This document shows, piece by piece, positions 1-35,983 of a DNA stretch of 35,983 nt (the stretch's first letter is position 1; the number at the start of each line of letters is the position of its first letter). The notes below the pieces were generated by a model. It was not told the origin of the DNA. It saw only the letters and a program-made list of their open reading frames with translations, and ran no database searches. A program made the position numbers and the translations under genes. Origin of the DNA: a virus; the IMG/VR virus record IMGVR_UViG_3300001683_000072, positions 1-35,983 of that record. The stretch is one strand, 5' to 3'.

Positions 1-134
1 AATTGGTGAGAGTCGTCAATTGGCCACTTTATCTTAAGATTACGAACAAGAGACATACTTAGAAGTAAGCCCGACCCAATTGATCAGCCGATCTCGCCGG
101 CGGGTCGGAAGCATGCGCACAAAGGAGATAGATC

Positions 135-656
135 ATGCCTAAAATTACAGTCACAAATACTAAAGGACTAGTGCAAGCAGCCGGCAGCGGCGGCATCAAA
201 GTTGTGCACGCTTCTGTATCCGGATCTGCCGGCGTGGAAGGAGTTCGGGTTGCCGGCGGCGGCGCCTCGGGATTCCTGCACATGGTCCAAGGTTCAGCAA
301 CGATTGAGGACAGCGTTGCCATAGTTGATATTACCGATTTAATCCCTGCAGGTTCAACGGTGCTCTGCGGAGTGGTGGAAATGACGACTGCTTCAGTCGG
401 CGGAACTTCCAGAGATATCACTTCCGTTGGCACCATCAACGATACTGATTGTCTGAGCGGGACAATCGCATTAGATTACCAAGCGGTTGGATCGCAGCTT
501 CTTTCGCCCATTGCGTTGTTTGGCGCCACTGATGATAATTCAGATAACGCCTTGCCTGTTCGCGTCACTTTGGCCGGCAGCGTAGGCACCCAGACTACAG
601 ACGGTGTTGTTAGGGTGTCATTGCTCTGCGTAACTGCAGCAACAACCGAAGGCTGA
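135..656 (+). CDS. Putative phage surface/decoration protein, long paralog
   Basis: 173 residues, rich in Gly, Ala, Ser, Thr and Val and predicted to be mostly beta strand. There is no signal peptide or membrane segment. The ATG follows an AAGGAG site at a good distance. The first ~52 residues (starting MPKITVTNTKGLVQ) and the last ~11 (ending TAATTEG) are nearly identical to the product of the next gene; about 60 extra residues lie in between. I do not recognise the family. The position just ahead of neck genes and the composition suggest a virion protein such as a capsid decoration or head fibre protein, but this is inference from context. A tail or neck accessory protein is equally possible. 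Confidence 0.55.
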   Translation: MPKITVTNTKGLVQAAGSGGIKVVHASVSGSAGVEGVRVAGGGASGFLHMVQGSATIEDSVAIVDITDLIPAGSTVLCGVVEMTTASVGGTSRDITSVGTINDTDCLSGTIALDYQAVGSQLLSPIALFGATDDNSDNALPVRVTLAGSVGTQTTDGVVRVSLLCVTAATTEG

Positions 657-684
657 TCGCCGCTAACTTAAAGGAGACAGGCTC

Positions 685-1020
685 ATGCCAAAAATTACAG
701 TCACAAATACAAAAGGCCTTGTCCAGGAATCGGGCACTGGCGGCATTAAGGTCGTGCACTCCTCGGTGTCCGGATCTGCCGGCGTGGAGGGCCTCCGCGT
801 TGCTGCAGGGGGAGCCTCGGGCTTTCTGCATATGGTCCAGGCGCCCGCGGTCACGCTCGGGACTGCGACCGTCACTACGGTCCAGGCTCTGATTCCTGCT
901 GCGATCGACAACTCCGACAGTGCTGCGTCTGTCGTTATCACCCACGATAATCTGATGGCCGGCCCTGTGGGCTGCACGATCAACCTCCTGTGTGCAACTG
1001 CAGCAACGACCGAAGGCTGA
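685..1020 (+). CDS. Putative phage surface/decoration protein, short paralog
   Basis: 111 residues, a shortened copy of the upstream gene: the same N terminus (MPKITVTNTKGLVQ) and C terminus (TAATTEG), with the central ~60 residues missing or replaced. It has its own AAAGGAG ribosome binding site 28 bases after the upstream stop, so the two are probably co-transcribed. The DNA over the first ~150 bases is clearly duplicated from 135-290, indicating tandem gene duplication followed by loss of a central segment. Function is unknown; a virion surface protein is the best guess. A terminator follows at once, so this pair ends a transcription unit. Confidence 0.55.
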   Translation: MPKITVTNTKGLVQESGTGGIKVVHSSVSGSAGVEGLRVAAGGASGFLHMVQAPAVTLGTATVTTVQALIPAAIDNSDSAASVVITHDNLMAGPVGCTINLLCATAATTEG

Positions 1021-1048
1021 TCAGAAGTCGCGACTCATGCAGTGTCTT

Positions 1049-1080
1049 ATCGGAGCCTTAAAAAACGGCCGATTTTTTAT
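1049..1080 (+). terminator. Rho-independent terminator after the paralog pair
   Basis: The arm ATCGG-AG-CC (1049-1057) pairs with GGCCGAT (1067-1073), with a two-base bulge, around an A-rich loop, and is followed by a run of T. It lies 30 bases after the stop of the short paralog and points along the + strand, separating the paralog pair from the neck gene that starts at 1199. Confidence 0.6.
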
Positions 1081-1198
1081 TGCACCCACCTTCTTCCACG
1101 CGTGATTGTTACACACCGTTGATCATAATTTACAGTGACTATCCCGGGTGGTGTCGACTTCTCCGTGATATTTATTGCTGTTGCGCTGGAGATACCTG

Positions 1199-2395
1199 AT
1201 GGCCGCCTTTCAAAATACCAAGAGCCCCACACCCTTTGGCTTCTTTAATGCTGACAGTCATTTCCAGACCGAGGCGAACGCCATGGTCACCTTTGTCAAG
1301 CGCAAGATGGGCGATGACATCCTCTCTGTCGAGCTGACCCGCAAGCAGATCTGGGCGTGTTTTGAGGAGTCCTTCCTTGAGTATGGCAAGATTGTCAATG
1401 AGTACCAGGCCCAGTCCCAGCTCATGACCCTGCTTGGCTTCCCGACCGGATCGTACACATCCGGCTCCTTCAAGGTTGGACCGAATGGGCAGGAGCAGAA
1501 GTTCCCACGGGAGAACCTCGAATTCATGCTGCGCCGCGCCGAGCCCTTTGCTAGTGACGCCGGCTTTGGTGGCTCATACAACACAATATCCGGATCATTG
1601 CAGCTGAGCGCAAGCATGCAGGACTATGACATATACCAGGACCTCAAGGACGCCGACGGCAATGTCATATTTGAGACACAGACTGCCGGCTCGAAGACAA
1701 AGATGAAAATAATGGAAGTGTATCATTTTAGTCCTCAGGCTGCCTATCGATTTTTTGACACGACGTCCGCAATAAACTATCTCAACAACGAGTTCTCTTT
1801 TGCGTCCTTCACTCCGGAGACGGTCTTCTACGTCCTGCCGGTCTTTGAGGACATCCTCCGCGGCGGCCAGCTCGACCTGTCAAATAGGGTCCGTAGGTCC
1901 AACTACAGCTACCGGGTGTCTGGGACCAAAATAAGAATATTCCCTCAGCCGACACAGCCTAATCCTTTAAAGCTATGGATAAAGGTGGCGCTCAGTCCGG
2001 ATCCCATGAGTCCGGCTTATACGGATGACACGATTGAAGGCGTCAGCAACCTCTCCAATGTCCCATACGGCAACCTGCAATTCCAGCGGGTCAACAGCAT
2101 GGGGCGCCAGTGGTGTCGGCAGTATACGCTAGCACTCAGCAAGGAGTTATTGGGGCTGATCCGATCCAAGTTTGCCAGCGTTCCAATACCCGGGTCCGAC
2201 CTGCAGCTCAACGGCTCTGAACTAGTCACCCAGGGCCGTGAGGACCAGGAGAAGCTCAAGACCACCCTGCGGGAGACGCTGGACGGCCTCACGTACGGTA
2301 AGCTGCTGGAGACTGAGGTTGCAGCTGCAGATAATTTAATGAAGATCTTGCGGGGGATCCCCATCCCCAACGGCAAGGCAATAATAATGGGATAG
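1199..2395 (+). CDS. Putative neck / head-to-tail connector protein (gp13 position)
   Basis: 398 residues from the ATG at 1199, which has GGAGA seven bases upstream; an in-frame TTG at 1175 would add eight residues but has no better site. It is a soluble protein beginning MAAFQNTKSPTPFGFF, with an N-terminal helical part containing aromatic and acidic residues and a beta-rich middle. I recognise no catalytic motif. It is the first of three genes placed just ahead of the tail sheath, the position of T4 genes 13, 14 and 15, and the third of them does resemble gp15. A neck or head-completion role is therefore likely from gene order; the specific match to gp13 is inference. Confidence 0.55.
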   Translation: MAAFQNTKSPTPFGFFNADSHFQTEANAMVTFVKRKMGDDILSVELTRKQIWACFEESFLEYGKIVNEYQAQSQLMTLLGFPTGSYTSGSFKVGPNGQEQKFPRENLEFMLRRAEPFASDAGFGGSYNTISGSLQLSASMQDYDIYQDLKDADGNVIFETQTAGSKTKMKIMEVYHFSPQAAYRFFDTTSAINYLNNEFSFASFTPETVFYVLPVFEDILRGGQLDLSNRVRRSNYSYRVSGTKIRIFPQPTQPNPLKLWIKVALSPDPMSPAYTDDTIEGVSNLSNVPYGNLQFQRVNSMGRQWCRQYTLALSKELLGLIRSKFASVPIPGSDLQLNGSELVTQGREDQEKLKTTLRETLDGLTYGKLLETEVAAADNLMKILRGIPIPNGKAIIMG

Positions 2396-2407
2396 GGAGA
2401 CTAACTA

Positions 2408-3091
2408 GTGGCGCGCCTTTTTATTACACCTCGCGAAGTGGACTACATTTCCGATTTAACCAAAGAGATCACCAAGGACGTGATCGGGCAGAAGATATAC
2501 TTCTACAAGGTCCGCGGAGATCTTTCTGATGTGCACGAAGTCTATGAAGAGGCTGAGAATAAGGTCTTTGATCCCCCTGTAATAATTGATGCACTGATCG
2601 ATTGGTCTCCGTCCGAGGTGTACACTGGGAAATTCGGATCCGAGAACAGGTTCCAGATTGAGGTCAATTTGCAGGTCAGGGATCTGCTCGATCGGAAGAT
2701 CGATCCTGATGAGGGGGATTTCTTTTCCTACGGCGACACGTTCTACGAGATCATCAAGTCCATCCAGGATAAGCAGGTGTACGGTGAGATTGAGCACGTC
2801 GTCGGGATCACCCTGACCGGCAAACAGGCCCGCAAAGGCCTCATTGATTTCATCCCCCATGGCCCCACGTCCATCTATTATAATGATCCGGATGCTGTGC
2901 AGGAGACGTTTGTGCAGCAGAGGGGATTCAAGAAGAATGCCGAGGGCCTTACGGGCGACGTCAGGTCCCTGCAGGTTGAGGGTAAAGTTGATAAGCCGAT
3001 CTCCGGACCGGCTCAGGTGTCGCCCAAGGGTGGCAACCAAAGTAAGGACGAATTTGGATTGCGGGATTCTGCCTTTTATTCCGATTCGTAG
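2408..3091 (+). CDS. Putative neck protein (gp14 position)
   Basis: 227 residues from a GTG start with GGGAG about seven bases upstream, only 12 bases after the previous gene. It begins MARLFITPREVDYISDL and contains GDFFSYGDTFYEI around residues 100-115, a pattern of short strands seen in phage head-closure and tail-completion proteins. The C-terminal ~40 residues are polar, Gly- and Lys-rich and probably flexible. No enzyme motif is present. Being sandwiched between the gp13-position gene and a gp15-like gene supports a head-tail joining role analogous to T4 gp14. Identity with that family is not proven by sequence. Confidence 0.55.
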   Translation: MARLFITPREVDYISDLTKEITKDVIGQKIYFYKVRGDLSDVHEVYEEAENKVFDPPVIIDALIDWSPSEVYTGKFGSENRFQIEVNLQVRDLLDRKIDPDEGDFFSYGDTFYEIIKSIQDKQVYGEIEHVVGITLTGKQARKGLIDFIPHGPTSIYYNDPDAVQETFVQQRGFKKNAEGLTGDVRSLQVEGKVDKPISGPAQVSPKGGNQSKDEFGLRDSAFYSDS

Positions 3092-3099
3092 GATTAATA

Positions 3100-4452
3100 A
3101 TGTCGACCAGATTTTCTAGAACAGAGCGGCTTCCTAACAGCATCGACACCGGATATGAGATTGGGTTCGATGGCATCGATGTCCCAGAGGATTTTGAGGC
3201 TCCTCCGTGCTCCATAGAAGACGTGGATCGGGCGCTTTTTGATCTCTTTAACGAACAGCTGCCTATGTATTACACCATAAAAAGGGAGCAGACACGAATA
3301 CCCGTCATCTTTGCCACCGGGGAGAGATTTGCAATCCTGAGTCGGAAAAAACCCCTGAGGGATAAGGCCGGTGCACTCATACTTCCTATGATATCAATTA
3401 TAAGAACTGGCGTGAACCAGGATGATGCTGGCCTGGCTAATAATCAGACGGAGCCAATGGTGGTTCGTCAACGACTGAGCCAGAAGGATCCTCAATACCA
3501 GACGTTACTCAATAAATTGGGGCTGGAGAACCAGGACGACTCTCCGAGCAGAAAACACTTTGCTGGACGAGGCCCGGGCGGTGTGCTGACCGGATCGCTG
3601 CCAGGCACAGTTGCCTCAAGACGAGATCCCATACCACCCAATTATAATGCGCAAACCGGACGTCTGTTGGCGCCCTCTCTCAGCAGGAATATATTTGAGA
3701 TCATCACACTGCCACCGTCAAAATTCTTCAAGTCTGAATATGAGGTGACTTTCTGGACGCAGTACACACAGCAGATGAATAAGATGATGGCAGCCACTAT
3801 GGTATCATCTCAGTGGTATCCTTCCCGGAGCTTCAGGATTGAATCACCGAAAGGGTATTGGTTCGTCGCGACGATAGATTCAGAATTTACTAGTCAGAGT
3901 AATTATGACGACTTCAGCGACGATGAGAGGGTAATAAGGATGAGCTTCAAGGTGAGCGTTCCGGGATATCTGGTGGCACCTGAGTTTCCCGGGTCGCCAC
4001 CGGCCCTTCGAAGAACTTTATCGGCACCGGAGTTGTCCTTTGATGTCTCGGAAGTGTATGGGGATCCGGTCAATATTTCTTTGGGAGGTGTTGCTTCTGG
4101 CGATCCGGGCAGTTATATTCTGTCCGATCTGACTAATGAAGGAGATGGTTCTCCGGCTGGCGTCGTGGCCGGAAGTCCGCTAGCACAATCTCTTGCAGAC
4201 GTAGATCCCAGCATGCCCGGTGGCTCAGAGCTCGTGCCGGGCGTCCATGGATCCGATGGCATTTTTGTTAATGCTACTTCGACAATAGGCGGCTATCAGG
4301 GTGGAGTGCAACCAGTTCAAATTTTGAGGATGATAAGAGATCCATTCACTGGAGCAGAAGTGGAAACGATAGTTAGAATTACGACATCAAATCGGAGAAA
4401 AGGCGAGACTGTATATCAGCAAGCCAGAGTCACTGATTTGGGAGACCTTTAA
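3100..4452 (+). CDS. Tail completion / proximal sheath stabilization protein, gp15-like
   Basis: 450 residues; T4 gp15 has 272. Residues ~50-110 (TRIPVIFATGERFAILSR, then ILPMISIIRTG) match the gp15 pattern of 'R-I-P-V/I-x-[F/Y]-A-[T/S]' followed by 'LPxI...'. Residues ~205-235 (FFKSEYEVTFWTQYTQQM) correspond to the gp15 segment 'YELSIFTRYEDDM', and the following ATIDSEFTSQSNYDD and MSFKVSVPGYL parts match its final strands. The last ~150 residues are an extra Gly/Ser/Pro-rich tail absent from T4. In T4 this protein caps the tube and sheath and provides the neck joining surface. Placement directly before the sheath genes fits. Confidence 0.75.
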   Translation: MSTRFSRTERLPNSIDTGYEIGFDGIDVPEDFEAPPCSIEDVDRALFDLFNEQLPMYYTIKREQTRIPVIFATGERFAILSRKKPLRDKAGALILPMISIIRTGVNQDDAGLANNQTEPMVVRQRLSQKDPQYQTLLNKLGLENQDDSPSRKHFAGRGPGGVLTGSLPGTVASRRDPIPPNYNAQTGRLLAPSLSRNIFEIITLPPSKFFKSEYEVTFWTQYTQQMNKMMAATMVSSQWYPSRSFRIESPKGYWFVATIDSEFTSQSNYDDFSDDERVIRMSFKVSVPGYLVAPEFPGSPPALRRTLSAPELSFDVSEVYGDPVNISLGGVASGDPGSYILSDLTNEGDGSPAGVVAGSPLAQSLADVDPSMPGGSELVPGVHGSDGIFVNATSTIGGYQGGVQPVQILRMIRDPFTGAEVETIVRITTSNRRKGETVYQQARVTDLGDL

Positions 4453-4524
4453 CAAAGCAGTCGAGAAGTTTAGGCCTAGGCTTAATACTTAAACAAGAGC
4501 GATAGAGCGAAGGAGAATTGTTCA

Positions 4525-5484
4525 ATGGCCGAGCAAGTATTCCGTTCACCAGGATTTTTTGATCAAGAGATCGATCTTTCTGAACGACAACAGGGCGCCT
4601 TAGGAACCCCGGCGGGAGTAGTGGGCATCTCACTACAGGGTCCAGCATTTGTGCCTGTTACCATCGGGTCTTTTGCAGATTTCCAGACTAGATTTGGAAG
4701 TCTAGATCCTAAATATTTTGGCCCTTATGCAGTGCGTGAGTGGTTAAAAAATCGGAGCGCTGTAACATTTATGAGAGTCCTCGGCGCTGGTGCCAACGAC
4801 TCTTCGGCAAACATTGCAACGACAGAACAGCTCGGCACGGTCACCAATGCCGGATTCAGATTAGACACAACAGCGATTGCTTCTTTTTATGAGGGCGCTG
4901 TACAATTCCTCTGTGCCAAGCACTACGTCTCCGCATCAACGACTGATTATGGATACCCTGTTTTTACTGATAACAGGAGCTTTCTCGAGCGGTCGGACAG
5001 TGGCCAGGCTAATATCGTTAATTTAGTGCGGTCTGTGGTGTTTGTGGCCAGTGGCACTAGGCTCCAGATTGCTGATAACAGCGATACCCCCCTCTCTGCA
5101 AATAAGGTGACCCGTTATGTGGGCGGCACTCCAGGGGATTTAATAGACGATTTTGCACGTCTCGATGCTACCGATGCTAAGGTGTTCAAGCTTATTCTTT
5201 CTTCTTCGGCCGGTGTGGACTGGGCGAATGATGAGGGAATTGCCGGTGCCCGGAGCTTCACTAGATCCGGAGCACACAGCCTATGTCGGAAAAATTCTAA
5301 ACATCGATCCGCGAAAATTCCAGACAGAACAGCATTTGTTATACCTGGATTTTCCTGTGGAGAACGAACTCGCACCGGTGGCTGGGAATCTTCTGGGTGC
5401 TATAGCAATCTGTTCCGGTTCGGCCCAACAGGGAGCCAAGGGAAGTTCGGCCGGCGTCTTCCGGAATTTATTTGGCCGTTTTGA
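4525..5484 (+). CDS. Tail sheath protein 1, N-terminal part (frameshifted)
   Basis: The first ~243 residues of a contractile tail sheath protein. The ATG has AAGGAG nine bases upstream. The N terminus (MAEQVFRSPGFFDQEIDLS, then GTPAGVVGISLQGPAFVPVT and EWLKNRSAVTFMRVLGAG) closely parallels that of sheath 2 at 7841. Homology continues to about base 5262 (ending near ARSFT); the remaining ~75 residues of this frame are unlike any sheath and end at 5484, while the sheath sequence resumes in the next frame as SLDPEHTAYVG. The reading frame therefore breaks near 5250-5262. If the shift is a sequence error, the gene is a single ORF of about 1,091-1,094 residues spanning 4525-7801. If it is real, this is a truncated, probably non-functional product. 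Confidence 0.8.
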   Translation: MAEQVFRSPGFFDQEIDLSERQQGALGTPAGVVGISLQGPAFVPVTIGSFADFQTRFGSLDPKYFGPYAVREWLKNRSAVTFMRVLGAGANDSSANIATTEQLGTVTNAGFRLDTTAIASFYEGAVQFLCAKHYVSASTTDYGYPVFTDNRSFLERSDSGQANIVNLVRSVVFVASGTRLQIADNSDTPLSANKVTRYVGGTPGDLIDDFARLDATDAKVFKLILSSSAGVDWANDEGIAGARSFTRSGAHSLCRKNSKHRSAKIPDRTAFVIPGFSCGERTRTGGWESSGCYSNLFRFGPTGSQGKFGRRLPEFIWPF

Positions 5485-7801
5485 TACTCGATATACGACG
5501 CCGACCACGCCATCAATAATCTCTCAACCCTTTGGGAAGAGCGAATACAATCTCATGAGGTTCGAGACGATATCGGACGGCGCATATACCAACGATCGAT
5601 ACAAGGTGTCGATTGCCAACATCCAAATGTCGAGCGATCCAAAAAATCAGTATGGATCATTTGAGGTGCAGGTCAGAAGATTTAGTGATAACGATCTCGA
5701 GCTTGAGGTAGTGGAGTCATATCCGGCTTGTACACTAAACCCAAACGACAGCAATTATGTTGCAAGACTCATTGGCGACAAAAGGGTGCATTTTAATTTT
5801 GATGCTGATTCCGACAGTGAGCGTCGATTAGTGATTAAGGGTAAGTATCCGAATCGATCGGCGCTGGTCCGCGTCCTAATGTCCCAGGGGGTGGAGAATG
5901 GCGATGTCCCGGCCCAGGCTCTGCCTTTTGGATTCAGGGGCGTTCCCGTCGTCAAGACCAGCGATTCACTCACAGACGTGCAGACTGTAGGACTGAGAGA
6001 TTTAAACCTAATCCGAGTGGGCAATTCCGTATCCGGTTCACACGTTTTTGGTGGGGGCGCCTATGGATTTCATGGCGGCAACAGGCTTGTGGCCAGCTCC
6101 TCAATAGCCAATAATGGCAATCTATCGGACGTAACGACGGGGGTGGGAAATTTTCTGACCGCACTCACGAGCTCAATTGTGCCGCCGTTGCCGTTCACTT
6201 TTAAAGTGACCCGTGGACAGGTCTGGGCGCCCGGCGAGGCCTTTGTGCCCACGGGCGCTACGGCCCGGGCCAATCCGGCACTTCTGGGTCAGAAGGGCAC
6301 TCAAGAGCGGGTCGATTCACGCTTTTACTGGGGCGTCAAGAGCACAAAGATACCGCCCACTGGATCCGTCAGCTTTGCAGTGCTGAATACAAACGTCAGT
6401 AATGCCCACAACCCCCTGATCAATGCATACACAAAGATGCAGGGGATCAGCAAGATGGACATGCTGTTGACCGGCTCAGCAGTCGACCTCTTTAATGATA
6501 ATAAGTTCACTCTAGCACGGGTAGCTTTGTATAACAAGTTGGATGCCAGCAATGATATTTCCCAGGTGACCGGCACTGCTAAACAACATATGCTCCAGGC
6601 TTGCTACATCAGAAACGGTGTGCCGGACGCTACTTACGGCACTATCGCTGATCCGCTCGGGACTTATGGCGATCGGATTACTATGGCAACCCTGGTCAAT
6701 TCTTCCTCGGTCCATTTCAATCGATTTACGGATTATAATAAGTTCACCACCATATTCTATGGCGGCTTTGATGGCCTTAATATTCTTGATCCAGATAATT
6801 TCTATATGAATGATAAGGCTGGTTCCGTAACTGTTGGTGGCAAGGCGTCGGTTGAATATACCGACACTGGATTAGCTAATGGGAACGTGGCTGGAACAGG
6901 GATATTGAATAATGTTGTGTTTGCCTATCAACAAGCGGCGCGCCTCATGACAGATGAAATGACGGTGAATACGAATCTGCTAGCTATCCCAGGCATCAAG
7001 GGGGCTTTGATAACTGATGTGGCGGCAGCCGGCGCTAAGAGTAATTCTACCATAATGTATGTCATGGATATTCCCCCCTATACCGCTGCGGGAGTCCGTC
7101 TGTATACCAACGCCCAGCCCGACGTCCGAGAGACGGCTGAACAGTTTGCATCCCGGGTGATTGATAACAGTTACACGGCCACATATTTCCCGGATGTGAT
7201 AATTGAGGATCCAATTAATAACACAAATGTCGAAGTTCCGTCCTCAGTAGTTGCATTGGCAGCCATTGGATACAACGATAGGGTTGGATATCCCTGGTTT
7301 GCTCCGGCTGGATTCAATCGAGGCGCACTGGAGATGGTGGTAAACACGACATCTCGTCTGACTCAGGGGGATCGTGACGAGCTGTATGATGCCAGGATTA
7401 ATCCGATCGCAACTTTCCCAACTAATTCCGGAGCAACTTTTGTTATCTTTGGACAGAAGACGCTGCAGCTAGCTAAATCTGCCCTAGACCGGGTTAATGT
7501 CAGGAGGATGCTGCTCGAGGTGAAGAGGCAGATTGTCCAGGTTGCAAATAAGATTCTTTTTGAGCCCAACACCGCTGCGACCAGGGCACGATTTCTGGGA
7601 CAGATCATTCCGCTATTGGCACTAATCCAGGCCCAAGCAGGAATTGAGAGTTTCCGAGCCGTATGCGATGCTAGCAATAATACACCGGCAGACGTCGAAT
7701 CTAATAGGCTCAACGGCAGAATCATCCTAGTGCCTACAAGAGCCGTTGAGTTCATATCAATTGATTTTATCATCACAAACAGTGGTGTTAGTTTTGAGTG
7801 A
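5153..7801 (+). CDS. Tail sheath protein 1, C-terminal part (frameshifted)
   Basis: The remainder of sheath 1, in the +1 frame relative to its N-terminal part. True sheath coding starts near 5253 (SLDPEHTAYVGKIL); residues encoded before that are the wrong frame, and the nominal start at 5153 has no reason to be used. The C-terminal ~200 residues hold the conserved sheath core: YFPDVI, YPWFAPAGFNRG, DELYDARINPI, FGQKTLQLAKSALDRVNVRR, ILFEPN and the final beta strands, all closely matching sheath 2. This domain normally forms the inner layer contacting the tube and the inter-subunit handshake. The reconstructed length of about 1,090 residues compares with 659 for T4 gp18, the excess lying in the middle outer domains. 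Confidence 0.85.
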   Translation: MHVSMLPMLRCSSLFFLLRPVWTGRMMRELPVPGASLDPEHTAYVGKILNIDPRKFQTEQHLLYLDFPVENELAPVAGNLLGAIAICSGSAQQGAKGSSAGVFRNLFGRFDTRYTTPTTPSIISQPFGKSEYNLMRFETISDGAYTNDRYKVSIANIQMSSDPKNQYGSFEVQVRRFSDNDLELEVVESYPACTLNPNDSNYVARLIGDKRVHFNFDADSDSERRLVIKGKYPNRSALVRVLMSQGVENGDVPAQALPFGFRGVPVVKTSDSLTDVQTVGLRDLNLIRVGNSVSGSHVFGGGAYGFHGGNRLVASSSIANNGNLSDVTTGVGNFLTALTSSIVPPLPFTFKVTRGQVWAPGEAFVPTGATARANPALLGQKGTQERVDSRFYWGVKSTKIPPTGSVSFAVLNTNVSNAHNPLINAYTKMQGISKMDMLLTGSAVDLFNDNKFTLARVALYNKLDASNDISQVTGTAKQHMLQACYIRNGVPDATYGTIADPLGTYGDRITMATLVNSSSVHFNRFTDYNKFTTIFYGGFDGLNILDPDNFYMNDKAGSVTVGGKASVEYTDTGLANGNVAGTGILNNVVFAYQQAARLMTDEMTVNTNLLAIPGIKGALITDVAAAGAKSNSTIMYVMDIPPYTAAGVRLYTNAQPDVRETAEQFASRVIDNSYTATYFPDVIIEDPINNTNVEVPSSVVALAAIGYNDRVGYPWFAPAGFNRGALEMVVNTTSRLTQGDRDELYDARINPIATFPTNSGATFVIFGQKTLQLAKSALDRVNVRRMLLEVKRQIVQVANKILFEPNTAATRARFLGQIIPLLALIQAQAGIESFRAVCDASNNTPADVESNRLNGRIILVPTRAVEFISIDFIITNSGVSFE

Positions 7802-7840
7802 TAACTATCTATATAAGAGCGCGAGTAGGAGCGATAACCA

Positions 7841-10800
7841 ATGGCTGAATTGACCTTCCGGAGCCCGGGTGTAGGCACAATAGAAATAGATCTTTCTGGT
7901 CCCACTCCTAAGGTGCCGACCGGAGTACCAGCCGGCATCATTGGGACCGCACAGAAAGGCCCGGCCTTTGTGCCTGTTACTATTGCAGACTTCAGCGATT
8001 TTGTTGCAATTTTCGGCAGCACCGACGGCGAGAAATTTGGCCCTCTAGCAGCCAGTGAGTGGTTTAAAGAGGCTCAGGCCGGCACTTATGTGCGCATCCT
8101 GGGAGTTGGCGACGGCAAAAAAGCGGTCTCCTCCACCACTGGAGACACACAGCCTGGCGGCGTCACGCGCGCGGGCTTTATCGTTGGCAGCCAGGAAGTG
8201 CAGGCAAACGGTAGGATCGGTGCCAACCCCGGTGTAGGGACTGTTTTGCCCTTTTCTGGTGCGCTGGGACGCACCTACTTCTTAGGCGCTTTCATGTCAG
8301 CGTCAACTCCCACAAGTAACGTCGATTATCCGGGAATATTCAGGGAGGCAAACATCCGTGCTGGTGGAGATATACAAGGCATCGTAGGTGTCGACGGCGA
8401 TAATTTTCCCACTGGATCCGTTCCCATCCTGAGATCCGTGTTGATGGCCGCTTCGGGCGTGCTTCTGTCTCTCTCGTCGTCCACCGTTCCGGGAGCGAAC
8501 AACGTTCCCCGAGAATCAGGAGGCGGCTCGTCCGGTGAATTCTATAATCAGATCAGCTCGACTGGCGTGTTCGGTCCAAATTACCGAAACATCGATGGAT
8601 TCGATGCAGGATACATAATTGGTGACGTCAACAAGACCAAGGGCGCGCAGAACTTCACCCTTCTGGTCAATGGACTCAAGCCATCCAGCACGTATCCAAA
8701 TATTATAACAGCCTCATTTGATCCTCAAGCGTCAAATTACCTCCGTAATGAATTCAACACGGATCCCACGAAGATTGAAGATGCCGGATATTACATGTAC
8801 GCAGAGTATCCTGTGGCTCGTCAATATGCGGTCGTCACTGGATCAGGCATTTTCAACCAAATATCACAGTATCCTACTACCGCAATTGCAGAACAGCACG
8901 AGCCGTGTGCATTTATTTTAACATCATCGGCCGGCCGTAATACTAGCACCGCTACTACGACGACTGTCGGCGGCAAGCCCAACTTTGAAGGCTTCAGGAC
9001 CCGATTTAAGTCTGCTGCATCGCCGTGGGTGACGTCACAGGAATTTGGCGGCAGACCCAAAAATCTATTCAGAATACACCTGCGCGACGACGGCACTGCA
9101 GCAACTAATAATTTTAAAATAAGCATTGAAAATCTTCGGAAGGTGTCAAATACATTGGTGGCCAACCAATACGGAACTTTTGATATAGTCCTCCGGACGT
9201 TGACGGACACCGATAATGATCCCTCAGCTGTCGAAAGATTCCTCAAGTTGAGTCTCAACCCTAAGGATGACAGGTACATCGGGCGAATCATCGGCGATCG
9301 TAATACGTACTATGATTTTGATAAGAATGAAGGATCCCAAAAATTAGTCGTCGATGGAATATTCCCCAATAAGTCACACAACATTAGGGTTGAGATAGCG
9401 GACGAGGTTGCCAGTGGCTTGATCGATCAACTGGCATTGCCGGTAGGCTTCAGGGGGCCGCGGCACCTGGTGACGTCCGGGTCGAGCATAATGAACTTTA
9501 CAGACGTCGCGCGGGCATACCCAAATCCATTTGGTGGCGCCGGACCCCAGCCGGCTGTAAATCCCATCTCCGGCACCTATGCGCTCAGCGCCGATATTGT
9601 GCAGCGCGTTGTGCAGCCGCCAATACCCATGCGTCGTTCTTTGACCGTCGGTGCGCCACCCCAGACCAAGGCTAATTCTGATCTGTACTGGGGCGTTCAA
9701 TTCCAGGTCGATTATGACCCCATTGAACCCAACAAGGGCTCCCTGTTTAACAGGGCTATTTGGTCTTTTGCCAAGTACTTTCCTGACTATAACAGCGATG
9801 GACAGTCTGCTTGGGTGGGCAATAATCCAGGCACCGCCGACAAGACCGGCACCGTTTATGACTCCGATCGGTTCAACAACAATCGATTCAGCCTTGAACG
9901 GGTCCAGGTGAGGATCAAGGGGACAATTGATGGCGATAGTGACTTCCCGGATTCAAAATATTGGCAACAGGCCAGGTATCGCCGCGACGGCGTCCTTCGA
10001 TATGATAGTAATTTAACTGCGGCAAACTCCAGGTTCCTGGACGTGGCTAAGGACTTTGCTATAGGGAGCGCTCAGCGCTTCCTCAAGTACAGTTTTTTCC
10101 TACTTGGAGGTTTCGATGGAGTCGATATTTTCAACGAAGAAAAAGCTAAGCTGCTGAACGTGGCAGCACAGTGGGAAGTCGATGATTCCACTAGCCAAGG
10201 CGGCCTCGAGGGACCGACGGTGCAGGCTTACCGGCGCGCCATTGATGTCCTGGAAGAGAGGTCCAATGCCGACATTCAGCTACTAGCGATTCCGGGCGCA
10301 CGTCACACATCCATCACCGATTATGCGATTGATGCCGTGACCGACCGCTTCGATGCAATGTATATCATGGACATTGAGGAGCGCGACGTCGAGAATAATG
10401 TCGTCACCGGATCAGTGCAGAATGTGGGGGTTGGTACCACCACCCGCGCCTTCAATTCCAGGAATTTGGACAGCTCATTTGCGGCTGCCTACTTCCCGGA
10501 TGTGATCATGACGGATCCAACCACACTGACAAATGTGCAGTGTCCACCTTCGGTTGCCATCCTAGGGGCGTATGCTCTTAACGATGCAGTGGCCCATCCC
10601 TGGTTTGCCCCTGCTGGTTTCACGCGTGGCGTTCTTGCCTCTGTTGTTGAGGAGGCTGTTAAGAGTTCCCGTGAAAATTTAGATGAGCTTTATGATGCAA
10701 AGATTAACCCGATTACGGCATTCCCGCACACGCCGGGCGTGGTTGTATTCGGACAGAAGACGCTGCTGGCTACCCAGAGCGCTCTCGATCGCGTTAACGT

Positions 10801-11098
10801 CAGGAGACTGCTCATTGAGATCCGACGTCGTGTGCGAGCTGTTGCAGACATTATCCTGTTTGAGCCGAACCGACAAGCAACACTAGCGAGGTTCTCTGCA
10901 GCTGTACAGCCCATCTTAGGCAGGATCCAAGCACAGCAGGGGCTCGATAGGTTCAAGGTCGTAATAGACTCGACGACGACGACCCAAGCAGACGTTGAGA
11001 ATAATACAATTCGTGGAAAGATCTTCCTACAGCCGACCAGATCTGTCGAGTTCATCTCGCTCGATTTTGTGGTTACGAATAAGGGCGCTAACATTTAA
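7841..11098 (+). CDS. Tail sheath protein 2 (intact)
   Basis: 1,085 residues, one open frame, with TAGGAG ten bases before the ATG. It is paralogous to the preceding gene over its whole length: N terminus MAELTFRSPGVGTIEIDLSG, then VPAGIIGTAQKGPAFVPVT and GPLAASEWFKEAQAGTYVRI; C-terminal core HPWFAPAGFTRGVL, DELYDAKINPITAFP, FGQKTLLATQSALDRVNVRR and ILFEPNRQATLARF. The conserved termini pack around the tail tube; the divergent middle (~residues 120-750) would form outward-facing domains and explains why it is far larger than T4 gp18 (659 aa). It is the last gene before the tail tube gene, the T4 order 18-19. It is probably the working sheath, with or without sheath 1. Confidence 0.93.
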   Translation: MAELTFRSPGVGTIEIDLSGPTPKVPTGVPAGIIGTAQKGPAFVPVTIADFSDFVAIFGSTDGEKFGPLAASEWFKEAQAGTYVRILGVGDGKKAVSSTTGDTQPGGVTRAGFIVGSQEVQANGRIGANPGVGTVLPFSGALGRTYFLGAFMSASTPTSNVDYPGIFREANIRAGGDIQGIVGVDGDNFPTGSVPILRSVLMAASGVLLSLSSSTVPGANNVPRESGGGSSGEFYNQISSTGVFGPNYRNIDGFDAGYIIGDVNKTKGAQNFTLLVNGLKPSSTYPNIITASFDPQASNYLRNEFNTDPTKIEDAGYYMYAEYPVARQYAVVTGSGIFNQISQYPTTAIAEQHEPCAFILTSSAGRNTSTATTTTVGGKPNFEGFRTRFKSAASPWVTSQEFGGRPKNLFRIHLRDDGTAATNNFKISIENLRKVSNTLVANQYGTFDIVLRTLTDTDNDPSAVERFLKLSLNPKDDRYIGRIIGDRNTYYDFDKNEGSQKLVVDGIFPNKSHNIRVEIADEVASGLIDQLALPVGFRGPRHLVTSGSSIMNFTDVARAYPNPFGGAGPQPAVNPISGTYALSADIVQRVVQPPIPMRRSLTVGAPPQTKANSDLYWGVQFQVDYDPIEPNKGSLFNRAIWSFAKYFPDYNSDGQSAWVGNNPGTADKTGTVYDSDRFNNNRFSLERVQVRIKGTIDGDSDFPDSKYWQQARYRRDGVLRYDSNLTAANSRFLDVAKDFAIGSAQRFLKYSFFLLGGFDGVDIFNEEKAKLLNVAAQWEVDDSTSQGGLEGPTVQAYRRAIDVLEERSNADIQLLAIPGARHTSITDYAIDAVTDRFDAMYIMDIEERDVENNVVTGSVQNVGVGTTTRAFNSRNLDSSFAAAYFPDVIMTDPTTLTNVQCPPSVAILGAYALNDAVAHPWFAPAGFTRGVLASVVEEAVKSSRENLDELYDAKINPITAFPHTPGVVVFGQKTLLATQSALDRVNVRRLLIEIRRRVRAVADIILFEPNRQATLARFSAAVQPILGRIQAQQGLDRFKVVIDSTTTTQADVENNTIRGKIFLQPTRSVEFISLDFVVTNKGANI

Positions 11099-11120
11099 GG
11101 GAAGGAAACGCGCCCACACG

Positions 11121-11131
11121 CATAATTAAGA
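11121..11131 (+). promoter_or_regulatory. Possible phage late promoter element CATAATTAAGA
   Basis: The 11-mer CATAATTAAGA lies in the spacer 35 bases before the tail tube start. The same 11-mer occurs before the gp26-like gene (13052), and shorter relatives occur before other genes. It resembles the T4 late promoter box TATAAATA at 6 of 8 positions. AT-rich octamers also occur inside genes, so specificity is uncertain. Confidence 0.3.
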
Positions 11132-11155
11132 GTAGACCAATAGGGAGAACATGGC

Positions 11156-11644
11156 ATGGCCGACACACTTTCAGTTACTGAGATGCTGCCCAATAAATTT
11201 GAGCCTAAACGCAAATTTCGTTGGGTCTTTGCAATTGAGGGCGTCGATTCATTTTTGATGAAGACTGCCGCCCGTCCGACAATAAACACAGCGGAACAGG
11301 AAATTCCTTTCATCAATTCCACCAGATATCTGGCGGGCAAGACTAAATTTGACGCTATTTCAGTCACCCTGCACGATCCTATTGCTCCCTCCGGCGCTCA
11401 GCAGGTGATGGAGTGGATTAGAACTCACTTTGAGTCAGTCTCCGGCCGAGCCGGTTATGCCGATTTCTACAAGCGCGACTGTCAACTTAAGCTGCTGGAT
11501 CCCATTGGCACGGTGGTGGAACTGTGGGACCTCAAGGGCTGCTTCCTGACTGCCAGCAGCTTCGGTGATCTGGACTATGGTTCCGAGGACCCGGCTGAGA
11601 TCTCGTTGACCATTCGATACGACAACGCTGTGCTGCAGTACTAA
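11156..11644 (+). CDS. Tail tube protein, gp19-like
   Basis: 162 residues, almost exactly the length of T4 gp19 (163). Diagnostic features are an N-terminal segment with FEPKRKFRWVFAIEG, a KTAARPT strand, the YLAGKTKFDAISVTLHDPI strand that follows, and the C-terminal YGSEDPAEISLTIRYDNA, all typical of the T4-like tail tube family. It polymerises into the inner tube through which DNA passes. The ATG at 11156 is chosen because GGGAGA lies upstream and the next ATG five bases earlier opens a different frame. It directly follows the sheath genes, and the abundant transcript expected here is ended by the strong terminator just downstream. Confidence 0.92.
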   Translation: MADTLSVTEMLPNKFEPKRKFRWVFAIEGVDSFLMKTAARPTINTAEQEIPFINSTRYLAGKTKFDAISVTLHDPIAPSGAQQVMEWIRTHFESVSGRAGYADFYKRDCQLKLLDPIGTVVELWDLKGCFLTASSFGDLDYGSEDPAEISLTIRYDNAVLQY

Positions 11645-11666
11645 ACGCCGATTTTTGTATCGCATT

Positions 11667-11708
11667 AAAATCCTCCCAGCCTGTTCTGAACACTGGGAGG
11701 ATTTTTTG
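11667..11708 (+). terminator. Strong Rho-independent terminator after the tail tube gene
   Basis: A perfect 13-bp stem (AAAATCCTCCCAG at 11667-11679 with CTGGGAGGATTTT at 11693-11705) around a 13-nt loop, with the T-run continuing to 11707. It lies 23 bases past the tube stop codon and closes the sheath-tube transcription unit. The A-tract and T-tract make it potentially functional in both directions. Confidence 0.9.
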
Positions 11709-11765
11709 TATTTATGTATTGGAAGTCATATTTAAAGGTGTTATGGGTCATAAAGAAGTGATATA

Positions 11766-12035
11766 ATGAAGATTTCAAAGAGACAGCTGCATCGGATCAT
11801 AAGGGAGGAGGTTGCCGGCATCGTACGATCTAGGAGCCTGGATTATACCCTTCTGGATGAGCCAGGCCCTGAGGCTTCGCTCGGTGAATTTGTGCGTCGG
11901 CTCGAGCAGGACACCCTTGCCGGCGAAGGCATCCCAATGTCACCCTCGGAGCTCCGAGCCCTGTATAGCGACTGGCAGGACAATGTCATTTCCTGGGACG
12001 ACGCCCGGGCTGAAGTGGCCGAATTGGCCTTTTAA
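11766..12035 (+). CDS. Small protein with N-terminal KRQL..IIRE peptide (1 of 3)
   Basis: 89 residues beginning MKISKRQLHRIIREEV; the rest is acidic, helical and otherwise featureless, with a C-terminal region rich in Glu, Asp and Trp. No family recognised. The N-terminal 14 residues recur almost unchanged in the next two genes and form a basic amphipathic helix ending in I-R-E. That matches the [I/L]-x-E sites cut by T4-type prohead proteases after capsid-targeting peptides, so an internal head protein is possible. It lies after the tube terminator and starts a three-gene cluster. A weak AAGAAG precedes the ATG. Function is not established. Confidence 0.6.
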   Translation: MKISKRQLHRIIREEVAGIVRSRSLDYTLLDEPGPEASLGEFVRRLEQDTLAGEGIPMSPSELRALYSDWQDNVISWDDARAEVAELAF

Positions 12036-12044
12036 GGATTTATT

Positions 12045-12410
12045 ATGAAGATCACAAAGAGACAGCTGAGACAATTAATTAGAGAGGAGAAGGCGAGGTT
12101 GGTGCTTGAAAATGATTTACCCCGTCGCGAATGGCCGCCATCTCACCCCGGGGACAGACCAATCCATCCCGGGAGCGGCAGGTGGCTCCACCGACAAGGC
12201 AACTTGGAGGACATTATATTCAGGGTTCTGTTCGACAACTCGGGGGCGGACAGCGAGTCTCTGGTCCGTCTTGTCTTAGGTGAACCAGGCGCAGAGCAGT
12301 TCGAACGCAAAGATGTCCTTGATCAGTTGTACGAGATGGAAGAAGATGGCATAGTATTTGTCGATGCCCCAGAAGGAGATGCCCCAGAAGCATGGTTCGT
12401 CATTGACTGA
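12045..12410 (+). CDS. Small protein with N-terminal KRQL..LIRE peptide (2 of 3)
   Basis: 121 residues, beginning MKITKRQLRQLIREEK, nearly the same N terminus as its neighbours; the DNA AAAGAGACAGCTG is identical to the first member. A Pro-rich linker (~residues 25-50) leads to a compact C-terminal segment (~residues 52-121: LEDIIFRVLF, then VLDQLYEMEEDGIVFVD and WFVID) that looks like a small winged-helix-type fold. The ATG follows AAGGA and lies nine bases after the upstream stop. The shared leader with unrelated bodies suggests a sorting or processing signal. The body may bind DNA or protein; this is inference only. Confidence 0.6.
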   Translation: MKITKRQLRQLIREEKARLVLENDLPRREWPPSHPGDRPIHPGSGRWLHRQGNLEDIIFRVLFDNSGADSESLVRLVLGEPGAEQFERKDVLDQLYEMEEDGIVFVDAPEGDAPEAWFVID

Positions 12411-12428
12411 CCCCTCTAAGAAGAAGCT

Positions 12429-12812
12429 ATGAAGATATCTAGGAGACAAATTAGAACGATCATCCGTGAGGTCCTAGAAGAGGATCCCAGACCGACACCT
12501 CCGGAGGAGGAGTTTGTTGATGGACCGGATGAGCTAGCCGGCTATATATTGGTCTTGGATGACCATGATCATCTTCCCATTGCACATGCCCCAATTACCA
12601 GAACTGACGGGCCCGACAGGCCATATTTGGTCCGTACAACCGACACACGGTGGCACGTGCCGTTCGGAATTGTCAGGTCCATATATCCGCAAGTGGAGGA
12701 TGTTTTCAATCACATCGATTCCAAGGAGGACTGGAGCAGTCTGGACCCCGGAGATTCAGGACATGTTGGGAACTTTGAGTGGCGCTGGATGGTCGATGAG
12801 CCAGTGATTTAG
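12429..12812 (+). CDS. Small protein with N-terminal RRQI..IIRE peptide (3 of 3)
   Basis: 127 residues, beginning MKISRRQIRTIIREVLEED, followed by an acidic Pro/Glu-rich linker and a body rich in Asp, His, Trp and Tyr (ELAGYILVLDDHDHLPIAH ... FEWRWMVDEP) that I do not recognise. As in the other two, I-R-E occurs at residues 12-14, and a second L-E-E follows at once. The gene is 18 bases after its neighbour and preceded by AAGAAGAAG. It is probably co-transcribed with the two upstream genes. A packaged internal protein is a reasonable guess; its body shares no evident similarity with the other two. Confidence 0.55.
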   Translation: MKISRRQIRTIIREVLEEDPRPTPPEEEFVDGPDELAGYILVLDDHDHLPIAHAPITRTDGPDRPYLVRTTDTRWHVPFGIVRSIYPQVEDVFNHIDSKEDWSSLDPGDSGHVGNFEWRWMVDEPVI

Positions 12813-12838
12813 AAGCGTCTGATGGCCCGGCCAGTGAA

Positions 12839-13021
12839 TTGCCTGAGAATTTCGAGAGGCTATGTTCGATCTGCGAGACCTTTGCTTTCGACCACAGGGA
12901 TATTTTCTACCTAAAAAATTACCAGTGCTGTGCCGAGTGCTTTTATAAGTGGATCAAAGGCCGCGAGGAGCGCTGGCAGTCCGGCTGGCGTCCTAAACAT
13001 GCATCCAAGCGTCCGTGGTAA
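12839..13021 (+). CDS. Small Cys-rich protein, possible zinc-binding knuckle
   Basis: 60 residues if read from a TTG at 12839. It carries CSIC near residue 9 and CCAEC near residue 30, a CxxC...CxxC spacing that could hold one zinc ion, followed by a basic Trp/Arg/Lys-rich tail (RWQSGWRPKHASKRPW) that could contact nucleic acid. The start is weak: no clear ribosome binding site, and an ATG at 12822 opens a different 30-codon frame. Similar tiny zinc-knuckle proteins are frequent in phage genomes, usually of unknown role. Confidence 0.4.
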   Translation: MPENFERLCSICETFAFDHRDIFYLKNYQCCAECFYKWIKGREERWQSGWRPKHASKRPW

Positions 13022-13051
13022 CTTTTATATTTACGGACCTATGTGCTCGAT

Positions 13052-13073
13052 CATAATTAAGATAATCTATAAT
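13052..13073 (+). promoter_or_regulatory. Possible promoter region before the gp26-like gene
   Basis: The 90-base spacer 13022-13111 holds CATAATTAAGA at 13052-13062, the same 11-mer found before the tube gene, and then a perfect TATAAT at 13068-13073, about 40 bases before the GTG start. No good -35 hexamer lies 16-18 bases upstream of TATAAT, so it is either a phage-specific late promoter or chance AT richness. Confidence 0.35.
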
Positions 13074-13111
13074 GGATTGGTGTACAAACCTCAACGTTAG
13101 GAGCAGCAATA

Positions 13112-13969
13112 GTGTCAGATAGTAAAACCGGCCGAGAGGCGCGCAATGAAATATTCGGGGCCGGCGGGGGCGGGCCTCATATGCCGACACAAAATGTCAT
13201 GCTGGAGGAGTTTGGCTACGAGATCCCAGTCGAGAACGTCCCGCTGCCTTCGGGCGGAATCTGTTATCCCACCAACGATAGCCTCTATGGAAAAGAGACG
13301 GTGCAGATTAGGGCAATGACGGCACGTGACGAGGATATTCTCACGTCCCGGGCTCTTATCAAGAAGGGGACTGTTATCACCCACCTCTTGCACTCATGTC
13401 TGATCGATAAGAATATCAACGTTGATGATATGCTGTCCGGAGATCGCAATGCGATCATGATCTCACTGAGAATTACGGGCTACGGTTCGAGCTATAATGT
13501 TGAGGTTGACTGCCCGAACTGTTCAGAGCGTTCCAAGCAATCTTTTGAATTGGGAACGCTACCTATTTCACGCTTAGAGATCTCACCGATTGCAGATGGG
13601 GCCAATCTCTTTGAGTTCCAGCTACCCGTCACTAAGAAGACTGTACAGTTCAAATTCTTTACCGGTCGGGACGAGCAGGAGATCATGGTTACGAGCGAGC
13701 GCAGGAAGAAACAGGGAATGATATCCAACAACCTTGTGACTACCAGGTTACAGCATGCAATTGTTGCCGTGGACGGGGTGACCGACAGGAACAAGCTTAG
13801 CGCATTCATCAGGAACATGCCGGCAAGGGACTCCTTGACCCTAAGGAAGTATATGGACGACAAAGAGCCGGGCATCGAAATGAAGAGCTGGATGGACTGT
13901 CCTTCCTGTGACGAGCAGTCGGAGGTGAGGCTGCCTTTAGGGGCCTCGTTTTTTTGGCCTGACTCATGA
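13112..13969 (+). CDS. gp26-like baseplate/tail assembly protein
   Basis: 285 residues from a GTG start. Residues ~43-125 (VPLPSGGICYP, ETVQIRAMTARDEDILTS, LIKKGTVITHLLHSCL) match what I know of the T4 base plate protein family of gp26 (PF12322). Two CxxC pairs, CPNC near residue 133 and CPSC near residue 268, probably bind one zinc ion. The C terminus, LPLGASFFWPDS, ends with the FFWP-type tail I associate with this family, so this product is probably complete as it stands. In T4, gene 26 is followed by 51 and then the hub and tape-measure genes, as here. Position before the tape measure also suggests a tail assembly chaperone role. Its last codons overlap the next frame through a TTTTTTT run. 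Confidence 0.75.
   Translation: MSDSKTGREARNEIFGAGGGGPHMPTQNVMLEEFGYEIPVENVPLPSGGICYPTNDSLYGKETVQIRAMTARDEDILTSRALIKKGTVITHLLHSCLIDKNINVDDMLSGDRNAIMISLRITGYGSSYNVEVDCPNCSERSKQSFELGTLPISRLEISPIADGANLFEFQLPVTKKTVQFKFFTGRDEQEIMVTSERRKKQGMISNNLVTTRLQHAIVAVDGVTDRNKLSAFIRNMPARDSLTLRKYMDDKEPGIEMKSWMDCPSCDEQSEVRLPLGASFFWPDS
13949..13955 (+). other. Candidate frameshift site TTTTTTT
   Basis: A run of seven T read as TTT TTT TGG by the gp26-like gene, 12 bases before its stop. The following gp51-like frame is open from 13941 (after a TAG at 13938) but has no ATG, GTG or TTG until 14007. A +1 slip on TTT-T, or a -2 slip, within this run would fuse the two: ...ASFF-GLTHEDKEVF. It is the only homopolymer slippery sequence in the 27-base window where the shift could occur. 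Confidence 0.45.
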
Positions 13970-14006
13970 GGATAAGGAAGTCTTTCTGGATCAGATCTTT
14001 ATCCTA

Positions 14007-14219
14007 ATGTACTACATGGGCTTCACCTACACTGAGGCGTACACGGTGCCCATATGGCAGAGGCACTGGTTCATAAAGAGGATAAACAAGGAGATCAAGG
14101 ACGCGTCCGATCAGGGCTCCAACGGCTCGCGCGCTGCCCACCACAACACCCCTGGGACCAGAACATTAATGGGACGCAATCGATCACACACTCCATCCAG
14201 AGTAAGGCGTTTCACCTAG
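14007..14219 (+). CDS. gp51-like small tail assembly protein (possibly made by frameshift)
   Basis: 70 residues from the first ATG, MYYMGFTYTEAYTVPIWQ. This ATG has no ribosome binding site, and codons before it continue a sensible sequence (THEDKEVFLDQIFIL, back to 13941) leading straight into MYYMGF, so the real N terminus probably lies upstream. The segment 'x-ILMYYMGFTYTEAYxxPIWxRxWFIKRINKEIK' has the helical, aromatic pattern of the small protein that follows gp26-like genes in T4-like phages, the gene 51 position. A basic C-terminal tail (SRVRRFT) follows. With the gp26-like gene it has the layout of the G/GT tail chaperone pair placed ahead of a tape measure gene. The exact start is uncertain. 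Confidence 0.6.
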   Translation: MYYMGFTYTEAYTVPIWQRHWFIKRINKEIKDASDQGSNGSRAAHHNTPGTRTLMGRNRSHTPSRVRRFT

Positions 14220-14250
14220 GGCACGATAATTATATCAGCGAGGTGACACC

Positions 14251-14508
14251 ATGAAGTCTGGTGACAGAACTAAAAAATTTTTTGCCGCAGCGGCGCACTA
14301 TGTCCTGGGCCAGCGTTCCGGTATTAAAGTGAAGGGCAGCCCCCAGAAGCTCCGGGCCGTACAGGAGGCCCTCAATGCGTCACGTGTCCTGTATGAGGCC
14401 CTCCAGGATCCAACGACCAACCTGGATGAAGTCCTGCGGCTCGTCGAGAAGAAACGAGAGAGCTCGGCCAAGTTCCGCAGCACGGTCGGGATCGACTGGG
14501 TTCTATAA
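14251..14508 (+). CDS. Small conserved-looking tail region protein
   Basis: 85 residues, basic and helical (FFAAAAHYVLGQ ... LRAVQEALNASRVLYEALQ ... LDEVLRLVEKKRE), ending STVGIDWVL. GAGGTG lies eight bases before the ATG. No known domain recognised. It sits between the gp26/gp51-like pair and the tape measure gene, where small chaperone or tape-measure accessory proteins are common. Function is unassigned. Confidence 0.65.
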   Translation: MKSGDRTKKFFAAAAHYVLGQRSGIKVKGSPQKLRAVQEALNASRVLYEALQDPTTNLDEVLRLVEKKRESSAKFRSTVGIDWVL

Positions 14509-14568
14509 ATCCAAAAAAATTAACTCGTGAATACTTAGTATTGTACCCCAGTTGAAGGAGCTAGCTGT

Positions 14569-17500
14569 TTGGCAGGCGACGTTGAAAATCTTAAGATTCA
14601 ACAGCAGATCAATAGCGTTCTCGCTCAGCGCGCCCAACTGTTGGATGCAGCGATCAGCAAACAGACGACTCAGCTCGAGCTGGCGCTCGAGCTGTGCAAG
14701 GCCATGGACTGCGAGGACCTCGAGAAGTCTGCTGAGCGCCTGCAGGAGATAAGAGATGGGATGCAGGGCGCCAGCCGCCAGGCTGACCAGATGGGCGGCA
14801 GCTTCGAACAGGCTGCCTCGACCGCCACCCGCTCCTTCTCCACTCTCACAAAGGGCGTCAATGCGACCTCGGGCGCTCTCACCGGTGCAGCCTTCGGCAT
14901 CAAGAACGCCTTTGATGGCCTCCTGGAGCGTGGGAAGGCCATAGGCAGCTTCTTTGCATCGATCACCAGTGGGATCTGGAGCATATCCTCGGCAATATTG
15001 ATGGCGCCATTCTCCATGCTGAGCGGCCTGATAGGCCTGGCAAACGAGAGCGGCGGGGGTGGTGGAGATCCCCTGCGCGAGGCGTACGAGAAGGTCCGCG
15101 AGACCTGGGGCAGCCTGGCATCGAACGAGGGCAAGGCACTGAAGGACAGCGTCATCGGTCTGCGTAAGGCTGCGCGCGATTTTGGGGGCACAGGGCTCAA
15201 GCTCAGCCGAATTTATGGCCGAGGACGAGCCGGACTGGCCGCGGCCCTCGAGGACCTCGATAGCGTCGCTCAGGCCCTGGGCAACACTTTTGGCCTGCTC
15301 AAGGATGAGTTCACGGCCCATGCCGACGACATCCTGTCATATAAGAAGGGACTCGGACTCACTGAGGACGCCATGGCCGCACTGAGCAAGCGTGCCCTTG
15401 CTACTGGTAGGGCCCTCACAGGTGATGATGGGATCCTGACCGAGATGGCTAGCCTGGCCATCAATATGGGCGATAAGTTCGGCATAAGTGCAAAGAGGAT
15501 CTCAAAGGACATGCAGGTCATGACTGAGGACTTCAGCAACTTTGGCAGCATGAGCCAGAAGGAGCTGGCCGCCACCTCCGTCTATGCACACAAGCTCGGC
15601 ATGGAGATCGAGGACATGATGGGCGTCATTGAGAAGTTCGACAACTTCGAGGATGCTGCCACCGGCGCCGCCCTGCTGGCCCAGTCATTCGGCATGAACA
15701 TCGATGCCATGGAGATGATGAATGCGCAGTCTCCGGCAGAGCGCATCGATCTAATGCGTAAGTCGTTCTTTGCTGCCGGGCAGAGCCTCGAGAACATGAC
15801 CCGCCAGGAGAGGAAGCTGCTCGAGACACAGACCGGCCTGGCCGGTGCTGCCCTGGATGCGGCCTTTGCCAACGAGAGCATGGGGCTGTCCTACGACGAG
15901 GTCACAGCCGGCGCCGAGGATGCCGAGAAGAAGCAGCTGACCCAGGCCGAGGCCATGAAAGAGCTGGCCGACAGCATTGAGCGGGTCTTTGGCGGTGGCG
16001 GCGGCAAGCGGTTCACCTCCTTCTGGGATGCCTTTAGCCAGGGCTTCAAGAGGGGTGTCATGAGGTCCAGAACCTTCCGGAAACTGTGGAGGACTATCAG
16101 GAGGTCTCTGAAAGAGACCTATAAGTTTGGCATCAGGCTCGGCAGGATGTTTGTCGACATTTTTCCGGGCATAAAGAGCGTTGCCGAGGGGCTCACCAAT
16201 ATATTTAATCCCGCGGCTTTTAAGCAAATGTTTGGACAAGTCGAGGACGCTTTTAGGACGTTTGCTGGGTTCCTAGGAAAGGACGGTGATCCCATAGCTG
16301 GGGTTGAGCAGCTCTTGGAAAATCTCCGCACGATATTCAGCAACTTCTTTGGGGGCCATGGCGAAGCTATGGAGACCATCAAGAACGGTCTGCAGGACGC
16401 CTTCCTAGCTGCTTTTGGCATCATCGCCGGCCTCCTTCCCGTGGCCGTCAAGAAGCTGACGGAGCTGTTCATCGGCATTGCTGAATGGATCTCCTCGATC
16501 GGCGAGAAGGACGATAAGGCATCCCCAAAGACTGCCTTTGAGCTTGAGATGGGGAAGATATTCGATGACCTCTGGAAGACGCTCGAGCCCCTGTTGCCGA
16601 AGCTCAAGGATGCTTTCATAAAGATGTTCACGAATCTGTGGGCCAAGTACGGCGGCGAGATTACGGATGCTATATTGACTGGCCTGGCCATCGTCGCCGG
16701 CGGTGCCCTGCTCTCCTTCGGCGCCAGTGCACTCATGGGCGGTGGCCTGGGAGGTATGTTCGACAGCTTCTTCGGCGGCAGCCAGAAGGCGGCCGAGAAA
16801 TCAGCTGCTAAGGTCGGCGGGGCACCGGACGTCAAGGCCGCGCCGATGGCAGAGAAGGGCGGCTTCATCGACTCCATGGTGGATGCCGCAAAGGCCCTCC
16901 ATGAGATGACCATCGGCGAGGCCGTGGAGTTCGGCCTGAAGCTCACCATAATCTCCACGAGCGTGATGGGTGCACTCATCGAAATGGGATATGCCATGAA
17001 GAAAGTTGCTTCCATGTTCTCCGAGATATCGTGGGACGACCTAGGCAAGGGTCTGGCGGCAGTCGTCGTCGCCATCGGGGCCACCGTGGCACTGGTATGG
17101 GCGGTCCGAAAGATGGGCGACATGGATATGACGGACATTATTGTCGGCCTGGGTGCGGTCGCGCTCGTCCTCGAGAAGGGCGTCCCAATGATGATCAAGG
17201 CCGCAGAGAAGATCGCCGACTCCATTCCGAAGATGGTGAAATTGATGGTGCCTCTCGGAAAGCACCTTAAGGATTTTGCCAACGGCCTGCCAGAAAAGGA
17301 CGTGGTGAAAGACGCGGCCCAGAAGATGGTGGATGTGGCCCAGATTGTGGGCATCATGGGCGCGCTTATGGTGGGCGGCGGCGCCGTCGGGCTCCTCGGT
17401 GGAGCGGCCAAGGGGGTGGCGGATTGGATCGGCATCGATTTCGATCTGAAAATTTTCGACACGGTGGGCGAGGCCATGGACGCAATGCGCGACGCGCTCG

Positions 17501-18297
17501 ACAAGCCAATAAGAGCGCTGGCGACCTGGAGCGTAGACTGGGACGGCGTCAAAAGTGCCCTCAACGGTCTGACGACACTCGCCGTGACGCTGCCCCAGCT
17601 GGTCAGGATTCAGCCCGCTCTGGATAAGCTCAAGGGTCTCAAGGAGCAGGAGATCAAAAATGTCCTGCGCGCCGTGGGCGGCGCGGTCGAGTCCATCGTC
17701 GGGTGGGAGCTCGGTGACACTGCCACCCTCGGCCCGAAGCTGGAGACGATGACCAAGCTGTCCGCGGCGATGCCCACGCTCGTCAAGATTAAGGCTGCTG
17801 AGAAGCTCGCCGATATCAATCCCGGCCTGATCGCTGCCGGCGCTGCGAACCTGGAGCTGTCCGGGGTATCCCTGGGGAAGTCCATAAGGGCAATCGACAG
17901 GGGCTGGAAGAAGGGCATGGGGAAGGGCTTGAAACACGTAGCCGCGACCCTCAATGAGATGAACAAAATGGAAGGCGCGTTCACCAAGTATGTCGCCGGC
18001 GGCAGCAGCAACATCATCCGTGGATTCAACAAGCTCGCGGAGGAGATGAACAAGATCAATGACGTTCTGAACACCCAAATGGAGACAAAAGTCGTCGCAA
18101 AGAAGATCCAGGCGTTTGGGAAGGCCATGAAGGTGGGCAGGGGCGTCATCAACGTCAAGGGGCCGCCGAAGATCCAGGTTGCGATCGAAGTGAACGTGAG
18201 CATGGACGCCAAGAAGATCGCCAAGGCTCTGGCCAACAGCAACGTGATTGGGACCAAGGACCGACTGGTCAACCAGAAGCAGCTTGAGAAGCCATAG
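14569..18297 (+). CDS. Tail tape measure protein
   Basis: 1,242 residues from a TTG start with AAGGAG eight bases upstream. It shows the typical tape measure build: an N-terminal coiled coil (~1-80, QQQINSVLAQRAQLLDAAIS), long helical Ala/Gly/Lys-rich stretches, and several separated hydrophobic segments (~125-160, ~610-640, ~700-740, ~820-860, ~925-950) thought to enter the host membrane, then a short beta-type C terminus (KIQVAIEVNVSMDAKKIAKAL). In the T4 scheme this is the gp29 position, though T4 gp29 is about half as long. At roughly 1.5 angstrom per residue it would set a tail near 185 nm. It is flanked by putative chaperones upstream and baseplate genes downstream. Confidence 0.88.
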   Translation: MAGDVENLKIQQQINSVLAQRAQLLDAAISKQTTQLELALELCKAMDCEDLEKSAERLQEIRDGMQGASRQADQMGGSFEQAASTATRSFSTLTKGVNATSGALTGAAFGIKNAFDGLLERGKAIGSFFASITSGIWSISSAILMAPFSMLSGLIGLANESGGGGGDPLREAYEKVRETWGSLASNEGKALKDSVIGLRKAARDFGGTGLKLSRIYGRGRAGLAAALEDLDSVAQALGNTFGLLKDEFTAHADDILSYKKGLGLTEDAMAALSKRALATGRALTGDDGILTEMASLAINMGDKFGISAKRISKDMQVMTEDFSNFGSMSQKELAATSVYAHKLGMEIEDMMGVIEKFDNFEDAATGAALLAQSFGMNIDAMEMMNAQSPAERIDLMRKSFFAAGQSLENMTRQERKLLETQTGLAGAALDAAFANESMGLSYDEVTAGAEDAEKKQLTQAEAMKELADSIERVFGGGGGKRFTSFWDAFSQGFKRGVMRSRTFRKLWRTIRRSLKETYKFGIRLGRMFVDIFPGIKSVAEGLTNIFNPAAFKQMFGQVEDAFRTFAGFLGKDGDPIAGVEQLLENLRTIFSNFFGGHGEAMETIKNGLQDAFLAAFGIIAGLLPVAVKKLTELFIGIAEWISSIGEKDDKASPKTAFELEMGKIFDDLWKTLEPLLPKLKDAFIKMFTNLWAKYGGEITDAILTGLAIVAGGALLSFGASALMGGGLGGMFDSFFGGSQKAAEKSAAKVGGAPDVKAAPMAEKGGFIDSMVDAAKALHEMTIGEAVEFGLKLTIISTSVMGALIEMGYAMKKVASMFSEISWDDLGKGLAAVVVAIGATVALVWAVRKMGDMDMTDIIVGLGAVALVLEKGVPMMIKAAEKIADSIPKMVKLMVPLGKHLKDFANGLPEKDVVKDAAQKMVDVAQIVGIMGALMVGGGAVGLLGGAAKGVADWIGIDFDLKIFDTVGEAMDAMRDALDKPIRALATWSVDWDGVKSALNGLTTLAVTLPQLVRIQPALDKLKGLKEQEIKNVLRAVGGAVESIVGWELGDTATLGPKLETMTKLSAAMPTLVKIKAAEKLADINPGLIAAGAANLELSGVSLGKSIRAIDRGWKKGMGKGLKHVAATLNEMNKMEGAFTKYVAGGSSNIIRGFNKLAEEMNKINDVLNTQMETKVVAKKIQAFGKAMKVGRGVINVKGPPKIQVAIEVNVSMDAKKIAKALANSNVIGTKDRLVNQKQLEKP

Positions 18298-18315
18298 CGA
18301 GGAGGACAGTGTGTT

Positions 18316-18360
18316 ATGAGTGAGGAACAGAAAAACAAAGGGAGAGTGAAGCGTGAGTGA
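18316..18360 (+). repeat. Duplicated gene start with a 14-codon mini-ORF
   Basis: ATG at 18316 opens MSEEQKNKGRVKRE and stops at 18360. Its first ~25 bases (18316-18340) are an imperfect copy of the start of the next gene (18353-18377), which begins MSEEQKKK. AGGAGG precedes it at a workable distance. The stop overlaps the next start, so it could couple translation, or it may just be the remnant of a local duplication. Confidence 0.4.
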
Positions 18361-18601
18361 AGAGCAGAAAAAGAAGGCGCCTACGCCCCTGGATCAGATC
18401 AACATCGAGGAGTTCATCGCCGAGTCGCCACTCATGCAGCGGCTCAAGGATCAGGGCGACAGCGAGGAGGTGGCGGAGATGGTGGAGATGGTGGAGAGCA
18501 CTGCCAAGTACTACCAGGGTGTGATACGTATGTTCAAGGACAGCATCAAGACCAAAGAGGATCTGGAGAAGCTGTTTCGAGCGCTGGAGTCCTCTAAGTA
18601 G
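18353..18601 (+). CDS. Small acidic helical protein between tape measure and baseplate genes
   Basis: 82 residues from a GTG preceded by GGGAGAG. Highly charged and almost entirely helical: a Lys-rich start (MSEEQKKKAPTP), then DQINIEEFIAESPLMQRL, an acidic segment with repeated EMVEMVE, and a C-terminal helix (TKEDLEKLFRALESSK). No known family recognised. The location, in the same operon as the tape measure and 15 bases ahead of a large baseplate gene, suggests a small tail accessory or chaperone protein. The N-terminal codons are duplicated just upstream. Confidence 0.6.
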   Translation: MSEEQKKKAPTPLDQINIEEFIAESPLMQRLKDQGDSEEVAEMVEMVESTAKYYQGVIRMFKDSIKTKEDLEKLFRALESSK

Positions 18602-18616
18602 ATCGGAGAGTGGTAA

Positions 18617-21600
18617 GTGGCCAACAATGAATCAAATGACCCGCGTGAGCCCAGGATGTGGCCAAATCCCCAGCCAGCGCTGCATCACCCCGCTGAGGGC
18701 GACGACCTCCCGATCCACTCACCGCCGTTTGACCTGCCGCCGGAGACCCTAGGGACATATCTGCCGCAGTATCTGCACGATGCGACGTCGGGCGATGGAC
18801 CCAACGTTGCTGCGCCCAACCAGTACCCAATTTCGGCAACCTCCCAGATATCGTCCCCGAGCGTCGACGGCCGGCCGGCACCGATCACCACCGGACCAAT
18901 TCCCGGGCTCGGACAGAAGAGCTTCATGGATGCTCCGAACGGGGACATCGACGCGGAAGAATGGAAGAATACGACCGACACCCTCAGCGGGTACTCCAAC
19001 AGCGGTGACCTCGACGACGCCGACATCGCTATCGAGCGGCTGGCGGCCATCCTCGATAAGAACTCCCAGAGCGATGGACACAGGCTGTTGGCCGGCATCA
19101 AGGGTTCAGAACCAAATACATCCGGCAAGGCCCTCAAAGACCTGCCGCCGCCCAGCGACACCGCATCGGGAAAAATCCAGCAGAAGATCTCGGCAGTGCT
19201 CACGACGAACCGGTTCAACCCGACCGGTGCCACGCCCTACATCGATGCCGGCAAATTCAGTTCCCCCACGCTGCGTGTCCAGCGCAAGTTCGGCGAATAC
19301 GTGGCCCAGACCGACACCGAAGACACCTCGATGAAGAGGCTCTTCCAGGTCGGTCTGTCGATGATATTTAAGGCGACCGGCCACGGTTATTCGAACAATG
19401 ATCCCCGTAAATCTGGACTCGAGGCCATAAAGCCGTCGTGGGTCCAGCTAGGCACCTCAAAGGTCCCCGTCAGCAAGATGAGGGCAAAGTTTGCTGCCGG
19501 TTCCCCTCGGCCGGCCCGGCCTGGTCTGACCGACAGCGACCTGCTGGTTGAGCCCGAGTTCGATTCTGATCAGTCCCGCGAGAATCGCAGTATCGAGGAG
19601 CGGGAGAGCTACGGTCAGCTCACCAGCCCCTTGGAGACCTTCGCCGGCTTCGCCCCTTTTGGCATGGTGGCCCTCTGTCTTGCATCCATGCTGATACTGA
19701 TTGGTCTGGCGCTCGTCGCCGCAATAATCATTTGGGGCATCGCAACCGTTATCCCCGGGGGGTCGACGACCACGCTGGGTAAAGCTAACATTAATCCGGC
19801 GGATATGACGCTCGGATCGTGGGGCGGCGTGGCCTGGATCTTGGCCGCCATGGATATCCCAGGCACAAATCACCCCCTCGAGGAGTGTCTGGTCGCCGGT
19901 ATTCTGGCCTTCTATAGCGTGCCCACTGACGGACTCTTCGGCCGGCCCACATCCATAGCAGGCCTGGCGCTCGCCGCGGCTGCAGCGTTTCTTGACATCG
20001 ACTTCCTGACCAACATCCTGACGTCCTCCGGTTTCTATGCCGGTATTCTGAGGAATGCTGTGCGCGACCCCCTGAATGTGGAGAGCATAGCCGAGGGATT
20101 CCCGTCGTCACTGCCGGCTCAGGGCGTGCTACATGCGCTGGGCGAGATGGTCAGGTCTCCCCTCTGGCAGTTCCTCATGACCATGATCCAGATCGGCAAC
20201 GTGTCGATCGACCAGATGACCGGCCGCTTCGGGACGAACGTGGGGATCAACGATATCGAGGACAACTATGCAACGAAGATTGCCAAGAGCCGCGTGAATC
20301 CCCTCGACGCCACGGGCGGATCGCAGCAGCTGGTCTGGCGCCATGCGAACAACCAGAGCGCGTACCTGTACCCGGCCGGGGCAATGAGAGCCATGGCACA
20401 GCTCACCGACCGGGGCGTGCGAAATTTCGATACCGGGGTGTACGAGAAGAAATTTTATAAGGCCAAAGAGGGCGGCAATCCAAATCGGTTCTCGTCGGAT
20501 CAGGTCATGACCCTCGAGGATCGACTCGAGGCCGAGTACGTCCCCTTCTATTTCCAGGACCTCAGGACCAACGAGATAATATCTTTCAATGCGTTTATAA
20601 CCAATTTGAGCGATCGCTACAGTCCGGACTACAACACCACCGATGCCTACGGACGCATCGATCCGGTGATGACATACTCCAAGACCACCCGGAGCATCGG
20701 CCTCACCTTTATCCTTGCCGCGACGAGCGAGGAGGACTTCGACGCAATGTGGTGGGACATCAATAAGCTCACCACCATGCTGTACCCACAGTGGTCCAAG
20801 GGCCGGCCCGTGCAGACGGCGGACGAGAAGAAGTTCATCATGCCGTTCTCGCAGATCCCGACCGCCAGTCCAATGATCCGGATGCGGGTGGGCGATGTCG
20901 TGCGGGGCAACTACTCTAAGTTCAACCTGGGACGGCTCTTCGGGGCGAGCATCGAGGGTGGACCAGAGAGTGATTACAACATCGGCTTCGCCGAAAAAGC
21001 AACTTTCAGCTTTGGTGAGGTCTCGGGGGGCACCCTGGCTGAGGCGCATGCTGCCTGGCGCGCGACCACGGTGAATATCAGGGATCGAATGCTGAAGGAG
21101 AATCCCGCGTCGACGGTGAAGCTCATCTCTATACCGGGCACCAGTCCGAGCCCTGAATTTGGATACGCAAAGGACCAGCAGGCAATACTCAAGGCAGGAC
21201 ACGTCGTGGTAGGAGAAGAGGAGCCGGATCTCATGGGCGGCATCGGCGGCACTCCCCCCACCGTGACGCTTAACACGACGACCGCGAACTCAGTGAAAAT
21301 ACTTAAAGTTTTCACGGAAAATAAGTACCAGGTGGAATTTGTTGATCCGGAGCTTAATAAGCTCTGGAATGAAGAGGCGTCTCAGCAAAAGAAGTATGTG
21401 TGGTACGTCGCTCACAGCGATCTTTCTCCGGACATGAAGTGGATCGAAACAGAACTGGCGCCGATGCCCGAGTCAGTGATCGATGCGCTCACCGAGATAG
21501 ACGACTTTTACTCCGGCAACTCCGAGTCCCCGGGCGGCGGCAATGCGATCGTGCGCTCCTTTGAATCGGCCATGGGGCGCGGTCTGGCCGGTTTCATCGA

Positions 21601-21901
21601 TGGCTTTACGCTGGACTACGGTGAATCGACATGGGAGACTAGTATTGGGTCCCGGGCGCCCAAGATGGTGACCATAAACATTGGCTTCAAGCCCATCCAC
21701 GACATCCCGCCGGGCCTCGACTCCGACGGCTTCAACAGGGCGCCGTTGTACAACGTGGGCGGCATCGTGAACAGCATTGCCGGCGATCAGTGGGGTCAGG
21801 ACGTTGCGGATCCGAACAGCCCCGTGCGGACGGCATACGATAAGCAAACTTCGAAGATAACTCGTTCCAAAGGCATCAAGAAAGAGAAGGAGATATTCTG
21901 A
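18617..21901 (+). CDS. Large baseplate/tube-initiation protein (gp48/gp54-type role)
   Basis: 1,094 residues from a GTG with GGAG eight bases upstream. The first ~340 residues are Pro/Ser/Asp-rich and probably flexible. Residues ~345-380 are a long hydrophobic stretch (MVALCLASMLILIGLALVAA) and ~445-460 a second weaker one, unusual for a soluble baseplate protein. From ~640 (FYFQDLRTNEIISFNAFI ... YGRIDPVMTYSKTTRSI) to the C terminus (GRGLAGFIDGFTLDYG, SIGSRAPKMVTINIGFKPIHDIP) it has a beta-rich module that I recall from baseplate proteins near the hub of myoviruses. It lies between the tape measure and LysM/hub genes, where T4 keeps genes 48 and 54. A structural baseplate role is likely; the exact T4 counterpart is uncertain. 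Confidence 0.6.
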   Translation: MANNESNDPREPRMWPNPQPALHHPAEGDDLPIHSPPFDLPPETLGTYLPQYLHDATSGDGPNVAAPNQYPISATSQISSPSVDGRPAPITTGPIPGLGQKSFMDAPNGDIDAEEWKNTTDTLSGYSNSGDLDDADIAIERLAAILDKNSQSDGHRLLAGIKGSEPNTSGKALKDLPPPSDTASGKIQQKISAVLTTNRFNPTGATPYIDAGKFSSPTLRVQRKFGEYVAQTDTEDTSMKRLFQVGLSMIFKATGHGYSNNDPRKSGLEAIKPSWVQLGTSKVPVSKMRAKFAAGSPRPARPGLTDSDLLVEPEFDSDQSRENRSIEERESYGQLTSPLETFAGFAPFGMVALCLASMLILIGLALVAAIIIWGIATVIPGGSTTTLGKANINPADMTLGSWGGVAWILAAMDIPGTNHPLEECLVAGILAFYSVPTDGLFGRPTSIAGLALAAAAAFLDIDFLTNILTSSGFYAGILRNAVRDPLNVESIAEGFPSSLPAQGVLHALGEMVRSPLWQFLMTMIQIGNVSIDQMTGRFGTNVGINDIEDNYATKIAKSRVNPLDATGGSQQLVWRHANNQSAYLYPAGAMRAMAQLTDRGVRNFDTGVYEKKFYKAKEGGNPNRFSSDQVMTLEDRLEAEYVPFYFQDLRTNEIISFNAFITNLSDRYSPDYNTTDAYGRIDPVMTYSKTTRSIGLTFILAATSEEDFDAMWWDINKLTTMLYPQWSKGRPVQTADEKKFIMPFSQIPTASPMIRMRVGDVVRGNYSKFNLGRLFGASIEGGPESDYNIGFAEKATFSFGEVSGGTLAEAHAAWRATTVNIRDRMLKENPASTVKLISIPGTSPSPEFGYAKDQQAILKAGHVVVGEEEPDLMGGIGGTPPTVTLNTTTANSVKILKVFTENKYQVEFVDPELNKLWNEEASQQKKYVWYVAHSDLSPDMKWIETELAPMPESVIDALTEIDDFYSGNSESPGGGNAIVRSFESAMGRGLAGFIDGFTLDYGESTWETSIGSRAPKMVTINIGFKPIHDIPPGLDSDGFNRAPLYNVGGIVNSIAGDQWGQDVADPNSPVRTAYDKQTSKITRSKGIKKEKEIF

Positions 21902-22194
21902 TGGCAATTAGGAGGTACTCACGCACACCCAAGATCAACGCCGGCCGCCAATACGGCACCGCCCGATCGGCAAATCGGATCCGGCGCTTCGTTGAGTCCG
22001 GCCGGATCGGCACGCGCCGGCGTGTCCTGCGGGGGGCAGAGAGGCTGGACATCATCGCCGGCAAGGAGTACGGCAACGCCAAGCTCTGGTGGGTGATAGC
22101 CGCGGCCAGCGGGATCGGCTGGGGCATGCAGGCGCCGGCCGGCACCATGATCCTGATCCCGAACTTGTCTGAAGTCGCCGCACTGGTGGGCTGA
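21901..22194 (+). CDS. LysM-like baseplate protein (gp53 / tail protein X type)
   Basis: 97 residues, with the ATG overlapping the upstream stop (TGATG) and AAGGAG just ahead. The N-terminal ~40 residues are very basic. The C-terminal ~50, RLDIIAGKEYGNAKLWWVIA, GIGWGMQAPAGTMILIP, fit the LysM-like pattern of phage baseplate proteins, 'D.iA...YGd...WWviA..N.i......pG..l.iP', found in P2 gpX and in T4 gp53. In those phages it helps assemble the hub or wedge and may touch peptidoglycan or link subunits. Its position between two baseplate genes and its translational coupling on both sides support the assignment. Confidence 0.75.
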   Translation: MAIRRYSRTPKINAGRQYGTARSANRIRRFVESGRIGTRRRVLRGAERLDIIAGKEYGNAKLWWVIAAASGIGWGMQAPAGTMILIPNLSEVAALVG

Positions 22195-25100
22195 TGGCAC
22201 AAAACCCGGAAAAACTGTTCAATTCACTGCAGGCCCTGGGGAAGTACTTCGGCGGCATCGGCGCACGCTTCAGCGGCTGGGAGGGTGAGAAGCCCGCTGA
22301 AGCGGACACTGACGCGTACCCGCTCAAGAAGCTGCTGGACAAGCTTCGCGTTCCGGGCTCCGGAGGCGGCCTCACGACGGCCCAGATGATCAAGGAGGTC
22401 GAGACGTACTTGACCAAGGCCGATGAAAAGGACGCAGAGAAGCTGCAGGAGACGTACTCCATCGTCTATGAGCCGGAGCCGACGTGCGCCGTCTCTGAGG
22501 GGGACAACTCGGCCGAAAAGCCGAATATGGGCACCGACGAGGGGTCGATGAGGGCCATAGTCGGCAATGAGCCCGGCAGTGAGAATCTCAACGGGCTCCC
22601 CATGAAGCCGACCACAGCCAAACCCGGGCTATCGTGCCACACGATAAAGACAGCCGAGTTCAATTTTTCCAACCGAAACACAGGCCAGGTTGCCCTCTTC
22701 ATGGGCTCGATCCCCTCCATAGAGTTCAGCCGCTGCATTCCCTTCATTGACATCACGCTGGTAACGGCCCAGAGCGCCGTCTCCGACGACGGCCGCATAC
22801 AGACGACCTCCCTGGGGCAGTTCCTGATGGGCCAGAAGCAGCTGGACGTCGGCTCGACGGACTATTCAATAGTCACCGCGGTCGCCACCGAGTTTGACGC
22901 ACGCGCCGAGGAAGTTAAGGAAGAGGGTGAGGTGACAAAGAAGGCAGTGACCATGTCCTCCGCTGGAATGGAGCTGTTCACCTCCCCGCAGACCCTGGTG
23001 TCCGCGGATGAGGACTACGACGACCACATGGCGTACCAGACCATTGCACAACGCGGCAAGGATGAGAAAGGAGATCCTCTCCCGACTGACGTCGGCGGTC
23101 TCCGGGGCACCGGCGTGATCGACAAGTTCAGGCCGTTCATGTCCCTGCAGAACTTTACTATTGAGGTGGCTCCTAGCGCAGGCTTCATGTCCACAAAGAC
23201 AGCGACGATGACCCTGACGCTGCACGACCGGTCCAGGCTGTCCGAGATAGCTCCGTTCGTCAAGCCCGACCTCTTTGGCCAGACGCAGATCATTGTTGAG
23301 TACGGCTGGAATCATCCTGACGGCGGCCCTGCCAGCGAGAATGATTTTGGGGTGCTCCTGAACTCAATGCGGGAAACCGACAAGTACGGTGTAGTTGGGT
23401 CGACCTTCACGTTCACTGCCGAGGGCGAGGTGCAAATAAATGTCCGACTGGTCACCAAGGGCCTCACTCAGATGCAGACGACGTCGATTGGGGAAGACGA
23501 GAAGGTCGCAAAGAGCCTGGCGAGAGTGAATAAGATTATTGAGGCCGTTGCAACCATTCGGTCGCGGGTGATGGGCCGCTCAACGGCCAAAAATGTTTCA
23601 CCGATGGCCGTCCTCTCAGCGGTGTCAGACACCCAGAAGGTTGCGACTCTCAGCAATGCTAGCCTAAATAAACTGAAGAAATTCATGCAGCAGCAAAGCA
23701 AGGCGGGGGCTGATCCGGATTTCAAGGAGCTGGCCGCTGAGCTCAAAAAATTGCTGATCGATAAGCCAGACGGCGAGACGGCCAAGCAGGAGCTGACGAA
23801 CAGCATTGCAGCCGTGGTGAAAAGGCGCCTCGATGCCCTCAAGACGGGCGTGGACCCGTGGCTGGATGGCACGCCCTTCGAGGGCAGCCCGTACCACAAG
23901 AAGAAAAATGCCATTAACACCAACCCCAAGCTGAACCAGACAACGCACGTCTCCCTGGCCAAGCTGATGCTGGTCTTCTGTGGTGCGCCGCTGGCGCTCA
24001 CGGGCGATCAATTTACCGAGGTCCAATTCATATTCTATCCATTCAACAACAAGGCCAGCTTCATGTGGAACAGCAGCATTGCAAACTTCCCGATCAACAT
24101 CGGCGTCTTCATGAAGAAGTGGGTAGAGGTGAGCAAGACGTCGGCCAATTGGCCCCTGGCCCGCTTTTTGGGATTCGTCTTCTCCAATTTCATCAGGAGT
24201 GATCAGGCCCAGGCGTGGGGCCTGACGACACTGTACACGACCACTGGAAAGGGAAAGGACAAGAAGGCGGTGCTGAAGGAAAAATATAAGAAGGACGCAC
24301 ACGTGCTCCGCACCGATAAGCAGGCGCGCCTTAACGTCGCCTATGGAAATAATGGCGCCAGCCTCGAGTTCAAGAGGCCCCGCGTTCAGATGTTCCCCGA
24401 GGCGCTGAAGGTCGAGGGAGATGCAGCCCAGACCCTGTTGAGGATACACATCATGGACCTGCAGTGCAGCTCACACGATAACGCTGCACAGATGCTGCTG
24501 GCCGCTCGCACCGATGCCATGGGTACGCTCAATGCCACCCTCCCCAAGCCGAAGCCAGCGCCCAAGCCGAAGAACAAAAAGGGTAAAGCAAGCGTGGCCC
24601 CCGCGGACCACTCGAAGCCGTACATCGACAGTCTGGTTGCAGCGATGGACCTGGGCCTGTTGGAGGCCATCCCCGCCCTCGTGGTCGCCGGCGACACCCC
24701 CACGCTCGACGAAGTCTCCAAAAGCCAGTTTAGGATTGCCGGCGGATTCCCTGCGCTCAAGAATTTTATTGCCAGCACGATGCCCACCATAATTTATGGA
24801 TCGCAGAATTCGGCGGTCATATCTGCCACCGTCAATTCAATAACGGACCCCGCGATCGCCACCGTCAATATGCAGAGGGCCGGCATGGGTTCGGGCGTGG
24901 ATCCCCAGGGCGTGCGCGACGGCGGCCTCCCGCTCCAGGTGTCGCCCGTCTCCCTGGAGATGAAGGTCTTTGGCTGCCCCGCGGTGAGCTTTGGACAGGA
25001 GTTTTTTGTGGACTTCGGCACCGGCACGAGCGTCGACAATGTGTACATCGTCCTCGGCGTCACGCACACCCTGGAGCCCGGCCAGTTTGAAACGACCCTC

Positions 25101-25199
25101 AACCTGTTCAGCAAACAGGCCTTCGGCAAGTTTGTGTCGCTCAGTGACAACATCGAGACTGCAGTCAAGGTGCTCGAGGGCATGGCACCGACGGAATGA
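22194..25199 (+). CDS. Baseplate hub protein (gp27/GpD-like)
   Basis: 1,001 residues; the start overlaps the LysM gene stop (TGATG). Residues ~310-375 (FRPFMSLQNFTIEVAPSAG, LTLHDRSRLSEIAPFVKPDL, FGQTQIIVEYGWNHPDG) match the beta-barrel segment typical of gp27-type hub proteins. The C-terminal ~80 residues (FGQEFFVDFGTGTSVDN, YIVLGVTHTLEPGQFETTLN) are another conserved hub element. Between them is a long insertion with Lys/Ala/Pro-rich linkers (KPKPAPKPKNKKGK near residue 790). It is far longer than T4 gp27 (391 aa). It probably forms the platform on which the central spike sits; no lysozyme motif is visible in it. It is the last structural gene before replication genes. Confidence 0.7.
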   Translation: MAQNPEKLFNSLQALGKYFGGIGARFSGWEGEKPAEADTDAYPLKKLLDKLRVPGSGGGLTTAQMIKEVETYLTKADEKDAEKLQETYSIVYEPEPTCAVSEGDNSAEKPNMGTDEGSMRAIVGNEPGSENLNGLPMKPTTAKPGLSCHTIKTAEFNFSNRNTGQVALFMGSIPSIEFSRCIPFIDITLVTAQSAVSDDGRIQTTSLGQFLMGQKQLDVGSTDYSIVTAVATEFDARAEEVKEEGEVTKKAVTMSSAGMELFTSPQTLVSADEDYDDHMAYQTIAQRGKDEKGDPLPTDVGGLRGTGVIDKFRPFMSLQNFTIEVAPSAGFMSTKTATMTLTLHDRSRLSEIAPFVKPDLFGQTQIIVEYGWNHPDGGPASENDFGVLLNSMRETDKYGVVGSTFTFTAEGEVQINVRLVTKGLTQMQTTSIGEDEKVAKSLARVNKIIEAVATIRSRVMGRSTAKNVSPMAVLSAVSDTQKVATLSNASLNKLKKFMQQQSKAGADPDFKELAAELKKLLIDKPDGETAKQELTNSIAAVVKRRLDALKTGVDPWLDGTPFEGSPYHKKKNAINTNPKLNQTTHVSLAKLMLVFCGAPLALTGDQFTEVQFIFYPFNNKASFMWNSSIANFPINIGVFMKKWVEVSKTSANWPLARFLGFVFSNFIRSDQAQAWGLTTLYTTTGKGKDKKAVLKEKYKKDAHVLRTDKQARLNVAYGNNGASLEFKRPRVQMFPEALKVEGDAAQTLLRIHIMDLQCSSHDNAAQMLLAARTDAMGTLNATLPKPKPAPKPKNKKGKASVAPADHSKPYIDSLVAAMDLGLLEAIPALVVAGDTPTLDEVSKSQFRIAGGFPALKNFIASTMPTIIYGSQNSAVISATVNSITDPAIATVNMQRAGMGSGVDPQGVRDGGLPLQVSPVSLEMKVFGCPAVSFGQEFFVDFGTGTSVDNVYIVLGVTHTLEPGQFETTLNLFSKQAFGKFVSLSDNIETAVKVLEGMAPTE

Positions 25200-25267
25200 T
25201 CTTCCCTCGGACTCCCTGCGGGCTCTGAAGTTTATACATTGGCACCAGCGGCAGATAAATTTCTATT

Positions 25268-25687
25268 GTGGATGCCTATATTCATCGAGACATTTTTGGC
25301 ACTAAAAAGCACCTTTTCATCCATCGATCGGGCGAGTACTCCTGGACGGAACGGCTGCCCTCCGATGCTTGGGTCTTCTCTCGCCACGGAACCCATCCGA
25401 AGTCCATAAATTCCATCATGAGGTTGATGTCTATAGAGGCGCCTGTCATGGAGTTCGAGGAGCACAGGCGATCGATCAGGGATGGACTGGGGGTGGACCT
25501 GGACGCGATTCCGTGGCACCTGGTCCTGCCCAGGAAGCAGTTTGGAGCGTGGTGCTCTGGGATGGTCGATCGGGTGCGCTCAGCGCTGCAGCAGTTTTTG
25601 CTCGAACGCTATGCAGACGTATGCAGACGTCTTCCTTTCCAATGGACAGTTCCTTGCGGGGCTCCAATCGGCCTGCATCGACCTTGA
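25268..25687 (+). CDS. Family A DNA polymerase, N-terminal part (frameshifted)
   Basis: The first ~118 residues of a small PolA-type polymerase, from a GTG without a clear ribosome binding site. There is no 3'-5' exonuclease motif; this part (SGEYSWTERLPSDAW ... DLDAIPWHLVLPRKQFG ... VRSALQQFLLERYADV) corresponds to the region ahead of the palm. At 25611-25630 the ten bases ATGCAGACGT occur twice in tandem. With one copy removed, ...LLERYADV runs directly into FLSNGQFLAGLQ of the next frame; with both, the frame ends in unrelated sequence at 25687. The reconstructed protein is 406 residues. Either the gene is broken or the duplication is an assembly artefact. Confidence 0.7.
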   Translation: MDAYIHRDIFGTKKHLFIHRSGEYSWTERLPSDAWVFSRHGTHPKSINSIMRLMSIEAPVMEFEEHRRSIRDGLGVDLDAIPWHLVLPRKQFGAWCSGMVDRVRSALQQFLLERYADVCRRLPFQWTVPCGAPIGLHRP

Positions 25688-26498
25688 TAAGCTACAGGAG
25701 TATTTAGGGTCGGAGGGGAATGCAACGATTAGAAAGACGCTGGCCTCCGCTGCACCGGACGAGGACGGCCTCGCGGAAGTGGTCACCTATTCTATGATCG
25801 GCACTTCGACCGGCCGGCTCGTGGTTGAATCGGGGCCCCAAGTCCTGACGCTGCCAAAGAAGCATCGGGACATTTTTTGCTCCGGGCACAGGGGCGGCAC
25901 CGTGTATCAGATCGATTTTATCTCTCTAGAGCCCCGGGTCGCCAGGCTGGTCGCAGAATTGCCCACCCAACGAGACGTTTATGAGAGCATCTCCGGAGAG
26001 ATCTTTGCGCAGGAGCTGTCCAGGAAAGAGGTCAAGTTGGCAGTGCTCTGTGCGTTGTACGGCGTCTCGGCAAGACGGCTGAGCAATATGTTGGCCGGCA
26101 AGGCGATCGCTACCGAGGTGATCCGGCAGGTGAAGAAATATTTTGCTGTGGGAGCTCTGGTGCTCCGTCTGCGGGAACAGCTCGAGCGGTGCGGATACAT
26201 TGAAAACTTCTATGGTCGTCGGCTCTACTTGCAGAACGACTCCGATAATATAATGATCAGTCATTATTTACAGTCGAGTGCAGTTGATGTGGCGCTGTTG
26301 GGATTTTCACAGATGCTCAGCAAATTCAACGGGTCCGGACTGGAGATCAAGCCTCTCCTGGTCATCCACGATGCACTGCTCGTGGATGTGCCCCCATCTC
26401 AGGAACAGACATTCAGGGAGCTCGTTTCGGCTGGGGTGACACTGGACGGGCTGGGTTCATTTCCGCTGTCATTAGATGTCGTGAGTCGTTCCACATAA
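25482..26498 (+). CDS. Family A DNA polymerase, catalytic part (frameshifted)
   Basis: The palm and fingers of a PolA-type polymerase; genuine coding begins at the 10-bp repeat (25611-25630), not at the nominal start. Motifs in order: TSTGRLVVESGPQVLTLPKK (motif 1); motif A DFISLEPRV, with the catalytic Asp at 25914 and the usual Glu and Arg; motif B RKEVKLAVLCALYG, with Arg, Lys and Tyr at the canonical four-residue spacing; motif C VIHDALLVDVP, with the catalytic His-Asp at 26367. The residue equal to E. coli Phe762 is Leu (26046-26048), the variant known from virioplankton surveys. No exonuclease domain is encoded. It replaces the family B polymerase expected in a true T4 relative. Stop at 26498. 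Confidence 0.88.
   Translation: MDWGWTWTRFRGTWSCPGSSLERGALGWSIGCAQRCSSFCSNAMQTYADVFLSNGQFLAGLQSACIDLDKLQEYLGSEGNATIRKTLASAAPDEDGLAEVVTYSMIGTSTGRLVVESGPQVLTLPKKHRDIFCSGHRGGTVYQIDFISLEPRVARLVAELPTQRDVYESISGEIFAQELSRKEVKLAVLCALYGVSARRLSNMLAGKAIATEVIRQVKKYFAVGALVLRLREQLERCGYIENFYGRRLYLQNDSDNIMISHYLQSSAVDVALLGFSQMLSKFNGSGLEIKPLLVIHDALLVDVPPSQEQTFRELVSAGVTLDGLGSFPLSLDVVSRST
25611..25630 (+). repeat. Exact 10-bp tandem duplication inside the polymerase gene
   Basis: ATGCAGACGT at 25611-25620 is repeated exactly at 25621-25630. Ten is not a multiple of three, so the duplication alone shifts the frame; deleting either copy restores an open polymerase frame from 25268 to 26498. Confidence 0.95.
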
Positions 26499-26523
26499 TT
26501 AGTTAGTGTAGTGAGGTCCAGAT

Positions 26524-27162
26524 GTGAATACTGATACTTTTATAAGAAGACACGTAAGAAAATTGTTGATGGAGAATGGCTATTCCAGGGCACCCTTGGC
26601 ATCGTCCGACCCCACCCTTCGGCCCGGGCGCCCCGTGAACGAAGAGTCAGAATTTTTTAAAAAAAGCCGCCAACGCGCCAGCGGCAAAAAACCTTCGCGC
26701 CGCTCTCGGGGACAGTTTCGAGTGGTGTCTTCGGTTCTCGGTCGCATCCCTAAGGGCATGAGGCCGGCCAATCCAGCTGACGTCATGAAAAATTTGGAGG
26801 CCACCGGCCGCTACACTGGCATGGACGCTGAGAGTGCCATTGAGGCCATTGAGAGTCTCATGGAGGCTGCCATAGGCGGAGCGGATGCCATGCAGCGTGC
26901 CTATGGCGGAGTGAGCACCAGGGATGATGGGCAAGGCCGCCGAGGAGTGGTTGTGGGCCTGGGTGAGCTGGACCTCAATAATGCTGCACGTTACCTAAAA
27001 ATTACCCTGGAAGCAGCGCGCGATTCCGGGATGCTCACCCTCGGCCAGGACGTCCGGGTCGAGACCAGCAGTCTGGGAATTGTAATCTATGAGTCGCCGG
27101 GCGGAGCTCATTCGTGGGGACGACAAAAATCACGCCGGCGCAAGAAAAGTGACAAAGACTAG
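26524..27162 (+). CDS. Hypothetical protein with processed-leader-like N terminus
   Basis: 212 residues from a GTG. It starts MNTDTFIRRHVRKLLMEN, a basic amphipathic helix ending L-M-E, reminiscent of the KRQL..IIRE leaders at 11766-12812. A long basic, disordered region follows (residues ~20-75: Arg, Lys, Ser, Pro), then an Ala/Glu helical region (~85-130: SAIEAIESLMEAAIGGADAMQRAYGG) and a beta-type C-terminal part (RRGVVVGLGELDLNNAARYLK ... VETSSLGIVIYESPGG) ending in a very basic tail. No known family recognised. The basic regions suggest nucleic acid binding. It lies between the polymerase and an HD-domain gene. Confidence 0.6.
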   Translation: MNTDTFIRRHVRKLLMENGYSRAPLASSDPTLRPGRPVNEESEFFKKSRQRASGKKPSRRSRGQFRVVSSVLGRIPKGMRPANPADVMKNLEATGRYTGMDAESAIEAIESLMEAAIGGADAMQRAYGGVSTRDDGQGRRGVVVGLGELDLNNAARYLKITLEAARDSGMLTLGQDVRVETSSLGIVIYESPGGAHSWGRQKSRRRKKSDKD

Positions 27163-27213
27163 TATCAATATCGACCCCACTGAGTATAATTTAGCTAGGA
27201 GGATTATTGCACC

Positions 27214-27801
27214 ATGAGCAGCACAGATCTCGAGCAAATTAAATCTAATTGGGAGACCTTCGAGGGTCTCTGTAGGCGCCTCTCTGACCACAAGCTTAAT
27301 AGCCTACTGGATGAACTGGGGGATAGGCTGGTGATGTGCCCGAGCTCCCCTAACGAGTCACAGCCCGGGTCTTATCCAGGGGGCTTAATAGAGCATTCTC
27401 TGAGGGTGACCTCGAACATGAGGACTATTGCCAAAGCCTTTAATATGGAGCTCCAAGTGGCCAGCATCCTGAAGGTGGGGCTCCTCCATGAAATTGGGAA
27501 GGTGGGCGACCTAACAGAAGATTATTTTGTTGATCAGGACAGTGACTGGCACAGGGAGAAGTTGGGTCAAGTCTATAAGTTCAACGAGAATCTAAACAAG
27601 ATGTCCGTTTCTCATCGGACACTCTTTCTCCTGCAGCGCTTCGGTGTCGAGCTCTCAAAGGAGGAGTGGATTGCAATCCAATTGGCCGGTGGCAGTCACT
27701 TCGAGGAGAACCGGTTCTATGTTGGTCACGAGCCGACTTTGGCCATGGCGCTGCAGCTAGCCAAGCGCTTCACCATTCACGCTGATGGAAACAATTCTTA
27801 G
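27214..27801 (+). CDS. HD-domain-like protein, metal site altered
   Basis: 195 residues, with an optimal AGGAGG before the ATG. The sequence YPGGLIEHSLRV (His61) followed by ILKVGLLHEIGKVGDL (His92-Glu93) is the arrangement of HD-superfamily phosphohydrolases, which cleave nucleotides and are common in T4-like marine phages. The usual His-Asp is His-Glu here, and where a distal Asp is expected (normally 'AD' in the last helix) the sequence reads LQLAKRF. Extra His at 134, 162 and 172 could contribute ligands. The fold assignment is good; activity is uncertain because two standard Asp ligands appear changed. Gene context among replication genes suggests nucleotide metabolism. Confidence 0.7.
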   Translation: MSSTDLEQIKSNWETFEGLCRRLSDHKLNSLLDELGDRLVMCPSSPNESQPGSYPGGLIEHSLRVTSNMRTIAKAFNMELQVASILKVGLLHEIGKVGDLTEDYFVDQDSDWHREKLGQVYKFNENLNKMSVSHRTLFLLQRFGVELSKEEWIAIQLAGGSHFEENRFYVGHEPTLAMALQLAKRFTIHADGNNS

Positions 27802-27832
27802 GGGATTGTGCGGCCGGTGGCATAATTATAAC

Positions 27833-28123
27833 ATGCACATTTTGAGACAGTACATACGTCTGACGCTGCTCGAGGCGCATGCCAAGAGCGACGAAGAGGA
27901 TCCCACGGAGGACCTCCTGACCGAGCCAGATTTTCCGGACTCGGATGACGAACAGGAAGAGCAGAGCGTCGTTTCGAATATTGCTGGCTACACTCTCCCT
28001 TTGGGAGCTTCCCCAATTATCGTACCTCACTTAAGCAGCGCGGCGAGATCGCTGGATCTGGTTTTGGCGGCGCTAAACCCGAAAAGAAAAGGCGGCGTCG
28101 ATCGGTATAAAATTATCGAATAA
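27833..28123 (+). CDS. Small acidic protein with leader-like N terminus
   Basis: 96 residues from the ATG at 27833; an in-frame ATG at 27785 would overlap the HD gene and add 16 unlikely residues. It begins MHILRQYIRLTLLEAH, a basic helix ending L-L-E at residues 12-14, the same position as in the 11766-12812 family. A very acidic stretch follows (~18-45, Asp/Glu-rich), then a hydrophobic segment (~50-65) and a basic end. No known family. It may be a processed internal virion protein, though its location next to the SSB gene could instead mean a replication accessory role. Confidence 0.5.
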   Translation: MHILRQYIRLTLLEAHAKSDEEDPTEDLLTEPDFPDSDDEQEEQSVVSNIAGYTLPLGASPIIVPHLSSAARSLDLVLAALNPKRKGGVDRYKIIE

Positions 28124-28135
28124 ACCCACCGAATT

Positions 28136-28164
28136 TTGAACATCTAAACTACGTCTGCTACATT
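28136..28164 (+). promoter_or_regulatory. Sigma70-like promoter before the SSB gene
   Basis: TTGAAC (28136-28141) and TACATT (28159-28164) are separated by 17 bases, about 60 bases ahead of the SSB start. The same -35 hexamer and spacing occur before the RecA gene. The -10 matches the consensus at 4 of 6 positions. Confidence 0.45.
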
Positions 28165-28222
28165 TAACACATGGCAAATAAAGCCACTAAGCAATTGACC
28201 ATTACACATTAAGGAGTTAAAA

Positions 28223-29026
28223 ATGGCTATCGACTTTGAAGCAATTCGCAATAAGCTCAACCAACTCTCAGGAAATAACAGCCGACGCAACACAATGTGG
28301 CGTCCGGTCGAGGGCGAGGAGACCACGGTCCGCATCCTGGCATTTCCTGACAATGACGGACAGCCCTTCAAGGAGCGCTGGTTCTATTACAACATTGGAA
28401 GTAACCCCGGGCTCCTGGCACCTTATCAGTTTGGGCAGCCAGATCCCATTCAGGACCTGATTAACAAGCTTCGCGATGAGGGCACTAAGGAGTCGTATGA
28501 GCTGGCCAAAAAGCTCTACCCCAAGATGAGGTCCTATGCACCGGTCATTGTCCGCGGCGAGGAGGATCGAGGCGTTAGACTCTGGGGATTTGGCAAGACC
28601 GTCTACACGTCCCTCCTCAACATCATGCTCGACGAGGATTACGGTGACATCACGGATCCCCTCGAGGGACGTGACGTGAAGGTCATCTGTACAAAGCCCC
28701 CTGGACGTCAGTGGGCGACGACTGAGGTGCGCCCCCGGGGCAAGCAGTCGCCCCTGAATGACAATCCAACTAAGGCTAAGGAGTGGCTCTCAAACCTTCC
28801 AGACCTTGATCAACTGTACAGCTGCAAGTCGTCCGATGAGCTTGAGAAGATCATCAATGACTGGCTGAGCGGGGACAGCGATAATGACAGCGTGGGCACT
28901 GTTCGGGGGTCTCGATCCACAGCAACAACAGCCCCTGCAGCTGCCGCCGGTGATGATGCGAGCAGCAAACCCTCTTCGAGGTACAAGAGTCTTGACGATG
29001 CATTTGCTGATCTCGAGGATCTCTGA
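28223..29026 (+). CDS. Single-stranded DNA binding protein, gp32-like
   Basis: 267 residues with AAGGAG upstream. The N-terminal basic segment (MAIDFEAIRNKLNQLSGNNSRRN) is followed by an OB-fold-like core (WRPVEGEETTVRILAFPDND, RWFYYNIG, YAPVIVRGEEDRGVRLWGFG) of the type found in T4-like SSBs, then a Ser/Thr/Ala linker and an acidic tail (KSLDDAFADLEDL) that in gp32 recruits replication partners. The Cys/His zinc site of T4 gp32 is absent: only two isolated Cys are present. It would coat ssDNA at forks and during recombination. It has its own promoter-like element and ends in a strong terminator, consistent with the high expression an SSB needs. Confidence 0.82.
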   Translation: MAIDFEAIRNKLNQLSGNNSRRNTMWRPVEGEETTVRILAFPDNDGQPFKERWFYYNIGSNPGLLAPYQFGQPDPIQDLINKLRDEGTKESYELAKKLYPKMRSYAPVIVRGEEDRGVRLWGFGKTVYTSLLNIMLDEDYGDITDPLEGRDVKVICTKPPGRQWATTEVRPRGKQSPLNDNPTKAKEWLSNLPDLDQLYSCKSSDELEKIINDWLSGDSDNDSVGTVRGSRSTATTAPAAAAGDDASSKPSSRYKSLDDAFADLEDL

Positions 29027-29044
29027 TATCCACGTGAACTGAGT

Positions 29045-29076
29045 GAAACGGGAGGTAATACCTCCCGTTTCTGTTT
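29045..29076 (+). terminator. Rho-independent terminator after the SSB gene
   Basis: An 11-bp perfect stem, GAAACGGGAGG (29045-29055) with CCTCCCGTTTC (29061-29071), around the loop TAATA, followed by a short T-rich tail. It lies 18 bases after the SSB stop and partly overlaps the promoter of the next gene. Confidence 0.88.
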
Positions 29077-29103
29077 GAACATGCGGCCGTCTTAAACTAT
29101 AGT
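29075..29103 (+). promoter_or_regulatory. Sigma70-like promoter before recA/uvsX
   Basis: TTGAAC (29075-29080) and TATAGT (29098-29103) with a 17-base spacer, directly after the SSB terminator and 20 bases before the RecA start. Hexamers match consensus at 4 and 5 of 6 positions. It implies recognition by the host's housekeeping RNA polymerase early in infection. Confidence 0.6.
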
Positions 29104-29122
29104 AGATAGACACGAGGAAGAT

Positions 29123-30316
29123 ATGGCCAAGAAGAAGAAAACACCCCTCCCAGAAGATTTTACTGATGAACTTATCCGCTCCTTGAACAAGGAGCACGGG
29201 TCCCAGGTTGCATATAATCTGGCGTACGACACATCTCCTACGCACGTTAAGAGGTGGATATCGACCGGTTCGGATCAGCTGGACTACATTATTGCCAATA
29301 GGCCCGGTGGCGGCCTGCCCGAAGGCCGCATCGTGGAAATATTTGGACCACCCGGAATTGGAAAATCACACATAGCAATTCAGATTGCCAGGTCAACTCA
29401 GCGGATGGGTGGAATCGTCGTCTATATCGATACTGAGAATGCAACATCAGTGGATAATTTGGGCCTGTTGGGAGTGGACATCAGTAAGAGGTTCGTCTAC
29501 GTCGACACACACTGCACGGAGGAGGTCCTCTCCATCACTGAGGCTACCATCATGAAGGCCAAGGCTATGGACAAGGACGTCCCAATCACCGTTGTTTGGG
29601 ATTCAGTGGCGGCCACATCACCCAAGGCTGAGCTCATCGGAGACTACGACAAGGACACGATTGGTCTGCAGGCTCGCGTCATATCAAAAGGCATGCGCAA
29701 AATTACGGGCGTCATAGCTAATCAGAACGTTCTATTTGTGATCTTGAATCAGATTCGGACCAAGATTGGAGTCATGTTCGGAGATCCCACAGTCACGCCT
29801 GGAGGCAAGGCAATACCTTTCCACTCGTCAGTGCGCATCAAACTCGGAGCAGGGCAGCAGATCAAGAATAAAAATGGAGACATCATCGGCATCAACGTCT
29901 CTGCAAAGACCATCAAGAATAAGGTGTCGCCTCCCTTCCGGTCGTGCGCTTTCGAAATTCATTTTGGTAAAGGAATTGTTGAACACGAGCAGGTGTTTGA
30001 TGTGCTTCGGAAGCATGGGGACGTCCTGACAGATGAGCACGAGATTTCCTTCTCCGGTGTGGGTGCCTGGAAGACCCTGACTGTCACATCGAGGGAGACG
30101 GGAGAGTCAATTGTTAAAAAGAAATTTTATAAAGCAGATTTTGTTGATGTGTGGAATAATCTGACATATAAGCCTTACATTGAGGCTGCACTGGAGGATG
30201 CCCTCGTCACCAAGATGGCGAGTAGGGATAATATAGATGTCGACGCTGAGTCCTATGAGGAAGTGCGTGCAATTGCATTGGAACTGAACGAAGAAGCCCT
30301 CAGCCCTGAGGAGTGA
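29123..30316 (+). CDS. uvsX: RecA/UvsX-like recombinase
   Basis: 397 residues, with GAGGAAG before the ATG. The Walker A motif GPPGIGKS lies at ~75-82, followed by VVYIDTENA, the Walker B-like ITVVWDSVAA and the loop-2 region FVILNQIRTKIG with TPGGKAIPFHSSVRIKL, all hallmarks of the RecA core. The N-terminal segment is short and Lys-rich, and the acidic C-terminal tail (SYEEVRAIALELNEEALSPEE minus its edges) resembles that of phage UvsX. It forms filaments on ssDNA for recombination-dependent replication and repair, with the SSB gene just upstream as partner. It has its own promoter. The symbol follows the T4 convention; it could equally be called recA. Confidence 0.93.
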   Translation: MAKKKKTPLPEDFTDELIRSLNKEHGSQVAYNLAYDTSPTHVKRWISTGSDQLDYIIANRPGGGLPEGRIVEIFGPPGIGKSHIAIQIARSTQRMGGIVVYIDTENATSVDNLGLLGVDISKRFVYVDTHCTEEVLSITEATIMKAKAMDKDVPITVVWDSVAATSPKAELIGDYDKDTIGLQARVISKGMRKITGVIANQNVLFVILNQIRTKIGVMFGDPTVTPGGKAIPFHSSVRIKLGAGQQIKNKNGDIIGINVSAKTIKNKVSPPFRSCAFEIHFGKGIVEHEQVFDVLRKHGDVLTDEHEISFSGVGAWKTLTVTSRETGESIVKKKFYKADFVDVWNNLTYKPYIEAALEDALVTKMASRDNIDVDAESYEEVRAIALELNEEALSPEE

Positions 30317-30334
30317 GTCACAGAGGGGTAAGAT

Positions 30335-30412
30335 TTGAGCACCGAGTACCCGGCGACGCTGGAGGAGGGGACCATCCATGAGCATCCAATTTTGCTCATC
30401 GATGGTCTTTAA
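30335..30412 (+). CDS. 5' fragment of the RNase H-like gene, ending at an in-frame TAA
   Basis: TTG at 30335 has GAGGGG six bases upstream, a better start context than the downstream ATG. It encodes 25 residues ending HPILLIDGL and then TAA (30410-30412). LLIDGL is the metal-binding first strand of 5'-3' nucleases (T4 RNase H has CLIDFSQ). The same frame resumes immediately as LNVYMRHFVANPT. The catalytic Asp is therefore cut off from the body of the enzyme by one stop codon. The codons either side of TAA are CTT and CTC, both Leu, so skipping six bases would restore IDGLNVYMRHF. An inserted six bases, or readthrough, are the alternatives. Confidence 0.55.
   Translation: MSTEYPATLEEGTIHEHPILLIDGL
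30370..30407 (+). other. Long hairpin overlapping the start of the RNase H-like gene
   Basis: The arms GACCATCCATGAGCA (30370-30384) and TGCTCATCGATGGTC (30393-30407) pair at 14 of 15 positions (one central C-C mismatch) around an 8-nt loop, followed by TTTAA. It ends on the first base of the CTT codon before the in-frame TAA. It could be a weak-tailed terminator for recA, a translation attenuator, or part of a recoding signal. Confidence 0.7.
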
Positions 30413-30424
30413 CTCAACGTATAT

Positions 30425-31336
30425 ATGAGGCACTTTGTTGCCAACCCAACAATGAGTCAACTGGGACACCACGCCGGTGGAATAGTTGGCTTTCTCAAGA
30501 ACATACAACTGATGGCAGATAAGGTCAGGCCAGCAGCCGTTGTGGTTGTCTGGGAAGGGGGCGGCTCAGCCCGTCGAAGGGCCCTGTTTTCAGACTACAA
30601 GAAGGGCCGGCGTCCTCAAAAGTTGAATCGATTCTATGAAGATGATATTCCAGACAGCCATCAAAACAAGGTCAATCAGATGGCCATCATTATATCCCTA
30701 TTAAAGGACGTCCCTGTTAAACAGTTGTACATTGCTGGGTGCGAGGCTGATGATATTATCGGTTATCTTGTAAAGCGCAAGTACAACAACCGGAAGTGCG
30801 TCATCGTTTCTTCCGACAAAGATTACTATCAACTGTTGACAGATTCCGTGATACAATGGTCACCGGGCCAAAAAAAGTTCATAACGACCACAGATCTCAA
30901 GGAAAAATTTAATATCAGTGCAGTCAATTTTTGTACAGCAAAATGTCTTGCAGGAGATGCCTCAGATAATATTTCTGGCGTAAAAGGTGCCGGTTTTAAG
31001 ACCCTGGCAAAAAGATTTCCGTCACTAGAAACTGATGACTTTGTCTCGATTGATGATATACTTAATTTAAGCCGCGCGCACCCTCGTCGGGAAAAGGTGA
31101 AATTATACAATGACATTATTGCGAATGAATCTCTTGCTAAAAGAAATTGGAAGCTCATGTATCTGGACACCAGCAATCTGGCAGCTTCCCAAATCAAGAG
31201 AGTAGAGGGTATTATGGATGCTTCTCACAATAATGGAAATAAGATATCACTTGTCAAAAAATTGTTGAGTGAGGGTCTAAACATGTTCGACGCGGATTCC
31301 TTTTATATGTCAATCAACTCTGTCCTATACAGATAA
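30425..31336 (+). CDS. rnh: 5'-3' nuclease, T4 RNase H / flap endonuclease family
   Basis: 303 residues from the ATG at 30425, which lacks a ribosome binding site. Family motifs are clear: AAVVVVWEGGGSARRRALF (second acidic region), then YIAGCEADDIIGYLV (the central EADD), VIVSSDKDYYQLL (the SSDxD motif) and LAGDASDNISGVKGAGFKTL (GDxxDN plus the helix-hairpin-helix). They correspond to T4 RNase H YEADDHIA, ISSDGDFTQL and GDKKDNVASV. It removes RNA primers and flaps at the fork. The first catalytic Asp (LLIDGL) is encoded just upstream, beyond an in-frame TAA, so the product from this ATG would lack a metal ligand. See 30335-30412. Confidence 0.85.
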   Translation: MRHFVANPTMSQLGHHAGGIVGFLKNIQLMADKVRPAAVVVVWEGGGSARRRALFSDYKKGRRPQKLNRFYEDDIPDSHQNKVNQMAIIISLLKDVPVKQLYIAGCEADDIIGYLVKRKYNNRKCVIVSSDKDYYQLLTDSVIQWSPGQKKFITTTDLKEKFNISAVNFCTAKCLAGDASDNISGVKGAGFKTLAKRFPSLETDDFVSIDDILNLSRAHPRREKVKLYNDIIANESLAKRNWKLMYLDTSNLAASQIKRVEGIMDASHNNGNKISLVKKLLSEGLNMFDADSFYMSINSVLYR

Positions 31337-31347
31337 TACGGAACAGG

Positions 31348-32757
31348 ATGCATCACGATACGGTGGCTATTTCTAGAGAAAATTCTCATGCTTCTTTTGG
31401 TCACTATGGAAAGTCTTTCCAGGAGAAGATTTTTCAGGGGCTGCTGACGGATCACGGTTGGTCCGCACAGATGGCCGAGGTTATGCATCCAACCTATTTT
31501 GAAGTCAAGTACTTGAGCTATTTGACTGGAAAGTACTTCAACTATTTTCAAGAATACAAGTGTTTTCCCACGCTGTCGCTTCTGATTGCGATCATTAAGG
31601 ATGACCTGAAGTCTGGGAATGATATTCTTCTTCGGGATCAGATCGTTGAGTTCCTGCATCGGATGAAGACGAATCCGGATATTGGTGACTTGAGATTTGT
31701 CAAGGATAAGTCACTTGATTTTTGTAAGAAGCAAGCATTCAAGGAGGCCCTGGAGGACGCTGTTGATCTGATTTCTACGGAGAAGTTTGAGAGTGTTGTA
31801 GACTTGATGAAGAGAGCTGTTGCCGTTGGCATGCCAAGCTCTGTCGGGCACGACTTCTTTGAGGATGTAGAGGCACGCTTTGTCAAGATTAATCGCAACG
31901 TATGCCCAACCGGCCTTCCACGGCTGGATGCCAAGGATATTCTGCAGGGAGGTCTTGCCCGCGGTGAAATGGGCGTTATAACAGCCAATACTGGAGTTGG
32001 AAAATCGCACTGGCTGGTGGCAATGGGTGCCAATGCGATGCGTGTGGGGAAGGATGTTGTGCATTATACCTTAGAACTTACCGAAACGTCCGTCGGCATT
32101 AGGTATGATTCAAATTTATGCAATATTCCTAACAATGACGTACGTGATAAAAAAGAGGAGATCCTGGACTTTTATGAAAAGAGCGATGACCTTGGCCGGC
32201 TAATAATTAAAGAATATCCAACTGGCGGCGCCACAGTAACTACTATCAGGAATCATATTGAAAAATTAATATTGCGAGGCTTTACACCAGGTCTGGTAAT
32301 AATCGACTATGCTGATATTATGCGTTCCACTCGCAAGTATGATTCTCTCCGGCATGAGTTGAAATTGATCTATGAGGAACTCAGAAATCTGGCTATGGAG
32401 ATGAGCGTACCCGTGTGGACTGCATCACAGGCCAACCGAGACTCTGCAAATTCTGATATTGTAGGCTTGGAGAATATGTCTGAGGCTTATGGGAAGGCAA
32501 TGGTCGCTGATTTGGTAATATCGATTTCCAGGAAGCCTACAGAGAAAGCATCCAATACCGGCCGGCTTTTTGTTGCAAAAAATAGAGCCGGGCGTGATGG
32601 TCTATTATTTCCCATTCACATTGACACCTCGATGTCTAAAATAGAGATTGTAGATGAACAATATACAACTCTGAGTTCTGCCATTGGGCAGGACAAGGAT
32701 GAAATGAAAACTGCTCTCAAGAAAAAATGGGATGAATTGAGGGGATCACGGGAATGA
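31348..32757 (+). CDS. Replicative DNA helicase, gp41/DnaB-like
   Basis: 469 residues. The N-terminal ~160 residues form a helical domain (FQEKIFQGLLTDHGWSAQ ...), and the C-terminal part is a RecA-type ATPase: the preceding CPTGLPRLDAKDILQGGLARG, Walker A ANTGVGKS (~213-220), HYTLELTE (catalytic Glu region), Walker B GLVIIDYADIM (~315), WTASQANRDS and FVAKNRAGRDG (the arginine-finger strand typical of DnaB-like helicases). As a hexamer it unwinds the fork on the lagging strand in T4-like phages. The start is an ATG 11 bases after the nuclease gene; the stop overlaps the RNR start (ATGA), implying coupled translation. No primase gene is seen in the window. Confidence 0.9.
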   Translation: MHHDTVAISRENSHASFGHYGKSFQEKIFQGLLTDHGWSAQMAEVMHPTYFEVKYLSYLTGKYFNYFQEYKCFPTLSLLIAIIKDDLKSGNDILLRDQIVEFLHRMKTNPDIGDLRFVKDKSLDFCKKQAFKEALEDAVDLISTEKFESVVDLMKRAVAVGMPSSVGHDFFEDVEARFVKINRNVCPTGLPRLDAKDILQGGLARGEMGVITANTGVGKSHWLVAMGANAMRVGKDVVHYTLELTETSVGIRYDSNLCNIPNNDVRDKKEEILDFYEKSDDLGRLIIKEYPTGGATVTTIRNHIEKLILRGFTPGLVIIDYADIMRSTRKYDSLRHELKLIYEELRNLAMEMSVPVWTASQANRDSANSDIVGLENMSEAYGKAMVADLVISISRKPTEKASNTGRLFVAKNRAGRDGLLFPIHIDTSMSKIEIVDEQYTTLSSAIGQDKDEMKTALKKKWDELRGSRE

Positions 32758-35240
32758 CAATAGAGTTTTCTGAGGCCATCGCGGCGTCCACAGAATACTT
32801 CGGAGGAGACGAGTTAGCTGCAACCGTCTTTGTGACCAAGTATGCACTCACTGACAGAGAGGGCAACATTTATGAAGGGACCCCAGATGCAATGCATCGC
32901 CGTCTGGCCCGAGAATTTGCAAGGATTGAAAATGAATATAAAAATCCTTTGTCGGAGGAAGAGATTTATCAGCTCTTCAAAGGGTTTGAATATATTATTC
33001 CTCAGGGATCTCCGATGGCTGGGATCGGCAACCCCTACCAGGTTCAGTCAATTTCCAACTGTTTTGTAATCGAGGCACCATGGGACTCTTATGGCGGCAT
33101 CCTTAAGGCCGATCAGGAGCTTGTGCAAATTGCAAAGAGGCGCGGCGGTGTCGGTTTTGATCTTTCGACTATTAGGCCTCGAGGTCAAACTACTGCAAAC
33201 TGTGCAAGAACAACTGATGGAATTGAGATCTTTATGGATCGATTTTCTAATTCCTGCCGAGAAGTCGCTCAGAATGGAAGACGTGGCGCTTTGATGCTGA
33301 CACTGAGTGTACATCATCCTCAAATAGCGGATTTTGTTCGGGTTAAGCGAGACCTAAGTCGAGTTACAGGCGCCAATGTCTCAGTGCGCTTAAGCGATGA
33401 ATTTTTGAACGCCGTGGAAACGGATGAAGACTTCCAGCTTCGGTGGCCCGTTGATTCACCAGAGCCGGAGATATCAGAATTTACTAGTGCACGCGCACTG
33501 TGGAATGAAATTATTGAATCTGCACATGCGTGCGGAGAGCCTGGCCTATTGTTCTGGGACAATGCCAGGCGTTTAACCCCGGCCGATATATACGAGGCTG
33601 AGGGCTTTGCTTCGATGTCCACGAATCCCTGCGGGGAGATTATCCTATCTCCTTATGACAGCTGTCGGCTGATGGTGATAAATCTATATTCCTTTATTGC
33701 TCACCCATTTACGGACAAAGCCAGTTTTGATTTCGACAAGTATGCAGAAATAGTCCAGAAAGCGCAGCGGCTGATGGATGACATGATCGATTTAGAAATC
33801 GAGCAGGTCGATAAAATTTTGGCTAAGATTGAGATCGATCCTGAGCCGGAATCTGTAAAGGCCACAGAGAGAGAGCTGTGGAACAAAGTTAAAAAGCGTG
33901 CCTTGGAAGGAAGAAGGACTGGACTAGGAGTGACCGCTGTTGGTGATGCACTGGCCGGCCTGGGGGTCCAGTACGGATCAGATGATTCAATTGAAGTGGT
34001 GGAAAATTTTTATAAGACTTTAGCTCTGAATGCCTATCGATCGTCATGCACTCTGGCCCAGGAGCGCGGAGCCTTTTTGGTTCACAGTCATGATAGAGAA
34101 AAAGGGCACGAATTTTTGGAGCGTATTTGGGAGGAGGCGCCCGACATCTATGATGCGAGTCGACGGCATGGGCGAAGGAACATTGCATTAACAACCACAG
34201 CCCCGGCCGGCAGTGTTTCTGTGTTGACTCAGACGACGTCTGGAATTGAGCCGGTATATCTGCTTTCCTATACGAGGCGAAAGAAGATTAATTCTGTCAT
34301 GGAGCCCGGTGCACGGGTTGATTTTGTTGATGACACGGGAGATGCGTGGCAGGAGTACACAGTCTATCATCATAAGTTTGAGAAGTGGAAGGGTCAGCTG
34401 AAAGTCGGCCCGGGCGAAACTATGAGTGAAGAAAAGCTCATTCGTATGAGCCCCTACTTCGGCGCCACAGCTGGTGATATTGATTGGACTGCTAAGGTGC
34501 GCATGCAGGCTGCAGCTCAGCGCTGGGTGTGTCACGCTATTTCCAACACTACAAATGTACCGGCTGATACAACAGTGGCCACGGTGAAGGACATTTATAT
34601 GGCAGGGTGGAAGTCCGGCTGCAAGGGTGTCACTGTCTACCGCGATGGATGTCGGTCCGGGGTCTTAATCGGTAAGTCTAATTTTAAAAAGTTTGAATCC
34701 CACTCAGCGCCTAGTCGGCCTGAAAAGCTGAAGTGCTCAATCCATTATGCGAGCATTAAAGGAGAAGCGTGGACAATTCTTGTCGGACTCATGAACGGCC
34801 GACCCTATGAGGTCATGGGAGGCTTACAGAAGTACATTGAGATCCCAAAAAAATTTAAAAAAGGAAAAATTATTAAACACAGCTACAAGACTAAAAATTC
34901 CAGGTACGATCTTGTAATTGGGAAGAATGGTAATGAGATCTTGATAAAAGATATTGTTGCTGTTTTTGATAATCCAAATCATGCAGGCTATACGCGGACG
35001 ATCTCTTTGGCACTTCGGCACGGTGCACCTATACACTACGTTGTGGAGCAGCTGCAGAAAGACAGGGAGATGGACATGTATTCATTTTCAAAGGTGATTG
35101 CTCGAGTCTTGAAAGGGTATATTAAGAATGGAACTGCCTCCAGTGATAAGGTGTGTGAAAATTGTGGTGCTGAGGATACCCTGATATACCAAGAGGGGTG
35201 TGCTGCATGTGTGGCATGCGGATACTCTAAGTGCGGATAA
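32754..35240 (+). CDS. nrdJ: Class II (cobalamin-dependent) ribonucleotide reductase
   Basis: 828 residues, the start overlapping the helicase stop (ATGA). It converts ribonucleotides to deoxyribonucleotides for phage DNA synthesis. Visible features: SISNCF (Cys103) for the substrate-site disulfide, RRGGVGFDLSTIRPRG, STNPCGEI (~Cys293 and the neighbouring Glu, the active site loop), TTTAPAGSVSVLTQTTSGIE, KGVTVYRDGCR, and a C-terminal zinc ribbon with CENCG and CAACVACGYSKCG, whose last Cys residues relay electrons. No separate radical-generating subunit gene lies next to it and no ATP-cone is evident, as expected for NrdJ. Such vitamin B12-dependent enzymes are common in marine phages and imply that the host supplies cobalamin. 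Confidence 0.92.
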   Translation: MTIEFSEAIAASTEYFGGDELAATVFVTKYALTDREGNIYEGTPDAMHRRLAREFARIENEYKNPLSEEEIYQLFKGFEYIIPQGSPMAGIGNPYQVQSISNCFVIEAPWDSYGGILKADQELVQIAKRRGGVGFDLSTIRPRGQTTANCARTTDGIEIFMDRFSNSCREVAQNGRRGALMLTLSVHHPQIADFVRVKRDLSRVTGANVSVRLSDEFLNAVETDEDFQLRWPVDSPEPEISEFTSARALWNEIIESAHACGEPGLLFWDNARRLTPADIYEAEGFASMSTNPCGEIILSPYDSCRLMVINLYSFIAHPFTDKASFDFDKYAEIVQKAQRLMDDMIDLEIEQVDKILAKIEIDPEPESVKATERELWNKVKKRALEGRRTGLGVTAVGDALAGLGVQYGSDDSIEVVENFYKTLALNAYRSSCTLAQERGAFLVHSHDREKGHEFLERIWEEAPDIYDASRRHGRRNIALTTTAPAGSVSVLTQTTSGIEPVYLLSYTRRKKINSVMEPGARVDFVDDTGDAWQEYTVYHHKFEKWKGQLKVGPGETMSEEKLIRMSPYFGATAGDIDWTAKVRMQAAAQRWVCHAISNTTNVPADTTVATVKDIYMAGWKSGCKGVTVYRDGCRSGVLIGKSNFKKFESHSAPSRPEKLKCSIHYASIKGEAWTILVGLMNGRPYEVMGGLQKYIEIPKKFKKGKIIKHSYKTKNSRYDLVIGKNGNEILIKDIVAVFDNPNHAGYTRTISLALRHGAPIHYVVEQLQKDREMDMYSFSKVIARVLKGYIKNGTASSDKVCENCGAEDTLIYQEGCAACVACGYSKCG

Positions 35241-35241
35241 T

Positions 35242-35983
35242 ATGAACAAAATTTCAGTGGCCATCCCCTTTTATAATAATACTGCCTTTTTAGAGGACTG
35301 TTTGAGAATTCCTCTCATGGACCCCCGCGTCGATGACATCATTATTAATGACGATTGCTCGACCCAAGAAGAGTATGGTTCCCTTCTCGAGAAGGTGACG
35401 GCATGGTCGCGAGGAAAAAAATTCAATCTTGATTCGTGTCCGCGGACTGGGGCTCTATATGAGGAGCAGACTCTAATCGACGTTTCTGACCAGGTCAAGA
35501 AAGTGAGAGTCGAAAGAAATTCAGAGAACATGCTTTCTTTTCGCAACAAATATGAGACAGTGAGCAAGGCAAAAAATGAGTGGGTTTATCTCCTGGACAG
35601 CGACAATTATTTGATTGATAGCAGCATTAATGCCCTGTATAATTCGGAGAAATGGGAGGAGAACACCCTATACATGCCCAATGTCCTGATCATGGACAGA
35701 GAAAATGAAAATACGACATCGTGGGATGATTGGAATTATCGACGATTTGGCTATAAATTAATTGAGCTCGAAGAAATGAAACGATTAATTCTAGAATCAT
35801 TTCAGCGTCCTCCCACATTCGGGTTGGATGGCCTCCTTGGCACTGGAAATTTCTTTTTCAATAGACAAAGGTATCTGGACTCTCTAAAAGATGGGTTCAT
35901 GGACTCTAATTTTCGTCCGTTAGCTGCGTGCTCAATAGCTGCTTGTTTTTTGTGGTATCGTTATGCGAATAATGCGGCAATGC
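35242..35983 (+). CDS. Family 2 glycosyltransferase, 3' end cut by the window
   Basis: An open frame from the ATG at 35242, one base after the RNR stop, running past the window edge (247 complete codons). It begins MNKISVAIPFYNNTAFLEDC, the nucleotide-sugar-binding first strand of GT-A/GT2 enzymes, followed by VDDIIINDDCST and the AKNEWVYLLDSDNYLID segment with a DxD-like motif for metal and UDP-sugar. GLLGTGNFFFNRQRYLDS follows later, as in the acceptor half of such enzymes. It may glycosylate phage DNA, virion proteins or host surface sugars; nothing here decides which. It is a likely start of a cargo region after the replication genes. Confidence 0.75.
   Translation, partial: MNKISVAIPFYNNTAFLEDCLRIPLMDPRVDDIIINDDCSTQEEYGSLLEKVTAWSRGKKFNLDSCPRTGALYEEQTLIDVSDQVKKVRVERNSENMLSFRNKYETVSKAKNEWVYLLDSDNYLIDSSINALYNSEKWEENTLYMPNVLIMDRENENTTSWDDWNYRRFGYKLIELEEMKRLILESFQRPPTFGLDGLLGTGNFFFNRQRYLDSLKDGFMDSNFRPLAACSIAACFLWYRYANNAAM

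Follow-up and report, generated by a model that had tools for sequence, protein, structure and literature searches.

Why should three neighbouring phage genes encode proteins that begin with the same peptide and continue with unrelated bodies? The locus lies in a linear IMG/VR virus record of 35,983 bases, all of which was analysed and which we call the window. The first-pass annotation had proposed that three consecutive ORFs here open with one peptide, and ORF translations, a six-frame scan and sequence controls bear this out. ORFs 11766, 12045 and 12429 share the N-terminus MKI[ST][KR]RQ[LI]xx[IL]IRE, with I-R-E at residues 12-14 in all three. They lie in tandem on the plus strand, each with an ATG start, and are separated by short intergenic gaps. 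Leader protein 1 (11766..12035, 89 aa, MKISKRQLHRIIRE-EVAG...; leader peptide, codons 1-14, at 11766..11807) and leader protein 2 (12045..12410, 121 aa, MKITKRQLRQLIRE-EKARLVLEN...; codons 1-14 at 12045..12086) were defined by ORF translation, six-frame scan and BLAST. Leader protein 3 (12429..12812, 127 aa, MKISRRQIRTIIRE-VLEED...; codons 1-14 at 12429..12470) was defined by ORF translation, six-frame scan and an AlphaFold model. No fourth N-terminus of this type was found in six frames on both window strands. The IUPAC back-translation of the leader matched the window three times and its backward reading not once, and a relaxed regular expression likewise gave three matches in the window, none in the reversed window and none in 40 Markov simulations.

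The bodies are ORFans, and the accompanying claim that they are unrelated also holds: what similarity BLAST finds among the three proteins stems from the leader, and no significant mutual similarity was found from residue 23 onward. Pfam and PHROGs searches of the three proteins returned no credible domain. A TrmO_C match to ORF 12429 was rejected, being weak, below the cut-off and partly overlapping the leader. Viral searches with ORFs 11766 and 12045 gave mainly leader-only matches (the whole-protein search with ORF 12045 reached other proteins aligned mostly over the leader alone), and the viral search with ORF 12429 found no relatives. AlphaFold models are of low confidence (pLDDT 61 for ORF 12429 and 47 for ORF 12045). 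The former shows, at low confidence, an alpha/beta structure whose N-terminal helix spans residues 5-17, and a PDB fold search with it found no match.

Judging by its gene content, we take the window to be a fragment of a T4-superfamily myophage whose left end falls just downstream of the head genes. Pfam and PHROG family searches identify T4-superfamily sheath, tube and baseplate hub genes, followed by genes for SSB, RecA, exonuclease, helicase and ribonucleotide reductase; a gp18/gp19-type tail sheath and tube in the window, together with gp23 and S77 in its relatives, place the phage in this group. The three-gene leader cassette sits in the tail module, between the tail tube gene directly upstream (11156..11644, plus strand; PHROG 4542, E=1.6e-32), which served as the anchor for finding relatives, and the baseplate hub gene downstream (13112..13969, plus strand; PHROG 150, E=1.9e-21). 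Between the tube gene and the cassette, a hairpin followed by a T-run (11667..11705, plus strand; MFE -20.8 kcal/mol, z=-4.8) is a probable terminator; it was overlooked by a simple scan and picked up by its folding energy (MFE and z).

Two other features of the window deserve mention. Overlapping ORFs at 4525-5484 and 5153-7801 jointly make up one tail-sheath-like gene (4525-7801), probably split by a frameshift, either real or a sequencing error, and a second, intact sheath gene (7841-11098) adjoins it. At 135-1020, tandem genes with near-identical starts (MPKITVTNTKGLVQ...) possibly encode head decoration or fibre proteins; in relatives (G001) their counterparts come after the major capsid gene.

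A short N-terminal peptide common to unrelated small proteins recalls T4, where IPI, IPII, IPIII and Alt carry a capsid-targeting sequence (CTS). The first 10 residues of T4 IPIII suffice for packaging, and gp21 cuts after L/I-X-E (PMC9026906). As in the T4 internal proteins, L/I-x-E ends the peptide, and an S77 protease and a gp23-type head are found in the same phages. By analogy, the leader is quite likely to be a capsid-targeting propeptide specific to this lineage and terminating in L/I-x-E, which would act through binding, cleavage, retention and ejection.

The basic N-terminal helix M-K-[IL]-[ST]-K-R-Q-L-R-R-I-I-[KR]-E would bind, along with conserved core-like proteins encoded beside the protease, the internal core of the assembling prohead. 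A gp21-type S77 protease would then cut after [L/I]-x-E: at Glu14 if the next residue is small (Ala/Ser), but with Glu at residue 15 at another [L/I/V]-x-E, around residue 22. The freed bodies would remain in the head with the DNA and would probably enter the host, and the three window genes would constitute one small cargo cassette between tail tube and baseplate hub. Cleavage of the leader peptide, its placement at residue 14 rather than at the second L-x-E, and a role of the bodies as ejected effectors are all inferences. We are least sure of ejection, which is modelled on IPI and Alt of T4 (PMC9026906).

The leader is widespread. We retrieved 80 relatives via the tail tube protein, and a scan of IMG/VR DNA for the MKITKRQLRxII core yielded 93 stretches from about 50 contigs; leaders deviating from this core are under-sampled owing to the narrow DNA pattern. 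In total, 423 leader proteins (at least 45 aa) were collected, which form 198 body clusters by single linkage and 265 by a stricter rule, and most bodies have no match in Pfam. Unlike T4, with its few carriers, these phages have tens of leader carriers per genome: a leader-profile search gives 41 sites for G008 and 40 for G040, and another seven contigs have 23-31 each. In G001, 12 strict leader genes were found, most of them in one array behind the tail tube. Residues 1-14 are nearly invariant over clusters (E14 97%, I12 96%, L8 95%), although this invariance is partly selected since carriers were sampled by the leader pattern. Body diversity, protease co-occurrence and the second-site pattern described below are independent of that sampling.

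Some carriers are unusual. One 551-aa ORF (G008:153296-154951) not only opens with a leader but also contains a complete second one at residue 229, where it has an ATG of its own; this may be a gene fusion or an internal start. Leaders also occur at L350, L354 and L355 (NHDW01000006.1, 305,838 bp) and at L351 and L353 (PBIO01000025.1, 101,404 bp), on contigs binned into Methylococcaceae and Halobacteriovorax MAGs. Both are probably phage contigs, and the binning offers weak hints at most of the hosts of leader phages.

The form of the leader's end bears directly on cleavage. In the window proteins, residue 15 is Glu in two and Val in the third, in contrast to the classical small P1' residue (T4 sites typically have Ala). 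Protein 2 has a VLE at residues 20-22 that may serve as a second site, and in ORF 11766 the next L-x-E is L-D-E at residues 30-32, with none earlier. Across the 423 leader proteins, entropy jumps from residue 15-16 on, and conservation is lost past Glu14 or past a second LLxE near residue 22. When each body cluster is represented by one protein, 90 of the 111 leaders with E15 are followed by another [LIVMF]xE within residues 16-25, compared to 22 of the 64 with A/S/G/T15 (Fisher p=1.2e-9). We read this sequence pattern as a sign that every leader keeps one good cut site, and the dichotomy could in part stem from the descent of two leader blocks. The leader differs from the T4 CTS in being about 14 or 22 residues long and basic and in having two alternative sites.

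The same data can be read without cleavage. The leader might be a helix that docks on the prohead or on DNA, loads or tethers proteins in the head and stays uncut. Low-confidence models do show N-terminal helices (residues 5-17 and 5-21), the leader is strongly basic, and P1' is Glu in most carriers. Nevertheless, a near-invariant Glu14 after I/L-x, the entropy break at this point and a compensating second L-x-E are hard to explain without a protease, and we regard an uncut docking helix as improbable.

A cleaved propeptide calls for a protease in the same phages, and a check proposed by the first-pass annotation was whether carriers encode one of gp21 type. Counting carriers alone, Peptidase_S77, the prohead protease family, was found in 15 of the 16 carrier contigs that are 105 kb or longer, and gp23 in the same 15. 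The exception, G041, has neither; it looks like a fragment because the gp23 capsid gene is absent too, and it probably is one. Among the relatives found through the tail tube, 13 of 19 encode S77, and the remaining six are truncated, their contig ranges leaving the tube gene under 16 kb of upstream sequence. The protease-to-tube distance is 17-32 kb in the nine contigs measured. As the window has 11 kb upstream of its tube gene and starts with the MPKITVTNTKGLVQ genes, which are post-capsid in G001, its protease is expected just outside it. The gp23 homologue of G001 matches T4 gp23 (E about 1e-33), and in the nine gp23 N-termini an LRE or LKE lies close to the T4 maturation site; the next residue is Ala or Ser in seven, and the other two have LLRE-R. 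The predicted capsid-protein cleavage site, VLRE^A, takes the form seen at the leader end, IIRE/IIKE.

Inspection of 25 S77 loci revealed that the protease is directly followed by two small conserved genes, A and B, with leader-like N-termini (gene B of L092 is beyond the retrieved stretch, and gene A of L084 was seen only outside the main 25-locus listing). Gene A starts with MAK[LI][ST]xxxLKxxVKECLVEILAEG and gene B with KxLTPxxLRRLVLEEKxKL; the forms differ in L268 (MNIAKSKLKQIIKEEIEAVMTE). Profile comparison with the cargo leaders by hhalign gave 95.7% for gene A and 88.5% for gene B, and single-sequence HMM searches of the two genes against the leader were modest (E 0.003 to not found). 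In five of six genomes without large cassettes, gene B was top-ranked in the HMM search. Since the A genes, like the B genes, are orthologues, these amount to few independent observations. Gene A of G001 has no match in isolate phages. Being small and encoded in the portal-protease-scaffold-capsid cluster, genes A and B resemble the T4 core proteins gp67 and gp68, a likeness seen in size and location only. The gene order differs, gp67/gp68 preceding gp21 in T4 and genes A and B following the protease here. For example, the head module of G022 reads portal, 280-aa protein, S77, gene A, gene B, scaffold-like gene, gp23 and leader genes, and its leader cassette (L181) begins 72 bp past the gp23 capsid gene. 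The suggestion that the peptide is a capsid-targeting or processing signal thus gains support from S77 co-occurrence, leader-like genes beside the protease, a cassette after the capsid gene and the likeness to VLRE^A.

This arrangement also bears on whether the leader could be a sorting signal for the tail or baseplate. The cassette does lie between tail tube and baseplate hub in the window, G001, L018 and L022. However, other cassettes are nowhere near the tube gene (in G008 at 83 and 146-161 kb, in G011 at 0-10 kb) or right behind the capsid gene, and the conserved leader-like genes adjoin the protease, which makes a tail address very unlikely.

We give an equally low chance to the leader being only a nucleotide-level element, such as a translation signal or recombination site, or the trace of a recent duplication. 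Codon identity at identical leader residues is 0.59 within a locus and 0.53 between loci, above the 0.36 expected from body codon usage, which indicates that leaders share descent. Yet about 41-47% of identical residues are still encoded by different codons while 77-81% of residues agree between pairs (81% within one locus), and so many accumulated synonymous differences indicate that the protein sequence is what leaders conserve. Moreover, the bodies are unrelated and the second L-x-E pattern follows protein logic. That the leader addresses another compartment or complex, for example the phage nucleus or replication machinery, is scarcely credible, since leader-like ends occur on genes of the protease/capsid cluster and carriers have T4-type gp23/S77 heads, even if many carriers are jumbo-sized contigs (240-293 kb) and the leader is short and basic.

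How does the capsid-targeting propeptide that we favour relate to known ones? By the presence of a short N-terminal peptide common to proteins with unrelated bodies and ending in [L/I]-x-E it resembles the CTS class, but it has no recognisable similarity to the T4 IP-type CTS (MKTYQEFIAE) that would indicate descent from it. The T4 CTS query found 456 records, mostly T4-like enterobacterial phages, and the leader query only one match, a weak one in an uncultured huge phage. A literature search for the leader sequence found no paper containing it. The closest T4 sequence in form to IIRE/IIKE is the propeptide of the vertex protein gp24, which is cut by gp21 and begins MAKINELLRE-S, a short MxKI...LLRE leader; gp24 is a shell protein, unlike cargo, and the resemblance is in form only. 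The giant phages SPN3US and phiKZ offer another parallel, as many of their head-packed proteins have propeptides removed there by a prohead protease. Several propeptides of their ejection proteins exceed 100 residues and do not form one shared short module (PMC5694885). What is new here is how broadly the leader is used, its design with two sites and the existence of a second leader type.

The second type has the form LLREYIRxLLxE / FIRRxVRRxLLE. In the window it is carried by a 212-aa protein (26524..27162, plus strand; MNTDTFIRRHVRKLLME / MNTDTFIRRHVRKLLMEN), and relatives carry an element similar to this leader, FIRRxVRRxLLE, placed in tandem after the first leader. An internal start of ORF 27785 (27833..28123, plus strand; start codon uncertain) would give a possible further leader protein (MHILRQYIRLTLLEA). 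The LLREYIRxLLxE family is found on proteins of 137-422 aa in G008 (66939, 80376, 82419, 84786, 86655) and G005 (84103). One relative without the main leader, G012 (13110-14793, 50946, 76556; L149-L152), has other L-x-E leaders (NEWRxFLNE; LLEEFIREALIDEA), some of them on very small proteins rich in lysine, which suggests that targeting peptides are particular to each lineage. As to cargo, a cargo-like protein of G011 (L188:1322-2263, minus strand) contains an HD domain whose PDB matches are RelA/SpoT (p)ppGpp hydrolases (E=4e-13), and its leader is a weak variant (MKVSRKLIREILLE). The domain is suggestive of a host-directed role, and the protein is a candidate virion-delivered alarmone hydrolase.

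Taken further, and here we lean only mildly towards it, uncultured T4-superfamily and jumbo phages may possess a virion-delivered arsenal, in which an interchangeable cleavable leader and a second type load some 10-40 different proteins into the head of each phage for injection before phage gene expression, the proteins being swapped between genomes. If so, the leader would be a new portable packaging tag, an idea directly testable by proteomics, and one short tag in DNA would tell which genes of uncultured large phages are packaged and probably injected. Hundreds of ORFans would thereby gain a place and a time of action, in host takeover or anti-defence at infection.
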